DNA of 64,000 nucleotides from a virus: the IMG/VR virus record IMGVR_UViG_3300030110_004856, positions 1 to 64,000 of that record, one strand, 5' to 3'. The notes beneath the pieces are model-generated. The model was not told where the DNA came from and did no database searches. It was given only the letters and a program-made list of their open reading frames with translations. A program made the translations under genes and the position numbers. Below are positions 1 to 64,000 of this stretch, one piece after another. How positions within the stretch are numbered: the first letter of the stretch is position 1; each line of letters begins with the position of its first letter.

Positions 1-297
1 AAAGAGATTTCATATACTTTAGAGAGTATTGATGCTTCTTTGCAAAGTATCTCTCAGACTGACAAACAGGAAACCACAGCGTTTGTTAGTAAACGAACTA
101 TCTGCAACAGACTTAATGTCCCTTCAGTGACTCTAGATAAACTCATTCATCAAGGTGTTGCGTCAGGAGGGGACAGTGGATTAGTTGAAGGTATACACTT
201 CTGCAGAACAGACCCAACTGAAAGAAACAGTTCCAAGTTCCTCTATGATTCTCGACGTATCCTGAACTCAGCTTGGAAGAGTTTTAAAAATGTTTGA
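1..297 (+). CDS. Partial small protein, possible DNA-binding (5' end outside window)
   Basis: The frame is open from base 1, so the gene starts upstream of the window; an in-frame TTG at 40 is only a fallback start. The visible 98 residues include a stretch (VSKRTICNRLNVPSVTLDKL) that reads like a helix-turn-helix of the MerR/excisionase kind, comparable in style to the protein at 3913. The stop overlaps the next gene by 8 bases, suggesting translational coupling in a plus-strand operon. A DNA-binding role is inference from this pattern only. Confidence 0.6.
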   Translation, partial: KEISYTLESIDASLQSISQTDKQETTAFVSKRTICNRLNVPSVTLDKLIHQGVASGGDSGLVEGIHFCRTDPTERNSSKFLYDSRRILNSAWKSFKNV

Positions 298-706
298 CGA
301 GAAGAGAGTAAACGATCTACGCAAAATGCTGTTCAGTGGAAACGAATCTGAACGGATGATCTCGGCAGGTGTGCTTAGAACAATCTTTTCTGATATCACA
401 AGACTCTTTTTTGAGAACAAACAAGCGATGGGCTTGGGTCTACTTGTTTTTAATCCTGAAGCACCAGATAAAAGCAAGTACATGACTAAAGCAGATTTAG
501 AAAACGATCTCTCCCTTGCTCAAGAGGACTGTAACGATGTCTTTGCTGACGGATTTCAAAAGATGATTAACGTCATTGAAAAAGAAAAAGACTCTGACTT
601 AGCGATTGTTGCAATGGCTTATGAGGACGGCATAGCAGTCAATCTCATTGATCCAGATCAAATTAACGAGACAATCGATCAACTTAGTAACGGACTTGTT
701 TACTGA
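290..706 (+). CDS. Hypothetical protein, 138 aa
   Basis: Soluble, acidic protein with no motif I recognise. It overlaps the upstream gene by 8 bases and its TGA shares a base with the ATG of the gene at 706, so the three genes look co-translated. The middle (residues 60-110) is predicted helical with many D/E/K residues. Function unknown. Confidence 0.75.
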   Translation: MFDEKRVNDLRKMLFSGNESERMISAGVLRTIFSDITRLFFENKQAMGLGLLVFNPEAPDKSKYMTKADLENDLSLAQEDCNDVFADGFQKMINVIEKEKDSDLAIVAMAYEDGIAVNLIDPDQINETIDQLSNGLVY

Positions 707-987
707 TGACCAGCAGGAAGAGAAACAAACGAGAGGCCAAACCCAAGTTTTCAGTGGGTGATACTGTACAAGAAAACAAACACAACATACTCATAAACAC
801 ACCAGGAGCAAAATTAGCTAAATCTAAGTTTGGTGGTCTACGAGTAGGCGAAGTAAAGAACGTCGTAACTAAAACAAATAAAGGAGGATCAAAGTGCTTC
901 TATTACGATGTCCTCTGGACAAATATGCAAAGCACTCAAATTGTCGCTCAGATGAGGTTGATACCAGTAAATGGTACTTGCCAGTAA
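706..987 (+). CDS. Hypothetical basic protein, 93 aa
   Basis: Lys/Arg-rich N-terminus (TSRKRNKREAKPK) followed by a small beta-rich segment with 'FSVGDTVQEN' and 'GEVKNVV', which resembles an SH3/KOW-like fold used for nucleic-acid or protein contacts. It overlaps the following Dam-like gene by 17 bases. The fold is inferred from pattern; no family is recognised. Confidence 0.7.
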   Translation: MTSRKRNKREAKPKFSVGDTVQENKHNILINTPGAKLAKSKFGGLRVGEVKNVVTKTNKGGSKCFYYDVLWTNMQSTQIVAQMRLIPVNGTCQ

Positions 988-1549
988 GGATTTTGTTTCT
1001 CCCATAGACCTTATCGCTACTACCACGGCGTTCTTTGACGGCCAAATTGATCTAGATCCAGCCTCTAGCGAACACGCCAACAGTGTTGTTCAAGCAAAAA
1101 GATACTTTACGTGGAAAAACAACGGGTTATTACAGGACTGGACCTGTAAAAATTTATATTTATTTCCACCTCGTGATCTACTCCTTAAGAGAGAACAACC
1201 CAAACCTACTGCTTTGTTTACAAAAAACTTGCAATATAAAAAGTCTGCTCAGAGAGTATGGCTAGAGCTGTGTTATCAGAAGTGGCTTAAACAAGAGTTT
1301 CACCAGGCAATTACTCTAATAACATCTACTGAAGTAGCACTACTAGTCACACAAAAAATAGGATTGGACTTTCCTATGTGTATTTTGAAGAGAAAACCTA
1401 AGCTCTTAAATGATGACGAAAACCTTAAGCCATTGAGGTCTACAAAGGTACTTGGCTTTATATTTTATTTCCCTCCTCCAGATAACTTAGAGGAAAGTAT
1501 AGAGAAGTTCAGTACTTTCTATAGTACGTTGGGTCGAGTGTACTGTTGA
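971..1549 (+). CDS. Dam-family (phage N6-adenine methyltransferase) homologue with altered catalytic motif
   Basis: The order of conserved blocks matches the phage Dam family (DNA N-6-adenine-methyltransferase, PF05869 type): 'FVSPIDLI' near the N-terminus, 'IDLDPASSEHAN' (residues about 26-37), 'YFTWKNNGLLQDW', then the catalytic-loop position, then 'RVWLELCYQKW' and 'AITLI' and 'PMCIL' blocks. Active members carry NPPY/NPPF in the loop; here the position reads LFPPRD, so the Asn and aromatic residue are lost. 192 aa is near normal family length. It may be inactive, DNA-binding only, or unusually diverged. It converges with the minus-strand gene at 1509 and overlaps it by 41 bases. Confidence 0.7.
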   Translation: MVLASKDFVSPIDLIATTTAFFDGQIDLDPASSEHANSVVQAKRYFTWKNNGLLQDWTCKNLYLFPPRDLLLKREQPKPTALFTKNLQYKKSAQRVWLELCYQKWLKQEFHQAITLITSTEVALLVTQKIGLDFPMCILKRKPKLLNDDENLKPLRSTKVLGFIFYFPPPDNLEESIEKFSTFYSTLGRVYC

Positions 1550-1769
1550 GAGGATCCTTTGTATCCCAGTTCTCGTCAGGACCAAACTTATCTTTATCAG
1601 CAAAACCTAGCCCACGGGGGTTACCGCTTGGTCGGTCTTCTCTGTTTTTCTTTTCGATGCCAAAAATCTCTCCCGCAAAGCGCATTGACTTAGTTTCTTT
1701 TTCGACGTGATGAGATCGCCGAAAAACTTTACTGTCAGCTCTCCTTTCTACGGAAGTCCGCCTGAGCAT
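1509..1769 (-). CDS. Hypothetical basic protein, 86 aa
   Basis: Charged, probably disordered protein with no recognised motif. Its ATG overlaps the TGA of the gene at 1769-2449 (TGATG), which supports this start and coupling to the upstream virion-type gene. It is the last gene of the minus-strand late cluster at this end. Confidence 0.65.
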   Translation of the reverse strand: MLRRTSVERRADSKVFRRSHHVEKETKSMRFAGEIFGIEKKNREDRPSGNPRGLGFADKDKFGPDENWDTKDPLNSTLDPTYYRKY

Positions 1770-2449
1770 CAGACTCCGTAATTCATGAGTGATTGACCAG
1801 GGCCAGCACCGTCAGTCATTGCACGAGTGTAGTCATTGACTTGTGATCTGCCGAAATTCATCATTGCCACAGCGTCTGGATCATCCATGTAGGTGATCAA
1901 AGGATTGGCTTGGTTGTAGCCAACCTCTGCGCTGAAATCGAGAGCGTTAGGGAAGATCTTACGAGGATCAGTGCTGATAACGTCCTCATACGTTGTGAAA
2001 GCATCTGATTCACCTAACCTGTAGCGATCACGTGCAGTAGCAATGGTGTCTGCCACCCCGCTTGTGGAGTCACTCAAATCAGGCCGGAAGTTACGCAGCA
2101 TGTCTGAGTATTGCGATGTCAGTCCAGTGGCAACATCCTCGAAGTACTTCTTGTAATCAGCAACAGCGTCCGAAGTTGTTTTGCCTGTAAACCTATCGTT
2201 TAGTTCTTGCAGACCAAGAATCTTGTTCTCGTACTCTGTCGCTCTGCGGTCTAGCTCATCCGTAGATCTTCGGATGCGCTCCTCAAGTTCTTCTAGTTGG
2301 TCTCGGTAACTAGAGGCGCCACTGCCCTTATTGAAAGCTCCGATAACGCTACCGATACCACCAAGGGCACCACCAATATCGCTATACACAGAGGAAGAAC
2401 TGGAGCCACCACCAGAACCGCTTCCACTAGCAGGCTTGTCGACAGGCAT
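1769..2449 (-). CDS. Putative internal virion protein, 226 aa
   Basis: Gly/Ser-rich N-terminus, then a hydrophobic Gly-rich stretch (residues about 25-42) and a coiled-coil-like segment (about 48-85, repeated LEE/DELDRR pattern). The same architecture, a small hydrophobic N-terminal segment followed by helices, appears in the protein at 25074 and in internal core proteins of short-tailed phages. It lies beside the lysozyme gene, in keeping with an ejected or internal protein. Family not recognised. Confidence 0.7.
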   Translation of the reverse strand: MPVDKPASGSGSGGGSSSSSVYSDIGGALGGIGSVIGAFNKGSGASSYRDQLEELEERIRRSTDELDRRATEYENKILGLQELNDRFTGKTTSDAVADYKKYFEDVATGLTSQYSDMLRNFRPDLSDSTSGVADTIATARDRYRLGESDAFTTYEDVISTDPRKIFPNALDFSAEVGYNQANPLITYMDDPDAVAMMNFGRSQVNDYTRAMTDGAGPGQSLMNYGV

Positions 2450-2470
2450 GGATAACAGCTAAATCTATAT

Positions 2471-3250
2471 CTAGATTACACTCTTTCCGGCTGTGAATGC
2501 ATCGTAAGCATCGCTAATACTTTGTTGAAGCGCATTTCTAGTAGCTACTTCTTCAGAGTAACCTTTTTTCTGTTTTAACAGCTTTAAGATTGCCTCTTGA
2601 GTTCGTTGTAGTTCTTTTATCTTTGTGTCGTTATTTGGAGCTTGTGTAGTTAGCTCTGGATCAGGTGCCAAGGCAGCTGATATTAATTCAGGGTCAGCGT
2701 CGATGTTTGATGACGATTGATCGGAAGCAGGGGTAGGGGTGCGGTAAGGACTCAGAATCCCCTCCATCACCTTAATTAATGTAGGCACTTGTTCTTGAGT
2801 AACCTGCTGTGTTTTTTCCTGTACTCGACCAGTGTTTGCAAACTGACTAAGTTCTTCCAGACTTTTGACAGGCTGACCGTAGTAGCTCTTTCCTTCAAGG
2901 GTTGGGAGAGAAGCCCACTCGGGAGCTAGGAGAGCCACGTTTTCAGCAGTAATCGGGGCGGTATCAAAATCCACACCGCGACCTAGACCCAGCTGGTATG
3001 CATACTGATCTTGACGTTGTGGTGTCATCGCACCACCACCTAGACCCTTCCAGGTGTCAGGCATGAATTGATACGCACCTGCAGCAGAACTAGGGATTGA
3101 ATTCTGCGTAGGCTGCAGTACTCTGCCTGGATGACCTTGCGTGTTGTCGAAAGTGCCTCCGCCGTAGTAGACGTTGTAACCCCTACCTCCATCTCGACGA
3201 GTGCCCTCAGCGTAAGAAATGAGGTCTAACCAGGCGTTTCTGTTGCTCAT
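2471..3250 (-). CDS. Lambda R-like (GH104) lysozyme/lytic transglycosylase with C-terminal tail
   Basis: Residues 5-150 follow the lambda R fold: 'AWLDLISYAEGT' with the predicted catalytic Glu15, 'YNVYYGGGTFDN', 'GHPGR', 'AAGAYQFMPDTW' and 'WASLP'. This should cleave peptidoglycan glycan strands. After about residue 155 comes a low-complexity linker and a helical C-terminus ending in GKSVI, which is shared with the M23-like protein at 34154. Lambda R itself is 158 aa, so the extra 100 residues are an added module, probably for virion attachment (inference). The start codon overlaps the stop of the NblA-like gene (ATGA). Confidence 0.85.
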   Translation of the reverse strand: MSNRNAWLDLISYAEGTRRDGGRGYNVYYGGGTFDNTQGHPGRVLQPTQNSIPSSAAGAYQFMPDTWKGLGGGAMTPQRQDQYAYQLGLGRGVDFDTAPITAENVALLAPEWASLPTLEGKSYYGQPVKSLEELSQFANTGRVQEKTQQVTQEQVPTLIKVMEGILSPYRTPTPASDQSSSNIDADPELISAALAPDPELTTQAPNNDTKIKELQRTQEAILKLLKQKKGYSEEVATRNALQQSISDAYDAFTAGKSVI

Positions 3251-3486
3251 TTGACGTGGTTCTCTTCGTTGTTGTCGTCGAAAACATCGACTGAGGGATC
3301 GACCATGATGCCTAGCTCTTCGATCACTGCTTTATAAGCTCGCTCTCTACAGACCATTCGGAAGATGCGTTGCCAGAGATACTTATCTCTGTCGCGACCT
3401 TTCAGTTGCTTAGCACCGTTTCGAATTCGAGTAAGAGTGAACTCGTCTTCAAGCGTGAGACCTACAGAGATTTGCTCATGTTCCAC
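3247..3486 (-). CDS. nblA: NblA-like phycobilisome degradation protein, 79 aa
   Basis: The central 50 residues align without gaps to the cyanobacterial NblA family: LTLEDEF at residues 10-16 (NblA typically L[ST]LEQEF), then a helix break near 'QLKG', then 'MVCRERAY' at 44-51 (NblA M-[IV]-x-RE-x-x-Y). NblA is a small helical adaptor that links phycobilisomes to the ClpC protease; phage copies are known, for example in Microcystis phage Ma-LMM01. An acidic Asp-rich tail follows. It sits directly upstream of the lysozyme gene with an ATGA overlap. Activity is inferred from sequence only. Confidence 0.75.
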   Translation of the reverse strand: MEHEQISVGLTLEDEFTLTRIRNGAKQLKGRDRDKYLWQRIFRMVCRERAYKAVIEELGIMVDPSVDVFDDNNEENHVK

Positions 3487-3526
3487 GGGATTGCTCCGCT
3501 GTTTCTAACTTTAGCTGAGTTCTAGC

Positions 3527-3787
3527 TCACCAAGCTTTGCAGCTCCAGTAACCCGCAGTGAGCTTAGATTTGGGCTCATCGCATTTATGACGTGCTCTGA
3601 AGCTCTTCCTTCGTTCTGGATTGTCTTTTTTGATACTCATATTCGGGTCTCCAAACCGCACTAACCGCACGGTGTCTCCTTCTTTAGCAGCTACAGCATG
3701 TGACTTACCCCCTTGCACATCCTTCTTTGGTTTGTTATAGCCTTTAAACACTTCTCCAGCGAGTCTTATTTGTGCCACGGTGAACAT
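3527..3787 (-). CDS. Conserved marine-phage protein (C-terminal RRKSFRARH...YWSCKAW signature)
   Basis: The C-terminal half carries a signature I recognise from many marine cyanophages and other marine phages: 'RFGDPNMSIKKDNPERR' followed by 'KSFRARHKC' and ending 'YWSCKAW'. Function is unknown. I choose ATG at 3787 (MFTVAQ...) over an in-frame ATG at 3856 because the extra residues are hydrophobic, unlike the family, and run into the upstream promoter area. The Cys/His content at the end could bind metal. Confidence 0.75.
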   Translation of the reverse strand: MFTVAQIRLAGEVFKGYNKPKKDVQGGKSHAVAAKEGDTVRLVRFGDPNMSIKKDNPERRKSFRARHKCDEPKSKLTAGYWSCKAW

Positions 3788-3866
3788 CACTACTGAAATA
3801 ATTCTACCCAATCGAATACGAAAGAAAATATGAATTCCAGACTTTATGGTTAACAACCCAATGGTT

Positions 3867-3896
3867 TTGACCTATTCTCGTGCTGTTGAGAATACT
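3867..3896 (+). promoter_or_regulatory. Candidate sigma70-type promoter for the HTH-Dps island
   Basis: TTGACC at 3867-3872, 18 bases, AATACT at 3891-3896. It sits 16 bases before the ATG at 3913, so the leader would be very short. Pattern-based only. Confidence 0.35.
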
Positions 3897-3912
3897 GAGC
3901 TTTCAGTTTTAA

Positions 3913-4182
3913 ATGGACTCTGCGAAACTCCTGACTATTGCCCAGACTGCTGAGCTACTCAATTGCTCACAGGGTTTTGTTCGTAAGCGTATTGCACTTA
4001 CTGAAGCCAACCAAGATGGTGGTTGGCCCAAGAGCATCTTCGTTAACCTTCAGCCCAACGGTATCAAGTCTCTTTACCGCATCAAACAAGAAGCCTTGGT
4101 TGATTACCTGACTGAGCAGAGTGAGGCTAAACTGGACGAAACTCCTGAGGCAGCGCTTGCTGCACCTGAGTGCACAATCTGA
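3913..4182 (+). CDS. Helix-turn-helix DNA-binding protein, 89 aa
   Basis: The N-terminal half (LLTIAQTAELLNCSQGFVRK, residues 6-25) reads as an excisionase/MerR-type helix-turn-helix. A Gln/Glu-rich helix follows, with an Ala/Pro tail. It is the first gene of a two-gene plus-strand island inside the minus-strand late region, 12 bases before the Dps-like gene, so it could regulate that gene (inference). Confidence 0.7.
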   Translation: MDSAKLLTIAQTAELLNCSQGFVRKRIALTEANQDGGWPKSIFVNLQPNGIKSLYRIKQEALVDYLTEQSEAKLDETPEAALAAPECTI

Positions 4183-4194
4183 GTCTGGTTTTAG

Positions 4195-4731
4195 ATGACT
4201 ACTTCAAACCTTGAGGAAATTCTTCAGGCTGTAGCGGCTCCCACGGAGGAGGTTGTCACTGAAGAAGTTGTCATCGTAAAGGAAGCAAGCATCGACAACT
4301 TTATTTTTAAGCTTGTCGAGTTTGCTTCCTACAACTACCAGCTCAATATTCAAGCGCACATGCTGCACTTGAATCTGGAATCACCAAACTTTTTGGCACT
4401 GCATAGGTTTCTGAGGAAACAGTACCATCAGCACCTTGAAGATTTTGACACCATCGCTGAGCTTGTGCGCTCCATGGACTACCTCATGCCTATGTGTGGC
4501 AAAGGTCTCCTAGGTGCATGCAAAGATTTCAAACATGTAAAGAGCTATGACGCCACGGAGAGTTTGGTTCGATATACCAAAAATCTAGAGAACGGTGGCT
4601 ACATGGCTAAAGACTTGTACGTCATGGCCAGAGAATGTGAGTGCCCTGATGGAGAAAACGAAATCTCTCAGATCGTCAATCACATGTTCAAGTCCGCGTG
4701 GAAGATGAAATCGACTCTAAGAACCAATTAG
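4195..4731 (+). CDS. Dps/ferritin-like protein, 178 aa
   Basis: Residues 50-95 match the Dps ferroxidase region. His58, His70, Asp85 and Glu89 have the exact spacing of E. coli Dps His51, His63, Asp78 and Glu82 (12, 15 and 19 residues), within 'HLNLESPNFLALHRFL' and 'DFDTIAEL'. Dps proteins form 12-mers that oxidise and store iron and often bind DNA. Length (178) fits the family. The N-terminal extension is acidic rather than the Lys-rich DNA-binding tail, so iron or peroxide handling is more likely than DNA compaction. A virion role cannot be excluded. The 3' end overlaps the convergent fibre-like gene by 4 bases. Confidence 0.75.
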   Translation: MTTSNLEEILQAVAAPTEEVVTEEVVIVKEASIDNFIFKLVEFASYNYQLNIQAHMLHLNLESPNFLALHRFLRKQYHQHLEDFDTIAELVRSMDYLMPMCGKGLLGACKDFKHVKSYDATESLVRYTKNLENGGYMAKDLYVMARECECPDGENEISQIVNHMFKSAWKMKSTLRTN

Positions 4732-5360
4732 ACCAGTACTTTGTTCCAGGCCGTTCCGTCTGAAACGTAAAGGAATTGGGTCACAGTCTCGAAGGCTAGT
4801 GATCCAGAGTCGCCCACTGCAGGTAGTGAGCCACTAACTACCGTACTGACTTGTCCTGTACAGCTACCCGCTGTGGTCGCAAAGTTGGCTGTTGTAGCAG
4901 TAGTCGCATTAGTGGCATTAACCGCATTAGTGGCATTAGTAGCTGTACCAGCAGTTGTTGCAAAGTTTGCGGTTGTAGCAGTAGTAGCTGTGCCAGCCGT
5001 TGTTGCAAAGTTTGCGGTTGTAGCAGTAGTAGCGGTAGTAGCCAGAGTGGCAAAACCAGCTCCAATTTCTACCCACGCGGAGCCGTTCCACACCCGCATG
5101 TTGTAGGTAGCTGTGTCATCAACCCACAGTTCTCCTACAGAGTTTCCGGGTTGTCCGTTTGGTGTTGAGTTAGGAGCATTTGTTCCGTATTGTGCGCCTC
5201 CAATTTTTCGAATATCACTAGCGGAATCCAAGAAGTAAAGCCCTGGATCTGTGGCACCAAAGGACAGGGCTAACTGACCAGTAGTAAGGGACGCAGGAAA
5301 AGGTCTATCCGCAGATTGACCAGTTCGGAACGAAAGAATTGTTACGGGGGTAGAAGTCAT
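4728..5360 (-). CDS. Tail fibre-like protein with Thr/Ala repeats, 210 aa
   Basis: The N-terminal 100 residues include 'GQLALSFG', 'GLYFLDSASDIRKIG' and 'GELWVDD...NMRVWNGSAWVEIG', typical of cyanophage fibre or appendage proteins. Residues about 103-165 are a low-complexity array of TTATTANFATTAGTA-type repeats, as in phage fibre shafts. The C-terminus repeats the theme ('FLYVSDGTAWNKVLV'). Role in adsorption is inferred. Confidence 0.75.
   Translation of the reverse strand: MTSTPVTILSFRTGQSADRPFPASLTTGQLALSFGATDPGLYFLDSASDIRKIGGAQYGTNAPNSTPNGQPGNSVGELWVDDTATYNMRVWNGSAWVEIGAGFATLATTATTATTANFATTAGTATTATTANFATTAGTATNATNAVNATNATTATTANFATTAGSCTGQVSTVVSGSLPAVGDSGSLAFETVTQFLYVSDGTAWNKVLV
4954..5043. 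repeat. Two tandem 45-bp repeats in the fibre-like gene
   Basis: 4954-4998 and 4999-5043 are nearly identical 45-bp units starting GTTGTTGCAAAGTTTGCGG (15 codons each, read on the minus strand). A degenerate copy lies at about 4871-4915. Unit length keeps frame, so copy number could change without frameshift. Confidence 0.85.
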
Positions 5361-6929
5361 TTAGTAAGTACCACCGTTGATAAGAGAACGATAAATCGGA
5401 GGACCCACAATGGCACCATTGAGATACTCGCCACAATCGTAGATTAGGAGGGCTCCGCTTCCCACAGGGATACCGTTTTCGTATTGACCTCCGTCAACAA
5501 TAGGGATGTTCTCAGGAGGGACCGGGATTAGTGGGTTGAAATCATCCAGAAAGAACATTGTGAACCCACTGGCTTGGATAGCAGGTACATTTCCTGATGC
5601 CAGCGTGTCAAAGTTTAAAACTTTTGAAGTCGTGGGAAATCCATCCGAATACAGCATGTGTGTCGGAGTGTCGTCTTTTGAAGGAGAAAATCTTTCCCAG
5701 TACTCCAAGTTTCTGGATCGAGTTTTGAAATCAGTTGCTTTTGCAAGGTTTTTATAAAAATACTCTCGGTAAGCCGGGTCCATTGGTTCGTCGTTGGGTT
5801 CAGCCAAGTAAGGAGCCACAAAAGCCTGTGTTTGAAAGCGGTTCTGCATGTCCCACCACGAGGCGTACAAGTGCTTACAAAACCTCGGTTGAAAAAAGAA
5901 CATATTGGGATCTGAGTAAGACGATCCTGCATTGTCCTGATATTCCGGAGGATCGAGCAGCTTGTTGGTGTAGATAAAGCCAAAATCTCTTGTAAATCCT
6001 GGTAAATCACGTGTGGCAGCAGGTCTGTCACCCGTATATGTTTCTGTACCAGCGTCGTAAAAACCCGGTTTTAAGTCTTGAGGTTTGGTGTAGGGGTAAC
6101 TCCTCATAGAAGAGTATTTGTAGAGATTAAAGTCATCTCTGCCCAGGTAGTCAGGACAGTTACACCCAAACCTCATTGCTGTTGTAAAAAAATCTCCAGG
6201 AACGGGGTCGAGTGCAGCAGGACTCGCAAGCACATCGTTACCAAAGACTGTCCAACTAGTGTCTGCAGTTACCGATAGAAAAAGAGAATCAAAAACTGGA
6301 AGAGGTGTGGGTTCTTGTGGACCTCCAGCTAAGGTGCCGACACCAACCACGGTGTAGTTGTTGTATATGCTTTTTTCGTTGCCGTTTGAATCAAACCGAT
6401 CTGATACCACCTCACCGGTCATAAAAGATATCGGAGCACCAAAATTAGATGACAGCTCTACAGCCAATATGTTGTTTTCTGCGTCGTAAGTAGTGACACT
6501 CTTAATTGAAATACCGTAGTCAAGAAGATTAATGGTGTCTCTAGGTCGGATGAGAGTCATCCTCATTGCCATATCCTGCGTTGTTGCGGGATACATGTAA
6601 CAGATACCAGGGATTTCGAGACTTCCTGAACCTGCCTGTCCGTTTACGGCATAGCGAAAGCTGTAGTTAAGACCAACGAACCGCTGGTTCGCGTACATGA
6701 AAAGTTCATATCCACGTCTCCATCGGGTCCACAGAGAAGCGTAGTTATAGTTGTCTAAAACGCTTAAGTCTTTGAGGTTAAACTCAGGTCTAAATTTTTC
6801 TTTAAAAGGAAGAGGTCGGTTTAGTTGACTTGTTGAACTAGCACCTTTAACCCCTCCAAAATCAAAAGACTCTTTAGGGGGTTTAAAGTCCTTAAACGAA
6901 AAACCGTCAGAACCTTTTCTTCGTGCCAT
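5361..6929 (-). CDS. Virion structural protein with SWIM-like Cys/His pattern, 522 aa
   Basis: Large protein in the structural cluster, ending next to the fibre-like gene start. The basic N-terminus (ARRKGSDGFSFKDFKPPKES) is followed by Trp/Tyr-rich beta-type sequence. A CNC motif near residue 252 ('RFGCNCPDYLG') and 'CKHLYASWW' near residue 350 give CxC...CxH, the ligand pattern of SWIM zinc fingers but with a much longer spacer (about 95 residues). I recognise this type from marine phage structural proteins but cannot name a family. Confidence 0.75.
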   Translation of the reverse strand: MARRKGSDGFSFKDFKPPKESFDFGGVKGASSTSQLNRPLPFKEKFRPEFNLKDLSVLDNYNYASLWTRWRRGYELFMYANQRFVGLNYSFRYAVNGQAGSGSLEIPGICYMYPATTQDMAMRMTLIRPRDTINLLDYGISIKSVTTYDAENNILAVELSSNFGAPISFMTGEVVSDRFDSNGNEKSIYNNYTVVGVGTLAGGPQEPTPLPVFDSLFLSVTADTSWTVFGNDVLASPAALDPVPGDFFTTAMRFGCNCPDYLGRDDFNLYKYSSMRSYPYTKPQDLKPGFYDAGTETYTGDRPAATRDLPGFTRDFGFIYTNKLLDPPEYQDNAGSSYSDPNMFFFQPRFCKHLYASWWDMQNRFQTQAFVAPYLAEPNDEPMDPAYREYFYKNLAKATDFKTRSRNLEYWERFSPSKDDTPTHMLYSDGFPTTSKVLNFDTLASGNVPAIQASGFTMFFLDDFNPLIPVPPENIPIVDGGQYENGIPVGSGALLIYDCGEYLNGAIVGPPIYRSLINGGTY

Positions 6930-6932
6930 GTA

Positions 6933-7499
6933 TCAATAGAACCCACCTTGTGCAAACCAAGTTACACCAGAAGCACTCAAAGAACCTGAAGGAGTAAACG
7001 TTGTAGGACTACCTCCAGCTCCTAAATAACCCACGCAAAGAATGTACCCCTTCTCCAGATACAGACCTTCCATTTTGCCAATCATGATTGGCCTCAGGAG
7101 GTTAGTGTTGCCTGTTTGAGGAGTAGGAGCATTAGTCGAGGGAAGAATAACAGGCTGCGGTAATCCATCCTTACCACCAGACAAACCAATTTCATACTTA
7201 CCAATCATCATGGGAAATGATGTGGCAGGAGCAGACTGGTTGGGAGCGTAGACGTATAGACCAAACTCAGCCGTATACATACCCGCATTATCAGGGTACG
7301 CTTCATTACTGACACACCAGATATCTTCAACTAGTGCTGCGTCCTCAGAAGGAATGTCGCCCACACGGACTAGTTGAGTCAGCGTGGAAAAATCAGGCGT
7401 AGCAGGGTTGATTACAGCAGAACCCTCAGTAAACCTCGCACCCCTCAAAAAAGGGCGATCTACCATAAGCGGCTGTTTATTGGTGGAGGTACTTGCCAC
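6933..7499 (-). CDS. Putative virion structural protein, 188 aa
   Basis: Beta-rich composition with many Gly, Pro and Thr, no signal peptide, and repeated short phrases 'MMIGKYEIGL' and 'IMIGKMEGLYL'. Located between the 522-aa structural protein and other virion-type genes in the same strand and spacing. No family recognised. Confidence 0.7.
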   Translation of the reverse strand: MASTSTNKQPLMVDRPFLRGARFTEGSAVINPATPDFSTLTQLVRVGDIPSEDAALVEDIWCVSNEAYPDNAGMYTAEFGLYVYAPNQSAPATSFPMMIGKYEIGLSGGKDGLPQPVILPSTNAPTPQTGNTNLLRPIMIGKMEGLYLEKGYILCVGYLGAGGSPTTFTPSGSLSASGVTWFAQGGFY

Positions 7500-7566
7500 T
7501 GCCTACTACGTCTGAGAGTAATCTAATGTTAACACCGGAGAATTAGAGATTACATACCTGAATTAC

Positions 7567-8250
7567 TTAGTTCGCCTGATTCAAACCTTGAGAACTAAGA
7601 GCGGTGCTTAGTTGTCTCATTGCTTCAGGTCCAAACTCGTAACCACGCTGCCGACCCATTTCAACAAACTCTCTCGGAGAAATTCCGTATTCGTTTGCGC
7701 CTCTTAAAACAGCAGACAGTCCAAGTGTCTTGCCATCTTGAGCAGCTCCTTCTTCAGGTGTGCCTCTGAACTGAGTCAAATCTTCGACGGGAGGTACGGA
7801 AGGCTTGATCACAGATCCCCCTTGTTCACCTGGCTTGGGTGGCTTGACTCCAGTCTTACCACTTTCAATCAACTCTCGACCGTCGTTGTAACCGAGCGAA
7901 CGAGCGAGCATGTCAAGCTGTACGCCTTGGTTAAAACCAGCAAAGCGACTTTGGTTGCTAGGTACTCCCCTAATCCCTTCGATAATACTTCCAGCACCGT
8001 AGAGAAGAGGAGTGATGTCTCTCGCAAAACTCCCCAAACGATCTAAAAAGTTACCTTCGCTCTGTGCAGATGAGGCATTTCCAAAAGTTTGTCCTACAGA
8101 GGATTGTGGAATCCCGAAAGAAGTGTCTAGAGCTGGATTAGGTGCTCCGTAGCTCCCAAAGTCTCCGCCGCCAGTGCTAAACGTAGGCATTGAAGTTCCT
8201 GCAGGAAGAGAGTAAGGAACGTTGTAGTCGAAACCGAAATCGAAATTCAT
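7567..8250 (-). CDS. Putative virion protein with C-terminal 'GPEA' module, 227 aa
   Basis: Low-complexity N-terminus rich in Gly, Ser, Phe and Asn, a central helical part (residues 68-130), and a C-terminal module of about 40 residues ('LGLSAVLRGANEYGIS' ... 'GYEFGPEAMRQLS'). That module recurs in the plus-strand proteins at 51084 and 52545. Its ATG overlaps the TGA of the upstream gene at 8247. Confidence 0.75.
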   Translation of the reverse strand: MNFDFGFDYNVPYSLPAGTSMPTFSTGGGDFGSYGAPNPALDTSFGIPQSSVGQTFGNASSAQSEGNFLDRLGSFARDITPLLYGAGSIIEGIRGVPSNQSRFAGFNQGVQLDMLARSLGYNDGRELIESGKTGVKPPKPGEQGGSVIKPSVPPVEDLTQFRGTPEEGAAQDGKTLGLSAVLRGANEYGISPREFVEMGRQRGYEFGPEAMRQLSTALSSQGLNQAN

Positions 8251-9977
8251 CGCAGGTACCCTTGGTTGGAGAGACGGCGTTGGATGGACTCAGGAAGGTT
8301 GGTCAAAGTTGGCTGTTGACGCGGTCGTGTAACAACCTCTAGATCAGAATTTCCGATGCCATTAGCACCGGTATAAGCCGCTTCTACCGCATTACTACCA
8401 AGATCAGAAACCGCTTCAACACCAGCAAAAGAAGATGGAGTCTGTTGATTCATCTGCGGTGCACTGAGTGCTTGTCGTTGCAGTTCATAAGCTAGACCTG
8501 GGTTACTCATAGCCCACTGAGTGTTTGCCTCTTCCTGAAGACCACTCAACTCAGAAACAGCTGCAGCAATAAGAGCCTTTCTAGCCGTTTGATTAGCGTA
8601 GTTGTCTCGATCACGGTAGTAGTCTCCAATGTTTGAGTACTTTTCAGGAGACATCGGCTCTGTGTATTTGTCGATCACTCCATCAATTCCACCGTACTGC
8701 TGATTGGTTTGCCTGCGTCTTTCGTCTGCTCCGTTATTACTGATAACTGAGCCCCCTGGAGAGAATGGGCGGACGTTGGAAGGTGTCTCCATTTCCTGCT
8801 GTACGGAAGAAGTAATAGCAGTTTCACCTGTGGTGATCCCCTTGCCTGCTTGCTCTAAAAGCAGAAGATCAGCAGCAGTCAAGCCTCCCTGAGAAGTATC
8901 AACTGCAGGAGTCTGAGAAAGAGTGTTTGGAGAAGGTGCCACAGCCGTGACAGAGTCCGCTGCTCCACTCATCGGCATTTCGCCTTGTACTCGATCGGCT
9001 TGTCCCTGGCTGAGTCCGTAAAGTCCTGCGCCTAGACCTGCAGCCCCTGACACACCAAGTGCTGCAAGAACACGTGGATCGGAGAGGTCAGTTAGAAAAG
9101 AGCCTTCAGCAGTAGGGCGAACATTACGAAGCGCAGCAGGAACTTGAAAGGTCTCGTCAACTAACCCCGCTAATGGATTGGAAGTGTCAATACCCCTTCC
9201 AAACAAGTTTCCTTGACCATCAGGAATACGGTTGAGATAACTAGGAGAATCAACACGATCCACCAAGCGACCACCGTCTTGTGCCATGCTGCGAATTTGG
9301 CGAGTCGCATTAGGACTTGCGGCAGCTTGAGGGTTGTACATCTGACCCCCAGTGCTTCCGCCTGCAGGTCTTTGTACACCTCTAGAAGTTGTGTACGGTT
9401 GCTGAGCAGTAGATCCTGCAGGGTTGCGAAGATCGAGTCTTCCCTGAGCAGCGTCTGTCGTAGTCCCTGTAGGACGCATGACTGGCCGCGCTTGTGGAGG
9501 TAGCGAACTTCTCAACGCCACCTCAGATTGAGGAGGAGTAACTGTGTTAGGAAACTCAGGACGAGGAGCAACGTTCCCAGGAACACGACCATTTGGTGCA
9601 ACTGCTACAGGTCTTACTCCACCGGGATTTCCTACAAGTTCACTCGGAGAAGTGCCTCTAAAGCCACGGGTGGGAGCACCTGGACCTACTGCAAACTCAG
9701 GTACTGGTGCTTGCCGTGCAACAGGAGCAATATTTGTAGTCCCAATCAAACCACCACGGGCAGTTCCTGATCCACCGTAAGTGTCCCTAGCGATTCGACT
9801 CTGCGCAGGTCCAAGTTGTAACCCACGAGCTACATCGTCAGTGATTTCAGGAACATTAGACATAGCTTGTCTGGCAATTGCCAGAGACGCAGCTACGTCA
9901 GGAGTTAAATTCTTTCCTCCTCCTCTTACTAAATCAAAAAGAGACCCAACTAGACCTCTCGTGAGTTTGCCTGTCAT
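8247..9977 (-). CDS. Putative internal virion protein, 576 aa
   Basis: Long Pro/Arg/Gly/Ala-rich disordered region, then a hydrophobic Gly/Ala segment near residue 310-330 (LAALGVSGAAGLGAGLYGL) and Gln/Asn-rich C-terminus. The opening (residues 1-60) is helical. Similar layout is seen in the smaller proteins at 25818 and 26624. A single hydrophobic segment in an otherwise soluble protein suggests a membrane-inserting ejection protein, but this is inference. Confidence 0.7.
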   Translation of the reverse strand: MTGKLTRGLVGSLFDLVRGGGKNLTPDVAASLAIARQAMSNVPEITDDVARGLQLGPAQSRIARDTYGGSGTARGGLIGTTNIAPVARQAPVPEFAVGPGAPTRGFRGTSPSELVGNPGGVRPVAVAPNGRVPGNVAPRPEFPNTVTPPQSEVALRSSLPPQARPVMRPTGTTTDAAQGRLDLRNPAGSTAQQPYTTSRGVQRPAGGSTGGQMYNPQAAASPNATRQIRSMAQDGGRLVDRVDSPSYLNRIPDGQGNLFGRGIDTSNPLAGLVDETFQVPAALRNVRPTAEGSFLTDLSDPRVLAALGVSGAAGLGAGLYGLSQGQADRVQGEMPMSGAADSVTAVAPSPNTLSQTPAVDTSQGGLTAADLLLLEQAGKGITTGETAITSSVQQEMETPSNVRPFSPGGSVISNNGADERRRQTNQQYGGIDGVIDKYTEPMSPEKYSNIGDYYRDRDNYANQTARKALIAAAVSELSGLQEEANTQWAMSNPGLAYELQRQALSAPQMNQQTPSSFAGVEAVSDLGSNAVEAAYTGANGIGNSDLEVVTRPRQQPTLTNLPESIQRRLSNQGYLR

Positions 9978-10009
9978 TAGACCTAGCTGGGCTACTACTT
10001 CGTTCTATA

Positions 10010-10630
10010 TTAACGCCAATTGGCAAAGAAATATAATCTGTCAGCACGTGATACGTCAGGAGGTCCAGGAAGGGCCTGAATAAACTCTCCTCCACTTCGT
10101 TCGAATCTATAGCGAGCTGCTACAGGGTCTTTGTAGTTGGCGACATACAGCATTTCTGCAAGACGATTGGTTTCGTACAAGTAGTTTTCACGCCAAACAC
10201 GGGCTACCTGTTGCTTGTCTTGAACGGTGATTGAACGTTGAACGTCACCCAAGATTGTTTCTTGTCTACTTGAAGCATCACCTGTGGCAAGTTCCGTGAA
10301 CCTTTCAGCTTCCTCACATCGCTCAATTTGAGCAACAATTTTGTCGTAGTAGTACTCAGAAGGAATAGATGATGTAGCTTCTATTAGTCGTGCGTAGTCA
10401 CCAGCAGGAACTGTAGCAATATTGTAACCCAGATGATAAGCTACACGACTAAAGTTAAAATCGTCAAGTCTGTAGCCAAAGGTTTGGGCTGGATTGCGCG
10501 TTAGCTGATTAACAGCAGCGTATACAACCTCACGCTTAGTTGCATCTGTGCTAGTAGCGTCGAAAGTGACACCCTGCTGAGCCAGATACGATTGAATTTG
10601 TTCTAACTCAAATTGCGAAAGCTGAGCCAC
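10010..10630 (-). CDS. Putative head-tail or virion protein, 206 aa
   Basis: Almost entirely helical, charged sequence without low complexity, starting 'MAQLSQFELEQIQSYL'. It sits between the capsid group and the internal-protein group, where connector or adaptor proteins are often found. No family recognised; the connector role is a positional guess. Confidence 0.7.
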   Translation of the reverse strand: MAQLSQFELEQIQSYLAQQGVTFDATSTDATKREVVYAAVNQLTRNPAQTFGYRLDDFNFSRVAYHLGYNIATVPAGDYARLIEATSSIPSEYYYDKIVAQIERCEEAERFTELATGDASSRQETILGDVQRSITVQDKQQVARVWRENYLYETNRLAEMLYVANYKDPVAARYRFERSGGEFIQALPGPPDVSRADRLYFFANWR

Positions 10631-10663
10631 TTACCACAACCACGAATTAGTTTTATTCTACTT

Positions 10664-11110
10664 CTACTCTACGAATACCAGTCCAGTCTCAAAAACAGCG
10701 TCCCAGTCAACACGTTTAATTGAAGCAAGTTGATCAAGCTTGGTGAATCGCTCTCCTGGAAGAGTTTGTTTGAGTTCGACAATCTCCTTAGCTGTTTTAA
10801 GACCTACTCCTGGAAGCACTTGGGTGAGACCCTCTGCAGTCAGCGTGTTTAGGTTGACACGGTTGTCTGTAGGGACTTGGGGTTTGACCACAGCTGCTGC
10901 AGGCGGAGCGGAAATTTTTCTTTTACCGCGCCGATTTCTTGACAGTGTGTCGTTGTTTGGAGATGGTGTATCTTGCTGCTCTACCTGATCTCTGTGGGCA
11001 AAGAAGACCTTGCTTGAGGTCAGAGACCTTACCATGTGATATTCGCCATCGTCATGAGTAGAGAGGATAACGACCTTAATTCCACTGGGTTTGTAGATCG
11101 TGTCGGACAT
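10664..11110 (-). CDS. ComEA-like helix-hairpin-helix protein, 148 aa
   Basis: The C-terminal 60 residues match the ComEA-type HhH DNA-binding domain: 'VNLNTLTAEGL', 'LPGVGLKTAKEIVELK', 'FTKLDQLASI'. The N-terminal 45 residues look like a small SH3-type domain, joined by a basic Pro-rich linker (RNRRGKRK). HhH domains bind double-stranded DNA without sequence specificity. ATG at 11110 is preferred over an in-frame TTG two codons earlier. Lies among virion genes, so packaged-DNA contact is possible. Confidence 0.75.
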   Translation of the reverse strand: MSDTIYKPSGIKVVILSTHDDGEYHMVRSLTSSKVFFAHRDQVEQQDTPSPNNDTLSRNRRGKRKISAPPAAAVVKPQVPTDNRVNLNTLTAEGLTQVLPGVGLKTAKEIVELKQTLPGERFTKLDQLASIKRVDWDAVFETGLVFVE

Positions 11111-11135
11111 AAACAAACAGTATGTAGGCAGTACT

Positions 11136-11411
11136 TTAATCTAAACCATGAAAATCGGCACCCCAAGAAGTGTGTGCTTCACTTCCAACTCCTTCGAGAA
11201 ACTCTTTTCGCTTTTCCCAAGTGTCTCCTCCTTCTTTACCTTTCATAGCATTAATACACATACTACTTTGCGCAACGTTACACACAAGACCAGCTAAATC
11301 AAGCTCGTTACCTCGATTTCCAGTAGCCCAGTAGTGAACTCCGTTAAGCCATAAAGCACCGCATTTAGGACACTCCTTACGATTGATGCTGAGCTGTGAA
11401 GTGTCTGTCAC
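11136..11411 (-). CDS. Conserved phage protein with zinc-binding Cys residues, 91 aa
   Basis: Contains 'CPKCGALWLNG' then 'HYWATGNRGNELDLAGLVC' and a further Cys, a pattern I recognise from small conserved cyanophage proteins of unknown function. The paired cysteines probably bind zinc. It follows the capsid-region terminator at 11461-11488, so it may be transcribed separately or by read-through. Confidence 0.75.
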   Translation of the reverse strand: MTDTSQLSINRKECPKCGALWLNGVHYWATGNRGNELDLAGLVCNVAQSSMCINAMKGKEGGDTWEKRKEFLEGVGSEAHTSWGADFHGLD

Positions 11412-11460
11412 GATACTAACGGTACAGATAATATATATATTCTACTCAGTTTGTGTAGAC

Positions 11461-11488
11461 AAAAAAAAGACCCCTCCGAAGAGGGGTC
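11461..11488 (-). terminator. Intrinsic terminator after the capsid-region gene
   Basis: Read on the minus strand: GACCCCTC, TTCG tetraloop, GAGGGGTC (8-bp perfect stem, 11469-11488), then eight T (11468-11461). It lies 23 bases past the stop of the gene at 11511. A UUCG loop with a long U-run is a textbook strong terminator. Confidence 0.9.
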
Positions 11489-11510
11489 GTCCGTGTTCCA
11501 GCTAATCTTA

Positions 11511-12389
11511 TCAGCTGGGGGACGTAGACGTGTAAACAGAAGATTCTGTAAGACCGTCGGGCTGAAGAGCCACATCCTGACGCTCCGGGGGAGAGTCGGG
11601 GAGGATCCAGCAGACTTCGCAGATTGCGAGAGCCTTTTCGTCGCCAGACAAGAAGTTGTTGGCGGCGCGAGGATCGTAGACACCAGAACCTGCAACCACG
11701 GGGGAGGCATTGGTTGTTGCGAAGAGCTTCCACTGAGTTTCCGCAGTAGTAGCTTCCAGCTGACTGGAGTCGATGATGTTGGTGGAAGCAACCGACCCAT
11801 TAGGGATGCGGCGGTCAGCACCAATGGCAGAGACTGCAAAACCACCCGATACAACAGTGTTGTCAGTCGGATAGCCTTCGCCCACGGCGGGAGCCAGGGA
11901 CAAAGTAGGTGCAGTTTCTGAGCCAGGGATGCCAGAGCTGACCACGTCTCCTCCGGTGATCCGCAGAGAAGCGCGGTAGCAGTAGACGCCTGAAGGCACC
12001 TGAATACCGTCAGCAATATCCTGACGAACGTCCTTATGGAAGTCCGGTGAAGGAATGATGACGGCAGCGTCACTAAAAGCAACGTTGGATTTGCCGTTGG
12101 GGGAGCTGTTAACACCAGAGCCATAGGCTTGGGTGTAGTACTCCAGCTGGTTAACGGAACCCAGAGCCTGGTAGCTCAGGTCAACGTAACCAATTGCTTG
12201 TTGAGCAATCCAACCGGGACGGAAGATGACGCCGACAGGACCACCAACAGGCTGGTTGGTGTAGCTCGTAGAAACGCCATTGGCGTTCTCGAACTGCATG
12301 GTTTTTTCTTCGTGCCAGTAACGAAGAACGTTCGCGTAGTTGCCAGGATAAATCTTGGCGACTGAGATCTGGTTCGGATTAATTGCCAT
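11511..12389 (-). CDS. Putative abundant virion protein next to the capsid gene, 292 aa
   Basis: Follows the major capsid gene by 11 bases and ends at the strong terminator, so the two form one transcription unit. The sequence is beta-rich with many Ser, Ala, Gly and Val and no membrane segment. Position suggests a head decoration, second capsid or tail protein. No family recognised. A 238-codon overlapping frame on the same strand is a shadow. Confidence 0.75.
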   Translation of the reverse strand: MAINPNQISVAKIYPGNYANVLRYWHEEKTMQFENANGVSTSYTNQPVGGPVGVIFRPGWIAQQAIGYVDLSYQALGSVNQLEYYTQAYGSGVNSSPNGKSNVAFSDAAVIIPSPDFHKDVRQDIADGIQVPSGVYCYRASLRITGGDVVSSGIPGSETAPTLSLAPAVGEGYPTDNTVVSGGFAVSAIGADRRIPNGSVASTNIIDSSQLEATTAETQWKLFATTNASPVVAGSGVYDPRAANNFLSGDEKALAICEVCWILPDSPPERQDVALQPDGLTESSVYTSTSPS

Positions 12390-12400
12390 AGTTAGTTACC

Positions 12401-13516
12401 TCAAGCCTCGAAGGAGTAACCAACGGTCACGAAGTCTGCATTCAGCAGTTCGAAACCAGCATACAGGCTCCAGATCATCATGATGAATCGTGAGAAGTCA
12501 TCATTGTTGTTCAGGAGAACCTGAGCGTTGTTGCCGCCGATGCCGACGCCAACAGACTGAGGACCGAAGAACATACCGATCGCAGCATTGTAATCAGCGG
12601 CTGCACCGGCAATAGTTGCGTTCTGGCTTTGTGAAGGCATGTTAGTGGATTCGAAGAATCGCACACCTTCAAAGACAAAGCCCGTGGGCATGATCGGCTC
12701 GCCAGCCACGAAGGTAGCCTGACCGAAGCCCTGACCCATATACAGCGCAGCGTTAGGCTGCATTGCTGACATAAGGGGATTGATCTGACCGTTACCGGGG
12801 TAGCGAGCCACCTCACGGAAGTCAGAATTCTGACGCAAGTGCATCAAGAATGTAGGGTCGCAAACGCAGCGGTAGAACCCGTCCTGGTAGGTAGGGGTGT
12901 TGCGCTTACGGAGCGACTTGACCACGCGGAGGAGGTCATCTTTAACGTCGAACTTGGCCTGCTCGGCGTTGGTGTAGGTGAGTGCTCCCGTGGCAAGATC
13001 GCCAGGGAAGTAGTAACCACCTTGCTTATCAGATGATTGGCCTTTAGAAACAGCTTTCAGAAGCTCGTTAATAAAGACGCGATCACGCCAACGACGGTAG
13101 TCATCCAGCAGCGTAAGGCTACCGATTGACTGGTGGAAGGTGGTGAGATTACCAGTATCAAGAAGCAGACGTTGCGCTGTAATCAGCGTCTCACGTGCAA
13201 TCTTGAAGGTTGAAGGTTGAGTCGGATCAGAAGGATCCGCAGGTCCGGTGTACTCACGAAGAGTTACAAGGACTTTGTCCTTGACAATGTTGCGTGAGTT
13301 AGCTGTACCGATGGTCTGCTCAGCTGTACGCTCGCGAGACTCCTTCGATCCAGGATTGCCGAAGAACTTGTAGCGGTCAAGCTGAACAGTCTGACCCGGC
13401 TGCTTTGAGAAATCATGGACGATTACAGGCTCTGCAGCCATTTCCACGATGTAAGCCGGGTGGGGACGATACAGTTCCGCACCAAGAATCTTCGGAAAAT
13501 CATTATCGATGAACAT
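12401..13516 (-). CDS. Major capsid protein (N4 gp56-like type, tentative), 371 aa
   Basis: Length, location downstream of portal and scaffold, and sequence style fit an HK97-fold major capsid protein: 'VTLREYTGP' near residue 84, 'FKIARETLITAQRLLLDTG' helix, 'FYRCVCDPTFLMHLRQ', 'GFVFEGVRFFESTN' and C-terminal 'GYSFEA'. These blocks recall the N4 gp56 major capsid family. A short hairpin precedes the gene. The assignment rests on pattern and synteny. Confidence 0.8.
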   Translation of the reverse strand: MFIDNDFPKILGAELYRPHPAYIVEMAAEPVIVHDFSKQPGQTVQLDRYKFFGNPGSKESRERTAEQTIGTANSRNIVKDKVLVTLREYTGPADPSDPTQPSTFKIARETLITAQRLLLDTGNLTTFHQSIGSLTLLDDYRRWRDRVFINELLKAVSKGQSSDKQGGYYFPGDLATGALTYTNAEQAKFDVKDDLLRVVKSLRKRNTPTYQDGFYRCVCDPTFLMHLRQNSDFREVARYPGNGQINPLMSAMQPNAALYMGQGFGQATFVAGEPIMPTGFVFEGVRFFESTNMPSQSQNATIAGAAADYNAAIGMFFGPQSVGVGIGGNNAQVLLNNNDDFSRFIMMIWSLYAGFELLNADFVTVGYSFEA

Positions 13517-13554
13517 CGATAAGTTCCGTAGAAACTACCTGCTAAGTCTACGTT

Positions 13555-13575
13555 GTAGTGACACTAAAACACTAC
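13555..13575 (-). other. Hairpin in the leader of the major capsid gene
   Basis: GTAGTG at 13555-13560 and CACTAC at 13570-13575 form a 6-bp stem around a 9-base loop, 39 bases before the capsid start. No T-run follows on either strand, so it is more likely an mRNA-stability or regulatory element than a terminator. Confidence 0.35.
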
Positions 13576-13597
13576 GTGAATGTCGCATTCTTAGCGT

Positions 13598-14809
13598 CTA
13601 CTTTACGATGACACCAGCGGAGTTGACACTAGCGCTAAAGGTTCGCTGTACGTTTCTTGCAGCTTCACCGATTACGCCATAGACACCGCCATAGTTTGTG
13701 ACATATATAGAGGACTTGCCTCTATACATACGACGAATGTTGCTGTCCAAAGTTCCAGGGAGCTTAGGTCGCACGATCTCGCTAAAAGTTTCGCAGTAAA
13801 CAGGAGGGTTGTACTTCCACGCAGCTCTAGATCCTGATGTATCTGCTGTTGGATTAGTCAGTGTCGGGTACTGAGTACGGGGGTAGGAGACACCACCCCC
13901 TGTACTTCCGTTCTGTTGTCCGTCTGCTTGAGGGGTTTGGAACGGAGCGTAGGCTTGGTTATTAGGTGCATTAGCACCCCACCACGTATAAGCTCCCTTA
14001 CTTCTCAGACCAGGCTGCCCCCCAAGAGCGGTTTGAGGTGTTGAGGCAGTGTTGCTTTTGTAGAGATTCTGGTACCTAAAACCGTCCTGGAGGGTGAGCT
14101 GACCAGAAACTGCTGGATACTCAAAAAAGTTATAGTTGCTCCAGTAACCAGGGACTGCCGGAGGAACAGTTCTCCAGTTTGTGGTTTGGTAGAGACGATT
14201 ATTAGTAGGTATACCTCCGTAGGGGAAGTTTGTATTACCACCCATATTTGGGTGTATCTGACAGTAGGGGTAAATAACTTCCGTTGGAAGTAGCTGACCT
14301 ACTACTCTTACAAACGCACCAGGAGTTCCCGCTGATCCTGAATACGTAACTCCGTCAGTTAAAAGGGTTCCTCCTGCATGTGTTCCGTCTGCAGTGAGAC
14401 TGAGTTTAAAAGGATGAGGTATAAGTGAAACGTCTGAAATATCGAAAGTGTATGTGCTCCCCTCAAAAATAAAAAAGTTGGTGTTTTCGACCCCGTCAAA
14501 GTAGAAGCGATTACCAGCAGAAGTATTGACCACCGTTACTGTGATGGTTTTGTTTTCTGGGTACGTGGGTTGGTTAATTTCCGACGCAAAAGTCATCGGA
14601 GGACCAGGGGTAATAATCCCGAAATCTGGTCCGTCGTTAAGAACGGTGTAATAACTTTGCTGTTTGCCGTTAGGCATTCGGTATCCACTTGATACCAATT
14701 TGTACGTATCTGTTAAATCGAGAGTATCCTCTGTGCGCTGTGGGCCTGACTGTATATTGTGATAAAGGTTCTTATCGTACTTCCAGTTAGTCTGAGATGC
14801 GTAAGTCAT
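13598..14809 (-). CDS. Virion protein with cupredoxin-like domain, 403 aa
   Basis: Residues about 88-195 look like a type 1 copper (cupredoxin) domain: His132 in 'IPHPFKL', then Cys183, His186 and Met189 in 'YPYCQIHPNMGG'. This is the His...Cys-x2-His-x2-Met ligand set in plastocyanin-like order. Similar domains occur in cyanophage structural proteins. The rest is Tyr/Asn/Gly-rich beta-type sequence as in tail or fibre proteins. Copper binding versus mere structural reuse of the fold is not decided by the sequence. Confidence 0.75.
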   Translation of the reverse strand: MTYASQTNWKYDKNLYHNIQSGPQRTEDTLDLTDTYKLVSSGYRMPNGKQQSYYTVLNDGPDFGIITPGPPMTFASEINQPTYPENKTITVTVVNTSAGNRFYFDGVENTNFFIFEGSTYTFDISDVSLIPHPFKLSLTADGTHAGGTLLTDGVTYSGSAGTPGAFVRVVGQLLPTEVIYPYCQIHPNMGGNTNFPYGGIPTNNRLYQTTNWRTVPPAVPGYWSNYNFFEYPAVSGQLTLQDGFRYQNLYKSNTASTPQTALGGQPGLRSKGAYTWWGANAPNNQAYAPFQTPQADGQQNGSTGGGVSYPRTQYPTLTNPTADTSGSRAAWKYNPPVYCETFSEIVRPKLPGTLDSNIRRMYRGKSSIYVTNYGGVYGVIGEAARNVQRTFSASVNSAGVIVK

Positions 14810-14870
14810 ACTCTTCTCCCTGCTTTTTGAATCCTAGATCATTTAAAGTATTTATAGTTTCCGGGAGCCG

Positions 14871-15242
14871 ATGAACTACCTCGCCGAGAAAGCTCTCGAT
14901 GTCTTGACAGATGACCCGGAACAATTTATGGCTGCGATGTCAGGGTCGATCACAGATTCTATTTTGCACCCAAAAAAACTAATACCGTGTTTGCTAAAAA
15001 CAGCGGTAGTTGGTTTCTTCTTGGCTGAGTTCGTTAGTCCTGCTATTGCAGAAAGATTAGAACTCAGTCCCAAAGAAGCTGTAGCCCTTTCATTCATCTG
15101 CGGATATGCAGGAATAAGAGGACTAAGGATTGCAGAAGATATGGTGTTGAAAAAGGTTCAACCGATGGGAGGGGCAAGCGAGATGTCCACGCCTTCGTCA
15201 AAACCGTCAGAAGAAGCACCTTCTACAACTTCTGCTGACTGA
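14871..15242 (+). CDS. Holin-like membrane protein, 123 aa
   Basis: Two hydrophobic segments (residues about 38-60 and 70-95) after an amphipathic N-terminus, then a polar Ser/Pro/Glu-rich tail: the general shape of small phage holins. It is an isolated plus-strand gene inside the minus-strand late region. The RBS-like GGGAG lies just before the ATG. Its 3' end overlaps a small minus-strand ORF by 85 bases. Another membrane protein sits beside the endolysin at 63684, so the holin role is unresolved. Confidence 0.6.
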   Translation: MNYLAEKALDVLTDDPEQFMAAMSGSITDSILHPKKLIPCLLKTAVVGFFLAEFVSPAIAERLELSPKEAVALSFICGYAGIRGLRIAEDMVLKKVQPMGGASEMSTPSSKPSEEAPSTTSAD

Positions 15243-15343
15243 GTGACTTCAGTTGTTTTTTTGTTGGGTTGCGCTTTTGCTTCAACAGGAGCTACTTGCA
15301 GAGGAACCATGCGAGTGCCAGCAGCATCAGGAGACAGAGCCAT
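15158..15343 (-). CDS. Possible small protein, 61 aa
   Basis: Codon choice looks protein-like (start ATG-GCT-CTG-TCT, Ala/Pro/Val/Glu-rich product). It lies after the terminator at 15377-15410 and overlaps the tail of the convergent holin-like gene, whose own C-terminus is low complexity. One of the two overlapping ends may not be functional. No motif recognised. Confidence 0.45.
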   Translation of the reverse strand: MALSPDAAGTRMVPLQVAPVEAKAQPNKKTTEVTQSAEVVEGASSDGFDEGVDISLAPPIG

Positions 15344-15376
15344 TTCTTAAACCTGTAAGTGAGCTAATACTAAGTC

Positions 15377-15410
15377 AAAAAAATACCCCCGCAGTCGTCA
15401 TGCGAGGGTA
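15377..15410 (-). terminator. Intrinsic terminator after the scaffold gene
   Basis: On the minus strand TACCCTCGCA pairs with TGCGGGGGTA (10 bp, one G-T pair; 15384-15410) around a 7-base loop, followed by seven T (15383-15377). It lies about 50 bases past the scaffold stop and ends the portal-scaffold unit. Confidence 0.85.
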
Positions 15411-15458
15411 AAGAGTCCACAAAGTCCGGTCTTGTTAGAAGACCGATTTAAGCCTAGA

Positions 15459-16391
15459 TCAGGCTCCTTCCATAAACAAGAGCTTGTTGCGCATTGCGTC
15501 TTGGCCCATGCTCTGCAGATAACGCCAAGCGTTCTCAGGGTTGCGGTTCATAACTTCAGAGAAGCCTTCCCACTGCTGCTGAGGAGCTGCAGATCCTTGC
15601 TGGCCACCGGCACCAGCGGGAACAGCAGGCATGTCGAACTGCTGCTGATACTGCTGCTGGGGCTGCTGATAACCAACTTGCTGTCCAGCGCCGTCGCCGA
15701 TATCCACGGGGTAAACCTCAGTAAAATAGCGGTCGGTGTAATCAGCCAGGTGATCAGGGTTAGTCAGAATCTGATGCATCGCACCAGCCTGCTGGTTCAA
15801 AGCGTCGTAACGCTGAGACTGATCAATCAGCATGTCCTCAAGAGCACATGAGTACTGATTGAGGATTCCAGGAGCCTCGATACCGAAGTGCCTAACGACT
15901 TCTTCGCTTACGTTGCTTAGGCTGATTTGGCTGGGTGCCGTAGAAGCCTGCGAGGAAGTTTGGGTCGGTGAGGCGCTGGTAGGCAATGTCTGCGCTGCCT
16001 GCGGTTCCTGGTAAGCCCAAGGCTGGGCCTGTGAAGGCTGACTGAGCGTTGCTGTATCCGCCTGTGGCGCTTGATTGAGCGACCACTGAGTCGGGCTGGG
16101 GGATGGGGAGTTGACCTGGGTCAGCACCCGCTCCAGCGAACCCATCGCTGCTTCCCAAGGATTGCTCGGGGAGGACTGCGACGGAGACTGGCTGTACTGG
16201 TTGCTGGTAATAGGGGCCGTAGCCTGTGTTACCTGCTGTGGCGAGGGGGCTGTAGGTACCGAAGCTGCCACCGGGGTAGCTGCTTGGGGCACCCACTGGG
16301 GATAAGCGGTTGAACCCTGGTCGCTGGTTACCGTCGGGGCTACCGCCGGGGAGACCGGGCTCGGGGTCGAAGCTTGGATCTGCTGGCTCAT
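15459..16391 (-). CDS. Putative scaffold protein, 310 aa, overlapping the portal gene
   Basis: Pro/Gln/Ser/Thr-rich N-terminal half and a helical, charged C-terminal half (from about residue 165) with Gln-rich stretch, located between portal and capsid, as expected for a scaffold. The first 500 bases lie inside the 3' end of the portal gene in another frame. An internal ATG at 16145 (Met83) with GGGAAG upstream is an alternative start that would still overlap by about 250 bases. The terminator at 15377 follows. Confidence 0.7.
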   Translation of the reverse strand: MSQQIQASTPSPVSPAVAPTVTSDQGSTAYPQWVPQAATPVAASVPTAPSPQQVTQATAPITSNQYSQSPSQSSPSNPWEAAMGSLERVLTQVNSPSPSPTQWSLNQAPQADTATLSQPSQAQPWAYQEPQAAQTLPTSASPTQTSSQASTAPSQISLSNVSEEVVRHFGIEAPGILNQYSCALEDMLIDQSQRYDALNQQAGAMHQILTNPDHLADYTDRYFTEVYPVDIGDGAGQQVGYQQPQQQYQQQFDMPAVPAGAGGQQGSAAPQQQWEGFSEVMNRNPENAWRYLQSMGQDAMRNKLLFMEGA

Positions 16392-18117
16392 AGCTACCCG
16401 AATAAGTTAGTTCTTCAGCGAGATGGTCAAACGTCCTGTAAAGGAGCGGTGTGATGTTCAGTCTAGGATCAGCCGCAAGTGGTTGATCTGGCGCAAGTGG
16501 GTGCGGTGATTGCAACATCTGGCTTAATAATACCAGGAATTGTTGCATTGCTGCTTGAGTTTGTTGAACCATACGGAATGGGAAACCCTGCAGCATTTCC
16601 GCTCTTTCGTTGTCAGTTTTCTCAGGGAAAAGGAATTTCAGTGCTTCCACACTGTCTACTCCTAGTTCCTGCAGGTTTCTGACAACAATCGACTTCTGGT
16701 TGATGTCGTAAGCGGTATCTTCGTATACGTCACCTTGGTAACGATACGTCACCTCACGCTCACCGTCCTCAGGAAGACCAACTACACCAGAAGGAACTTT
16801 GCCCTTCTCGATAGCGGTCTTAATCTCCTGATCCACCTTGATATCAAAGCGGCGAAGAGAAGTTTGATACTTCTCATTCGACTCAGGAGTTTGCTCCTTT
16901 GGAGGTGAGGGAACTTTCATTCCCGAAGCAACAATAAAGGACTCTCGGAAAATTTGTTCCTGGTGGTAGATAATCATTTCCAACAAACGGCAGAATCCGT
17001 AGGTCAGAAACGACTTATTTTTCCGCAGAGCAGTTGCTTGCGCTCTACCTGTGAGACCTTTGATCTCTGTGGCAGTTGCACCAGCTGAAATCGAGATCTC
17101 GTCGACTCCGCCAAGCGCTGTACGAATTTCTTCGCGTAGTAACAGCGCATAACGGTTCATATCCCCAGACACAGGGTCTGGAGTCATGTAACCGACTCGA
17201 TCTGAAGGCTCAATGTTCGCAATAATTCGCGGAACACGGAGCCCACCACCCATAGCGGTGCCAAAAGGCTCGCTAACCCTTGTTGAGGGGGTGGTTTGAC
17301 CCGCAAATCCGCTCTGACTGCTGATTGTCGGGCGGAAAGTGTTCTGAGCGTCGTTAGCTTCGACCAGATCACTACGGGGCCGAGAACTAATCAGCGTAGG
17401 GTTACCAAAGAACTCAATATTCTTGGCAACATTGCGAATAATTTGATCATGGAGCACGATTTGCTCCATAAATGGGTCAAATTCGCCCTCACCTTCGGTT
17501 CCTGATGCGTTGGGCTTGTTTAGAACCTCTACAGCAGGCACAAAACCCAGAGTATTCTTTCTTGTGTTGGATGGAGTCAGGACACTTCCAGGTTCCAGCT
17601 CAAAACTAAGCTCAGAATCACTCTCGTTTTCTGTTATTTCGTCTGCTGTAATAGCCAAACGAACGTATCTTTTGTTCTGCCCGTATGTTGTTGAAGGCAG
17701 ACCTAAGTTGCTATTCTTAACTCTATAGCTATAGAGAATGACAACTTCCTCGACAGAGCCGTTGAGGTCGTGGTAGACCCGATATTGGTTTTTGTTGAAG
17801 AAATAGATCTGATACTTCAGTTTTTCATCAGGACGGAAGTAAAACAAACCACAACCGTCGATCAGGAAGTTCCTGATAATCGAAGGAAATCGAATATCAA
17901 GCCTGTTGAGGGCAATAACGTCTTCTAAGAACCTAGAACGACTCTTATAGGTGTCTTGTTCACAGTAGAAGGTGATACCCTTCTTGATCATGTACAGGAC
18001 CATCTGCTGGATGTGACTAAGCACAACCATCGTCGCTGATTGATTTGAGCGATCCTGAGTCCTTGCGGCTTCTAGGATCTCCTCAAACCGGTTTCTGATT
18101 TCAGTTGAGGATGACAT
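15892..18117 (-). CDS. Portal protein, 741 aa
   Basis: The first 550 residues have the look of a phage portal: 'FLEDVIALNRLDIRFPSIIR' near residue 63, a central helical stem with 'EEIRTALGGVDEIS' and 'ATEIKGLTGRAQATALRKNK', then Met/Gln-rich crown-like helices. About 160 residues of Gly/Pro/Ser-rich disordered tail follow, ending in a basic cluster (KQRKRRSR). That tail is where the scaffold frame overlaps. Portals are dodecameric and form the DNA entry pore. Position between TerL and capsid supports this. Confidence 0.85.
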   Translation of the reverse strand: MSSSTEIRNRFEEILEAARTQDRSNQSATMVVLSHIQQMVLYMIKKGITFYCEQDTYKSRSRFLEDVIALNRLDIRFPSIIRNFLIDGCGLFYFRPDEKLKYQIYFFNKNQYRVYHDLNGSVEEVVILYSYRVKNSNLGLPSTTYGQNKRYVRLAITADEITENESDSELSFELEPGSVLTPSNTRKNTLGFVPAVEVLNKPNASGTEGEGEFDPFMEQIVLHDQIIRNVAKNIEFFGNPTLISSRPRSDLVEANDAQNTFRPTISSQSGFAGQTTPSTRVSEPFGTAMGGGLRVPRIIANIEPSDRVGYMTPDPVSGDMNRYALLLREEIRTALGGVDEISISAGATATEIKGLTGRAQATALRKNKSFLTYGFCRLLEMIIYHQEQIFRESFIVASGMKVPSPPKEQTPESNEKYQTSLRRFDIKVDQEIKTAIEKGKVPSGVVGLPEDGEREVTYRYQGDVYEDTAYDINQKSIVVRNLQELGVDSVEALKFLFPEKTDNERAEMLQGFPFRMVQQTQAAMQQFLVLLSQMLQSPHPLAPDQPLAADPRLNITPLLYRTFDHLAEELTYSGSYEPADPSFDPEPGLPGGSPDGNQRPGFNRLSPVGAPSSYPGGSFGTYSPLATAGNTGYGPYYQQPVQPVSVAVLPEQSLGSSDGFAGAGADPGQLPIPQPDSVVAQSSATGGYSNAQSAFTGPALGLPGTAGSADIAYQRLTDPNFLAGFYGTQPNQPKQRKRRSR

Positions 18118-18123
18118 TCAGAG

Positions 18124-18279
18124 TCACTTGTCCTTTTTACGCATTTCCTTGGCCTTACGAGCCTTCTCAAGAGCAGACTTACGCTTCTCCTGATTGCCTC
18201 CCTCTTCTTTTTTCTCGTCATCTTCTCCTTGCTTTTTCTTGAACCTCTCTAGGAGTTCAGGCGGCATCTTGTTCGTCAT
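18124..18279 (-). CDS. Small conserved charged protein upstream of portal, 51 aa
   Basis: Starts ATG at 18279 and reads MTNKMPPELLERFKKKQ followed by a Lys/Glu/Ala-rich helix ending KEMRKKDK. A small 'MPPELLxxFKxK' protein of this kind is common next to the portal in cyanophages (from memory). It overlaps the end of the GT17 gene by 23 bases and ends 7 bases before the portal ATG. Function unknown. Confidence 0.7.
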   Translation of the reverse strand: MTNKMPPELLERFKKKQGEDDEKKEEGGNQEKRKSALEKARKAKEMRKKDK

Positions 18280-19084
18280 CGGGAAGAAGATACTTTCTAA
18301 CTCTTTCTAGTTTAACCACCTCTTCGGGCAAATCCTCAACCGGATACTCAGTTAGTAAATGGTCTTGGCGTCCGAGCATATCGGTATTGCCGGGTTCCGC
18401 AACAAAATCATCGCACAGCTGTTGAACCTCTGGCTTGTCCCAGATGTAGTATTCGGCGATGTTGCGGAGTTTGGTTTTTCTTCGGTCTGCATCTCCCATC
18501 CAAGAGAAATGCCAGCCAGCATTCCGAACACCAACATAATAATTGTCAGTCGACGCCCGCATCGCCGATAGAGTTCCGAATTCTTTGAGCTTTCCGACTG
18601 TGCTAGCCACACCGCAACGCCAATCAAAGAGTTCACCCTCCGGAGAAACGAGTTGACGATCTGCACGTCCGTAGTGCATGCTCATACTCATTCTAATAAT
18701 CTTATTTTCCTCCATATCGACAGAACGCTTGATTGCTTCGATTGCAGAAGGGTTAGTGATCTCGTCGCAATCAGAACAAATAAAGTAATCGTCATCATCA
18801 AGCATAGAAAGGCCAATGCTGAGAGCATCGCGCTGACCTCTTTCACGAATCCACGGATCTGGAGCTTCCGTAGCGCTTGGAAGCTCAACATGAAGGACTT
18901 GAATCTTTTCTTCTGGTAAACCCAACTCGCGAATAGTCTCCACACAGGAGAACGCTTTTTTGTCTCCACGGTGGGTGCGGTTTGCGTCAGTAATCAGAAA
19001 ACCATCAACGTGGTTCTCCAACGTGCGGACGCGCAGCTCTAGGAGTTCTTTTTCGTTGAAATACGTAAAGCAGTCAACAATCAC
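18257..19084 (-). CDS. Glycosyltransferase family 17-like protein, 275 aa
   Basis: N-terminus 'MIVDCFTYFNEKELLELR' and 'HVDGFLITDANRTHRGDKK' are characteristic of the GT17 family (beta-1,4-N-acetylglucosaminyltransferase type). 'DYFICSDCDEI' carries a DxD-like acidic motif for metal and nucleotide-sugar binding. 'AGWHFSWMG' is another family block. Acts presumably in the host cytoplasm on a glycan or virion protein. Part of a scattered glycan set (19847, 22290, 23459, 28837). Confidence 0.8.
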   Translation of the reverse strand: MIVDCFTYFNEKELLELRVRTLENHVDGFLITDANRTHRGDKKAFSCVETIRELGLPEEKIQVLHVELPSATEAPDPWIRERGQRDALSIGLSMLDDDDYFICSDCDEITNPSAIEAIKRSVDMEENKIIRMSMSMHYGRADRQLVSPEGELFDWRCGVASTVGKLKEFGTLSAMRASTDNYYVGVRNAGWHFSWMGDADRRKTKLRNIAEYYIWDKPEVQQLCDDFVAEPGNTDMLGRQDHLLTEYPVEDLPEEVVKLERVRKYLLPDDEQDAA

Positions 19085-19108
19085 AAAACGCTTGCTAGTA
19101 GCAACATG

Positions 19109-19330
19109 CTACCTGCGATCCTTCGCTGATGCCAAAAGCTGTCTCTTCATGACTTCTACATCAGCTCTCTCGTCCATGTTGGGATCAAAAGCTTCATTAG
19201 AATCCGCATTCGGCGGAGGAGGTGGGGGTGGTGCACCTGCTTCTTGATCGAGTCCCTGACGGACAAAGTCTCCATAGCGGTTTTCACCACGCATGGAGTT
19301 TTGCATTTGAGAAAGTTGGTTGTAGTTCAT
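19109..19330 (-). CDS. Small protein with poly-proline run, 73 aa
   Basis: Contains seven consecutive prolines in the middle ('GAPPPPPPPNAD') between two polar helical parts. Its ATG shares its first base with the last base of the upstream stop (19330). Probably a minor virion or linker protein; no family recognised. Confidence 0.65.
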   Translation of the reverse strand: MNYNQLSQMQNSMRGENRYGDFVRQGLDQEAGAPPPPPPPNADSNEAFDPNMDERADVEVMKRQLLASAKDRR

Positions 19331-19608
19331 CAGAAAAGAACAACAGCAGAAGTAATGTCACCACCAGAGATGGTTGTGGCACCAACAGGGAGCAGAGGGT
19401 TATTAACAAACCCACCCATAGGAATGAGTTGTCCTTGTCCGTCGTTCAGTTCGATATAAACAACATCGCTATTGTTGCTAGTGATGACGCTGACGCCACG
19501 GCACGTGGAAAAAGTTTTAGGACCGTCAGAGGGAGTCCACCTAAAACCACTTGCATAAGGCAAGGACGCAACCTGCCCGTATACAGTTCCAAAGGCTGGG
19601 ATATCCAT
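19330..19608 (-). CDS. Putative small virion protein, 92 aa
   Basis: Beta-type composition (Val, Thr, Ser, Gly) with no charged helices, in the late operon between the poly-proline protein and DUF3310. Could be a head or tail decoration protein, but nothing specific is recognised. Confidence 0.65.
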   Translation of the reverse strand: MDIPAFGTVYGQVASLPYASGFRWTPSDGPKTFSTCRGVSVITSNNSDVVYIELNDGQGQLIPMGGFVNNPLLPVGATTISGGDITSAVVLF

Positions 19609-19625
19609 AGCTCAGGAAATAATCA

Positions 19626-19850
19626 TCATTCTACCTCTTTCTCCTTAATCAACAGGTTTAAGTACCACTGAGCTTTTTTTAAGGACTCAACTCCTTGCTT
19701 GTGGTTCTCTCTCCAGATGTACTTTATGCAGTTGGCTTTGCAGTAACCAAAAAACTCTTCATCAGTTAGTGCAGACTTAATCGCATCAATACACTCGATA
19801 CCACCAGCGGTGTAGTGCGATGGGTGGTTGACGTTGTCGACTACGCTCAT
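19626..19850 (-). CDS. DUF3310 family protein, 74 aa
   Basis: Matches the DUF3310 pattern common in phages: 'VNHPSHYTAGGIECIDAI', 'FFGYCKANCIKYIWR', 'KQGVESLKKAQWYLNLLI'. Often annotated loosely as nucleotide kinase-associated, but function is not established. Starts 4 bases inside the upstream glycosyltransferase-like gene. Confidence 0.85.
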   Translation of the reverse strand: MSVVDNVNHPSHYTAGGIECIDAIKSALTDEEFFGYCKANCIKYIWRENHKQGVESLKKAQWYLNLLIKEKEVE

Positions 19851-20719
19851 ACAAACATGTTCTCGGTGGTTATGCAGTCTGCCTGCTTTAGGAGGTTATC
19901 AGAGTATTTTGTATCCAAGTGACGTATCAAACCTTCGTCAGCGATGGTTACCCAATCACCTTTTCGCACCAGAGGCACCACGCGTCTGTGGTCTTGTCCT
20001 TCTTCTAGGTTTTCAAAGGCAATACCCATAGATGAACGATCGGCAATAGGCCAGTTGCGGTGACCAACCATTCGATGGCTGAGTTCAGGGTGAGAACTGA
20101 CCGAAGCAATGTACTCTTCAGCCATTTCTTGATCAAGAATCATCATCCCTGAATAAGGGTTGCCTAGCAGGATGAAACCAAGATACTTCTCGTGCGTAGG
20201 AGTCAAATAAACCTTTGCTTGATGCGGAATGTCGTGCCAAACATTTTCCGTAAGCTCAGTCAAGTTGTACCTTTTGTAGTTGTCAAAAGGAATCTTGAGG
20301 TCCCCGTTTAGTTCGTATCTACAGAACGAGGGTTCTAGGTTTAGTTCTTTCAACATATCTTTGTTCTCCAACCAGTAGTTCAGGTGGTCGGGAGTAAACA
20401 ACATATCGTTTTCAGAGTACATGTAGTAATCGTATGTGCTCTGAGTTACAGCTAACCGTAGAAGATTTTTGTGTGCCCAGCACAAGTGGTAACCGGTATA
20501 GCTAGAAGGAGCGGCAACAATCTCTACGTTCAGTTTTTCGCAGATGTTTGCTTCGATCAAATCACGGAGATCCTCTTGATCTCGCATGTGTTCGTAATCG
20601 ATATAGATAACTACCGTTGTCTGAAAAGGAAATTTCGCATACTCCTTCAGACACTTGAGAAGTGGATCAAAGCGAGACAGAGGGTCGTGGGCAGTAACCA
20701 GAATGAGAAATTTTTTCAT
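19847..20719 (-). CDS. Putative glycosyltransferase (GT-A-like), 290 aa
   Basis: Opens with 'FLILVTAHDPLSRFDPLLKCL', and has 'YDYYMYSENDMLFTPDHLNYW' around residue 97, which resembles the metal-binding acidic loop of GT-A glycosyltransferases. 'FLILLG' and 'GMMILDQ' follow. Family not certain. Its start meets the TerL stop at 20719, so it is co-transcribed with packaging genes. Confidence 0.65.
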   Translation of the reverse strand: MKKFLILVTAHDPLSRFDPLLKCLKEYAKFPFQTTVVIYIDYEHMRDQEDLRDLIEANICEKLNVEIVAAPSSYTGYHLCWAHKNLLRLAVTQSTYDYYMYSENDMLFTPDHLNYWLENKDMLKELNLEPSFCRYELNGDLKIPFDNYKRYNLTELTENVWHDIPHQAKVYLTPTHEKYLGFILLGNPYSGMMILDQEMAEEYIASVSSHPELSHRMVGHRNWPIADRSSMGIAFENLEEGQDHRRVVPLVRKGDWVTIADEGLIRHLDTKYSDNLLKQADCITTENMFV

Positions 20720-22245
20720 CAGTACTCAACGGAGAATTGACCTCGTTTTTGGAGGAAAGTCATTAACCAAACGTAAGCATCCAACAAGTCATCGTGGCTA
20801 GTTGCACCAATATTGATTAACTGGTCGATAAGCGCCTCAAACTTTCGGTACTTGTTGAAAGTCACCTTTTTGTTCTCCAGAAGACCTAAGGTCCCCCGGA
20901 ACCTAGCAATTTTGTCTCCCCTAAACCCTTTGACTTCGTGGATGTGCAGGTTGTAAAGGCCACGCTCGTTCAAGAGAACTCTTCGTATATCAGCAGCAAG
21001 ACTAGCTTGATACGCTACAGCCTCAACGACGAGGGTTACAGTTGAATATGTAGGCATGTACACACCGTCCTGGAGCACCAGGATGCCCCACTCCACCAAC
21101 ATGTCGCAGAGAAGATCGATTTTTTCTAAATTTCCAATTGAACGGACCTGATGAGCGTCCACGATGTAGTAGTCATCTTTCAATCTTCCCCCTAAAACAA
21201 ATGCGGTGTAGTCAGACGTTTCGTTTTTACTTGCCGAAAGGTCAATGCCCACAGCCAGAGAATCAAACTCTGTGGCAACTTCTCCTTTGACAATGAGATC
21301 AGGAGACAGCACCAAGTCAGAAGACATCACTGCCTGCTGTTGATACTGGTAAGCAAACGCCACAGGATCTAGTTCTTTCTGTTGCAGCAGGTATGTTGCC
21401 GACCACTGACTAGGCCAGTAACTAACAGGCTCACCATCGTTGTCGTAAGTAATAGCTTCTTGGGAAACCTGCTTCCAACCTTTTTGTGGGATGAACATAG
21501 TTTTATGAATATCCAGCGGATGGAATCGGGTGCCGAGACATATCGACCTGCCACCTTCAAACACAATCGGTGCGATAACACTCGACCAGTTATTATTCAT
21601 CTCCTCCCTAATCGAAGGGTTTTTGATATCAGCGCTGGATTTAATAGGGTCATCCACAATGACAAGGTGAGCACGTTTAGACGTAATCGACCCTCTCAGC
21701 CCCGCAGCACGAAGAGTAAATTCTTCATCACCCACTCGACTGATACCTGCATAGTCAAAATCAATTGACCAGCCCACATCACTCTGCATACCCTGGCGGA
21801 GCTGCACTCGCGGAAAAATTTTTCTGAAGGTCGCTGAGTCAATGATCTGCTTGATAATCCGACTCTTCGGAATAGCAGTATTGATGTTGTACGAGCAGTA
21901 GATAATCTGAAGCGGTCTTTTCTGTGTGGTGTGGCGTCCAATAACCCACGCGGTAAATAAGTTCAGAACCGTGCTTTTTGCCGATCCACGGGGAGCCAAA
22001 ATATCTAAGTTGGGTCCGGCTATGTCAAGCAGATATTTATTTGATTCACCAGTAACAAGATGTTTATGCCACTCCAGCATATGTTGTGCTGGTGGTTTAT
22101 CTAGAACAGTACAGAAGGTAAGGAAATCATCCTGTGCTCTAGCAAATACGTTATCTACACCGAAGTTGTCTTCATCGGCATCCACAGCGCGTTGAGCCTT
22201 TAGTCGTAAAGCTCTCCGGTACGCAAAAGTTTCTCTACTCGGCAT
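20719..22245 (-). CDS. terL: Terminase large subunit
   Basis: ATPase domain with Walker A 'APRGSAKST' (residues 84-92 from the start used here), Walker B 'AHLVIVDDP', and coupling motif 'LGTRFH'. The C-terminal nuclease domain opens with 'GIDLSASKNETSDYTA' and ends with 'HDDLLDAYVW'. This packages DNA into the prohead through the portal. I use ATG at 22245: the in-frame ATG at 22341 would add 32 residues antisense to the divergent GT4 gene start. Length of 508 aa is normal. Confidence 0.92.
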   Translation of the reverse strand: MPSRETFAYRRALRLKAQRAVDADEDNFGVDNVFARAQDDFLTFCTVLDKPPAQHMLEWHKHLVTGESNKYLLDIAGPNLDILAPRGSAKSTVLNLFTAWVIGRHTTQKRPLQIIYCSYNINTAIPKSRIIKQIIDSATFRKIFPRVQLRQGMQSDVGWSIDFDYAGISRVGDEEFTLRAAGLRGSITSKRAHLVIVDDPIKSSADIKNPSIREEMNNNWSSVIAPIVFEGGRSICLGTRFHPLDIHKTMFIPQKGWKQVSQEAITYDNDGEPVSYWPSQWSATYLLQQKELDPVAFAYQYQQQAVMSSDLVLSPDLIVKGEVATEFDSLAVGIDLSASKNETSDYTAFVLGGRLKDDYYIVDAHQVRSIGNLEKIDLLCDMLVEWGILVLQDGVYMPTYSTVTLVVEAVAYQASLAADIRRVLLNERGLYNLHIHEVKGFRGDKIARFRGTLGLLENKKVTFNKYRKFEALIDQLINIGATSHDDLLDAYVWLMTFLQKRGQFSVEY

Positions 22246-22289
22246 ATCTAAAAACTGTCTGTATAGTGTTAGGAAGATTCTACTTCTGT

Positions 22290-23462
22290 ATGGCCAAAAT
22301 TCTCTGGTATGGAGATGCAGTTTCTCATACGGGTTTTGCACGTGTAACCCATAGTCTCCTAGAGCACCTCAGCAAAAACCATGAAGTTGTAGTGTTCGGT
22401 ATTAACTATAACGGAGATCCGCACCAATACGATTTTAAAATCTACCCTGCAGCCGGGGTTCATCCTGGTGATCGTTTTGGTTTGGCTCGTTTACCTTCAG
22501 TGGTTGAGGAAGAGAAGCCTGACTTCATTATCGCTGTAAACGATATCTGGATGATCAATCAGGTGTGGGAAAAGATTCATTTCCTGCAACCAACTCTGGG
22601 TTTTAAATTCATACCTTACTTCCCCATTGACTCTGAGCGGTACGTAGATTCTATGCTCAGGTATGTGCAGGACTGGGATTTTTCAGTCACCTTTACAGTC
22701 CAACAAGCACAGCGCATCCAAAATCACAATGTCCAACCGAAGATGTTGGGTGTTCTTCCTCATGGTATTGACGCAGAGAAGTTCTTCCCCATGGATCAGG
22801 AAGAAGCTCGTAGAAAGTTGAGTCTTCCTGCAGGTAAATTCATTGTCCTCAACGCTAATAGAAACCAACCTCGCAAACGAATTGACCTGACAATCCAAGC
22901 ATTTGCTGAGTTTGCTAAGGACAAACCCGACACCATGCTCTATCTGCATATGGGTGAGAAAGATTTGGGATGGAGCGTTCGTGAAATCTTTAACTCAGAA
23001 ATGCAACGACGCGATCTAGACCCAACGAACCGGTTGATTATGACCGCACGGAATATCAACTATATGGCTCCGCCTACCGACGAAACACTAAACTTAATCT
23101 ATAACTCCTGTGACGTTGGTATAAATACAGCAGATGGAGAAGGTTGGGGACTCGTTCCATTCGAGCATGCGTCGTGTAAAAAAGCACAAGTGGTTCCTGA
23201 CCACACGTCTTGTCGAGATATTTGGCGTGGAAGTGGATGTCTAATCGATGTCGCGGCTTGGGTTCGAGATAAAGATCTCAGCGTTGAAAGAGGAATTATC
23301 GACGTTTCTTCTGCCGTCGACCATCTCAACAAGCTTTACAACGACAAGGCATTTAGAGACGAAGTAGCTCAAGAGTGCTACGAAGTTACGCAGAATCCCA
23401 GTTACCGCTGGGATCAGATTGCACTCGGATTTGAAAAAGCAATGGAGGATCTGTCCAAATGA
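22290..23462 (+). CDS. Glycosyltransferase family 4-like (GT-B), 390 aa
   Basis: Start at 22290 (MAKILWYGDAVSHTGFARVT) is preferred over an ATG 8 codons upstream that lacks this family-type beginning. The C-terminal half has 'LPHGIDAEKFFP', 'NRNQPRKRIDL' and 'GEGWGLVPFEHASC', the E-x7-E signature of GT4 enzymes. Transfers a sugar from a nucleotide donor; acceptor unknown. Divergent from TerL with a 44-base gap that must hold promoters for both. Confidence 0.85.
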   Translation: MAKILWYGDAVSHTGFARVTHSLLEHLSKNHEVVVFGINYNGDPHQYDFKIYPAAGVHPGDRFGLARLPSVVEEEKPDFIIAVNDIWMINQVWEKIHFLQPTLGFKFIPYFPIDSERYVDSMLRYVQDWDFSVTFTVQQAQRIQNHNVQPKMLGVLPHGIDAEKFFPMDQEEARRKLSLPAGKFIVLNANRNQPRKRIDLTIQAFAEFAKDKPDTMLYLHMGEKDLGWSVREIFNSEMQRRDLDPTNRLIMTARNINYMAPPTDETLNLIYNSCDVGINTADGEGWGLVPFEHASCKKAQVVPDHTSCRDIWRGSGCLIDVAAWVRDKDLSVERGIIDVSSAVDHLNKLYNDKAFRDEVAQECYEVTQNPSYRWDQIALGFEKAMEDLSK

Positions 23463-24547
23463 GTACTCAACACATTCGATACCACGCCTCGATGAGCAGC
23501 GTGTGCTATCCGTCTAGGGTGCGCATGTATCAACACGGAGGCCCCTGTGTTTACCAGCAAGCTGAGGACCTGGGTGGTGTGTTCACCAGAATTAATCGAG
23601 GACTTCCTTTTCGTTCGGTAGCTAACTTTAGTCCTTGCTTGTTCGAACACGAAGGTCACCAACTAATTGCGTGGCGATCTCAGCCTGAACCATTTGTGTT
23701 CCGGCACGACATGAAGTACTTCTACTACAACAGTGTTCCTACAGATGTCTATGTAGGTGAACTTATTGGTGACGACACAATTGTCGGAGCTAAGAAAGTA
23801 AGAAACAAACCTCACAAATTAAGTTATGAGGACCCAAGACTGTTTCATGACTTTCAGGGAAACCTGATGTGTCAATTCATCACGAGCACTTACGCTTCGC
23901 GTTGGGATAACACCAATCACAAAATGGCAAAAACTCCCAAAGTTTGCGTGGGAGAAATCAATCGTTTTGGTCAGTGTGTAGATGCTTTCTACCCTGAGAT
24001 CGGATTAAACCATACAGATGGTGGCTCAGAGAAAAACTGGTGCTTCTTCCAAGACGACGACAAAACTCGTCTTCTTTATTCGACCGTACCGATTGTCATC
24101 AAGACACCGGGAGAAAAGGAAAAAAGGATCGACTCTTCAGTACTTCAACAGGTGACTGGAGATTTTCCGACTTTCAACTCCACAGCGCCAATCAAAATTG
24201 GAGATGAGTGGCTTGTCTTTTACCACTTTAAGTTCATGGGTAGGGTGCCAGACCAAGAACGACCAATTTTGTTCTACGGATTGAGCTGCTACACGTTAGA
24301 CGAAAAACTTACCAAAATCGTGCGTCACATGCCTGAAGTGATGTTTGAAGGGTCTATGGAAGATGAGCTAATTACGTGGACTGACGTTCAAGGTAATCCA
24401 GTCTCCAAACAACCAGCTTGCATTCTTCCTTTCGGGGCCACGGTAAAAGAAGACGTTCTCAGTCTTTCTCTTGGGGTCAATGATTGCTTTATGGGTATCT
24501 TCCGAATGGAATTAAACAATCTACTTAGTTTGATGGAGAAGGTTTAG
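23459..24547 (+). CDS. GH130-like beta-propeller glycosidase/phosphorylase, 362 aa
   Basis: Has 'LSYEDPRLF' near residue 120, 'SEKNWCFFQDDDKTRLLYS' and 'FNSTAPIKIGDEWLVFYH', blocks that resemble the five-bladed propeller of GH130-type enzymes (mannoside phosphorylases and relatives). Four-base ATGA overlap with the GT4 gene shows coupling, so the two likely act on the same glycan. The substrate is unknown, and distant members of this fold may be non-catalytic. Confidence 0.65.
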   Translation: MSTQHIRYHASMSSVCYPSRVRMYQHGGPCVYQQAEDLGGVFTRINRGLPFRSVANFSPCLFEHEGHQLIAWRSQPEPFVFRHDMKYFYYNSVPTDVYVGELIGDDTIVGAKKVRNKPHKLSYEDPRLFHDFQGNLMCQFITSTYASRWDNTNHKMAKTPKVCVGEINRFGQCVDAFYPEIGLNHTDGGSEKNWCFFQDDDKTRLLYSTVPIVIKTPGEKEKRIDSSVLQQVTGDFPTFNSTAPIKIGDEWLVFYHFKFMGRVPDQERPILFYGLSCYTLDEKLTKIVRHMPEVMFEGSMEDELITWTDVQGNPVSKQPACILPFGATVKEDVLSLSLGVNDCFMGIFRMELNNLLSLMEKV

Positions 24548-25077
24548 CTCTTCTCCTCTCGTTCGATGGTGCTCCAGATGACGAGTGATGCTTCTTCAAG
24601 CAGAGCCATCATCGCGGGCACATCTTCGAAAGTATTGTTTAGTTCACGAAGACAACGATCAGCGCCAGCCAGTAAGAGACCACGGCGATCAACACCATCA
24701 GTGAGGCTTCTGACCGCTTGGATGTGCGATCTGAGTTCTTTTTGAAGAACGGAAATCTTGGTGGCAGCTGTGGCATGATCAAGCATCCCAGTCAAAGTCA
24801 TTTGACGGACATTCTCGATGTCTACTTTTAATGAGTCAATCTCGATCAGCAGGATCTTTCGCAGATCTTCTTTAGGGTACTTCTCCTGCACGTATGCAGT
24901 CAGATCAGAGATCGATCCTGAGTACCCAGGCTGAAGAAAACGAGCGTAGAGAAATGCCTCGATATCGCTGACGCAATTCTTGCAGTAGAACTTGAATGCG
25001 TCTTTTTGAGTTTTATCGAGAGTATCTAACCACGCGCCAACGGTAGTCGAGTCACCAATAACACTAGTGCTGATCAT
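24544..25077 (-). CDS. Putative terminase small subunit, 177 aa
   Basis: Helical, charged protein of typical TerS size with a conserved-looking N-terminal segment 'AWLDTLDKTQKDAFKFYCKN' and a central coiled-coil-like stretch. It lies on the TerL side of the virion cluster, separated by the GT4/GH130 island. Assignment rests on size, fold type and position; the DNA-binding helix is not clearly identifiable. Confidence 0.45.
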   Translation of the reverse strand: MISTSVIGDSTTVGAWLDTLDKTQKDAFKFYCKNCVSDIEAFLYARFLQPGYSGSISDLTAYVQEKYPKEDLRKILLIEIDSLKVDIENVRQMTLTGMLDHATAATKISVLQKELRSHIQAVRSLTDGVDRRGLLLAGADRCLRELNNTFEDVPAMMALLEEASLVIWSTIEREEKS

Positions 25078-25811
25078 GCAAATCTGCTGGTTCCTGCTAG
25101 TGCCAGGTTAACTCCTTGACGACGCAGTGCCATCTGTCGTTTACCTTCAGCTTGGATTCGTGCGAGTGAGCCTAAATCCCTGACTTCCTGTAGTTTGATG
25201 TCGTTGTTTAGCTGCTGAGATTTAAGAGCCATATTCCCTTTCGCGTCAGCTCGGGTGTCAAAAACATCACCGATAGTATATGCCTGATCAAGGGCAGCGT
25301 TAAGCTTGCCCATTTCTTCATTCTTCCTCAAACCAATATTCGTTTCAGCTGCTTCCTTATACAGGTCCATTTCATTAGCTAGGGCTGCACTGCCTGCTTC
25401 GTACTCAAACTTTGGCTTGAGTTTTTCAACTTGCAAACGTGCATCAGCAGTATCTCCCAGAAGCTGGATGCCACGCTGTGTCAAACCTCCAGCTTCTTGT
25501 CCCAGCAGACCCGTGGCACTCTGCGACCGATTAGCAGCTTCAGCCAACTGTGTGAGCTGACCGCTGCTAATCAGATTGCCTCGTTGCCCTAAAGCTCCGC
25601 TATAGGCACCGGTCAAGGAAGCTAAACCTTGTGCAGCAGCAGTTAGAGGAGCATTAGCAGCCGCTGCAGCAGAAGCATATTGCTGCAAATAGAGTGCAGT
25701 ATTTGGGTCCATTCCCCCAGAACTCCCACCGGAGGATCTACTTCCACCGCCAAAAAGACTGCCGACAAGAGGAGCAGCAACGGATAATGCGGGACCGAGC
25801 CAAGCAGCCAT
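25074..25811 (-). CDS. Putative internal virion protein (T7 gp14-like layout), 245 aa
   Basis: Hydrophobic N-terminus (MAAWLGPALSVAAPLVGSLFGGG) followed by Ala/Gln-rich helices over the rest, as in the small internal core proteins of short-tailed phages. The stop of this gene overlaps the start of the TerS candidate by 4 bases. Similar arrangement at 1769. Functional label is by analogy. Confidence 0.65.
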   Translation of the reverse strand: MAAWLGPALSVAAPLVGSLFGGGSRSSGGSSGGMDPNTALYLQQYASAAAAANAPLTAAAQGLASLTGAYSGALGQRGNLISSGQLTQLAEAANRSQSATGLLGQEAGGLTQRGIQLLGDTADARLQVEKLKPKFEYEAGSAALANEMDLYKEAAETNIGLRKNEEMGKLNAALDQAYTIGDVFDTRADAKGNMALKSQQLNNDIKLQEVRDLGSLARIQAEGKRQMALRRQGVNLALAGTSRFA

Positions 25812-25817
25812 GACTAA

Positions 25818-26624
25818 TTAGCGAATAGGGGGAAGAACAGAAGCGCCAGGTTTAAACGCACCAGCACCAGCCTGAACAACTGGAGAAAGAGCACTCAAAG
25901 TGCCTGCATTAGGCACACTGGACGTGTAAGCAATCTGTGCAAGGCTTTGAGCGATAGCCGTGTTAGCTCTAATCGTTTCTTGCTCGATTGCTTTCCACGC
26001 ATTAATGCGAGAAATACTTTCTTGCCGTCTGCTGTTTTCCCTAGTTCTTTCTTCGATGCTTTCTAGCACCTGCTGATTGACTGCCAGCTTGGCGTCTCTT
26101 TGTCGTGCTGTAGCAGCGTCTAGGTACGCTGGGGAGTTAACAGTATCAAACTGGTCACGTCGATCTCTCGCCAGTCCAACAAGGGTCTCAAGATAACCAT
26201 CAAGGTTAGTAGGGTCACTTACTTGGCCACTCTGAAACGCAGTAGTTCCAGTGTTGGAGTTGGTGGTGTTTACGTTGGGGTTTGAAGGAGGGTCGTTTTG
26301 ACTTGAGTTGTCGCTTACAGGAGGAGTTGTGTCGCCACCACCGTCGTTATTTGAACCACCACCCAGTGCATTCATTGCTGCATAAGTTCCTCCTACACCA
26401 ACTCCCAACGGAAGAGCGGTTGTAGCAAGTCCCTTTAGTGCTTGAAGTGTTCTGTTTTGCGCAGGTTGAATTGTTCTAGTTGCTTGATCCAGCAACGCTC
26501 CCATAAGTTCATCAACCTTCTCTGGTCCTACGGCATTACGAAATCCTTTGGCAACTTGAGCAGCACCGTCAGGATTCTTAATTGCTGCCCTTGTTAAATC
26601 GCCAATTATTCTTCTGACAGTCAT
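25818..26624 (-). CDS. Putative virion protein with one hydrophobic segment, 268 aa
   Basis: Helical N-terminus, a Gly/Ala-rich hydrophobic stretch near residues 63-88 (LATTALPLGVGVGGTYAAM), then Asn/Thr/Asp-rich linker and helical C-terminus. Resembles the larger protein at 8247 in layout. ATG overlaps the neighbour's end at 26624. Probably an internal or ejection protein; not proven. Confidence 0.65.
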   Translation of the reverse strand: MTVRRIIGDLTRAAIKNPDGAAQVAKGFRNAVGPEKVDELMGALLDQATRTIQPAQNRTLQALKGLATTALPLGVGVGGTYAAMNALGGGSNNDGGGDTTPPVSDNSSQNDPPSNPNVNTTNSNTGTTAFQSGQVSDPTNLDGYLETLVGLARDRRDQFDTVNSPAYLDAATARQRDAKLAVNQQVLESIEERTRENSRRQESISRINAWKAIEQETIRANTAIAQSLAQIAYTSSVPNAGTLSALSPVVQAGAGAFKPGASVLPPIR

Positions 26625-27145
26625 TAGATTACTTGCCCCACAGCTGAATCTGCATTAACTCTAGCGTTACTGAGGATATCCCCAATAACTTGACCTAGAA
26701 GCTCATCACCAGACTTAACGACTGTGGCCGTACCTTGAGCAATAGCAGGGTTAGTAGCCTGCATAACGCCCAGTTCACCCAGAGCGATTTCGCCAGTACG
26801 AGTTTCTCTTAGTGCTTCTAGGTTTTTTTGAAATCGATTATCGATCAATTCGCGTGGATCAATTTCAGTACCACCCTCGCTGAGTCCTATTTTTTGCAGA
26901 ATTTTATTTAAAGCATTCGAAAGAAGTGCTTGTTGATAAATAGCTGCTTCCTGTGAAGGCGAAACAGTGTACTTACCAGCTGTAGTGTTCCCTGCTTGAA
27001 GTGCTTGATTAGGAGAAGCAACAGCAGATTGGACTCCGCCCAAAACGGGACCAAGCAATTTTTCCAGCAGAGCGAACGTCGCAGCTGTTTTAAAACCTGT
27101 ATTGATGGCACCACCGGCCATCGGTAGTAATCCAGGAGCAGCCAT
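26624..27145 (-). CDS. Putative virion protein, 173 aa
   Basis: Ala/Leu-rich N-terminus with a moderate hydrophobic segment (GFKTAATFALLEKLLGPVLGG) then helices with 'DPRELIDNRFQKNLEALRET'. Packed between two other small late genes with shared-base junctions at both ends. No family recognised. Confidence 0.65.
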   Translation of the reverse strand: MAAPGLLPMAGGAINTGFKTAATFALLEKLLGPVLGGVQSAVASPNQALQAGNTTAGKYTVSPSQEAAIYQQALLSNALNKILQKIGLSEGGTEIDPRELIDNRFQKNLEALRETRTGEIALGELGVMQATNPAIAQGTATVVKSGDELLGQVIGDILSNARVNADSAVGQVI

Positions 27146-27378
27146 TAGAAACCTCCAGGGTTGTCGTAGGTGGTGCCTTGGCGAGGCTTCTTCATGTATT
27201 TTAGACTATTCTCTTTGTCTTGAGTAGGAGGTGTCAAAGCCTCCTTTTGTTGTTTAGAAGGATGAGATCCGGTCTCTACAAAGTTAGACAACAGATAACG
27301 ACGAAGAAACTCACCCGGATTTACCTCAGGTGCCCCTCTTCTTACATCTCTCTCACGCAGTTGCTTAGCTCGATCCAT
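27145..27378 (-). CDS. Small basic protein, 77 aa
   Basis: Arg/Lys-rich, with 'FLRRYLLSNFVETGSHP' and a polar tail ending 'YDNPGGF'. Shares its last base with the start of the next gene, so it belongs to the same operon. No motif recognised. Confidence 0.6.
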   Translation of the reverse strand: MDRAKQLRERDVRRGAPEVNPGEFLRRYLLSNFVETGSHPSKQQKEALTPPTQDKENSLKYMKKPRQGTTYDNPGGF

Positions 27379-27379
27379 T

Positions 27380-27901
27380 TCAACTCAGTTGTTGGAATTG
27401 AACAGAAGGAGGAATCATGTTGCTGCCGGGGGCATTCAACATGGAGTAGTTGTCACCAAGGTTGGGATAATCACATTCAGCCGGTCTCTGTGAAGAGAGC
27501 TGATCCATGTGCTGATTCTGGTTTTGCTGGATGTAAGAAAGCAGATGCATAATTGCATCGACCGCCCCAGGTTGGTCTCCAACCATTTCCAAAAGTTGCA
27601 GAATTTCTGGGTCCAGCTCAGGGGTTGCGTCAGTACGCATCCGTGAAGCCAGATACTGGCGCTCCATCGGATGGTTGTTGTCGGGATACCCATTCAAAGA
27701 GTGGGTGGCACCAGTGTTTTGCATACCCTGGTTATCCATCCCTGGCGGAGGAGGAGTGCCACCACGGCCAAATTCCCGCAACACCATAGCGACCATGGGT
27801 GCAGCAGCCGCTCTTTCCGCATCGTTCTGGGGAATTGGTGCGCCTAAGGCACGTGCTGCTAGTTCGTATTCAGCAGGAGAAAACACCAGACCCCATTGCA
27901 A
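27380..27901 (-). CDS. Hypothetical late protein, 173 aa
   Basis: Begins with a helical, Ala/Glu-rich part followed by Asn/Gln/Pro-rich low-complexity sequence. It overlaps the HTH gene upstream by 32 bases in a different frame, so expression of the two is linked. No family recognised. Confidence 0.65.
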   Translation of the reverse strand: MQWGLVFSPAEYELAARALGAPIPQNDAERAAAAPMVAMVLREFGRGGTPPPPGMDNQGMQNTGATHSLNGYPDNNHPMERQYLASRMRTDATPELDPEILQLLEMVGDQPGAVDAIMHLLSYIQQNQNQHMDQLSSQRPAECDYPNLGDNYSMLNAPGSNMIPPSVQFQQLS

Positions 27902-28148
27902 CTTCTCCTTCCATCATACCTTTAATAAACAAAAGGTCGCCAGGTTGACATTCAAGATACAAACAGATCTTCTCTAGAACGTCAGGAGAAGGAATGTACT
28001 TTTCGTCAGTGTATATTTTGCGTGTGGTCGTCGGAGACAAGTCCGCCGCTTTACTCAACGCAAAAGATGAAAGCCCTTTACCCTCCAACAGACTCTTGAG
28101 GTTGTTGAACAGTCTGCCTTGGGTGGGGTAAGAAGAGTAGAAAGGCAT
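27870..28148 (-). CDS. Cro/CI-type (Xre) helix-turn-helix protein, 92 aa
   Basis: Residues 17-72 fit a compact HTH of the Xre/HTH_26 type: 'SFALSKAADLSPTTTRKIYT' then 'SPDVLEKICLYLECQPGDLL'. It presumably binds DNA as a regulator. It is encoded within the late region next to sugar-modification genes, not in the early region, which is unusual for a Cro-like protein. No cognate operator could be assigned. Confidence 0.75.
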   Translation of the reverse strand: MPFYSSYPTQGRLFNNLKSLLEGKGLSSFALSKAADLSPTTTRKIYTDEKYIPSPDVLEKICLYLECQPGDLLFIKGMMEGEVAMGSGVFSC

Positions 28149-28153
28149 TAACC

Positions 28154-28837
28154 TTAGTGCAAGAACTTGAAGCCTTCAGAGATATCCACTAGGCCGGTAC
28201 CAGTAAAGTGACCAAAACTAGTGAGATCAATTTTTGGGCTTTCGATACGACGCCAGTTGACGAGTTCACTGGTAAAGCGAATGTCATCAAGAAGCATGTA
28301 CCTAGTTTTGTTCTCCATACTAAGCGTGGAAAGCAAAGAGTAAAACTTTTCCTCAAATACTCCATCCTTACAAGCATCGACCATGATGAAGTCTGCTTGC
28401 TGTAGCAAAGCAGAGAACTTCTGGAAGTTGTCGGGATCCGTGAGATCAGCCAGATGCTGGGTTAAGCGACCGCCATTTTCTACGAAATCTCCTTCATTCA
28501 GAAATGTTGGTTCGAACTCGTGCCACGGCGTTAAATCAAAAGTATGGATTTTTGCCCTGGAAGCAAAGTCGTACATCACACGAGTACCTGTACCCATGTG
28601 CGTACCAATATCTACAATGCAGGTTGGACGAAGGGAAGTGAGAAGACCAGCCAACAGGCGGTAATGATCACCAGGGAAAGCGTTAGCAAAAGGATTATTA
28701 ATATGCGACAGATCCGTACCAGCAGCAATTGTCAGGGCTTGGCAGATCAAACCATAGTCGTCAAAAGTCTGAGCTGCAGGATCGTCATCAACGGAAAGCA
28801 GCTTGCTATTAACGACGTGTCGAACGGTGTATGACAT
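28154..28837 (-). CDS. Class I SAM-dependent methyltransferase (FkbM/MT24-like), 227 aa
   Basis: SAM-binding motif I is seen as 'CIVDIGTHMGTGTRV' near residue 73, followed by an acidic end of strand 2 ('IHTFDLTPW') and 'ADFIMVDACKDG'. The late part has 'YMLLDDIRF'. Small-molecule or sugar O-methylation is the usual role of such enzymes. The start shares a base with the GT2 gene stop (28837), so the two probably modify the same glycan. Confidence 0.75.
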   Translation of the reverse strand: MSYTVRHVVNSKLLSVDDDPAAQTFDDYGLICQALTIAAGTDLSHINNPFANAFPGDHYRLLAGLLTSLRPTCIVDIGTHMGTGTRVMYDFASRAKIHTFDLTPWHEFEPTFLNEGDFVENGGRLTQHLADLTDPDNFQKFSALLQQADFIMVDACKDGVFEEKFYSLLSTLSMENKTRYMLLDDIRFTSELVNWRRIESPKIDLTSFGHFTGTGLVDISEGFKFLH

Positions 28838-29607
28838 CAGAAACCCAGGTGCTTGCGACGGACGAACTCTAGGTCATAGGTGGTGAAATCAACTGGCATT
28901 TCAGGGATGTCAAAAGGAGTCTTGTACGTCTCTCCTTCTACGTGCCCTTGCCACGCCTCGTTCCACTTCATGTGTAGATACTTCTTATTCATCTCATGCG
29001 CCATGTGAATTGCATTGGCGATCTCAGGTTCCGAACGCCAAGTCTGACTGCCGTCGCTGTAATCGTTCTTTTTAGTACCGTGGTAGTAGCCCTTACTGAG
29101 TTGCATGACACGTTTCATGCCATCGTGAATGAACCTCATGCCATAGTCCATATCCTCGCAATAACCGGGATACAAGTTTTCATCAAACAGACCGTACTTT
29201 TCAACTACCCAATCCTTCAGAGCAAAAATATCCCAGCCTCCTCCAGAGCCGTGGACGATACCAACCATCTCGTTTTGAGCAGCGATATGCATTTCTTCCA
29301 GGAACCCTGGTTCAAACATCACATCATGGTTAGAGATAATCCAATAAGGCTCCTTCATGAAAGTCTTGATAATCAAGTTCCATGCACCTGAGCACCCAAC
29401 GTTGGCAGGTAGATGACACACATGTACCTTTTTAACAAAAGGATTGCTCATGTCATGTAGAGCATCTACCTCTTTAGTTATCTGTCCCCTACCGTTATTA
29501 TTAAATACTACAAAGTTATCTACAGGGAAATCGATTGACATGTACAACCGATGAAGCCAATACGGAGCATTGACAATCGCAGTCCCAAGGACCGGAATCG
29601 AATCCAT
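28837..29607 (-). CDS. Glycosyltransferase family 2-like protein, 256 aa
   Basis: GT-A type features: 'VFNNNGRGQI', 'NVGCSGAWNLIIK', 'WIISNHDVMFEPGFLEEM' (acidic metal loop replaced by NHDV), and 'YPGYCEDMDYGMRFIHDG' where GT2 enzymes carry the ED catalytic pair. Acts on an unknown acceptor. Coupled to the methyltransferase gene. Confidence 0.75.
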   Translation of the reverse strand: MDSIPVLGTAIVNAPYWLHRLYMSIDFPVDNFVVFNNNGRGQITKEVDALHDMSNPFVKKVHVCHLPANVGCSGAWNLIIKTFMKEPYWIISNHDVMFEPGFLEEMHIAAQNEMVGIVHGSGGGWDIFALKDWVVEKYGLFDENLYPGYCEDMDYGMRFIHDGMKRVMQLSKGYYHGTKKNDYSDGSQTWRSEPEIANAIHMAHEMNKKYLHMKWNEAWQGHVEGETYKTPFDIPEMPVDFTTYDLEFVRRKHLGF

Positions 29608-29631
29608 AAAAACTGAAGCAGTATCAGTATA

Positions 29632-30006
29632 TTACTGCTTAGTTTCGTAATTGAAACAACCTTCTGCGTCAGCGGACCCAGCTTCTGGGTAACCAAACCC
29701 ACAGCCTTTCACATCAAAATGATCGCACGAGTAGCAGATCACGTGTCTCGTTGATTCTTGGAGTTCACTAGGAGCTGAGGGAGAAATAAGGTTTCTCACG
29801 TCGCGCATAGTTCTACGAAGCTCCACTAACTCATCGTAGGAAGAGCCAGGTATTTCGTAGGTAGTTTCGCGATAATCGCAATGTTTGCAACGGTATCGCC
29901 GCCGTTTTCCTTCCACGGTGTCTCTTGATTCAATGGTCTTGAATCCAGATTCCCCGCATTTCGGACAGCAACGACTTCTAGTCGCAGGGAAGTTTGAGAT
30001 TGTCAT
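29632..30006 (-). CDS. NrdR-like zinc ribbon protein without ATP-cone, 124 aa
   Basis: 'CCPKCGESGFKTIESRDT' and 'RRRYRCKHCDYRETTYE' match the N-terminal zinc ribbon of NrdR, which binds DNA at ribonucleotide reductase promoters. The ATP-cone that follows in NrdR is missing. Instead a second Cys cluster ('CYSCDHFDVKGCGFGYP' ... 'CFNYE') ends the protein. It may be a phage regulator or only share the ribbon fold. Confidence 0.7.
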   Translation of the reverse strand: MTISNFPATRSRCCPKCGESGFKTIESRDTVEGKRRRYRCKHCDYRETTYEIPGSSYDELVELRRTMRDVRNLISPSAPSELQESTRHVICYSCDHFDVKGCGFGYPEAGSADAEGCFNYETKQ

Positions 30007-30050
30007 CAGTAGTTTTTTTATAGCTCCGCCACTGAGGGCGGAATCAAAGC

Positions 30051-30293
30051 TTACTTAAACGAGACTGCTAGTAATCGGGTTTGCCTTTTTCTGTCATCAT
30101 TCCAATGGCCGGAACAATCGTGACCACAAAAAGGTCCATTCATCTCTGGTTTACGACTTTTACGTCGGTTCCACTCCCTTAGCCTTGCTCCTTTAAGTTT
30201 GAACTCTTTTCCGCACTTCGGACAAACGAAGCTCTTAGGCAGAGCCTCTGCAAACACTGATGTTTTCAAGCTTTTCAAAAATCGAATGACCAC
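30051..30293 (-). CDS. Small zinc-finger protein, 80 aa
   Basis: Two CxxC-type pairs: 'CPKCGKEFKLKG' and 'CGHDCSGHW' separated by a basic helix (RLREWNRRKSRK). This resembles small treble-clef or HNH-like zinc proteins in phages, but no catalytic His-Asn is evident. Probably binds nucleic acid. Confidence 0.65.
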   Translation of the reverse strand: MVIRFLKSLKTSVFAEALPKSFVCPKCGKEFKLKGARLREWNRRKSRKPEMNGPFCGHDCSGHWNDDRKRQTRLLAVSFK

Positions 30294-30309
30294 CCTAACC
30301 CATGTAAGT

Positions 30310-30642
30310 TCACCGAGACCCTTTTAGTAATTGACTTTTAGCTTTTAAAAAGCAATACCGAGAATCAGTCTTTCCTTGCGACTGAAGCAGCTGAAAGTTG
30401 CACTCGTTTTTTAAATCACGTAATTTGTTGTTTCGCTCAGTGTTCTCACTAACCCAAAAGAACGCAGGAACCAATAAAGCAAGAAAAAACAATCCAACAA
30501 GGTTTCCAACGACCGCATTGAGGATTTCAGGGGAACGCCAGATACCAACTGAGTGAAAGATGTCTCTGGAGTCAAAACGAAAGCTATGTCCTCGACTAGA
30601 AACGACGGGAGGACGATATCCGCGTCTTTTTTGCTTGCTCAT
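30310..30642 (-). CDS. Single-pass membrane protein, 110 aa
   Basis: I use ATG at 30642 (MSKQKRRGYRPPVV). A basic N-terminus, one strongly hydrophobic segment ('VVGNLVGLFFLALLVPAFFWV', residues about 43-63) and a Cys-containing charged C-terminal domain suggest an N-in inner-membrane protein. Spanin or superinfection-exclusion roles are possible but unsupported. Confidence 0.6.
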   Translation of the reverse strand: MSKQKRRGYRPPVVSSRGHSFRFDSRDIFHSVGIWRSPEILNAVVGNLVGLFFLALLVPAFFWVSENTERNNKLRDLKNECNFQLLQSQGKTDSRYCFLKAKSQLLKGSR

Positions 30643-30736
30643 GGTGTTTTTGTTGTTATACAAAAAGCATACACCACTCAAAAGCTACTGGCAAGCCTTG
30701 TTATGAGTGCTAACATGCTGAAAATGCGGATTTTTA

Positions 30737-31459
30737 GTGACAAGCAAGTTCAAAGAGCTGATGGCACAGCTGAATGACGAAGAAGTGGCTGTCCCAGCCC
30801 CTACTGGGTCTCCTTTAACTAAGCAAGTGACTCTCAAAGACAAAAAGAAGCTTAGTGATCGCTATAACTTCAATCAAGGGTGGTATGACGCTCTGTTGAA
30901 CACAGATGCAGTACTAAATGAGGCTCCAGAGGGTGAAATCTTCCGTTTGGACCCAAAAGAGAAGCGTCAGATCGTCGAAATTGGCGTTTACGAAGGTGCA
31001 TCAACCTGTTTTTGGTCTGATTTCTACCTTGATCACCCAGAATCAAGGTTGATCTCCATTGATCCGTTCACTGGAAGCATCGAACACCACGAAAACCCTG
31101 AAAATTACCCTGAACTAGGCTGTATTGAGTACACAGCACGGGGAAATGTCGCCAAATCTGATAACGCTGCGAAAGTCGAAATCATCAAAGGCTTTTCCTG
31201 GTTCGTATTTCAGGAACTGGTACTCAGGAACGAAACGGACAGATGGATTGATGTCCTATACATCGATGGAGCACATGACTCTGCCTCTGTTTCGCGTGAT
31301 GTTGCTCTTTACTGTCCTATGGTTAAGCCTGGTGGCGTAGTGATCTTTGACGATTACGCACATCCAGATGTACAACGTGCTGTGGACATGACACTCAATG
31401 CATTTGCTACAGCTCAAAAAGCTATGTTTACCGGTTGGCAACTAGCAGTAAAGTTCTAG
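30737..31459 (+). CDS. Class I SAM methyltransferase (MT24-like), 240 aa
   Basis: Motif I 'QIVEIGVYEGASTCFW', acidic strand-2 end 'ISIDPF', and 'VLYIDGAHDSASVSRDV' plus 'MVKPGGVVIFDDY' are typical. GTG at 30737 or ATG at 30761 could be the start. It is a plus-strand island flanked by minus genes and followed by a terminator at 31596. The target is unknown; similar enzymes modify sugars or small metabolites. Confidence 0.8.
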   Translation: MTSKFKELMAQLNDEEVAVPAPTGSPLTKQVTLKDKKKLSDRYNFNQGWYDALLNTDAVLNEAPEGEIFRLDPKEKRQIVEIGVYEGASTCFWSDFYLDHPESRLISIDPFTGSIEHHENPENYPELGCIEYTARGNVAKSDNAAKVEIIKGFSWFVFQELVLRNETDRWIDVLYIDGAHDSASVSRDVALYCPMVKPGGVVIFDDYAHPDVQRAVDMTLNAFATAQKAMFTGWQLAVKF

Positions 31460-31461
31460 TC

Positions 31462-31554
31462 TCAAGTGTGATCATTTATGATCATCAGCCTCGGAACTCG
31501 CGCTCCCCACAGTTCTAACAGCTTGCGGTAGTCACGGGCGTCGTTTCCCTCAAT
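31462..31554 (-). CDS. Candidate 30-aa peptide with non-standard start
   Basis: On the minus strand a strong Shine-Dalgarno AAGGAGG (31563-31569) sits 8 bases before ATT at 31554, opening a 30-codon frame of protein-like composition (EGNDARDYRKLLELWG ... PRLMIINDHT). No ATG, GTG or TTG begins this frame between the upstream in-frame TAA and the peptide. ATT is a rare but real start codon (infC). It could also be the remnant C-terminus of a longer lost gene. Confidence 0.35.
   Translation of the reverse strand: MEGNDARDYRKLLELWGARVPRLMIINDHT
31469..31484. repeat. Palindrome TGATCAT-TT-ATGATCA, copy 1
   Basis: Perfect 7-bp inverted repeat with a 2-base spacer. The same palindrome with spacer TC is at 36070-36085. 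The left copy falls within the end of the candidate peptide. Operator-like; also two overlapping GATC sites. Confidence 0.6.
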
Positions 31555-31595
31555 GACCCCACCCTCCTTCCATTACTACGACGGTTTACGTCATG

Positions 31596-31623
31596 GCCTC
31601 GTTTTTTACCACGGGGCTTTTTT
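31596..31623 (+). terminator. Intrinsic terminator after the plus-strand methyltransferase
   Basis: GCCTCG (31596-31601) pairs with CGGGGC (31612-31617) with one T-G pair around a 10-base loop, followed by six T (31618-31623). It ends the plus-strand island that starts at 30737. Confidence 0.7.
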
Positions 31624-31909
31624 ATGCACACAAAAAACTTCTCTCAAACCTTCTGGTTCTTGACAATAACGTCGCGCTTTATAAACCATATACAAAGCTC
31701 TATGCACATTACGCATTCTCTAAGTTGTCCGGTCCCCACCTAAACCGCAGCCCTCAACTCACACAACGCATACAACACTTACACTACTTAGTGCACACAA
31801 CCCACATACATCATCCAATGACTCCTTGCGCATGCATCCACCAATACCAGACAGCACCAAAACCCACGGTGAAGTAAACCAAATCCATCAGATCACTATA
31901 TGCTCGGAA
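31624..31909. other. Non-coding, C/A-rich on the plus strand
   Basis: Almost 290 bases without a convincing gene. The plus strand is rich in C and A with many CAC/ACA runs; the open frame starting at 31593 codes for an unlikely His/Thr-rich product that begins inside the terminator. No tRNA fold or clear promoter seen. Confidence 0.5.
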
Positions 31910-32497
31910 TCAGACTCTCCTCAAAACAGGAGGCACCTGTCTCATCCCACCAGCTAGTACTGGTTGTGCCGAACCGGGAACTGGAACTGAGTACTCAAAG
32001 TAACTACCATCGGGCTGAGTTACAGGACCACCTGGGTTGCGTGGGTCTCTCAGAGTATCGGGACGATCGAACGGTCTTGTGTAGTCATCATAAAATTTAG
32101 GTGCATACTGATCTCCTCCATAACCACGCTGGTCATAAGGAGTCAGTCCTTCAATCTCGTTACCTTGGTATCTTCTCTCTTGCTTTCTGTAAGGCAAGTT
32201 GTTCAAAAACTCACCCAAGTTAAAAGCAATACCACCTTGTGGTGAAAGCATAAAGTCCTTCTTGCCGTCCTCAATAAAAGTAGGCCGACCGTCATCTCCA
32301 TAGATTCTTCTGAAATTAGGATCTTGCTCCTGTGGATACTGAATGTCACTTGGCTGGACTTCTATAGCTGGCTCCATTTCCTGAATGTACTGCTGCAAAA
32401 ACTCAAGAGCCTGGGCCTCCTCATCGATACCAGGAATGAACACACCACCCTCAACCATCGATGGAGAGAATCCCATAGGGGCCATACCGTAGCTCAT
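31910..32497 (-). CDS. Hypothetical Pro/Tyr-rich late protein, 195 aa
   Basis: Polar, Pro/Asp/Tyr/Arg-rich sequence with a short acidic helical part (EEAQALEFLQQYIQEMEPAI). Likely disordered in large part. First gene upstream of the non-coding block and last of the 31.9-35.0 kb minus-strand group. No family recognised. Confidence 0.65.
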   Translation of the reverse strand: MSYGMAPMGFSPSMVEGGVFIPGIDEEAQALEFLQQYIQEMEPAIEVQPSDIQYPQEQDPNFRRIYGDDGRPTFIEDGKKDFMLSPQGGIAFNLGEFLNNLPYRKQERRYQGNEIEGLTPYDQRGYGGDQYAPKFYDDYTRPFDRPDTLRDPRNPGGPVTQPDGSYFEYSVPVPGSAQPVLAGGMRQVPPVLRRV

Positions 32498-32521
32498 GTG
32501 ATTAACCCAGTGAGTTGATAC

Positions 32522-32773
32522 TTACAGTTTAGATTCGGGCTCTTTTAGACCCATAAGACTAAGCGTAGTTGCAATTGCCACGCCGAACAAAGTTTCTGCG
32601 CGACCTCCCAAATCTGGACAAATTTGCTGCACCGAGGAATTCTCAGAGTTGCCAATCTTTTCAGCACACTTATAAAAACTGAACCCGATTACCGCAAACT
32701 CAAAAACAAAAATTCCGACAAGAGTCCTCAATAAAAAGACATCTCGCCGGAATGGGGATCGCGGAGCAGTCAT
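32522..32773 (-). CDS. Two-segment small membrane protein, 83 aa
   Basis: Hydrophobic segments at about residues 16-36 ('LVGIFVFEFAVIGFSFY') and 61-76 ('LFGVAIATTLSLMGL') flank a loop with two cysteines. This is holin-sized and similar small proteins are frequent in marine phages. One of four membrane proteins in the window that could serve lysis. Confidence 0.65.
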   Translation of the reverse strand: MTAPRSPFRRDVFLLRTLVGIFVFEFAVIGFSFYKCAEKIGNSENSSVQQICPDLGGRAETLFGVAIATTLSLMGLKEPESKL

Positions 32774-32776
32774 GCT

Positions 32777-33052
32777 TTAGCGCATGCCAAACCTAGGATC
32801 GCCACCTGATTCGATCATCATGTTTTGGAATCCATCGTTTGGAGCAACCTTCATTGCACCACGGCCATACTGCTGTTCGTTACTACGAGGATCCGTGTAC
32901 AGTGCCATGCCAGGTCCACCCTGGTTCATGCGACCTTGGGCAGCACGTCCGATTTCGTTAAGACGGGCACCAGCCATACGCATGCCAGGCATTTGCTCTC
33001 CACCGCTGCCGGGAGCCAAACCCATGCCAGGACCGCCTTGGTAAACGCCCAT
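32777..33052 (-). CDS. Small Gly/Met/Arg-rich protein with RMAG motif, 91 aa
   Basis: Low-complexity sequence with 'EQMPGMRMAGARLNEIG'. The peptide at 61278 has 'EQMPGSGVRMAG' and the plus-strand ORF at 60459 has 'RIRMAGGVRL', so a small family may exist in this genome. Function unknown. Confidence 0.6.
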   Translation of the reverse strand: MGVYQGGPGMGLAPGSGGEQMPGMRMAGARLNEIGRAAQGRMNQGGPGMALYTDPRSNEQQYGRGAMKVAPNDGFQNMMIESGGDPRFGMR

Positions 33053-33092
33053 CGTATTTGCCTGTGAAAAACTGACTTAAATAAAGTCTAAC

Positions 33093-33872
33093 TCAAGAGT
33101 ACCCAAACAGAACGTTGTTTACGTCCTTGCCGAACTTAACTGCTTTTTCGGGATCTTGCTTCCTCAGCTGATCGTAGTAATCGTTTATCTCTTGCTTAGT
33201 GAAATCTTGGTAATTACTTGCACCATCACTCAGTAGCATCTTCTTAACTTCTTCCACAGCGCTTTCGTTAGCAGAACTCTCAGGAGCACTAGGTGGTTGT
33301 TGTGAAGGTTGAATACTTTCTTCCTCAGAGGTGAGTGGAGCAAACGGATCTGTGCGACCCATCTCAACTGTAGGTTCCTCTTTTGTAGAAGCAGGCACTA
33401 CAAACTCATTATCGTAGGGACCCACGCGCATCCTGCCGTCAGGGTCAAAGTTTGGATACGGATCTTTTTCACCACGCGCAATACGAATTTCACGCTCACT
33501 CATCGACATAGGAGTCAAAGCTCCTGTTTTTTCATCAAAAACTGTCCCAGCTTCAAAAGGATTGTTGACATCATGAGCGACTCCAGCAGCCACAACTGAA
33601 ACCGGACTCAACGGCAGCGTCAGTAAAATTTCAGCAGCAAGTAAATCCTTGTCAGGAATGTTTCTTCCAGTGGCTTCGTTTAGCGCATCAAGACCAAGTG
33701 CCGCAAGTATTCCACCACGCATGCCCGTGGGGTTGACTATACGCTTAGGATCCATGTAAATCCTACGTGGATCTAGAAAGCGAGGTACACGAACACTAGT
33801 ACCCGGAATAGTAGGTTTCCTTCCAGCTGAGTTCAGAAAAGACTTATTTCCAAGAATATCTAACAGATTCAT
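33093..33872 (-). CDS. Putative virion protein, 259 aa
   Basis: N-terminal basic part (residues 20-50) with 'RVPRFLDPRRIYMDPKRI', a moderately hydrophobic centre (LLAAEILLTLPLSPVSVVAAGV, about 75-96), then acidic Pro/Ser-rich linker and a helical C-terminus. Layout is like the internal proteins at 8247 and 25818. No family recognised. Confidence 0.65.
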   Translation of the reverse strand: MNLLDILGNKSFLNSAGRKPTIPGTSVRVPRFLDPRRIYMDPKRIVNPTGMRGGILAALGLDALNEATGRNIPDKDLLAAEILLTLPLSPVSVVAAGVAHDVNNPFEAGTVFDEKTGALTPMSMSEREIRIARGEKDPYPNFDPDGRMRVGPYDNEFVVPASTKEEPTVEMGRTDPFAPLTSEEESIQPSQQPPSAPESSANESAVEEVKKMLLSDGASNYQDFTKQEINDYYDQLRKQDPEKAVKFGKDVNNVLFGYS

Positions 33873-33928
33873 TGTGACCTCTTTATCCTTCTAGTTTACC
33901 GCCCGAACAGCATCTCGGTAACTTGCGC

Positions 33929-34135
33929 TTATTTGGTTGCGTCTTCGCCAAAGTGATACGAAATCTCCATAAGAGCTGCTCTAAACATATAACGCAAGCG
34001 TCTAATTCGAACCTGCTCCTCTACATCGTCCCTGGAGCCTGCCCAGTTGGTGCAATGGTACTCAATAGTCTTAGATAGCTGTCGAACATCGTCCACGGAG
34101 AGCGAAAAATCGACTGACGGGCTCTTTTCTTTCAT
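33929..34135 (-). CDS. Small helical protein, 68 aa
   Basis: Contains 'VDDVRQLSKTIEYHCTNW' and 'RIRRLRYMFRAALMEISYHFG', mostly helix-forming. Lies just after the M23-like gene in the same transcription direction. No motif recognised. Confidence 0.65.
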   Translation of the reverse strand: MKEKSPSVDFSLSVDDVRQLSKTIEYHCTNWAGSRDDVEEQVRIRRLRYMFRAALMEISYHFGEDATK

Positions 34136-34153
34136 AGTGAGGGTAAAAAAGTC

Positions 34154-34969
34154 CTAAATTACACTTTTACCGCCTTGAAAAGCCTCTGCAGCTTGTTGAG
34201 CAGCTTTGTCTAGAGCCAATCTAGTCCTTTGTTCTTCAGTTTGATCCTCTCGGAGCGCTCCAAGTACTTGATTTAAGCTTCGTTGCAAGTCTTGTACCTC
34301 TTTACTGTTTATTTCTTGCTTACGAAGTAGTAAAGCGTTTTTTACGTCTTCCACAGAGGAAGGCTCCAGCTGAAGTTTTATAAATTTGTCAAGTTCTCTT
34401 TCCTCAGCAGAACGATAGTCATCGAACGGACCCATCTTGCCTACAGGCTTATCAAACCCGCTCCTATTTATGGGCATTCCATCTGAAGAAACCCTAGGAT
34501 CTGGAGCAATCCCTTGTGGCTGACTAGCTACCTGTGTCGACGTAGCTTGCACAAACTGTCCAGGATCAGTATGGAACAACTCGATCTCATACGGGCGACC
34601 TTGAGCATCGGTAATCTTGGCCACGCCAACGCCATTTTGTGAGTAGTACTCAGTGGCACCCTGTATAAACAGGGGAGTTCCCATAGGGATCGCGTAATCC
34701 TGTCCCTTGTGGAAAGTAGAAGCTCCAGGAACTGGTGCCTGCCTAGGACCAAACCCCGAAGTCATGGGGTACGAAGTAATTGGTCGTCTGTTATCTCCTT
34801 CTCCAGCAAAGATACGACCTAGTAAGTCAGGGCGCGTGGCAGGGTCAATGTGCTGACCACGATTATCCCCAGACATAGGGATAATCCTGAAGTCTCCGTG
34901 AGCACCTGTGGACGCAAAGGGATCTCTTGCAGGATCGATAACTTTTCCAGCCCGCAAGAAATCAGTCAC
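34154..34969 (-). CDS. M23-like peptidase with shared GKSVI tail, 271 aa
   Basis: Residues 64-135 look like the first part of an M23 (LytM/lysostaphin) endopeptidase: 'SGFGPR', then zinc ligands His87 and Asp91 in 'HKGQDYAIP', and His133 in 'LFHTD'. The final HxH motif (as in GPHLHFE) is absent, so catalysis is uncertain. The C-terminal 50 residues are helical and end GKSVI, like the lysozyme at 2471. First gene after the divergent control region on the minus strand. Confidence 0.7.
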   Translation of the reverse strand: MTDFLRAGKVIDPARDPFASTGAHGDFRIIPMSGDNRGQHIDPATRPDLLGRIFAGEGDNRRPITSYPMTSGFGPRQAPVPGASTFHKGQDYAIPMGTPLFIQGATEYYSQNGVGVAKITDAQGRPYEIELFHTDPGQFVQATSTQVASQPQGIAPDPRVSSDGMPINRSGFDKPVGKMGPFDDYRSAEERELDKFIKLQLEPSSVEDVKNALLLRKQEINSKEVQDLQRSLNQVLGALREDQTEEQRTRLALDKAAQQAAEAFQGGKSVI

Positions 34970-35198
34970 TTGAGCCCACGCGCCTTTTAGTCCCTTAAGT
35001 CTAAGCCAGAAATTTTTCTAGGATCGTGTTACCATATTGCTATTCCAACCTTTGAGGGTCGATTTACCTGGAAGATTCTGACCATGTTCTCGCCGCCGTC
35101 GTGGGTCAGTCTAAATAATTAAAAAAAAGGGGCAGGTTGCGGGAGCCCAGAAAGTTATACATTGCGCCCTACTATATATTATTATATATAATTAATCA

Positions 35199-35326
35199 CT
35201 ATGTATTACTAACACACAAGGATTGCTATGTATTATTAACACATAGGGGGTGTACTTTCTTTTTTTAATTGTTCCTATCACGTACCGCACTAAGTAACAC
35301 TAACTTTATGTGTAGTTAGTAACACT
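35199..35326. repeat. Iteron-like repeats around TAACAC
   Basis: CTATGTATTACTAACACA at 35199-35216 and CTATGTATTATTAACACA at 35226-35243 differ at one base and are spaced 27 bases start to start. AGTAACACT occurs at 35293-35301 and 35318-35326. CTAAGT/ACTTAG and CTAACT/AGTTAG (35290-35329) form a two-step hairpin. Such arrays bind initiators or regulators. Confidence 0.7.
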
Positions 35327-36069
35327 TAGACCGTGTAATATCTCGAGGTTAGGTATACCTATCACATGTTAAGTTTTGTTACAATAACATTTATCCTGCT
35401 CATTATATGATACTGCGTAACATCAACCGCATAGTCTTTAAGGTCCGTACCATTAATCACCGTGGTTGTCAAGCAATACAATCAGTTCCATCACTGGCAC
35501 AATTGCGGTATCTCTAGCATCCCTTAGCGATTACATTATGGGGGCGGAGCGAACCACGCTTCCGACACCACTACAAAGGAGACAGAACAACCGACCAGCC
35601 AACAGACAAACCACGCGATCCGAAACGATCGAACCGAGCCAGAACCGTGAACCCTAAGGGTTGAGTCCGGTGTCTCTCGCTAGCTTTCGTTTCCTGAATG
35701 AGACTCGTGTGAGATTGTGACACCCCCAGTGCGTTGTAGCCAGAGGGAGACGAGAGAGAATCCGTCCCCCGTGCAGATGTCCGGTGCGAGTTAATAACTC
35801 TGAACCACCCTGACTAATCTGCATCACCGCGTAAGGCCCTTGCTATCTGTCCCGTTTGTCTACGTAAGTCATGCACGCCGGGGTAATCAGCGAACCGGTC
35901 CCATGAAACTGCGGAAGCTAATCGGTTCCCTTCCTATCCCGCAGGCTTAGTGTGCCCAGTGTGCTCTATGCCTGGTTCACCTTTCGGTCCGTTCATAACC
36001 TCACAAGGTTGTATCGGTCGCACGTAGAGACTAGCGAGTCAACTGTTAGTTTTTGCACCATTTTGGTCG

Positions 36070-36085
36070 TGATCATTCATGATCA
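36070..36085. repeat. Palindrome TGATCAT-TC-ATGATCA, copy 2
   Basis: Same 7-bp inverted repeat as at 31469, with flanking bases also shared (GTGATCATTYATGATCAT). It lies 88 bases upstream of the first plus-strand early gene, a fitting place for an operator. Confidence 0.65.
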
Positions 36086-36102
36086 TGGCATGATTCCACC
36101 TT

Positions 36103-36167
36103 GCAGGGCAGTTATGAGCTGCCTTGCCTGATGGATTCTCTCCATCAATTGCCAACTAATTTAGGAG
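36103..36167 (+). promoter_or_regulatory. Leader hairpins and RBS of the early operon
   Basis: GCAGGGCAG (36103-36111) pairs with CTGCCTTGC (36119-36127), 9 bp with one wobble; GATGGA (36130-36135) pairs with TCCATC (36141-36146). A clear AGGAG follows, seven bases before the ATG at 36174. No T-run, so these are leader structures rather than a terminator. Confidence 0.55.
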
Positions 36168-36173
36168 TCTTTT

Positions 36174-36494
36174 ATGACCATCCGATTCATTCAACATCAG
36201 TTCGATCTCCCAGCAGACTGGGCAAGCTATTTATTCAACGGTGACGCAACATCGTTCGATCTTTATGAAGATGGAGACGAGCAGATTGCGGGCATTGACA
36301 AGTTCATTGCAGATACAGGATTAGGTGATCCAAGTGAAGTCAGCCAAGAAACATTCTTCTTGAAGTATCACGATGCTCAGAACTATGGTGTTCTTCCTTG
36401 TACTTGTGCAACTTACACGTTTCTTGAGCAGGTTGATGATCTACAGCCTGATCCTTCTTTAAGTGCAGCGGAACGCAATCCGTCCATGCGTTGA
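36174..36494 (+). CDS. First early-operon protein, 106 aa, unknown
   Basis: Acidic protein starting 'MTIRFIQHQFDLPADWASYL' with 'YEDGDEQIAGIDKFI'. It has the best Shine-Dalgarno in the early region, suggesting high expression early after infection. No family recognised. Confidence 0.75.
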   Translation: MTIRFIQHQFDLPADWASYLFNGDATSFDLYEDGDEQIAGIDKFIADTGLGDPSEVSQETFFLKYHDAQNYGVLPCTCATYTFLEQVDDLQPDPSLSAAERNPSMR

Positions 36495-36538
36495 TACAAA
36501 CTGCACAAACTATTTAACACAACAACAGGATTCTGATC

Positions 36539-36847
36539 ATGTCTTTTGATTCCCACGCGCTGACTGAACTTGAACTCATTGCAGAGAATGACTGCGGCGA
36601 ACGTGTTAACACCGTTTACAAAGTACTGAGCAAGAAGCACAAACAAGGTATCTACGATATGGAACGCGCCATAGGCTACATAGAGCGCCAGTTAGTATTA
36701 CCTGCTGCCAAAACTTATCTAATGGAGAACTGTTCAATGACTCAAGGACTGCGCAATACATTCCCTAAGTCCATGAGATTGCAAGTTGCTGAGAACATTG
36801 AGGCTAAGCAACGCGCTGAATTTAATCTAGGTAACTATTGGGAATGA
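36539..36847 (+). CDS. Conserved marine-phage small protein, 102 aa
   Basis: The order 'HALTELELIAEND', 'YKVLSKKHKQGIYDMERAI', 'AAKTYL', 'FPKSMRLQVAENI' fits a small protein repeatedly seen in marine cyanophages and other marine phages (from memory), function unknown. It follows an AC-rich leader without Shine-Dalgarno. Confidence 0.7.
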   Translation: MSFDSHALTELELIAENDCGERVNTVYKVLSKKHKQGIYDMERAIGYIERQLVLPAAKTYLMENCSMTQGLRNTFPKSMRLQVAENIEAKQRAEFNLGNYWE

Positions 36848-36888
36848 GTCCCACAACTAACAACAACACCAACAACAACACCAACACC

Positions 36889-37137
36889 ATGACAACGGCA
36901 ACACGAACCGCTAACCGCAAGATGACTAGGTGCATGTTATGCGTTGATATGTCACAGCGAGCAGTCTGGATTCGCATCACTGGCACACTAGGTGACTGCA
37001 TCGGCAGAATCGAAGATGTAGGCCTTGAAGTAGTAGAAGAACAGACGAAAGACTATGAAGGCGATCCACCATCAGAGTGGACCGGGACAATTCTTCTACG
37101 GGAATTGAAAGAAACTGATTACCTTCCCTGGATCTGA
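36889..37137 (+). CDS. Hypothetical protein, 82 aa
   Basis: I place the start at ATG 36889. An upstream ATG at 36838 in frame would translate the AAC-ACC leader into an Asn/Thr run, which is unlikely. The product is beta/alpha-type with 'CMLCVDMSQRAVWIRITG' and 'IGRIEDVGLEVVEEQ'. No family recognised. Confidence 0.6.
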   Translation: MTTATRTANRKMTRCMLCVDMSQRAVWIRITGTLGDCIGRIEDVGLEVVEEQTKDYEGDPPSEWTGTILLRELKETDYLPWI

Positions 37138-37177
37138 ACCAAACACCAACACCAACCACACCGACATCAACAAGACC

Positions 37178-37924
37178 ATGCAAACTCCTTCGATCGATCA
37201 GATTAAGCAGAAGATTGCCAAGCTTCTGCGACTCGCTACATCAACCAATGCAAACGAAGCAGCGAACGCTGCTGATATGGTGCACAAACTATGTGCAGAG
37301 CATGGTTTAACGCAGGACGCTATTGATCCTGACTGTGATAATCCTGACAACAAGGCAATAAACTGGGAAACTTTATACCAAGGCAATCGCAGAAACTTCG
37401 CTGAGATTAACTTGCTCACCGCAGTTGTTGAGCACTTTAACGGTGATCTATTGCTCTCTTGGAGTACTGAAAAGCAAGCCAATTGCTGTGAGATATTTGC
37501 ATCACAAGGCAGGAAAATTGAGATCGAACTGTATTTTGAATATCTGCTAGAGACTATGAAGAAAGCCAGCAAGAGAGCGAAGCTTGAGAGTGATCCTTAC
37601 AAATTAGATAGAGGCTATGAACGAAACTTTCAGAAAGCCTATGCTCAATCAGTTTGGAGTCGTATCAGACGGATGAAACGAGAGAAACAAGAACTAGCAA
37701 GGAGAACACAACACGAGCCTGCATTAGTTGCTGTCTCTCGTGGTAATAAGGAGCAAGCAAACAACACTGCATTAATGCATAAGTTAAATCCACGTATCAG
37801 CAAAGGTACTAGTCAAGCTAGAGCCCATGGCTCAGGTGCAATGTCTGGCAGAGATGCAGGCAGTTCAGTCTCACTCTCTAGACAGATGAACAATTCAAGC
37901 ATGCGAGCACTACCTGGCTCTTAA
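37178..37924 (+). CDS. DUF2786-like protein, 248 aa
   Basis: The N-terminal 45 residues ('IKQKIAKLLRLATSTNANEA' then 'AADMVHKLCAEHGLT') match the DUF2786 helical domain found in phages and bacteria. The middle resembles the domain that usually follows it (EIFASQGRKIEIELYFEYL). The C-terminus is basic and disordered. Function unknown. Confidence 0.75.
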   Translation: MQTPSIDQIKQKIAKLLRLATSTNANEAANAADMVHKLCAEHGLTQDAIDPDCDNPDNKAINWETLYQGNRRNFAEINLLTAVVEHFNGDLLLSWSTEKQANCCEIFASQGRKIEIELYFEYLLETMKKASKRAKLESDPYKLDRGYERNFQKAYAQSVWSRIRRMKREKQELARRTQHEPALVAVSRGNKEQANNTALMHKLNPRISKGTSQARAHGSGAMSGRDAGSSVSLSRQMNNSSMRALPGS

Positions 37925-37954
37925 TTCTCACTCACAAACAACACTACTAAGACT

Positions 37955-38815
37955 ATGAAACGCGTCACACTTCCCGCTCACATTCGTACCTTCAAGCAAC
38001 AACACGATGTGCGCAGTCTGCTCACAGAAACTAACCCTAAGGTTCTCAAGAACGACAAAGTTCTAGACATTCCCACAGCGGTGTTGCACCTGCTTCCGAA
38101 GTATCGCGGGACATGTCCATACGCTGCTAGCTGTGCATCCCTTTGTCTACATAGTGCAGGGAATCCTGCTTACATGCGAGGCAAGCAAGCGTCACGCAAA
38201 CGTAAGACTGATGCATTCATGAACGACCGAGAATTCTTCATGGAGTTGTTGCTGATCGAGCTAGTTAAGTTCGCCAGCAAGCACAAAGACTCAGTGCAAC
38301 TAGGTGCACGACTGAACGGAACTAGCGATATCCGCTGGGAACGTGAGTCAATCAACGTGCAGCCTGAGACTTCAGAGTATCTTGATCGGCGGTTCGGTTT
38401 CTATATCGCTCCAGGTAGATACAGAAACATTATGTTCTGCCTCAATGTTCACCGTGGTGTAAATATGCAGGGCTCACTGTTCCAGTTCTATGACTACACA
38501 AAGCGACCGGATCGCTACTGGGATGTTTGCAAAGCAGACAATTATCACCTGACGATGAGCGAAGGATCGTCTGCTGATACCTTCCGAGTCGCATTAGATA
38601 ACGGTCTGAACTTAGCTGCAGCTTTTAACATCAAGCGCAGCGAGTCTCTACCTGAGACTGTTACTCTCCACGGCATTGAATTCATAGTGCTAGATGGCGA
38701 TGTCACAGACTTCAGACCATACGATGCATCACATGGAACGCACATCGTCGGTCTCAGACTCAAGCGTGTTCCAGGCATGACTCAAGACCAGATCAATTCA
38801 TTCTGCATTGCTTAA
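37955..38815 (+). CDS. GP88-like phage protein, 286 aa
   Basis: Contains 'TCPYAASCASLCLHSAG', 'RKRKTDAFMND', 'LGARLNGTSDIRWE', 'QFYDYTKRPDR' and 'DGDVTDFRPYD', in the order of the phage gene-product-88 family (PF17338 type). The Cys cluster may bind metal. Function is unknown in the family. Confidence 0.7.
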   Translation: MKRVTLPAHIRTFKQQHDVRSLLTETNPKVLKNDKVLDIPTAVLHLLPKYRGTCPYAASCASLCLHSAGNPAYMRGKQASRKRKTDAFMNDREFFMELLLIELVKFASKHKDSVQLGARLNGTSDIRWERESINVQPETSEYLDRRFGFYIAPGRYRNIMFCLNVHRGVNMQGSLFQFYDYTKRPDRYWDVCKADNYHLTMSEGSSADTFRVALDNGLNLAAAFNIKRSESLPETVTLHGIEFIVLDGDVTDFRPYDASHGTHIVGLRLKRVPGMTQDQINSFCIA

Positions 38816-38817
38816 TC

Positions 38818-39003
38818 ATGACCAAACTCAAGCGTTTCGACTTTCACTACACTCAAACAATTGAAGGTGTTGAATCTCAACAGACTCAGACTATCTACGC
38901 TTTTGATCGACCTTGTGCTTGTGAGAAATGGTGTCGTATGAAACACACCATCCCATCTGCTACGCAAACACTGAATGAAATTCGGGAATTTATTAGATCA
39001 TGA
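38818..39003 (+). CDS. Small hypothetical protein, 61 aa
   Basis: Contains 'CACEKWCRMKHTIPSA', a Cys/His-rich patch that could bind metal. Ends with an ATGA overlap into the next small gene. No family recognised. Confidence 0.65.
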   Translation: MTKLKRFDFHYTQTIEGVESQQTQTIYAFDRPCACEKWCRMKHTIPSATQTLNEIREFIRS

Positions 39004-39137
39004 CACTCACAGAAATCACCGACTACATCAACACAAACTGGCCTGAGATCACTGATGCCAACCACGCTGCACAAATGGTCTTAGGAATGCAGGATAAGCA
39101 CTGCATTGACACTATTCTAGGTTTTTATGTGCGCTAA
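39000..39137 (+). CDS. Small hypothetical protein, 45 aa
   Basis: Starts in an ATGA overlap with the upstream gene and stops two bases before the next ATG. Reads MTLTEITDYINTNWPEIT and continues to GFYVR. Gene packing supports it despite its size. Confidence 0.6.
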   Translation: MTLTEITDYINTNWPEITDANHAAQMVLGMQDKHCIDTILGFYVR

Positions 39138-39139
39138 AT

Positions 39140-39298
39140 ATGAAAACCTTTGAGATTAGCTTCCGCAAACCAGTTCGGAAAGACTGGTCACAACAGGCTC
39201 ACGTTGTGATCAGGGCTGAGACTCGATCCGATGCATTGAAAGCATTCCAAAAGGATTATGAGTTCTCATTCATCTACAATGTCACTGAGCTACACTAG
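39140..39298 (+). CDS. Small hypothetical protein, 52 aa
   Basis: Begins MKTFEISFRKPVRKDW, a plausible beta-alpha mini-domain (HVVIRAETRSDALKAFQKDY). Two bases after the preceding stop. No family recognised. Confidence 0.65.
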   Translation: MKTFEISFRKPVRKDWSQQAHVVIRAETRSDALKAFQKDYEFSFIYNVTELH

Positions 39299-39331
39299 AC
39301 AACACAGAACACCTATTCTTCTTTTCTGATC

Positions 39332-39589
39332 ATGAACATCATCAAGAACACAATCGCAGCAGCATCAGTCCTCGTCTGCTGTATGGGCAATGAGATGCCC
39401 GCCAAGGCTTACAACTTGCACTGCATGAACATTGGTAGCACGATGCGAACCTGCAATGACAGCAACGGAAACAGCGGAACTTATCAACGCTTCGGAAACT
39501 TCGAGAACATCAACATCAACGGTGGTGGACGAAATGTTTCCTGCTACAGGCAATACATCGGCAATCAAGTTTACATTAACTGCAACTAA
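39332..39589 (+). CDS. Predicted exported small Cys protein, 85 aa
   Basis: N-terminal signal peptide: Lys5, hydrophobic core (TIAAASVLVCCMG) and an Ala-Lys-Ala site before Tyr27 (AKA-YN). The mature part of about 59 residues has four cysteines, suggesting two disulphides in the periplasm, and is Asn/Gly-rich. Host-surface action or superinfection exclusion would fit but is a guess. Confidence 0.65.
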   Translation: MNIIKNTIAAASVLVCCMGNEMPAKAYNLHCMNIGSTMRTCNDSNGNSGTYQRFGNFENININGGGRNVSCYRQYIGNQVYINCN

Positions 39590-40056
39590 TCAATCTCTAC
39601 ATGCTTCCATTTCTTTCTGTTCAACACATCACTTATGTTTTGGTGAGAAACACCATACACTTCAGCAATCTCACGCAGCCGTAATCCTTTCTGTCTCAGC
39701 TCAAAGATTGGTTTGATGTCAGACTCTTTGAGCTTTGCATTCTTGTGTCTTTCACCTCTGTTCGCATTACTTCTATTCTCACTCTTTAACTTCCACTCAC
39801 AGTTTCCATCTTCATAGTTACCCTGGTCATCTTTCCTAGAAATCCGCCAATCCTTTCCTGGTCTCTCACCCATGTCTTCTAAGAACCCTTCGAACTTCAT
39901 CCACTTCTCGCAGACTCCCACGCCGCTGCCACCGTAGAGATGGAAACCACTTGAATTAGGGTTCAAACATCTCTGTTTCATGCCGAACCAACTGACATAT
40001 GTAAGGGACCACTTTCCCCCAAGTACGTGACCATGCTTTACTGTACCTTTCATCAC
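39586..40056 (-). CDS. HNH-like homing endonuclease-type protein with C-terminal HTH, 156 aa
   Basis: The N-terminal part ('VSWFGMKQRCLNP', 'FHLYGGSGVGVCEKW', 'FLEDMGERPGKDWRISRKDD', 'YEDGNCEW') matches a common phage family of HNH-like free-standing endonucleases. The end (LREIAEVYGVSHQNISDVL) is a helix-turn-helix. It is the only minus-strand gene for several kilobases of plus-strand early genes, as expected of a mobile insertion. Confidence 0.75.
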   Translation of the reverse strand: MMKGTVKHGHVLGGKWSLTYVSWFGMKQRCLNPNSSGFHLYGGSGVGVCEKWMKFEGFLEDMGERPGKDWRISRKDDQGNYEDGNCEWKLKSENRSNANRGERHKNAKLKESDIKPIFELRQKGLRLREIAEVYGVSHQNISDVLNRKKWKHVEID

Positions 40057-40105
40057 AACTAGCTCAAGAGGCTACACTCTAATCACAACTAACAAGACTG
40101 CAACT

Positions 40106-40330
40106 ATGGCTTACAGAATCCCTACAGACACACAGCTCAGACTGTATGCGCTTCTAATCATGGAAGCAAACCAACCAGACAGAGATAAACAGAACTGGAC
40201 ATCAAAGGCCATTGAGTACAGCAACATTCTCAAGAGCGAGGGAACTAGTCCAGAGTTCCTCGACGGATTTAAACGTGCCGTTACCTTGCTCGAAGTCCTG
40301 GAACCAGAAACACCTATCACGCAGAATTGA
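40106..40330 (+). CDS. Small hypothetical protein, 74 aa
   Basis: Mostly helical: 'TDTQLRLYALLIMEANQPD' and 'FLDGFKRAVTLLEVL'. Preceded by an AC-rich, SD-less leader. No family recognised. Confidence 0.65.
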   Translation: MAYRIPTDTQLRLYALLIMEANQPDRDKQNWTSKAIEYSNILKSEGTSPEFLDGFKRAVTLLEVLEPETPITQN

Positions 40331-40333
40331 CCG

Positions 40334-40558
40334 ATGCCATTCAACAAAGAAGCCCAAATCTGCATCACACTCAGTGAGTCTGACTACCTTGAAGTTCGTG
40401 ACGCGATCTCAAGCTCCAGCTCAAAATGTTTGATTCGTTCTCTCAAAGATGACTATGAACATGCCAACGGAGCACGACTCAGGCACCAACAACTCGATCG
40501 CATCAAAGGTCATTTTGACGATCACTACAAGAACTTTATCCAAGCAAAGATGAAATGA
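40334..40558 (+). CDS. Small hypothetical protein, 74 aa
   Basis: Short beta strand (QICITLSESDYLEVRDAI) followed by helices rich in His and Asp. Three bases after the previous stop and ATGA-overlapping with the next gene. No family recognised. Confidence 0.65.
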   Translation: MPFNKEAQICITLSESDYLEVRDAISSSSSKCLIRSLKDDYEHANGARLRHQQLDRIKGHFDDHYKNFIQAKMK

Positions 40559-40797
40559 AGAAAGAACTTACCAGAGATCAGTTAATAGCTGTGGTTGACT
40601 TCGTGCTCAACGGCATGGATTCCACGCAGTTACTGCAACTCTCTCAAGACATCTCCCACAAACGAACTTCGCTCCAAAACTCACAATCAACCAACAACTT
40701 CCAAACCAACAACGACACAAACCTCTGTAACGGTCTGGAATTTCTAGACGTTATGACCAAAGCAACACTGGACATTCGTTTTTCTGAAGCGGAATGA
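40555..40797 (+). CDS. Small hypothetical protein, 80 aa
   Basis: Helical start (RDQLIAVVDFVLNGMDSTQL) and an Asn/Gln/Ser-rich linker in the middle. ATGA overlaps at both ends show a tightly coupled operon. No family recognised. Confidence 0.65.
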   Translation: MKKELTRDQLIAVVDFVLNGMDSTQLLQLSQDISHKRTSLQNSQSTNNFQTNNDTNLCNGLEFLDVMTKATLDIRFSEAE

Positions 40798-41015
40798 AAC
40801 ATCACAAGGACCTCACAACAGAAGAACAGATCTCTTACCGCCAATGGGCACGAGACAACTACGTACCATTCACACCAATCGATGGGACTTGGCATCCTGA
40901 AGTTCAGTTTGAGTGTGCCTTCATCAACAAAATCACCCCGCTTAAAAATCTCAGTGAAGTTTCCTCACAACAAACAAGTAAGTCTCCTAAACCTGGAAAT
41001 GTTTCAAGCAGCTGA
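40794..41015 (+). CDS. Small hypothetical protein, 73 aa
   Basis: N-terminal 'DLTTEEQISYRQWARDNYVP' and 'PIDGTWHPEVQFEC' look conserved; the last 25 residues are polar and low in complexity. Overlaps the wHTH gene by 17 bases. No family recognised. Confidence 0.6.
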   Translation: MKHHKDLTTEEQISYRQWARDNYVPFTPIDGTWHPEVQFECAFINKITPLKNLSEVSSQQTSKSPKPGNVSSS

Positions 41016-41253
41016 TGTAAATGCCACACTAAACCAACTCAAGTATTTCCTGTTCATCTGCAACTGCAACGGATCAGACGTTAGTAGTAAGGATGTGGCT
41101 GCTTACTTTCAAATAGAGCGTCACACTCACAACAAAATTCTTCAACGACTGGTCAACATGGAGTTCATCACACTGGAAGTTATCAACAACCAACGCAAGA
41201 AGATTCACATGGCTCAGAAAGGTTGGGAGTTCTACTTAAAGCTTCCCGATTAA
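40999..41253 (+). CDS. Winged helix-turn-helix protein (MarR-like), 84 aa
   Basis: I start at ATG 40999 (MFQAADVNATLNQLKYF); an in-frame ATG at 40882 would add 39 residues shadowing the upstream gene. 'VSSKDVAAYFQIERHTHNKI' is the recognition region and 'QRKKIHMAQKGWEFYLKL' the wing, as in MarR-type regulators. A possible early regulator. Confidence 0.65.
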   Translation: MFQAADVNATLNQLKYFLFICNCNGSDVSSKDVAAYFQIERHTHNKILQRLVNMEFITLEVINNQRKKIHMAQKGWEFYLKLPD

Positions 41254-41257
41254 CCCT

Positions 41258-41833
41258 GTGGATCTATGTAACCCACGCCGCTATAGTGACAGCGACTTAA
41301 TCACCTCTTCTGTGTCTATTCTTCCTGATCATCAGATTCAAATTCTGTGTAATGCAGGAATGATCAGTCCATACGATCCAGAGTTAGTTAATCCAGCATC
41401 ACTCGATGTCAGATTGGGTAACGAGTTGATGGTTGAACAGGAAGAACATGAGCAGATGAGGAAGCTGTCGATTGAGAAATTCGATCGAGATTCACCTTTC
41501 TATTTGTACCCAGGGGAGTTTGTACTCGCTCATACGATGGAAACATTCAAAGTTCCATCGAACGTAACAGGACAGTTTGCACTCAAGTCATCGACAGCAC
41601 GTTCAGGCTTTGAGCATCTGATGGCTGGCTACATAGATCCAGGCTTTTGGAATTCTGTCCTGACTCTGGAACTTAAGAACGCTCGTCAGATGGCACCGAT
41701 TCCAATGTGGCCTGGTATGAGGATTGGGCAAATTGTATGGACTCGCATGCAAGCACCGCCCACCAAAACCTACCGAGAGACAGGCAGGTACAACAACGAC
41801 CCCACCGTTACTACCACCAAAGGCTGGTTGTAG
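41258..41833 (+). CDS. dcd: dCTP deaminase
   Basis: Contains the family blocks 'NPASLDVRLGNEL', 'YPGEFVLAHTMETF', 'KSSTARSGFEHLMAGYIDPG' and 'PGMRIGQIVW'. The enzyme turns dCTP into dUTP, feeding dTTP synthesis, and pairs logically with ThyX at 60559. A GTG start at 41258 is given; GTG at 41312 (MSILPDHQ) fits the usual family N-terminus better and would give 173 residues. Confidence 0.88.
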   Translation: MDLCNPRRYSDSDLITSSVSILPDHQIQILCNAGMISPYDPELVNPASLDVRLGNELMVEQEEHEQMRKLSIEKFDRDSPFYLYPGEFVLAHTMETFKVPSNVTGQFALKSSTARSGFEHLMAGYIDPGFWNSVLTLELKNARQMAPIPMWPGMRIGQIVWTRMQAPPTKTYRETGRYNNDPTVTTTKGWL

Positions 41834-41961
41834 TGATCACATAGTGATACCGAAATCCAACTGGGTATTTCCCTAACTCTTTTCAACGCGAGATTTCTTG
41901 ACAGAATGGCGCAGCCTTTGTGCTGTGTAAAGTGTTCAGCAGTTTATTAACTATTTGAGCT

Positions 41962-42111
41962 TTATACAAAGTTTAGATTGCGCGACAATTTGTCAAGTTT
42001 CTCTTTGTTATAGAAGTTTTTAAGAATACCCTTCTGGACTTCGGGACGCACTGTTGTTTCCAGTGAGACCCATGAGTCAGGAGTTTTATCTTGACCAACC
42101 CTTGACGCCAT
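41962..42111 (-). CDS. Candidate small protein, 49 aa
   Basis: ATG at 42111 opens a frame of protein-like composition (MASRVGQDKTPDSWVSLET and ending KLSRNLNFV) in an otherwise gene-free 340-base gap, on the strand opposite to its neighbours. The AGGAG upstream is too close to the ATG to be ideal. The rest of 41834-42173 shows only a promoter candidate. Confidence 0.4.
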   Translation of the reverse strand: MASRVGQDKTPDSWVSLETTVRPEVQKGILKNFYNKEKLDKLSRNLNFV

Positions 42112-42130
42112 GCTCCTATGGCTCTAGGAT
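42102..42130 (+). promoter_or_regulatory. Candidate promoter for the RavA/ViaA-like operon
   Basis: TTGACG at 42102-42107, 17 bases, TAGGAT at 42125-42130. It lies about 44 bases upstream of the ATG at 42174, which has a GGAG site six bases away. Good spacing and -35, moderate -10. Confidence 0.5.
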
Positions 42131-42173
42131 TTATACACGCCTCAACTGAGGCACACATCATTTCGGAGATCAA

Positions 42174-42641
42174 ATGACTAGACACACCCAGATCAGACGG
42201 CGAGGGCAGGCAGTAGCTGACTGCTTCTGTGAGCTACAGGAGATCATCGACTCGTCCGAGCCTTTCGCGAACGCTTTGGATGAAGCGAAGCAAGAGCTGC
42301 TCGAAGTCTTGAACGACGAGTCAGTGATCGAAGGCGAAGTGAGTCTCGACGATTACAAAGGAGATGACTCCGCGTTTAAGTACCCTGAGCAAGGGCTGAA
42401 CATTGTCCTTCAGCCGAAGTATGTTCTGGTGCTCAACTCTGATGTTCTTGAGCCAAAGGCAATGACCTTGGCTAAAGAACGCATCGCTCGACATGAGTCT
42501 GCACTCAAGAAAGCGAAGCTTGATCTGAAGAACGAAGAGGAGAAGCTCGTGGTCACAGGCAAAGCCACGCGCTGCGTCAAGTCGTTTGGACTGGCGCTCC
42601 GCAAGATTGCCAAGCTCGTCACACCCATGGAGATCGACTGA
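42174..42641 (+). CDS. Unknown first gene of the AAA/VWA operon, 155 aa
   Basis: Helical ends and a central acidic region. C-terminal coiled-coil-like segment (residues about 100-128, 'LAKERIARHESALKKAKLDL'). Its stop shares a base with the next ATG (42641), tying it to the DUF3150-like and ATPase genes. No family recognised. Confidence 0.7.
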   Translation: MTRHTQIRRRGQAVADCFCELQEIIDSSEPFANALDEAKQELLEVLNDESVIEGEVSLDDYKGDDSAFKYPEQGLNIVLQPKYVLVLNSDVLEPKAMTLAKERIARHESALKKAKLDLKNEEEKLVVTGKATRCVKSFGLALRKIAKLVTPMEID

Positions 42642-43852
42642 TGACCAACGATGTGTTTCTGCTGAACGTCACAGTGTCCAGCAAGGTGCGCCAGACCATT
42701 CAATTCAAGATGAAGGATCTGCAACTACCGCACCAAACTATTGAAACTCTCGAAGAGCATGGTGCGGTCAGTATCAGACCAAACCTATCGAACCTGCTCA
42801 AAGAGTTTCTGAGCGAGCTGCGCCTGGAGCAGAGCAAGATCTATTTAGATCATTGCATCAGCCACGGCGAAAGCCACTTCTTGATGGCTCACCACTTCAC
42901 TGATGCCATGGCTCAGATCAGAGCAATGCGCAGCCGTCTCAACGCTATGAACGAAGCACTAGCAGTTGAGTGGTACTCAGAAATGCGACGGTGGGAAAAG
43001 ATGGTGAACAAAACCATCGAACCTTTGTTCGCTGATCCTGAATCACAGGAGCTAGTTAAGGCTGCCTACATGAATGTCTTCCCTGAGAAGGAAGCATTCG
43101 CCAAAGCAATCGAGATCGATGTTGTTGGTCCTCTTCCTGTGTCTTTAGATGTGGCTTCGTCTCCTGGTGACACCCTTCAGGAGCAGATGGCATACGAAGC
43201 AGCTTGCAACACCCAAGCTGTCTATACCGCTGCCCAAAAGAATGCAAAAGACAAAGCTCTCAAACGATTTGCAGTCTTCATTGACGATCTAGACATTCGC
43301 ATCAGCACCAATGTCGGCGATCGTCAGACTGGTGGCAACTCCGATCGACGTGGGTCATGGGAGGTAGCAGCAGAAGAACTGGCAGTTATTGCTGACCACG
43401 TGCCTGGCTTGGATCTTGTAAAAGAAATCACTCACAACATCCTGAACCAAGGACGCAGGATGAAGAACAGCAAACTGAGTGCTCGCGAACGTAGCGAAGC
43501 ATTTACAGCCTTCAATCGTTTACGAGAAGAGTTGAGAACAGAGCTAACAACAATCGTTGGAAGATCTGAATCCACTGAGGGAATGCAAGCTCTGCAAACT
43601 TCACTCTCTGTCACCAGTGAGTATCAAAACATTTTGTCTGGCATGAAACATTGCGAGACAAACCAACAACTAGAAGAAATTCTCTTGCAAGCTGAGACTT
43701 TCACTCTTTGTAGTAATCAAAGAGTCAAGGCAATTAACCAAGCAGCTCAAAGACAAAGGGAATTCATTGCGGCAAAGCATGTTAGTGTAGACCAGGAGCT
43801 AGAGACTATTGAAGAAATTAAAAACCAATCAGAGGAAGACATTGACTTCTAA
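42641..43852 (+). CDS. DUF3150-like protein, 403 aa
   Basis: Begins 'VFLLNVTVSSKVRQTI', then 'QLPHQTIETLEEHGAVSI', a long helical body and 'EWYSEMRRWEKMVN', a layout like DUF3150 proteins, which are often encoded beside MoxR/CobS-type ATPases and VWA proteins in plasmids and phages. Suggests a third component of the ATPase system. Identity is pattern-based. Confidence 0.55.
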   Translation: MTNDVFLLNVTVSSKVRQTIQFKMKDLQLPHQTIETLEEHGAVSIRPNLSNLLKEFLSELRLEQSKIYLDHCISHGESHFLMAHHFTDAMAQIRAMRSRLNAMNEALAVEWYSEMRRWEKMVNKTIEPLFADPESQELVKAAYMNVFPEKEAFAKAIEIDVVGPLPVSLDVASSPGDTLQEQMAYEAACNTQAVYTAAQKNAKDKALKRFAVFIDDLDIRISTNVGDRQTGGNSDRRGSWEVAAEELAVIADHVPGLDLVKEITHNILNQGRRMKNSKLSARERSEAFTAFNRLREELRTELTTIVGRSESTEGMQALQTSLSVTSEYQNILSGMKHCETNQQLEEILLQAETFTLCSNQRVKAINQAAQRQREFIAAKHVSVDQELETIEEIKNQSEEDIDF

Positions 43853-43949
43853 CACTTACCCCTGGTTACGAGCAGCAAAGACCATTGACGGACCTTACCG
43901 TCGCCCACGCTTCTCTTTCATTAAACGACTTCTCGCTTTATTCACATGA
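43842..43949 (+). CDS. Candidate 35-aa coupled peptide
   Basis: TTG at 43842 inside the end of the previous gene opens a frame that stops in an ATGA overlap with the ATPase start at 43946. The product is basic (SNTYPWLRAAKTIDGPYRRP, then FIKRLLALFT). It may serve translational coupling or be a small partner. Low certainty because of the TTG start. Confidence 0.35.
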   Translation: MTSNTYPWLRAAKTIDGPYRRPRFSFIKRLLALFT

Positions 43950-45139
43950 ACACGCAACTTTTCAAAAAGTTCCAAAACTTCCGCTCTCAGCTCAACAGCA
44001 GATTCCTAGAGCGAGAGACAGTCATCGATGGACTTCTTGCTTCGTTAATCACAAAGCAAAATGCTTTCTTGTTCGGTGTCCCTGGTACAGGTAAGTCAGA
44101 ACTCGTCAGAGCAATCAGCAGTGGCTTCAAAGGAACTGAATACTTTGGCTATCTACTGAGCCCTACTACTGATCCGTCAGAGTTGTTTGGCCCTGTGGCT
44201 GTGAGCAAACTCCTGAAGGACGAGTACACAAGAGACACTGAGGGTTACTTGCCTTCAGCGAACATCGCGTTTCTTGATGAGCTGTTCAGAGGATCATCTG
44301 CTGTGCTCAACAGCCTGCTGACAATCCTCAACGAGCGCACATTCAACAACGGCAAAGAGGTTGTTAAGACACCAATCAACAGCATCGTTGCAGCTACTAA
44401 CTCATTCCCAACTGAAGAAAGTCTGCAAGCTTTCCTGGATCGTTTCTTGTTCAGACCTACGGTTGATCTACTTCAGAAACCAGTCAGCAAAAGGAAGCTA
44501 GACATGTGGTCGCTGGGTATTGAACCGCGCCCAGAGATTTTCTCAGCTCTGACTCAGGAAGATCTTGTAGAACTACAGGAACAAGCAGCCTGCATCAAAC
44601 CAACATCCAAGTTTGCTGGATTGTTTGGTGATGTCATGGAACGATTAGAGGTCAGTGGCATCTACATCTCTGACCGTCGTCGCGTACAGATCATTCAGTT
44701 CTTGCGTGGTTATGCGGTTGTCAAAGGTGAGAGCGAACTACATCCTCACATCCTGCTAGAGACTCTTCCGCACATCCTTTACCAAAGCGACGACGACAAA
44801 GAGATTATTCGCGAGCAGTTGGATGCAGCCATTGTCACTGGCAGTCGTTTCGTTAAAGAGAATCAGCATGCTGCAAACAGCATCATGCATGAGTTCTATA
44901 GCTGGGACGCTAAAGCCAGGACGATCAGCGATACGAAAATGCACATGGACGTGGCTCGCAACATGAGCAAGTGTCTGAGTGATCTGACAACCATTCAAAA
45001 ACGTCTTACTGAAGCAATGGACGATGACGAACTAAAAATCACTGAAGAAGTGCGACTCAAAATGATGAAGCAACACACTCAGAACGACAGCGACATGAAG
45101 ACCATTGCCAAATCACTGACTCGTTTCACAACTAATTGA
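43946..45139 (+). CDS. RavA-like MoxR AAA+ ATPase, 397 aa
   Basis: Walker A 'GVPGTGKS' at residues 44-51, Walker B 'FLDEL' at 109-113, and the RavA-type blocks 'SELFGP' (78-83), 'EGYLPSANIAFLDELF' and 'LTILNERTFNNG', then sensor 'AATNSFP'. RavA is a MoxR AAA+ chaperone that works with the VWA protein ViaA. E. coli RavA has about 500 residues; the C-terminal LARA part seems missing here. Directly followed by the VWA gene with one base between. Confidence 0.85.
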   Translation: MNTQLFKKFQNFRSQLNSRFLERETVIDGLLASLITKQNAFLFGVPGTGKSELVRAISSGFKGTEYFGYLLSPTTDPSELFGPVAVSKLLKDEYTRDTEGYLPSANIAFLDELFRGSSAVLNSLLTILNERTFNNGKEVVKTPINSIVAATNSFPTEESLQAFLDRFLFRPTVDLLQKPVSKRKLDMWSLGIEPRPEIFSALTQEDLVELQEQAACIKPTSKFAGLFGDVMERLEVSGIYISDRRRVQIIQFLRGYAVVKGESELHPHILLETLPHILYQSDDDKEIIREQLDAAIVTGSRFVKENQHAANSIMHEFYSWDAKARTISDTKMHMDVARNMSKCLSDLTTIQKRLTEAMDDDELKITEEVRLKMMKQHTQNDSDMKTIAKSLTRFTTN

Positions 45140-45140
45140 C

Positions 45141-46685
45141 ATGACTAATTCTTTTAAATCTGAGTTCATTCACCTCAGTGACAACGAGCCAATGGTGCTC
45201 AAAGTCTCTGCTCTGACTGACTTTCTTTGGTCAGACTACGTAAGGGATTCAGCTCCTCGCGTTAAGTACCTGACTTCTCACTACGACATCCGCAAGCTCA
45301 GTCGGTTTGGAAAGGAGTTGTTCGAAGCTTTGTACCAAGCAGAAAATCTCAGCCCAGTTATCTCACTGCAAGATGCTGAAGATTACTTTCGAGCTACTCA
45401 AAACGGAGAAGAACTTGAAGCTCCTGCTAATTACAAACCAGAGAATGCCTTCTGGATTGGTCTCTTGCAGGACGTGATGAACTCTCCTGGGTGGGGAATG
45501 ATTGCACCCATTTGCTACGGCAACCAGTTCAACTCTGGCAACAACGCCATCAGTATTCTCAACAAGCTTTCTGAATTGATCGATGAGTCAATCAACAACA
45601 GAGAGCTAGATCCCACAGCGTTGGGTGAAGCAGTAGATGAACTCAACGAATTGCGTAGACAGTTCGTGGAGGCGAAGAAGCAAGGAGACTTCCAGAAAGC
45701 GAAGGAACTCAGAGAGAAAGGCAAACAACTCGGTAAGAATATCGAGGAGTACCACAATAAGATGAGAGAGCAGATGCGTCCTGAGATTCAGGAAGCTGTC
45801 GACAAGGCTGCAGATGAAGCTCAACAAATCAACAAGGCGATGAGCCAGCTAGCTGGCGATCAAGCAGGGAACCACCAGCGTCAGAGTGTCGAGGAGAAGC
45901 AGCAACTCGCGAATCGTTTACGCAACAACAAAAAGCTTCTCGCCCTTGCCAATCGCCTTGGTGCCCTTCGTCGTACATGGAACCAGCGCAAGCGAGCAAG
46001 GAAAGGTAAAGCTAACTATTCGGACATCGTTGGAGTGAAGTTCGCTGACTCAGTGCCTCAAGCATTCCCTACCGAACTAGCACTGGCTGCCACGCCTGAG
46101 GGGAGGGCACTCTTTGCGATGAAGTACAACCAAAAGACAATCCTTTGCAAAGACTACGAAGCTCAAGTCAAGAACCTGGACAAGGGACCGATCATGATGT
46201 TCGTCGACATCTCTGGTTCGATGCAGGGTGATTCGGAGCTTTGGAGCAAAGCCATGGCTCTTGTCGTTGCAGAGGAAGCAGTCAAACAGAAACGTCCAGT
46301 ACACCTCGCTCTCTTTGACACACGCATAAAGAAGCACTTCATCTTTGATCCAGCATCGACAGACAAGGACAACCTCCTTAACTTCTGTCTCTCCTGGTCA
46401 TGTGACGGAGGAACCTCATTTAGCTCTGTGTTGAGTTACGCGATGGAAAACTTGGACCACTCTTCACGCGCTGACATCCTGCTAATCACAGACGGTCACG
46501 ACAATGTGAGCGAAGACTTACTGCAAGATTTTCACGAATGGAAGCAACTGTCAGGTGTGGAAATGAATTGTTTTTGTATCGGAGATATGAGTATCAACTT
46601 ACGATTGTTTGCAGACGATATCCGGGAAGTCGATGTCCACAACGATGCCGAGTCGTCTGATCTATTCCAAGACGTTCTTCTGTAA
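45141..46685 (+). CDS. ViaA-like VWA-domain protein, 514 aa
   Basis: C-terminal von Willebrand A domain with intact MIDAS: Asp356, Ser358 and Ser360 ('FVDISGSMQG'), Thr425 ('GGTSFSS') and Asp451 ('LITDGH'). The helical N-terminal two thirds include a long coiled-coil-rich stretch (about 165-265). Size, domain order and pairing with a RavA-like ATPase match ViaA (483 aa) or CobT-like partners. Metal-dependent binding to a substrate protein that the ATPase then remodels is the expected role. Confidence 0.85.
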   Translation: MTNSFKSEFIHLSDNEPMVLKVSALTDFLWSDYVRDSAPRVKYLTSHYDIRKLSRFGKELFEALYQAENLSPVISLQDAEDYFRATQNGEELEAPANYKPENAFWIGLLQDVMNSPGWGMIAPICYGNQFNSGNNAISILNKLSELIDESINNRELDPTALGEAVDELNELRRQFVEAKKQGDFQKAKELREKGKQLGKNIEEYHNKMREQMRPEIQEAVDKAADEAQQINKAMSQLAGDQAGNHQRQSVEEKQQLANRLRNNKKLLALANRLGALRRTWNQRKRARKGKANYSDIVGVKFADSVPQAFPTELALAATPEGRALFAMKYNQKTILCKDYEAQVKNLDKGPIMMFVDISGSMQGDSELWSKAMALVVAEEAVKQKRPVHLALFDTRIKKHFIFDPASTDKDNLLNFCLSWSCDGGTSFSSVLSYAMENLDHSSRADILLITDGHDNVSEDLLQDFHEWKQLSGVEMNCFCIGDMSINLRLFADDIREVDVHNDAESSDLFQDVLL

Positions 46686-47114
46686 ATGACTGCCCCCACG
46701 GCTGAAGCACTAAAAGACGTGCTGACGATTGCAGCTAAATACAAAACACTTCAGGAAGTTCCCATGACCCTCCTTGAATGGATTTCTGACATCATCATTG
46801 CTGAGCTGTTTGATCCAGACCGTCATCCAAACGTCGCTGTCTTCGAAGCAAAAGATGCAAAGCTCTCTTACTTCCCACACCTCCACACCTTTAACATCCT
46901 TATCTATACAACCGACAAAGGGAACGCAAGAGAAGTGTCTCTACCCCTCAGCGTGGCTCTTGAAGAGACGATTGGTTGTAGCGACGTACTAGAAGCAAAG
47001 AAGAATCTTAAATTTATGAAGTCTGATTGCGGTTCAATAGCTCAAGAGATGCAGACTAGGATAAACAATGCGCTGTATATCCATTCACGCACTTGGAAAA
47101 TATTTGATTGTTAG
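46686..47114 (+). CDS. Unknown last gene of the AAA/VWA operon, 142 aa
   Basis: Begins immediately after the VWA stop. Alpha/beta composition with 'MTLLEWISDIIIAELF' and 'FNILIYTTDKG'. No recognised motif; probably part of the same functional unit because of zero spacing. Confidence 0.65.
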   Translation: MTAPTAEALKDVLTIAAKYKTLQEVPMTLLEWISDIIIAELFDPDRHPNVAVFEAKDAKLSYFPHLHTFNILIYTTDKGNAREVSLPLSVALEETIGCSDVLEAKKNLKFMKSDCGSIAQEMQTRINNALYIHSRTWKIFDC

Positions 47115-47124
47115 TTCTGCCCTG

Positions 47125-47153
47125 TTGCATCAATGAATTTGTTTCACTATAAA
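47125..47153 (+). promoter_or_regulatory. Strong candidate sigma70 promoter
   Basis: TTGCAT at 47125-47130, 17 bases, TATAAA at 47148-47153; the ATG at 47174 follows a leader of about 14 bases. It suggests separate expression of the gene at 47174 from the VWA operon. Confidence 0.65.
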
Positions 47154-47173
47154 GGTGCAGCTCTTTCATTCAA

Positions 47174-47956
47174 ATGCAGATCCTTTACAAGCTAGGGAGT
47201 CTCGACCTAGACAAGCATGAAGTGAAGACTCTTTTGTCTCACGCAACAGATGAGATCTCAATCACAGTTGATCTCAAAAAGCATCTCCGAGGACTGGACT
47301 CCAAAGCTCTCTTCGCTGAGGCAGTAGAAGCAAAGGACACTCGTCTAGCCACGCTGGCAGCCAAGCTGGCAATGGAAGGTGGCCGGAAGTTCAACCCTGC
47401 TAGGAAACGTAGTTATAGGAAGACGGGTGAAAAATCTGTCCTTCACGCCAAGATCATTGACCAGGACCCTTTTGAGTCACTGGAGGAGATTCTGAGCAAA
47501 AACTCTCTGAAGAACGTTGGTGCTGCAATGATCCTCAACTCTCTGGAGGATGGAGACCGTCGATCACTTCGCGAGATTGCAGAAGATGTCGTCAACCATA
47601 TGGAGAAGTTCAGTCACAACTCACCTGATGATTCTCCTCGTCTCTTCCGTGGTTTCGAGAAGACGCGCCATGGGTTCATCGCTCTCATGAAGCCACAAAA
47701 GAAAGGTCAGTGCCAGTACCACCACGCTCCTGTCTACACCGCACTGCGTGACGGTCTCAAATACTTGGCCACTGTTGGTTTGGTAGACATCAAGAGCGAG
47801 AAGACATACGGTGCTCTAGACAAGAAGAAGAACAATAACGCAGGCCATCTCCATCGCAATGTGTATACCATCGCGCTTAGCAAAGGTGGTATGACTCTGA
47901 TGCGTAACTGGAACGACAGTGACGATTACATCAGCGGCTTCTGGAAACAGCGGTAG
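47174..47956 (+). CDS. Hypothetical protein, 260 aa
   Basis: Basic, mainly helical protein; middle part 'MILNSLEDGDRRSLREIAED' and C-terminal 'YTALRDGLKYLATVGLVDIK' look like winged-helix pieces, so DNA binding is possible. Bounded by its own promoter and the terminator at 47978, so it may be monocistronic. No family recognised. Confidence 0.6.
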   Translation: MQILYKLGSLDLDKHEVKTLLSHATDEISITVDLKKHLRGLDSKALFAEAVEAKDTRLATLAAKLAMEGGRKFNPARKRSYRKTGEKSVLHAKIIDQDPFESLEEILSKNSLKNVGAAMILNSLEDGDRRSLREIAEDVVNHMEKFSHNSPDDSPRLFRGFEKTRHGFIALMKPQKKGQCQYHHAPVYTALRDGLKYLATVGLVDIKSEKTYGALDKKKNNNAGHLHRNVYTIALSKGGMTLMRNWNDSDDYISGFWKQR

Positions 47957-47977
47957 ACTGAAAGCGGAGTATGCTTC

Positions 47978-48008
47978 GAGCGGTTCTGGAGGGGGCCGCT
48001 CTTTTTTT
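47978..48008 (+). terminator. Terminator whose loop holds the RBS of the next gene
   Basis: GAGCGG (47978-47983) pairs with CCGCTC (47996-48001) around a 12-base loop, then seven T (48002-48008), immediately followed by the ATG at 48009. The loop contains GGAGGGGG, the only Shine-Dalgarno-like sequence for the HNH gene. Confidence 0.75.
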
Positions 48009-48530
48009 ATGGCAAAGCATCTACCTATTCCCACTGACATCGGTGACTACCTGGAGGTCGATCGCAGCATCCCTTCTGGTCTGCGGTGGAAAGTCTCACG
48101 AGGAAGGGTAAGAGCAGGACAACCGGCTTGCTTCCTTTACTATTGGAAACCTGTTTTATATGCGGTCAGGTTCAGAAAAAAGACATATCTTTCTCATCGA
48201 GTAATTTTCTTTCTTGAGACTGGGCAAGACCCAGGAGACCTAGAAATAGACCATCAGAACCACGGCGATAACAGGGATGAATTACGCCTAGTCACTAGGC
48301 GTCAGAACAGTATGAACATCCGCATACCAAAAAGAAACCAGTCAGGTTTCAAAGGAGTGTCTTGGGCAAGAAAAGAATCAAAGTGGAGAGCCCGGATCGT
48401 CGTTAGCTACAGGAAGAAACATCTGGGTTATTTCGACAGTCGCCTCGATGCCGCGTGGGCGTACAACCAAGCAGCTATTGAATACTACGGCGAGTTCGCT
48501 AAGCTCAACGTGCTACTAGTCCAGCTCTGA
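48009..48530 (+). CDS. HNH-AP2 homing endonuclease, 173 aa
   Basis: Start at ATG 48009 (MAKHLPIPTD); an upstream ATG would read through the terminator. HNH core 'LSHRVIFFLETG' and 'LEIDHQNHGDNRDELRLVT', then an AP2 DNA-binding domain ('SGFKGVSWARKESKWRARI' ... 'LGYFDSRLDAAWAYNQAA'). Such free-standing nucleases spread into phage genes; this one sits 10 bases upstream of the DNA polymerase, a common target. Confidence 0.88.
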   Translation: MAKHLPIPTDIGDYLEVDRSIPSGLRWKVSRGRVRAGQPACFLYYWKPVLYAVRFRKKTYLSHRVIFFLETGQDPGDLEIDHQNHGDNRDELRLVTRRQNSMNIRIPKRNQSGFKGVSWARKESKWRARIVVSYRKKHLGYFDSRLDAAWAYNQAAIEYYGEFAKLNVLLVQL

Positions 48531-48540
48531 TTCTTATCAA

Positions 48541-50451
48541 ATGGCACACACTGTCTCGTACATCGTCGCTGACGATGCAGCTCTTGCAGCACTTACAGAG
48601 CTAGAGAACTTTCCTAAGGTCTGTTTAGATCTTGAGACGACAGGTCTAGATGCAAGGATTGCTCGCCCACGCCTGGTGCAGCTGTGTGACTCATCCCCAC
48701 AGGCTGAGAGTCGTGTCGTCTATGTTTTCGACTTGTTCAAAGTTTCCGAGGATGTAACCAGCAAACTGCTCGCCCTCATCGAGAGCAGGGAAATGTTGAT
48801 TGGGCACAACCTCTACTTTGATTTGCAGTTCCTGCTGGCTATGGGACTGGACTACAAAGGCAAGATTTTCTGCACGATGATCGCAGAAAGATGCCTTCGA
48901 GCCGGATTTAAAGAAAAGAAATTCAGCCCCAAAATCCAGAAGGCTTATTTTGCAGACATATCCAACAGCCTCAAGGCAGTAGCAGAAAGACGACTTGACC
49001 TTGAGCTAGATAAAAGTCAGCAGGTAAGTGACTGGTCGAAGGAAGAACTCGACACTGAACAGGTGGAATACGCAGCTGGTGACGTAGCAATTCTTCCACA
49101 GATTGCATCGCTTCAACTCGCCGAACTTACAGAAGAGAACCTTCTCCCCGTCTTTGGTTTGGAGAGTAAAATCATCAGCACTGTCGCTAAGATGTCATAT
49201 ACAGGCTTTAATGTAGATGTCACTAAGCTGAAAGCATTAGAAGCTAGGATCAAACAGGAACTTGACGAACTCACTACACTATTTTGTGAAGACCTTGATC
49301 GCAGGTTGCCAGATGAATCCAAACTCTCGCGAGACATATCTGGAGCTATTTCAGTCTCAAAGAATGCGCGAAAAGGGTTTAACCCTGGATCCGGTGCCCA
49401 AGTCCTCAAGTGCTTCGACGCAATCGGAATTGAGACGCCTCGAAGTATTACATCTGGAAAACCAACGCTGTCTCAGGTAGAGCTAGCAGAATTTAATAGT
49501 CAAGATGAAACACTCCTCCTCTACAGAAAAAGAACGAAAGTCGAAACGAAGCTTGGGCACGTTCAAAAGCTTCTTGATAACATTCATCCTCTCAGTGGAC
49601 GTATACATTCTGGCTATCGTCAGTACGGGAGTAATAGCGGGCGTTTCACTAGTTCAGGCAGTAAACGAGTCGCTGCCTCAAAAGTCAAAAGTGAATTTGC
49701 AATAAACTGTCAGCAGGTTCCACGAGAGAAAGCATTCAGAGAGTGCTTCGTTGCCACGCCTGGATTCAAACTTGTCGTCTGTGATTTCAGCCAAATCGAA
49801 CTGCGTCTAGGTGCAGAACTCATTCCTATCCCGCAAATGCTGAACGCATTCCTTGACGGGAAAGACTTACACACGGTTACTGCAAGTCTGATTTACCAAT
49901 GCGACTTCAATGAAGTCACAAAAGAACAGAGACAGAGTGGAAAAACTATGAACTTTGCCTTGTTATACGGAATGGGTTATAAAAAATATAGAACATACAG
50001 TGCACAGAGCGGTACAGTTCTCTCCTACTCGGAAGCTAAACTTGAACACGCTGCTTTCCATAGAGCTTATCCAGCGTTGAAGAGCTGGCACAAGAATATG
50101 GCTGATTTAGTCTCCGATGGCTGGACATATAGCAGAACAGCTACAGGAAGAAGGAGATTGCTGAGTTACGACGACGCCTCGATGATGGTTGCCTGTAACA
50201 ACATCATTCAAGGAGCTGGAGCTGACATTTTAAAAATCGCTTTGTCTTACCTCGTCGAGCACTTAAACGATGAGTGCAGGCTTATTGCCTGTGTTCATGA
50301 TGAAATTGTAATCGAGGCTAAAGAACACAAAGTTGATCATTACAGAGCAATTCTGGAAGACTGCATGAAGCGAGGTGGCGAAAAAATCTTGAAAGAAGTA
50401 CCAGTATTGGCTGACGCTGCTACAGGAAACAACTGGGCAGAAGCAAAATAA
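48541..50451 (+). CDS. polA: Family A DNA polymerase with 3'-5' exonuclease
   Basis: Exonuclease motif I 'DLETTGL' (Asp30, Glu32). Polymerase motif A 'DFSQIELRLG' (Asp415), motif B 'RQSGKTMNFALLYG', motif C 'VHDE' (His586, Asp587). Position equivalent to E. coli 762 is Phe (NFA). The 5'-3' exonuclease domain is absent, as in phage polymerases of about 600 residues. Replicates the phage genome with the primase-helicase and SSB further on. Confidence 0.95.
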   Translation: MAHTVSYIVADDAALAALTELENFPKVCLDLETTGLDARIARPRLVQLCDSSPQAESRVVYVFDLFKVSEDVTSKLLALIESREMLIGHNLYFDLQFLLAMGLDYKGKIFCTMIAERCLRAGFKEKKFSPKIQKAYFADISNSLKAVAERRLDLELDKSQQVSDWSKEELDTEQVEYAAGDVAILPQIASLQLAELTEENLLPVFGLESKIISTVAKMSYTGFNVDVTKLKALEARIKQELDELTTLFCEDLDRRLPDESKLSRDISGAISVSKNARKGFNPGSGAQVLKCFDAIGIETPRSITSGKPTLSQVELAEFNSQDETLLLYRKRTKVETKLGHVQKLLDNIHPLSGRIHSGYRQYGSNSGRFTSSGSKRVAASKVKSEFAINCQQVPREKAFRECFVATPGFKLVVCDFSQIELRLGAELIPIPQMLNAFLDGKDLHTVTASLIYQCDFNEVTKEQRQSGKTMNFALLYGMGYKKYRTYSAQSGTVLSYSEAKLEHAAFHRAYPALKSWHKNMADLVSDGWTYSRTATGRRRLLSYDDASMMVACNNIIQGAGADILKIALSYLVEHLNDECRLIACVHDEIVIEAKEHKVDHYRAILEDCMKRGGEKILKEVPVLADAATGNNWAEAK

Positions 50452-50482
50452 TCTGTATAATCATATCAGCATATAACCACAC

Positions 50483-51046
50483 GTGGAAATCACCAATATC
50501 CCTTTCGAAAAAGAGATCTTTACCGCTAAAACAGAGCTTGGTTTTGTAGGTTGCTGCAGGATTGATCAAGGAATTGCTTTTACATCAGAGTCGTTCCCTA
50601 AAGCTCTGGTAGCTGCCAACGCCGCAAGAAGACTCAAAAAGGAGCTAGGGAATAACACTAAACAAACACTACCTGCGTCACCTTCAGTCAAGAAACAACC
50701 CACGGCTCCTAAAAAACCTGCTGCAACTGTTACCTCTCCTAAACATAAAAAGAAGAAAGCAACACAAAAAAGCAGGAAATCCTATGTTGGGACCTTATAC
50801 ACGAGCGAAGAAGTAGAGTCAATGCCCCTCCTTCGCTTCCAAGAAGTCTGGGTGATAACCAGATACGAAGACTACGTATCAGATGCGTTAAATCATGAAA
50901 AGAAACGCTTAGTAGCGTACTGTCAAGGTAAGGAACAAGCTAAACCTTTTGGGTGTCACGACGAGGCTAAGAGAGTTATGCGTGTACTAAAAGGATGTGT
51001 GGGACCAGGATTCAACCTGCAAAGGTTTTTCGTCAGGACAGATTAA
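50483..51046 (+). CDS. Hypothetical basic protein, 187 aa
   Basis: GTG start at 50483. Ordered N-terminal 50 residues, a Lys/Pro-rich linker (about 65-105, 'KKQPTAPKKPAATVTSP'), and a C-terminal domain with 'SMPLLRFQEVWVITRYEDY'. The basic linker could bind DNA. Follows the polymerase by 31 bases. No family recognised. Confidence 0.65.
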   Translation: MEITNIPFEKEIFTAKTELGFVGCCRIDQGIAFTSESFPKALVAANAARRLKKELGNNTKQTLPASPSVKKQPTAPKKPAATVTSPKHKKKKATQKSRKSYVGTLYTSEEVESMPLLRFQEVWVITRYEDYVSDALNHEKKRLVAYCQGKEQAKPFGCHDEAKRVMRVLKGCVGPGFNLQRFFVRTD

Positions 51047-51083
51047 GACTGTTAAAGTGGAGAACAAAGGCGACACTTAGGGA

Positions 51084-52397
51084 ATGACTTCCTCCAGCGC
51101 TACTCGGCCTAGATCTCCTAGAACTCTGCAGGAACTGCTAGCAGGAGAAGACCGGGAATCGATTGATTCAAATGCATTTAATCAGGTAGCTTCTAGTCCA
51201 ACTAGTAGTGCTCCATCACCTGGCAGCAGCAATCTGAGCACGATTGCGGATCAACTGAACAGTCAGAGAGAACAAGAAAATGCATCCAGATTAGAGGGTG
51301 CTACTGACGAGCAGATTCGTCAAGACATCGATCGTTTTGCTGGCGATCGTTATCAAGACGTAAAAACTGCCACAAGTGGTGCTACTCCACAAGCTGCATC
51401 GAGTACAACCACACCTGCTGGTCAGGTGGCTGCTGAAGAAGGCTCAAATACAAAATTAGGACTAGAAACGGTAGATCCTGGTCCTTTTCAGTCGGGACGA
51501 ACAGGTAGTGCTGTAACTTCCACAGGTACAGATGAGTACTTCTCTGCTCTATACCCCCGGTATGTCAGAGAGGATACTGTAATGGGTTACGGAGCTAACT
51601 TCCCTGGTGCACAGGTTGGTGGAAGCAATCCTTATAAAGAAACCACTACTGAGTATCTGGGCACACCACTTCCTCCCGTCAACACTACCCCAGTTGATCC
51701 TGGTCCTGGTCCTGGCCCCGGCCCTGGTCCCGGTCCTACTCCTGGAGTAACACCTCCTAAAAAAGCGGACCAATTTTTAGAAAGAACTCTTCGCTCGTTT
51801 ATCGGGGATCAAGCTGGTGAAGTGGATACCATTGGTGCTCGCGGCATCGGTGAGTATATGGGTTATTACGGCGACAAGTTCGGCGGTAACGAAGAAATTC
51901 TCGCGAAGGCACGTCAAGAAGGAATCAAGTTTGGTCCCACCGCCGCTACAACGCTTGGAATCAATGTTGATACTGATTCTGCTCGTGGTCCTGAGGGTCC
52001 TGGAGGTTCCACTCCAGGTGCGATTGGTCTTTCCGCAGTCAATCGATTGCGCGATCGTGGTCTGAGCGACACTGCTATTAGACAGTTTGCTCAGGAGCAG
52101 GGTATGCAATACGGACCTGAAGCTTTGAAATCTCTCAACGCTGACGCAAGCTTTGCTTATCAACCCCCAGCTCCGGCAGCTCCTGCAGCACCAGCACCTT
52201 CACAAGGTGCTATGGACATCTACAACGCTTTTCAGGCAGGCCAGCAAAATGTACCTGACTCCTCGAAAGGTGGACAAGGTATTGGTGAAGCTGGACTGGA
52301 ACGGATGGCAGCCGGTCAGAATATCTCCTTCTCAGAAGCAAGAAGGAGAGCCGAAGCAGCAGGAATGGTTATTGGAGAACGCGCTCGGAATCGATGA
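51084..52397 (+). CDS. Protein with three copies of a short 'GPxA' module, 437 aa
   Basis: Low-complexity N-terminus, a GPGPGPGP run near residue 210, then a module of about 40 residues in three forms: around 245-290 ('GARGIGEYMGYYGDKFGG' ... 'FGPTAATTLG'), 315-355 ('IGLSAVNRLRDRGLS' ... 'YGPEALKSLN'), and 395-437 ('GEAGLERMAAGQNIS' ... 'AGMVIGERAR'). The same module ends the late protein at 7567 and makes up the protein at 52545. Resembles a virion protein encoded away from the late cluster. Confidence 0.7.
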   Translation: MTSSSATRPRSPRTLQELLAGEDRESIDSNAFNQVASSPTSSAPSPGSSNLSTIADQLNSQREQENASRLEGATDEQIRQDIDRFAGDRYQDVKTATSGATPQAASSTTTPAGQVAAEEGSNTKLGLETVDPGPFQSGRTGSAVTSTGTDEYFSALYPRYVREDTVMGYGANFPGAQVGGSNPYKETTTEYLGTPLPPVNTTPVDPGPGPGPGPGPGPTPGVTPPKKADQFLERTLRSFIGDQAGEVDTIGARGIGEYMGYYGDKFGGNEEILAKARQEGIKFGPTAATTLGINVDTDSARGPEGPGGSTPGAIGLSAVNRLRDRGLSDTAIRQFAQEQGMQYGPEALKSLNADASFAYQPPAPAAPAAPAPSQGAMDIYNAFQAGQQNVPDSSKGGQGIGEAGLERMAAGQNISFSEARRRAEAAGMVIGERARNR

Positions 52398-52507
52398 CAA
52401 TATTGTTAGCGGCGATGGTGACCACGTGGGTCACAGTGTTTGCTGCAATGTTATGGAATAGTAGACCTGCGTCTGCTAAACATAAACATAGTGTTGACGT
52501 GAACTAA
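52394..52507 (+). CDS. Candidate single-pass membrane peptide, 37 aa
   Basis: ATG overlaps the previous TGA (ATGA). The first 21 residues are one hydrophobic helix (MTILLAAMVTTWVTVFAAML), the rest a polar His/Lys/Ser tail. Likely a small membrane peptide if expressed. Confidence 0.45.
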   Translation: MTILLAAMVTTWVTVFAAMLWNSRPASAKHKHSVDVN

Positions 52508-52544
52508 GCCCTAGTTAGATTAATCCGAAGCTCTGAGAGTACTC

Positions 52545-52742
52545 ATGACCGTAGGTGCATCTGTTTTACTGTCGTCATTTATTGGCGAGAAAGGCACACC
52601 GGGTATGATTGGCCTGGAGGCACTCAATCGTGCTCGTACTTGGGGATACACCGAGGATATGATCAAATCCATGCTTGCTGAAGAGAAGCTTGGTCTTGGC
52701 TGGAAAGCAGCAGCGAGCCTGAACGGAATCGAAGTTGAATGA
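52545..52742 (+). CDS. Small single-module protein, 65 aa
   Basis: Residues 20-63 are one copy of the recurring module: 'GMIGLEALNRARTWGYTEDM' then 'LGLGWKAAASLNG'. It shows that the module can stand alone. The stop overlaps the TTG start of the next gene. Confidence 0.65.
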   Translation: MTVGASVLLSSFIGEKGTPGMIGLEALNRARTWGYTEDMIKSMLAEEKLGLGWKAAASLNGIEVE

Positions 52743-53283
52743 GAATTACACACTGATCGGATTTAGAAACAAGAAGACTAGATCCATCGGTGTTGTAGCT
52801 AACGACAGCAACCACGCTCAAGCTCAGGCTCTAGACATCAGTCGCGCACTTGGGCTGGAGCGTTTCACACTGGATTACAAACAGAAAAGTGTGGAAGATC
52901 CAGTCAGCAAGCTTTTCTGCGACCTCGCATACAATAACTTCAGTCACTCAGTTTGTTACGAGTGGGAAGGGTCTTACACAAACAGCTCTCCAGTGCTGTA
53001 TGCGTTTGGTTCTCGCTTGTACCTTAGGAACCTCATACTCGATTACATGGATATCAGAAAGGACAGTGTTGTCAAGACTGAGTGCAATAATAAAGAATGT
53101 GTTAACCCATACCACTTCTCATATAAGACAGACAAAGCATCGAAATTAACTGGCGGGGACAAGAGAATGCTGTTAGCTTTCCATAGCCAAGGCGCTTCTG
53201 TCTCGCAGATTGCCAAGGCACTAAACGTACACCGATCTACCGTCTACCGAAATCTCAATGAACATCTTCATGCTGGGCCTTAG
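52735..53283 (+). CDS. HNH-like fold plus HTH protein with lost catalytic histidines, 182 aa
   Basis: TTG start. The middle has the zinc part of an HNH_3-type nuclease ('TECNNKECVNPYHFS'), but the usual catalytic HR...H pattern is replaced ('LRNLILDYM', 'KTEC'). The C-terminus is a resolvase-like HTH ('ASVSQIAKALNVHRSTVYRN'). It could be a domesticated homing endonuclease acting as a DNA-binding regulator. Confidence 0.6.
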   Translation: MNENYTLIGFRNKKTRSIGVVANDSNHAQAQALDISRALGLERFTLDYKQKSVEDPVSKLFCDLAYNNFSHSVCYEWEGSYTNSSPVLYAFGSRLYLRNLILDYMDIRKDSVVKTECNNKECVNPYHFSYKTDKASKLTGGDKRMLLAFHSQGASVSQIAKALNVHRSTVYRNLNEHLHAGP

Positions 53284-53905
53284 GGTCACAGACACTGCCC
53301 AAGAGCAGGAAGGTCTAGTCGATCTTATTACTGAAGCGCTACCTTCAAGCGACAAAAAAATCCCCACAAAAGTCCAACTCCTGGACAAACCGGGTAGCTA
53401 CGTAGCTAACCAGCTGAAAAAATTTCAGGAGGGCGACCACATCCTTGCTATCGGGCCAACCAAACCCATTGCAGATGGTGAAGGTCTCAAAATGAAACCC
53501 ATGATGGTTGTCACTAGAGAAACCTTCGACGACATCCTTGCCATGAACATGTTTATGGCCACAGGTGGTTTGGGTCCGAAAGCTGATGAAGTCCAGCTTG
53601 GAGACAACACTGTCACTAATCGCTCGATCGCTTGGCAGGATGAGGACCAAGAAACTCAGTGGTTCAAACTCACAGCCTGGGGTGAAAAAAGCAAACAACT
53701 CTCGGAGTTGCCCCCTGGAACCCCGACTGTCGCAGTAGGCAAGGTCTCCTGTTCCTCAAAGGAGGACAAGCAATTCCTTAACTATTCAGTGGATAAAGTG
53801 CTTTATCTGCCACGTGGCTCGAAGCCAACCCCTAAGAAAGCTGCTGACCCTGACAAGGGAAAAGTAGCTGCCGCTGCTCTCGGAACTGTTGACTTTAAGT
53901 TCTGA
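53258..53905 (+). CDS. Putative single-stranded DNA-binding protein, 215 aa
   Basis: The C-terminal half reads as an OB-fold: 'NRSIAWQDEDQETQWFKLTA', 'WGEKSKQLSEL', 'TVAVGKVS', 'NYSVDKVLYL'. A weaker OB-like part precedes it. A Lys/Pro linker and a short hydrophobic tip (VDFKF) resemble the partner-binding end of SSB proteins. Located between polymerase and exonuclease. The first ATG at 53258 or ATG at 53270 may be the start. Confidence 0.65.
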   Translation: MNIFMLGLRVTDTAQEQEGLVDLITEALPSSDKKIPTKVQLLDKPGSYVANQLKKFQEGDHILAIGPTKPIADGEGLKMKPMMVVTRETFDDILAMNMFMATGGLGPKADEVQLGDNTVTNRSIAWQDEDQETQWFKLTAWGEKSKQLSELPPGTPTVAVGKVSCSSKEDKQFLNYSVDKVLYLPRGSKPTPKKAADPDKGKVAAAALGTVDFKF

Positions 53906-53941
53906 TCCCGATCCTTTCTTTTACCTTCCTACAACCAACTC

Positions 53942-54763
53942 ATGCCGTACATCGCTGGAAAATTCGACGCTGACGAAATCCTTTGTCAAGTACCGCCCCA
54001 CACCTTACGAGTCGATCTTCAGGCTCGTCGTTGGAAATCCGATAACGATCCTGACCAGGCCATCATCGACTCGAACGATAATGGTATCCCGATTGAGTTC
54101 ATCCTTCTCGGGTTTACTCCGTTCTTTGGGAACCTGGGGATGCGTTCTCACGAGGAGTTCATTCGTATTGCTTACATTGGTGTTAGCCCTACCCATCGCT
54201 TGCTCCCTAAGCGTTGTGTATCTACTAGCATCATTAGTGGTAAGTCTTCTCAGAAGAACTTTATCTCTTATTTCCACACGCTCTACAACAACAGGATCAA
54301 CGTCGCGGAAGTAGTTACTTCTACTAGGTTCTTGCAAAAGAGCTTTAACGAGACCGATCCCACCACGGGTGAAGACAAAGGTAAGATCAACTACAACGTG
54401 TTGGAGTTCAAAGATCGCCCTGTCTCCGGTAAAGAAGAAGAGCAACTTGTCAAAGACATTGAGAAGTGGCTCGAAGGCGATGGTGGAAACTTGGTGGGAG
54501 CTGCACTTAAGAGTAATATCTCCGGCAGCAATCTCATTGAGCTTCCTATTGGAGCAGACATCGCTGCGCTTAAGGAAGCTTTCATCGAAGCAAACCCGAA
54601 GCGTGTAGATGGAATGCAGATGGGCGGTCTGACTTCCTTGCCTGCTGGAGCTGGTGTAGCCGGTAAAGCACTGAACCCAGTGCCTGAGGCTAAGGTCGAG
54701 AAACCTAAAGAACTTACGGAAGAACAGAAAGCAGCGATCAAAGCTGCTGGTTTGGAGGTATGA
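53942..54763 (+). CDS. Hypothetical replication-region protein, 273 aa
   Basis: Alpha/beta protein with 'FILLGFTPFFGNLGMRSHEEF', a linker, and an Ala/Lys/Glu-rich C-terminal tail ending 'TEEQKAAIKAAGLEV'. Follows the SSB candidate by 36 bases and is ended by the terminator at 54848. A DNA-replication or recombination accessory role is suggested only by position. Confidence 0.65.
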   Translation: MPYIAGKFDADEILCQVPPHTLRVDLQARRWKSDNDPDQAIIDSNDNGIPIEFILLGFTPFFGNLGMRSHEEFIRIAYIGVSPTHRLLPKRCVSTSIISGKSSQKNFISYFHTLYNNRINVAEVVTSTRFLQKSFNETDPTTGEDKGKINYNVLEFKDRPVSGKEEEQLVKDIEKWLEGDGGNLVGAALKSNISGSNLIELPIGADIAALKEAFIEANPKRVDGMQMGGLTSLPAGAGVAGKALNPVPEAKVEKPKELTEEQKAAIKAAGLEV

Positions 54764-54847
54764 TTCGCAAGCGCCAGGGGTTTCATGAACGGCCCCATTC
54801 AACACCCTTCCTCTAAGGATGGCGCTGTAAAAAGTAGAGGATGAACT

Positions 54848-54880
54848 AAGGCTCTGTTTAGTTGACGCAGAGCCTTTTTT
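54848..54880 (+). terminator. Intrinsic terminator after the SSB operon
   Basis: AAGGCTCTG (54848-54856) and CAGAGCCTT (54868-54876) form a 9-bp perfect stem with an 11-base loop, then TTTT. It separates the plus-strand operon from the convergent NblA-like gene whose stop is at 54880. Confidence 0.85.
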
Positions 54881-55125
54881 CATGTCTCGCGTTTTTCGAA
54901 GAGCGACGACATGGGAGGCAGGTCATAACCACGGGAGATGCAGTAAGCCACGAGCTTTTTAAACATCTCAGTTTTCACTAGGTAGTTTGTATGTACAATT
55001 CCAAGTATCTCCGTCAACTCCTTCTTGTCGAGACTCTTACAGCTGTGTAATACCCTACGGTGATGGAATTCCTGCTCCATTGTTAAGTAACCTTGAATCC
55101 TTCCGAGTATTTCGTTTTCGTTCAT
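54880..55125 (-). CDS. Second NblA-like protein, 81 aa
   Basis: 'LTMEQEF' at residues 14-20 aligns with NblA L[ST]LEQEF, and the next 40 residues keep gapless helix-loop-helix alignment with a break near 'SLDKKEL' and 'KTEMFKKL' where NblA has RE-x-MY. Weaker than the copy at 3247. Related small proteins with a T-M-E-Q-E-F start occur in marine picocyanobacteria (from memory). It is the only minus-strand gene among replication genes and starts back to back with the gene at 55124. Confidence 0.6.
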   Translation of the reverse strand: MNENEILGRIQGYLTMEQEFHHRRVLHSCKSLDKKELTEILGIVHTNYLVKTEMFKKLVAYCISRGYDLPPMSSLFEKRET

Positions 55126-55648
55126 GTTTTACAAGATCCCTGAATTAGTTTTCTCTCCTCTAGCTGCCAAGAACATTGTCCTTGGCCGAGTGCTGGTGAT
55201 CAACGACCAGGAGCAGCTACTAGAGAAGCAGGTAAGCAGAGAAGGTTGCGAAGTTTACTCCTGCACATTAGACGATTTGGCAGATAGCGATAGCTGGAAA
55301 ACCCTACCTAGAATCGACTGGATGATTTGTGTGACACAAGGGCTAGGTAAAAAAGCAGAGTGGGTAATGGATGCAGCCATGAGTATGCCCGAAAAAGGCT
55401 TCTGTTTACTAGATCGCATCAGCTTTCTTGAGCCCACACGCTCGCGAGAGGTGTTACTAAAGTCTCATTCCCTAAGAAATTTGATTGTTCTTTCGCCACG
55501 TCCTGCGTTCCGTGCTGATAACAAACAAGCAAAAGACTCAGTGACATCAGCGTGGTTTGTATTCTCCACTGACTCAACGCACAAAAAGAACACAGAAATA
55601 GATTTTGCACTAAACTGGCAGCGACCTCAGGCTGTATGTAGTGGCTAG
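55124..55648 (+). CDS. Adenine-methyltransferase-like protein lacking NPPY, 174 aa
   Basis: 'IDWMICV' (strand 4), then 'WVMDAAMSM', 'GFCLLDRISFLEPTRSREVL', 'LIVLSPRPAF' and 'VTSAWFVFS' match the second half of phage N6-adenine methyltransferases. The catalytic (T)NPPF after strand 4 is replaced by TQGLG. The N-terminal SAM-binding part is short. Probably catalytically dead or repurposed. Confidence 0.6.
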   Translation: MFYKIPELVFSPLAAKNIVLGRVLVINDQEQLLEKQVSREGCEVYSCTLDDLADSDSWKTLPRIDWMICVTQGLGKKAEWVMDAAMSMPEKGFCLLDRISFLEPTRSREVLLKSHSLRNLIVLSPRPAFRADNKQAKDSVTSAWFVFSTDSTHKKNTEIDFALNWQRPQAVCSG

Positions 55649-55949
55649 TGATATCAAAGAGCTTTTATCTAAACTCATCGACATACAAATCGAGCAAAGC
55701 AGCAAACTCGACAAAATTGCTGCACTTCTTTTAAGCGATCAGCTACTAACTGAGTGCATTGATCAAAACGGTAAAGGTAGAGACGCAGATACTGCAGGAG
55801 AAATAGTTGCTGAGTCTTTCTCCGCAGGACTCTGTCTGCTAGGTGAGCTAGAAAACAGAAACAAGCAGTATCTTTACCAAATGCAGGAATTTTTTCTGGA
55901 CAACGACAGCAGTTCAGTAGGCAACGACGACCTAGCTAATCCTTTCTGA
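55641..55949 (+). CDS. Small hypothetical protein, 102 aa
   Basis: GTG start overlapping the previous gene by 8 bases. Helical first 30 residues (DIKELLSKLIDIQIEQSSKL) and acidic C-terminus ending 'DDLANPF', a tip reminiscent of SSB-type acidic-hydrophobic ends. No family recognised. Confidence 0.65.
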   Translation: MASDIKELLSKLIDIQIEQSSKLDKIAALLLSDQLLTECIDQNGKGRDADTAGEIVAESFSAGLCLLGELENRNKQYLYQMQEFFLDNDSSSVGNDDLANPF

Positions 55950-55957
55950 GCACCCCT

Positions 55958-56740
55958 GTGAGTGATACAAGAGTAACTATTAATGGCCTTAGGCACTACG
56001 TTTGCGGTGGTGTTCCTAAACCTCTACCTAGCGTCACTTCAATTCTGTCAGCTACACAATCAGAAGAACAGCAGAGAAAGCTAGCTTACTGGAACAAAAT
56101 GAATCCAGGAGTAGCCGACTCTGCCGCCACAAGGGGGACCTGGATACACAATGCAGTAGAAAACCACATCACTGGTTTAAAGGTAGTTCCTCCTAATGAC
56201 TACTTCCCTTACTGGCAAGGCATGCCAGAAAGAATCGACTCTTTGCTCGAAGGGGGAAAAGTCTTGTGGTCTGAGCGTCCCTACCAACAACCACGGTGGA
56301 ACAAATACGTTGGTGATGACGGAGTAGGGCGTATCTTTTATTACGACACCAAGCGTCAGCAAGGTTACGCAGGCTGCTGCGATCTCATCTACGAAGACGC
56401 AAACGGTGAAATTATCCTCGCGGACTTTAAAACATCCAACGGACCCTACGCTGCCAAGTTCCCACCAAAGGACGCAGACATAGATATGAAAACCAGAAAA
56501 GCTTTAATTTCAGGTGCGTTCAAGGCTAAGAAGACACGTCTGCAACTAGCTGCGTACAAACTCGCAGCAGAGGAGTGCCTTGACATCAAGATCTCTAAAA
56601 CGCAAATAATTGTTACCACTGCTGTAGAGCAGTTCAGTACTCAAGTATTCACTTTTGGTGAAAAAATGGTGGAAAAAGACGAAAAGAAGTGGATGGAATT
56701 AGTTGGGCAATATTATGATATGCAGGCAGCGAGCGCTTAA
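55958..56740 (+). CDS. PD-(D/E)XK exonuclease (RecB-like), 260 aa
   Basis: GTG start. 'PSVTSILSATQS', 'ATRGTWIHNAVE', 'GYAGCCDLIYED', 'EIILADFKTSNG' (core D...DxK) and 'LQLAAYKLAAEE' are the blocks of phage exonucleases in this superfamily. It likely processes DNA ends for recombination or degrades host DNA. Confidence 0.85.
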   Translation: MSDTRVTINGLRHYVCGGVPKPLPSVTSILSATQSEEQQRKLAYWNKMNPGVADSAATRGTWIHNAVENHITGLKVVPPNDYFPYWQGMPERIDSLLEGGKVLWSERPYQQPRWNKYVGDDGVGRIFYYDTKRQQGYAGCCDLIYEDANGEIILADFKTSNGPYAAKFPPKDADIDMKTRKALISGAFKAKKTRLQLAAYKLAAEECLDIKISKTQIIVTTAVEQFSTQVFTFGEKMVEKDEKKWMELVGQYYDMQAASA

Positions 56741-56774
56741 GCTAGCGAAAAGCTACAGCTCACCGTTGCACCCC

Positions 56775-56803
56775 TTGCGTACATTCCGCACAGGAATCAT
56801 AAT
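56775..56803 (+). promoter_or_regulatory. Candidate sigma70 promoter for the primase-helicase
   Basis: TTGCGT at 56775-56780, 17 bases, CATAAT at 56798-56803, 21 bases before the ATG at 56825. Spacing is ideal and the -10 matches five of six positions. Confidence 0.55.
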
Positions 56804-56824
56804 AGCAGACCAAGCTGACATCAA

Positions 56825-59563
56825 ATGAAATTCTCATGCTCCGTCAACACTGTAGTCGCAAACTATGTCGACAATGAGACAGGTAAGATTCTACAGGGAG
56901 GCAACTTCCAGGCGTTCAATGAGAACTGGGAAGCTGTAGAAGTCGACTCTTTTGAGATTTCAGAATACGTTGCTCTAAAAGCTGGTCTTTGTGCGTGGCA
57001 ATTACAAGATGGTAAGAGAGAGTCAAAGAACACAGGGCTAATACAAGCCGGTCTTATTATCGTTGACATCGATAATCAGGCAGACAAAAAAGGACCTAAT
57101 GGAGAGAAAATTCAGCAGCAAGAACTTACATATGCTGAAGCTCTCGATTTACCTGTATGCCAGAAGTATCTCAGCTTTGCTTATGACTCACCTTCTGGGA
57201 CAGAGAACTGGCCAAGATTCAGACTCGTCTTCGGTTTAGAAAAACAAATCCGAGACCCCAAGTTCTACCAGTGGTTCTCAAAAACAATTGGTAAGCAAAT
57301 TCCTGGATCAGACTTCAGAGCTTTTTCAGTTCCTCACCTGTTCTACGGAGCCCACGGGGTTGAAGGGATCCTAACAGTCACAGACAAATTCATACCTTCT
57401 GCTGTCATCGACGAGGCTTATAAAAAATACGCTGCTATAGCACAAGAAGAGGAGCAGGAAGACGATAGTGACGGTCACACAATTCTTTCTAGAAACAACA
57501 CCAGCCCTGACGGTCTCGATCTAACGAAGCTCTGCTCTCAGTTAGTGAGAAACGTCCTTGAAGGAAACGAGGTCGACGACCGTAGCGCCACCATGGCCAA
57601 CGTGTTCAAGGAACTCATAGGTTGGTGCAACTGGCTTGATAAGCATAGTTTGTCAAGCAGTGTATCTGGGTTGACAGTTGCGCAAGAAGCGTTTTACAAT
57701 ATCTACAGCTACCCACACGACCTCGACGGTAAGTTTCGTCGGATCCTCGATTCGATTCGAAACGCACCTGACCTTCTACCAGCGATCTCCTTGGCTTCCG
57801 AGTTGGGAGTCGTAGCTTGCTGGAAAAAGGTAGCTCTCCTCGACCACGCTCTGTTCGAGAAGCTTGCTCCTAAAGAAGACCAGCAAAAACTCGCCGAAAG
57901 GCGACCTGGGCCTTCTAACAACATCCTCTCTCTAGACGACTACGTCCTAGAGAACACATCAAAACCTATGACAAGCATCAAAGAACCCACTCAGAAGATC
58001 GACCTGCCGGACGCAGGTGGCGACAAAGCAGCATTTGCTGAGAACGATGTAGCCAATGCAATCAGCAACACCTTTGGTCATAACTTTGTGTATGACAGTG
58101 TCCAAGACCGCTTCTACACCTATGACGAAGAGATGGGTGTGTGGTACTCCATGGACGAGCAGCACATCAAACAGAAAATCTGTTCTGCTCTGGATACCTT
58201 TGTTAAAGCGACTCTGATTGCCAAATACACTGCTACCACTATTGACTCGATTTTTAAAATCCTTAAAGGCAAGTTCTTGAAGTCTCTAGACAACGGACGC
58301 AAGTCCATCTGGAGCACAGCTCAAGGTTATATCCCTTTCAAGAACGGTGTCTATGACACCAAAGCAATGAAGTTCCAGGAAGGACTTCATAAAGACTTGT
58401 TTATCCGAGCAAAACTAGGGTTTGATTATGACGCTCAGGCTACTTGCCCTCAGTTTCTTAACTGGCTTGAGACATCTCTTCGGAAAAAGCAGTCTGTATT
58501 GATTCAAGCTTACGCTCGTGCCCTGCTGACTGGGTACACTTCCGGCGAACGTTTCCTGCACTTAGTTGGTCCTGGTGGTACTGGTAAGTCAACGATGCAG
58601 CAATTGATGATTGCTCTTGCTGGCTTTACTTCCACCCACACGTCGTCCTTGGAGATTATCGAAACCAACAAGTTCGAAACGTACAACTTGATGGGAAAGA
58701 AACTGCTCCTGCTCACTGACGAGTCCAACTACAACAAACGTATGGACGTTCTAAAGAAACTTACTTCGGCGTCTGACACCCTTCGTGCTGAGCGCAAGTA
58801 CGGCAAAGAAACCATCAGCTTTAAACCTGAACTGTTGGTGTGTATTGCATCTAATGAGCACATCTCTTCTAACGACTCCAGCTCTGGTCTTGAACGTCGT
58901 CGCTTGACCATCGTTATGGACAAAGTAGTCCCTGCGAGCAGCAGACGCCAGCTTCTAGATGTCTACGAAGATCGTATTGAGGGTGCTTTTGTGCCTGAGA
59001 TGAGCGGCATCGTGGCGTGGGCATTGTCGATGAGTTTTGACAAAATGCGCGATGTGCTTTCGAATCCCGTTAAGCATGTGCCTTCGCTCGCTGTCAGTAA
59101 CCTCGAAGCACTGAAGATCAACAACCCTTACGTGTCGTGGCTTGATGAGTGTTGTCTCTACTCCCCCAATACAACCACTCCGATTGGTAAAGGTGCTTTC
59201 AAAGCTTCAGCAGACGAGCAGGAGAGAGGACTAATCGTCAAAGATGCATACAGTGAACTATATGCAAGCTACGTGCAGTACTCACGTGCATGTCAATACA
59301 GACCTTGCAATAAGCCAAACTTTACGGGACGTATAAAGGAGACTTTGCAAAATATCCTTAAACTCCCAGCTTGTGGCAATATAGTGCAGAAGAATGGAGG
59401 CTTTGCCGTCCAAGGTTTACGACTCAAAAAGTATGACGTAACATCCGATCGAGCTTCTGTAGGTGACACAAGGCTTCCCACGCCTGTCGAGTTTGCGGAA
59501 GACCCTGATTTCAACAAGTGGGACAAAGCATTTAAAAAGCATGATTCAGTTCAAAGCAGTTGA
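56825..59563 (+). CDS. D5-type primase-helicase, 912 aa
   Basis: N-terminal part contains primase-like acidic strand 'GLIIVDIDNQ' and 'NWPRFRLVFGL'. A D5_N-like segment precedes ('VYDTKAMKFQEG'), then an SF3-type helicase: Walker A 'GPGGTGKS' at residues 582-589, Walker B 'LLLLTDES', sensor 'LLVCIASNEH' and 'LERRRLTIV'. Unwinds and primes DNA for the polymerase at 48541. Confidence 0.88.
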   Translation: MKFSCSVNTVVANYVDNETGKILQGGNFQAFNENWEAVEVDSFEISEYVALKAGLCAWQLQDGKRESKNTGLIQAGLIIVDIDNQADKKGPNGEKIQQQELTYAEALDLPVCQKYLSFAYDSPSGTENWPRFRLVFGLEKQIRDPKFYQWFSKTIGKQIPGSDFRAFSVPHLFYGAHGVEGILTVTDKFIPSAVIDEAYKKYAAIAQEEEQEDDSDGHTILSRNNTSPDGLDLTKLCSQLVRNVLEGNEVDDRSATMANVFKELIGWCNWLDKHSLSSSVSGLTVAQEAFYNIYSYPHDLDGKFRRILDSIRNAPDLLPAISLASELGVVACWKKVALLDHALFEKLAPKEDQQKLAERRPGPSNNILSLDDYVLENTSKPMTSIKEPTQKIDLPDAGGDKAAFAENDVANAISNTFGHNFVYDSVQDRFYTYDEEMGVWYSMDEQHIKQKICSALDTFVKATLIAKYTATTIDSIFKILKGKFLKSLDNGRKSIWSTAQGYIPFKNGVYDTKAMKFQEGLHKDLFIRAKLGFDYDAQATCPQFLNWLETSLRKKQSVLIQAYARALLTGYTSGERFLHLVGPGGTGKSTMQQLMIALAGFTSTHTSSLEIIETNKFETYNLMGKKLLLLTDESNYNKRMDVLKKLTSASDTLRAERKYGKETISFKPELLVCIASNEHISSNDSSSGLERRRLTIVMDKVVPASSRRQLLDVYEDRIEGAFVPEMSGIVAWALSMSFDKMRDVLSNPVKHVPSLAVSNLEALKINNPYVSWLDECCLYSPNTTTPIGKGAFKASADEQERGLIVKDAYSELYASYVQYSRACQYRPCNKPNFTGRIKETLQNILKLPACGNIVQKNGGFAVQGLRLKKYDVTSDRASVGDTRLPTPVEFAEDPDFNKWDKAFKKHDSVQSS

Positions 59564-60113
59564 CGTAGCTCTAATCATCGGAGGTGCAATCGGAGTTGCC
59601 ACCACCATGGTTAATCCTGTTTATACCGGAGCCTCTCTCGCGTTTATGGGAGGACTACTTGGGGGTGCTTCTCTCCAAGAGCAACGATCTGTCAAGAAGG
59701 AAAAAACGGATAAGGAAGCTGAGAGAGTAGGAGTAACCTTCGCCACTCTCTACGACAAAAACCGAGGGCTAGTAGATCCGGTTGAGCTTTCCTTCTTGGC
59801 TAACTGTCCTCTTAACCATGCTCACGATTTTTTAAACGTCATTGCTGAAGAGTCAAATGGACAAAAAATCGCTACTAAACAGGGAGTTGGAGTGGTGTTC
59901 AACTTTCCCCACGCTCAAAATGCCTTAGACGATCTTTCTAAAAACGCATCAAACTGGGCTCAAGCACAGACCAAACAACTGCAGCAAGACTTGGATCAGC
60001 ACAAAAGAGCGATCCAAATGATTCAGGCTCAGCAAGCAGCGGCTGCAATGCAACCAAAACCGACAGAACTCGAAAAGCCCGACCCTTGGAACGGAGTAGC
60101 ACCTGGGCTCTAA
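59541..60113 (+). CDS. Membrane-anchored helical protein, 190 aa
   Basis: Start at ATG 59541 (MIQFKAVDVALIIGG), overlapping the helicase by 23 bases. One or two N-terminal hydrophobic segments (residues 9-47), then charged helices and a Gln/Ala-rich coiled coil. Converges with the minus gene at 60114 with no gap. No family recognised. Confidence 0.65.
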   Translation: MIQFKAVDVALIIGGAIGVATTMVNPVYTGASLAFMGGLLGGASLQEQRSVKKEKTDKEAERVGVTFATLYDKNRGLVDPVELSFLANCPLNHAHDFLNVIAEESNGQKIATKQGVGVVFNFPHAQNALDDLSKNASNWAQAQTKQLQQDLDQHKRAIQMIQAQQAAAAMQPKPTELEKPDPWNGVAPGL

Positions 60114-60404
60114 TCAGTAACGAAACTCGTAGCTGTAAGGTCCAGTTTTTTCTCTCTCGACAATCTGGTCTACACCCATATCATATCCAGGGTACATCTG
60201 TAACCCACCACGGTCGTATTCCATGTTTCTGCGCAGCTCTAGAGTCCTAGCTCGCTGAGGTGACAGTGAGTATGGGTCTCCCATAAAGTCAACTACTGCC
60301 TCTCCATACCTTGGGTCACCAACTGGATAGGTTGGGTTAACGTATCCCTCTTTGACTAGGTTTTTCTCAGCAATAAAATTCTCTAGAAAATCGAGAATGT
60401 TCAC
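60114..60404 (-). CDS. Small hypothetical late protein, 96 aa
   Basis: Acidic start 'MNILDFLENFIAEKNL', then Pro/Tyr/Gly-rich sequence ('YPVGDPRYGEAVVDFMGDPY'). Resembles other small virion-type proteins in the window. No family recognised. Confidence 0.65.
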   Translation of the reverse strand: MNILDFLENFIAEKNLVKEGYVNPTYPVGDPRYGEAVVDFMGDPYSLSPQRARTLELRRNMEYDRGGLQMYPGYDMGVDQIVEREKTGPYSYEFRY

Positions 60405-60458
60405 AACGTCAGAGCATTTATTTAATTCTATAGTAACTACACACGACTAGATATTCTG

Positions 60459-60626
60459 ATGCTGCGAATCAGAATGGCAGGTGGAGTTAGGCTCCCCGAC
60501 AAGATGGATCCTCGGTTACTCAAAGCAGCCGAGGAAGCTATACCTAGTAGTCCCAACGTCACAATGTACGAAGGGATTTCCAACCTCGTAGGCTTGACTC
60601 CTCGACTTCCATCAACGCTTCAGTAA
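60459..60626 (+). CDS. Candidate small protein with RMAG motif, 55 aa
   Basis: ATG at 60459 (or 60474) opens a 55-codon frame starting MLRIRMAGGVRLPDKMD and ending LPSTLQ, with good codon variety. 'RMAGGVRL' resembles the motif in the proteins at 32777 and 61278. Overlaps the end of thyX by 68 bases on the other strand. Confidence 0.45.
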   Translation: MLRIRMAGGVRLPDKMDPRLLKAAEEAIPSSPNVTMYEGISNLVGLTPRLPSTLQ

Positions 60627-61248
60627 TTGTCGGCAGGAGCTTTTGTAGCTGTCTCCCAATAGAAAGAGCAATTTTTCTATGTTCCAGCTGAGTATCACCC
60701 TGGCCACGCAAGCCAACGTAATGCACAAAAGTGCGAATGGGGGCAGCCATGTGGAGTCTGCTCGGCGTGTACAACGGGAGGATATTTCGAGCACACTCAC
60801 GGGCAACACCTGCATCGAGCATATCTTCGTACAGGTTTCGCGCAGTTTTATCTAGCAGTTGGATCTGTTTACGAAACTGAGTTTGAATCTCGTATGGGAT
60901 TTCTACTGAACTGCTTTGACGATTGGAGGTTGCTTGCTGACGAATAGAAAAGTCAGTCGCATCGATCTCTAGCTCCTCTAATACTTCCCACGGGTTCGAG
61001 TACCGCTGAGAAAGTTCCTGAAAATTAGCTGTCTTATGACGAAGGATCTGTGGGGAGATCGCCCTGGTGGTCAGGATCTCGAAGCTGGCACTGGCTTGCT
61101 CGAACACCGACCAATGACCGTGCTTGATGCAAAAACTAATTAGCTTTTTAAACTCAGCTCGATCAGGGTTTTTCGTCGACACCCTTGCATGACGAGCAAT
61201 AACTTCCTCAGCACGAGGAGTAATCCAATCGAGTTCAGCAGTATGCAC
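60559..61248 (-). CDS. thyX: Flavin-dependent thymidylate synthase
   Basis: The ThyX signature is present as RHKTANFQELSQRY at residues 70-83 (usual RHRxxSxNxxSxRY, here Lys for the second Arg). 'HGHWSVFEQASASFEI' and 'ARNILPLYTPSRLHMAAP' are further family blocks. Makes dTMP from dUMP with FAD and folate, complementing dCTP deaminase. Confidence 0.92.
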   Translation of the reverse strand: MHTAELDWITPRAEEVIARHARVSTKNPDRAEFKKLISFCIKHGHWSVFEQASASFEILTTRAISPQILRHKTANFQELSQRYSNPWEVLEELEIDATDFSIRQQATSNRQSSSVEIPYEIQTQFRKQIQLLDKTARNLYEDMLDAGVARECARNILPLYTPSRLHMAAPIRTFVHYVGLRGQGDTQLEHRKIALSIGRQLQKLLPTITEALMEVEESSLRGWKSLRTL

Positions 61249-61277
61249 TTAGCGCCAAGATAATGGCACTCAGCATA

Positions 61278-61436
61278 CTAGGTCCGTGGAAAAGCTTCCT
61301 GATACCGGAGTCTTTTTGTGATCTCACTTGGGTTGGAGACCATACGAATCACTTCGGAAGGTCCCAGCCCGATCTGCATTCCTGCCATGCGAACGCCAGA
61401 ACCTGGCATTTGCTCACTGCGGAGACGACTATTCAC
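61278..61436 (-). CDS. Small protein with RMAG motif, 52 aa
   Basis: GTG start at 61436 with AGGAG seven bases upstream, inside the end of the gene at 61429. Reads MNSRLRSEQMPGSGVRMAG and ends QEAFPRT. 'EQMPG...RMAG' is shared with the protein at 32777. Strong RBS spacing supports it. Confidence 0.55.
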   Translation of the reverse strand: MNSRLRSEQMPGSGVRMAGMQIGLGPSEVIRMVSNPSEITKRLRYQEAFPRT

Positions 61437-61950
61437 CTTTTTTCTCCTCAGGAACCGCGCCTGGCATGTAGAGATTGTCAGGCATGTTGTAGTTAATCAA
61501 TGGATATGTAGAAGGATTCTGATCGTTAAAGAAGTTCTGCTGAGGTACAGAAGTAGCCATAGCAACCTCTTGACGCAGAGCAGGATTCAAATTATTAGCT
61601 TCTGCAATCAGATACTGTTGGTGACTCAAGTCAGCCGCTTTTCCAGGCATAATCATCTTGCCTGCTTGGTTGTACCCTGCAACGCCCACGGGCTCTTGAC
61701 TTGGCATAATGTTGCCCAGCTGGTAGTTAGTAGTCCCTACTGCTGGGCGCTGGTACTTTCCCGTGTCTACCTCGTACTGAGTAATAACACGATTAATGTT
61801 GTCCAAACCTCGCAAGCCTGTGACGGCTGTATTAGAGGAGTGGTACATGGCAGGCGGAGGAGGTAACTGTGTAGTTACAGCTGCCATCCCTCCTAAAGGA
61901 GTCATCTTTGGCAGTGGTCCGTTCCCGCCTGGGCGTTGTAGATAAGCCAT
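61429..61950 (-). CDS. Putative small virion protein, 173 aa
   Basis: Gly/Pro/Asn/Gln-rich sequence without membrane segment ('NGPLPKMTPLGGMAAV', 'GVAGYNQAGKMIMPG'). Likely disordered; typical of minor virion proteins in this genome. Followed at once by the small RMAG gene. Confidence 0.65.
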   Translation of the reverse strand: MAYLQRPGGNGPLPKMTPLGGMAAVTTQLPPPPAMYHSSNTAVTGLRGLDNINRVITQYEVDTGKYQRPAVGTTNYQLGNIMPSQEPVGVAGYNQAGKMIMPGKAADLSHQQYLIAEANNLNPALRQEVAMATSVPQQNFFNDQNPSTYPLINYNMPDNLYMPGAVPEEKKGE

Positions 61951-61958
61951 GACTTACT

Positions 61959-62201
61959 TTAACTCCTTTTAGGTTGTTTTTTAAGGTTGGTTTTAGCGGC
62001 GACTACCCGAAGATTTTTAGAGCTGTTGTTCTCCGCGTTGTAGTCCTTGTGATCAACGTGCTTTCCGTCGTGTTTACGTACTCGACCACTCTTCTCAAGA
62101 TGTCGACGTGCCTTATTACGAGCTGCACGACGCTTTCTTTGCTCTGGAGTGCCATGGTACGAATCGTATTCTTTTCTATAATCGCGGTCAGATCTACTCA
62201 A
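61959..62201 (-). CDS. Small HNH-like protein, 80 aa
   Basis: 'SYHGTPEQRKRRAARNKAR' followed by 'HVDHKDYNAENNSSKNLRVV' matches a common phage HNH-type family in which DH and NN...N residues form the nuclease core. Very basic. May be an active nicking HNH near packaging genes or a degenerate relative. Confidence 0.75.
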   Translation of the reverse strand: MSRSDRDYRKEYDSYHGTPEQRKRRAARNKARRHLEKSGRVRKHDGKHVDHKDYNAENNSSKNLRVVAAKTNLKKQPKRS

Positions 62202-62225
62202 CGTGCGATTATTAACGCTACCTAA

Positions 62226-62414
62226 TTATACTCGGTCCGCAAAGAATGCCTCACGTGCTTCTCTCCCAAAGCCCTCATTTTCTTTGTCCCATTCTGCCCA
62301 CAGCCCGGTCAACAGACCGTTAGTGCGACCACTGCGCTCATAGAGAAACTGCATGAACTCAGCTTTCTGGTTTTCCAGAGGACAATCCCAGTCCTTGAGG
62401 TAGTCGGTATTCAT
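62226..62414 (-). CDS. Small helical protein, 62 aa
   Basis: 'CPLENQKAEFMQFLYERSGR' and 'GLWAEWDKENEGFGREAREA' look like a compact helical protein. Immediately downstream of the endolysin in the same direction. No family recognised. Confidence 0.65.
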   Translation of the reverse strand: MNTDYLKDWDCPLENQKAEFMQFLYERSGRTNGLLTGLWAEWDKENEGFGREAREAFFADRV

Positions 62415-62438
62415 GGCATCAAAGTGAAGGGACTCACT

Positions 62439-63674
62439 CTAGGGGTGTTCTGCCACAATGCCCCATCCGTCATGGGCAGATGAAATAGTCCATCTCTTTC
62501 CGAGTTTTTCTTTGTTGTACAGCTGGTTGGCACCATTCGCAGAAAGGTAAACCCCTGTGTCCAGATCGAGGGATCCGAATGGGTCGTGGCAGATAATATT
62601 CTTTCCGTCCGGGCTAATTCCTTTTGCAAGGATCCAGTGCCCTCCTCCACTGGGGGAATCCAACAAGCCTCTATGCAGAATCCCAAGGGGGCAAGGAATA
62701 GAGTTGCGCAGCAAGTTCTCGACATCCTCCCAACCCATGTCCTGCCTGAACTCGGCTTCAACTCCATAAGAAGAGAGTGCTTTAACTTGCACCCACGCTT
62801 CTGTAGTGTCTCCAATCGAGAAAACAGTTTTGATGTAATCATCGTCATTACTAATTATTCCTGGTTTTAAGTAGTTCAATAACATCGCACAAGAAGAAGA
62901 ATAACAGGTGCGATCAGAGTCCCTGTAATTATCTCGCTGTGAATAGTATTTAACATCCAGATCTATACCAGATCCCTTGTTCTGTGTGACTGCACCGGGT
63001 GGAACATCATTAATTACCTTCCAATGTTCGCCCCAGATATACCAATTCTTTTGGTCAGCAGTTAGACGCACTCGTTGGTGAGTTTTACCAGCAAACATCG
63101 TCAACTCATTCCACTCCCACGCAGATCCTTTAGGTACGAAGACTTTCTCTTCGGGCAGCAAAGAGGAAGAGTCAGCCATTCTCTTCTTTAGATACGTATC
63201 TTGCTTGGCATAAATGGACTGCCCCAACTTCGGATGTTTAATCTTTTCAAGAAAAAGATCTTTCTCAGCTTGACGACGTGTCACTAAACCAGGGAGTGGT
63301 TGCCCGTCGGCTCCCTTCACCCATCGACCGAACTGCTCAGCAACTACTTTCTTATCCTGCCCTTCGTTCAACAAACGACGAAGAGTGGAGTCTTTATATG
63401 CACCACAGCCTACGTTAAAAGCAAAGGATACGAGTGCATCAAACTCGTTTTGATTAACTTTTACGTTTGTGTATGTCGAAACACATTGCTCAAAACTTTC
63501 TACATCGTGCTTAAGGAACTCATCTGCTTGCTCCTCAGTAATAGTCATCCCTAGTTTGACACCATGAGTATGCCCATACCCCACAGTGGCGACTGAACTG
63601 GGGCACATATAGCTCTCAAGTCTTAACCCTTCAAACTTCTTAATTACGGCTAGTCCGTTGTCAGAGATTTTCAC
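62439..63674 (-). CDS. Bifunctional endolysin: GH24 muramidase plus C39-like peptidase, 411 aa
   Basis: Residues 1-145 form a GH24 lysozyme with catalytic triad Glu15-Cys24-Thr30 (E-8-C-5-T spacing, 'KKFEGLRLESYMCPSS', 'TVGYGHT'). A linker with an SH3-like piece ('QRVRLTADQKNWYIWGEHW') follows. The C-terminal 165 residues resemble a C39-type cysteine peptidase: Cys in 'RTCYSSSCAMLL', His in 'GGGHWILAKG', and 'ICHDPFG'. Sugar and peptide bonds could both be cut. Confidence 0.82.
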   Translation of the reverse strand: MKISDNGLAVIKKFEGLRLESYMCPSSVATVGYGHTHGVKLGMTITEEQADEFLKHDVESFEQCVSTYTNVKVNQNEFDALVSFAFNVGCGAYKDSTLRRLLNEGQDKKVVAEQFGRWVKGADGQPLPGLVTRRQAEKDLFLEKIKHPKLGQSIYAKQDTYLKKRMADSSSLLPEEKVFVPKGSAWEWNELTMFAGKTHQRVRLTADQKNWYIWGEHWKVINDVPPGAVTQNKGSGIDLDVKYYSQRDNYRDSDRTCYSSSCAMLLNYLKPGIISNDDDYIKTVFSIGDTTEAWVQVKALSSYGVEAEFRQDMGWEDVENLLRNSIPCPLGILHRGLLDSPSGGGHWILAKGISPDGKNIICHDPFGSLDLDTGVYLSANGANQLYNKEKLGKRWTISSAHDGWGIVAEHP

Positions 63675-63683
63675 AACACTGCA

Positions 63684-64000
63684 TCAGCGTGATCTTATTT
63701 TGACAATCAGTGAATCAAAAAGCAACGCAAATGCAGACGCTGCAATACCCATGAGTAACGACTGAGCAGGGTAAACAGAGTCCTGCAGAGCAAGACTAAC
63801 AAGACCAGAGCAGGTCGTAAGAACGAACAGCAAAAATAACGAAGTCAGTAATGTCATCCTGCTAATCAGGAGACAAGTTAAAGAAAAAGCAATTGCTGCG
63901 GGTGCAGCAACCATATAAGCAATTTTCACCACAGGTGATGAAAGTTTGGTTATGGTCCCCTCGGACAAAACGAGCAGAGAACCTAACCAAATTTCGAAAA
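63684..64000 (-). CDS. Multi-pass membrane protein, holin candidate (5' end outside window)
   Basis: The frame stays open to base 64000; TTG at 63968 is only an internal option. At least three hydrophobic segments are visible ('IAYMVAAPAAIAFSLTCLLI', 'LLTSLFLLFVLTTCSGLVSL', 'LLMGIAASAFALLFDSLIV'), ending in a basic tail. It ends 9 bases before the endolysin ATG, the usual place for a holin. Confidence 0.65.
   Translation of the reverse strand, partial: FEIWLGSLLVLSEGTITKLSSPVVKIAYMVAAPAAIAFSLTCLLISRMTLLTSLFLLFVLTTCSGLVSLALQDSVYPAQSLLMGIAASAFALLFDSLIVKIRSR

Follow-up and report, generated by a model that had tools for sequence, protein, structure and literature searches.

The MoxR ATPase and VWA protein genes of this virus are accompanied by a constant third member, which we call g2, and the same three genes occur on cyanobacterial plasmids. 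A preliminary description of the window (the whole stretch of 64,000 nucleotides analysed, from IMG/VR record IMGVR_UViG_3300030110_004856) had seen in this region a RavA/ViaA-like operon, and its reading did not include g2 as a constant component. We tentatively favour, at a little under an even chance, the view that mobile elements encode here a three-part AAA+ remodelling machine with a role connected to the replication or upkeep of DNA, and that its VWA protein or its ATPase engages the g2 tail. Judged by their sequences, the viruses carrying the module are a lineage of cyanobacterial viruses of the S-EIV1 type.

The gene block and its conservation among viruses

Five co-directional open reading frames occupy positions 42174–47114 on the plus strand, as had been described: g1 (42174–42641, 155 aa, no assigned function), g2 (42641–43852, 403 aa), the MoxR AAA+ ATPase (43946–45139, 397 aa, with a RavA/bpMoxR-type core and no LARA domain), the VWA protein (45141–46685, 514 aa, with a helical N-terminal part and a C-terminal VWA domain) and g5 (46686–47114, 142 aa, no assigned function). 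The ATPase and VWA genes, previously given as having zero spacing, are indeed tightly packed, with a stop-to-start gap of 1 nt. On the same strand follow g6 (47174–47956, 260 aa, no assigned function) and, outside the module, a family A DNA polymerase (PolA; 48541–50451, 636 aa). A weak promoter-like site 5′ of g1 (TTGACG-17-TAGGAT, 42102–42130, plus strand) is the sole plus-strand match within 41800–48600, although the number of promoter-like matches in that interval is below the shuffle mean and so lacks statistical support; the count of terminator-like hairpins, one of which lies 3′ of g6 (10 bp, T7 tail, 47978–48001, plus strand), is likewise within chance expectation. Since the promoter-like site precedes g1 and the hairpin with its T run follows g6, the transcription unit probably comprises six genes, g1 through g6, rather than five. 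Compared with the nearest relative, each gene in the block has a dN/dS of 0.05–0.08, a sign of strong purifying selection, which argues that all are real and constrained. Together with PolA, the module's gene block holds a dCTP deaminase, an exonuclease and a primase, and the terminase, portal and capsid genes are found on the opposite strand.

The same gene order was found among viruses at 80 IMG/VR loci. The g2 gene stands before MoxR in 80/80 and is joined by the VWA gene in 79, the sequence of the remaining locus being cut off at that point. The three genes are co-directional in all loci, and the MoxR and VWA genes overlap by 4 nt in 42 of 79. Downstream, g6 follows VWA in 68/68 loci having at least 2.5 kb beyond VWA, and PolA comes after the module in 66 of the 68 testable loci; the content and place of the module are stable over about 40% protein identity, nearly always adjoining these two genes. 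The g1 and g5 genes are more variable than those for g2, the ATPase and the VWA protein: in 71/78 loci an ORF of 130–195 aa lies directly upstream of g2, though its sequence is little conserved, whilst g5 is recognisable by sequence solely in the nearest relatives. Searches of Pfam, NCBIfam and PADLOC gave no match to g1, with weak matches only among PHROGs, and no module gene had a meaningful match in PADLOC.

The source phage resembles cyanophage S-EIV1 (68% identity for the MCP and 43% for the portal), from which the module is absent. RavA matches in records of Campylobacter, Salmonella and Escherichia phages resemble the ravA-viaA genes of the hosts and were left out of the phage tally, and Dylan gp94–gp95 was rejected as a further case, the adjoining ATPase being a classical AAA rather than a MoxR and the fold match weak. 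Circularity of the contig was also considered and set aside: its last 30 bases recur at 75–104, but a clean terminal repeat is absent.

The ATPase and the VWA protein

The RavA-type blocks ascribed earlier to the MoxR ATPase are all present and conserved, namely Walker A (GVPGTGKS here; a Walker A motif stands in 80/80 loci), Walker B (FLDE), AATNS and SDRR. PF20030 matches the protein at 188 bits and the E. coli RavA control at 191 bits, a profile match that does not separate MoxR proteins of the ternary type from RavA. A search of the PDB returned RavA only (1e-38), and the NCBIfam RavA model scores 143 bits, below its cut-off of 681. The missing LARA region was borne out, as PF20265 and PF12592 match the RavA control (135 and 83 bits) and not the phage ATPase, which is also without the RavA C-terminal domain. 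In the ATPase tree the phage proteins group in a clade by themselves (support value 100), nearest to cyanobacterial plasmid proteins and apart from the RavA clade (97); MoxR proteins of the ternary type (Kaur et al., 2020) form a separate clade (100), and the ATPase of ATV2 is placed elsewhere, on a very long branch. The preliminary description had named a CobS ATPase with a CobT partner as the alternative affiliation. The phage ATPase is not a CobS: no window protein matches the CobT or CbbQ_C profiles, both of which are matched by the IncC plasmid set considered below.

The VWA protein has the full MIDAS and ViaA-like character claimed for it (DxSGSM...GGTxF...TDG). The MIDAS residues D356, S358, S360, T425 and D451 are invariant in A3, and the D.SGSM motif is intact in 78/78 VWA sequences. 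The NCBIfam ViaA match (E 4e-15 over 265 residues) extends well past the VWA domain, and the score against the ViaA equivalog NF008230 is 56 bits, below the cut-off of 500. A confident VWA fold is predicted at 350–514, with an N-terminal half that is helical and of low confidence (pLDDT <50 in places). In the VWA tree the phage proteins lie outside the clade holding E. coli ViaA, nearest to plasmid-borne pairs. The RavA/ViaA-like pair is accordingly real, but it is not RavA-ViaA itself, lying outside both E. coli clades: the MoxR core, its motifs and a ViaA-like partner encoded directly downstream are shared, whereas the constant third gene and the replication-block context are different.

Other viruses also encode a MoxR ATPase and a partner protein, as in orf66/orf63 of Bacillus phage 0305phi8-36. 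The partner is a VWA protein in ATV, where p618 is a virion protein, and in jumbo phages, where the VWA protein is fused to a metallopeptidase (PMC4124505, PMC7824862). No g2 is reported for the pairs of ATV, 0305phi8-36 or the group 2.2 jumbo phages.

The third component and its plasmid counterparts

The g2 protein consists of N-terminal strands followed by long helices, and is 35–42% identical over its length, with no domain swaps. Its last residue is Phe in 80/80 loci and its last two are Asp-Phe in 78/80. A C-terminal Phe is also found in 4/4 plasmid g2 proteins and 10/11 DUF3150 proteins, against 11/744 (1.5%) background ORFs, in tallies made up in part of sequences related to one another; most DUF6744 proteins do not have it. 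The earlier label of g2 as DUF3150-like fails by sequence, and membership of that family on this basis was rejected: PF11348 gives no match at E 10, and the hhalign probability against DUF3150 is 0.05%, at background level. A weak likeness does appear by fold, Foldseek/BFVD pairing g2 with a DUF3150 protein (E 1e-5, probability 1.0, TM only 0.36–0.46, model pLDDT 83), and by context, both being encoded beside a VWA gene or its ATPase and both, save for one of the DUF3150 proteins, ending in Phe. Homology to DUF6744 (hhalign probability 0.07%) and to Aphanizomenon phage CL131 gp148 (LPD29; no homology found) was rejected, and searches of the PDB with g2, by sequence and by fold, gave no match. 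A literature search on DUF3150, DUF6744 and the CobS/CobT-bet cluster yielded nothing.

For the cyanobacterial plasmids, g2, MoxR and VWA were observed in the same order on Acaryochloris marina pREC1/pREC4 and Chroococcidiopsis pCHRO.01/pA, recovered in a profile search of genome contigs with a broader alignment than that of the phage MoxR proteins, which gave no matches. Plasmid and phage g2 are homologous over their full length (hhalign probability 98–99.4%, E 1e-14 to 1e-20; none of 141 random ORFs exceeded 0.6%). The plasmid MoxR proteins are those nearest to the phage clade, and the Acaryochloris sets share the 1 nt gap between MoxR and VWA. Differences from the phage sets lie in identity (at most 40%), in a longer g2 (442–469 aa) and in the genes around them, where no g1, g5, g6 or PolA was seen. 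Toxin-antitoxin genes split the Chroococcidiopsis copies, a NACHT protein is encoded directly downstream of the set on pREC1, and the flanks examined on the Acaryochloris and Chroococcidiopsis plasmids hold no replication gene. The three genes carry no annotation as a system on these plasmids.

Possible functions of the module

The presence of the same three-gene set on cyanobacterial plasmids suggests a job common to mobile DNA rather than particle building. In the machine we tentatively propose, the ATPase would form a hexamer with the VWA protein as its adaptor, and g2 would be a dedicated client or client adaptor whose tail, ending in Asp-Phe, may be gripped by the MIDAS of the VWA protein or drawn through the ATPase pore. 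Working early in infection, such a machine would remodel or mature a protein complex for the replication, recombination or upkeep of element DNA. We infer the link to replication from the gene neighbourhood, with parallels in the DUF6744 and DUF3150 sets described below, some of which lie beside replication or recombination genes. It is weakened by the fact that S-EIV1 replicates without the module and by the plasmid sets whose examined flanks hold no such gene. Replication blocks also house counter-defence and takeover genes.

A role in counter-defence or host takeover, by which some complex of the host met by phages and plasmids alike, such as a defence complex or a host polymerase, would be taken apart or inactivated, seems to us rather unlikely. 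It would suit the remodelling activity of AAA+ MoxR-VWA pairs, a module common to phages and conjugative plasmids that sits in the early block, and its absence from S-EIV1, as expected of an accessory function; yet counter-defence genes usually turn over fast, whereas the module is stable beside g6 and PolA at about 40% identity, the low dN/dS values give no sign of positive selection and PADLOC offered nothing meaningful. Virion assembly, with the pair maturing a tail or other particle component, is the one role that the papers found suggest for pairs in viruses, with proposals for Acidianus two-tailed virus (p618-p892) and for the MoxR-vWA of group 2.2 jumbo phages (PMC4124505, PMC7824862), and remodelling of a virion complex had also been suggested for this phage. 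Despite these precedents the fit is poor and we judge it quite improbable: the identical three-gene set is carried by plasmids that form no virions, the module sits in the replication block and the structural genes are on the other strand, S-EIV1 builds a related capsid without it, and the ATV2 ATPase belongs elsewhere in the tree. A phage MoxR-VWA pair need not, then, serve virion assembly.

The ternary MoxR-vWA architecture also recalls the conflict systems of Kaur et al. (2020), which have a beta-propeller third component, and the NACHT and toxin-antitoxin genes beside or within the plasmid sets would be in keeping with defence of elements against their competitors. That the module is such a system is nevertheless very unlikely, as effector, peptidase, nuclease and VMAP/iSTAND/beta-propeller domains are absent from every component (the beta-propeller was sought in all five window genes), g2 is conserved end to end and the place in the phage replication block is fixed.

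Although MoxR-VWA pairs are familiar, few of their clients have been identified; in this module a gene beside the pair may supply the client or a client adaptor. The fixed C-terminal tail of g2 is open to deletion or mutation, making client recognition directly testable, and the same logic would extend to the unexplained DUF3150-CobT cluster of many conjugative IncC-type plasmids. A broader and rather doubtful proposal is that the g2-, DUF6744- and DUF3150-type AAA+VWA sets form a single functional class of machine on mobile elements, whose AAA-VWA pair would recognise the extreme C-terminal Phe tail of the third protein and thereby load or recycle complexes of replication or recombination. 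DUF6744-MoxR-VWA sets, found in Moorella phage MTATph1 and on Brevibacillus, Alicyclobacillus, Pseudanabaena and Streptomyces plasmids, have a related pair and a third protein of about 300–350 aa, but DUF6744 is not detectably related to g2 and the gene order varies; in some, dnaN, ssb or helicase genes are nearby. The IncC cluster, which lies in the ssb-bet-exo region of the plasmids, likewise places an AAA, a DUF3150 and a VWA gene on mobile DNA, with DUF3150 directly upstream of VWA and ending in Phe, but differs in having a CbbQ/NorQ C-terminus on its AAA protein and a CobT-type VWA protein. Several DUF3150-VWA(CobT) sets adjoin ssb, bet/RecT, exo or primase genes.

A RavA/ViaA-like pair and its third component

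The five ORFs at 42174-47114 are co-directional and lie exactly where the preliminary description placed them. The 397-aa MoxR ATPase, described there as RavA-type, bears this out: it matches PF20030 (188 bits) and the NCBIfam RavA model (143 bits), and the solved structures that it matches are exclusively RavA chains, at 1e-38 with the sequence by itself and 6e-42 with the family profile. Since PF20030 also gives the E. coli RavA control 191 bits, the label 'bpMoxR' cannot decide between subfamilies. The LARA and RavA-C models both match the control but not the phage ATPase, in agreement with the missing LARA region noted previously. The 514-aa VWA protein retains every MIDAS residue and is matched by the ViaA model across 265 residues, as expected of the ViaA-like protein with a full MIDAS proposed earlier.

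In a quick tree without bootstrap, the phage ATPases form one clade (100, starred), separate from cellular RavA (97, starred) and from the beta-propeller ternary ATPases (100, starred). Two cyanobacterial plasmid ATPases fall next to the phage clade, with a value of 95 (starred) in a first tree, where one very long row joined them, and 94 (unstarred) once the longest rows were dropped. The VWA tree, likewise quick and without bootstrap, groups phage and plasmid proteins (93, unstarred) apart from the E. coli ViaA clade (96, starred). In these trees both phage proteins lie outside the clades of E. coli RavA and ViaA.

The 403-aa g2 protein, encoded upstream of the ATPase, had been called DUF3150-like. 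This was not upheld at the sequence level: PF11348 (DUF3150) gave no match at E 10, and hhalign against DUF3150 or DUF6744 returned background probabilities of 0.05-0.07%, ruling out either assignment by sequence. The predicted model (pLDDT 82.7) has N-terminal strands followed by long helices. A fold search of the PDB with this model found nothing; among the best matches in a viral structure library, whose TM-scores are only 0.36-0.53, is one annotated as DUF3150 (E 1e-5, probability 1.0). The last residue is phenylalanine in all 80 phage g2 proteins (Asp-Phe in 78), all four plasmid homologues and 10 of 11 distinct DUF3150 proteins, vs 11 of 744 other ORFs (1.5%), counts that are not independent as sequences are related within families, although g2 and DUF3150 have no detectable sequence similarity to each other. 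The preceding tail of g2 is variable, and acidic in most phage proteins. Of the DUF6744 proteins, two from Pseudanabaena have Gly-Phe at the C-terminus, and the others end otherwise. No report of this C-terminal feature was found in the literature consulted.

The locus and its viral relatives

An IMG/VR scan with the g2 family gave 124 relatives, and 80 loci were retained from these. The ATPase gene follows g2 in all 80, and the VWA gene completes the set in 79, the eightieth being cut by a contig end. All these loci are co-directional, with ATPase and VWA genes overlapping by 4 nt in 42 of 79; in the window, the VWA start codon lies 1 nt past the ATPase stop. An ORF of 130-195 aa precedes g2 in 71 of 78 loci, and g1 (155 aa) and g5 (142 aa) are poorly conserved in sequence. 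All block genes are under strong purifying selection, with dN/dS of 0.05-0.08 between the window and its nearest relative. The 260-aa g6 (47174-47956 in the window) lies downstream in all 68 loci whose flanks are long enough, and 66 of these also have the polymerase there. A terminator-like hairpin with a T7 tail stands 3′ of g6, so the single transcription unit, proposed for the five co-directional genes, probably comprises six, although the promoter and terminator counts are not above chance. Between g6 and the polymerase is an HNH/AP2 homing-endonuclease-like gene (47919-48530), absent from the near relative L002. Against L002, dS is 0.08 for the polymerase and 0.31-0.45 for genes upstream, which suggests that polA was recently replaced or underwent gene conversion.

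The virus record totals 81,584 bases, of which the window covers 64 kb. Its terminase (52%), major capsid protein (68%) and portal (43%) have their nearest matches in Synechococcus phage S-EIV1, so a picocyanobacterial host is likely. The plus strand carries the module together with the dCTP deaminase, family A polymerase, exonuclease and primase genes, and the minus strand the structural genes. In S-EIV1 itself, all three module profiles lack a match at E 10, and its polymerase is just 22% identical to that of the window. An S-EIV1-type terminase is encoded by 9 of 10 module-bearing contigs spanning 69-87 kb, and by one of the two that are shorter, though contigs were mostly selected by module presence and the frequency in the lineage is not bias-free. 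Five of ten contigs chosen by terminase carry the module, including the two longest; the other five are shorter fragments. The terminase large subunits of S-EIV1 (L043:4080-6620) and of contig L192 are ~850 aa and align with the window terminase as two segments flanking a big insert, probably an intein in each. A gene at 4195-4731, 43% identical to the S-EIV1 DNA-binding ferritin-like (Dps-type) protein, is possibly a stress-protection gene in this cyanophage lineage.

Plasmid modules and analogous sets

Searching plasmids with the ATPase revealed the g2-MoxR-VWA series, its order unchanged, on pREC1 and pREC4 of Acaryochloris marina as well as pCHRO.01 and pA of Chroococcidiopsis. The unannotated 442-469 aa proteins upstream are full-length g2 homologues (hhalign 98-99.4%, E 1e-14 to 1e-20; maximum 0.6% among 141 random cellular ORFs). 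One plasmid g2 retrieved seven plasmids, all from Acaryochloris or Chroococcidiopsis, and no phage from the annotated phage collection. On Chroococcidiopsis plasmids, toxin-antitoxin genes of HigA type (and RelE type) separate MoxR from VWA (loci L288:5188-5953 and L299:5691-6824).

Other plasmids and Moorella phage MTATph1 encode a related MoxR-VWA pair, but with DUF6744 as the third gene, in several cases adjoining dnaN, ssb or helicase genes. On IncC and related plasmids, DUF3150 is directly upstream of a CobT-type VWA gene, with genes for a CbbQ-type AAA, ssb, bet/RecT and either exonuclease or primase nearby. The DUF3150 proteins encoded on conjugative plasmids, IncC and others, almost always end in Phe and adjoin the CobT-like VWA in an ssb-bet-exo or primase region (as at L304:9055-10332 and L291:5560-6741).

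Possible role and precedents

MoxR ATPases are hexamers whose VWA partners attach to clients or to the motor, often via the MIDAS, and together the two remodel specific complexes (PMC4124505; PMC7159879). The three genes studied here have intact motifs, are co-inherited and are linked to replication genes, and the module is present on elements lacking a virion and missing from a related phage isolate. We propose that g2, MoxR and VWA form a complex in which g2 would be the client or an adaptor, its Phe tail serving as a handle, and that this machine may help to replicate, recombine or maintain the element. The leading alternative is counter-defence, because phages and plasmids have enemies in common. 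For the proposed complex, the module gives a testable handle on client recognition.

A search of the open-access literature gave no account of the g2 family, the ternary set or its occurrence in both cyanophages and cyanobacterial plasmids, which does not prove novelty. Viral MoxR-VWA pairs are already on record for ATV (p618-p892), Bacillus phage 0305phi8-36 and group 2.2 jumbo phages, and one is annotated, without discussion in its paper, in Aphanizomenon phage CL131. The apparent enterobacterial ravA-viaA genes in Campylobacter phage A11a (L039) and several Salmonella/Escherichia phage records are probably host contamination.
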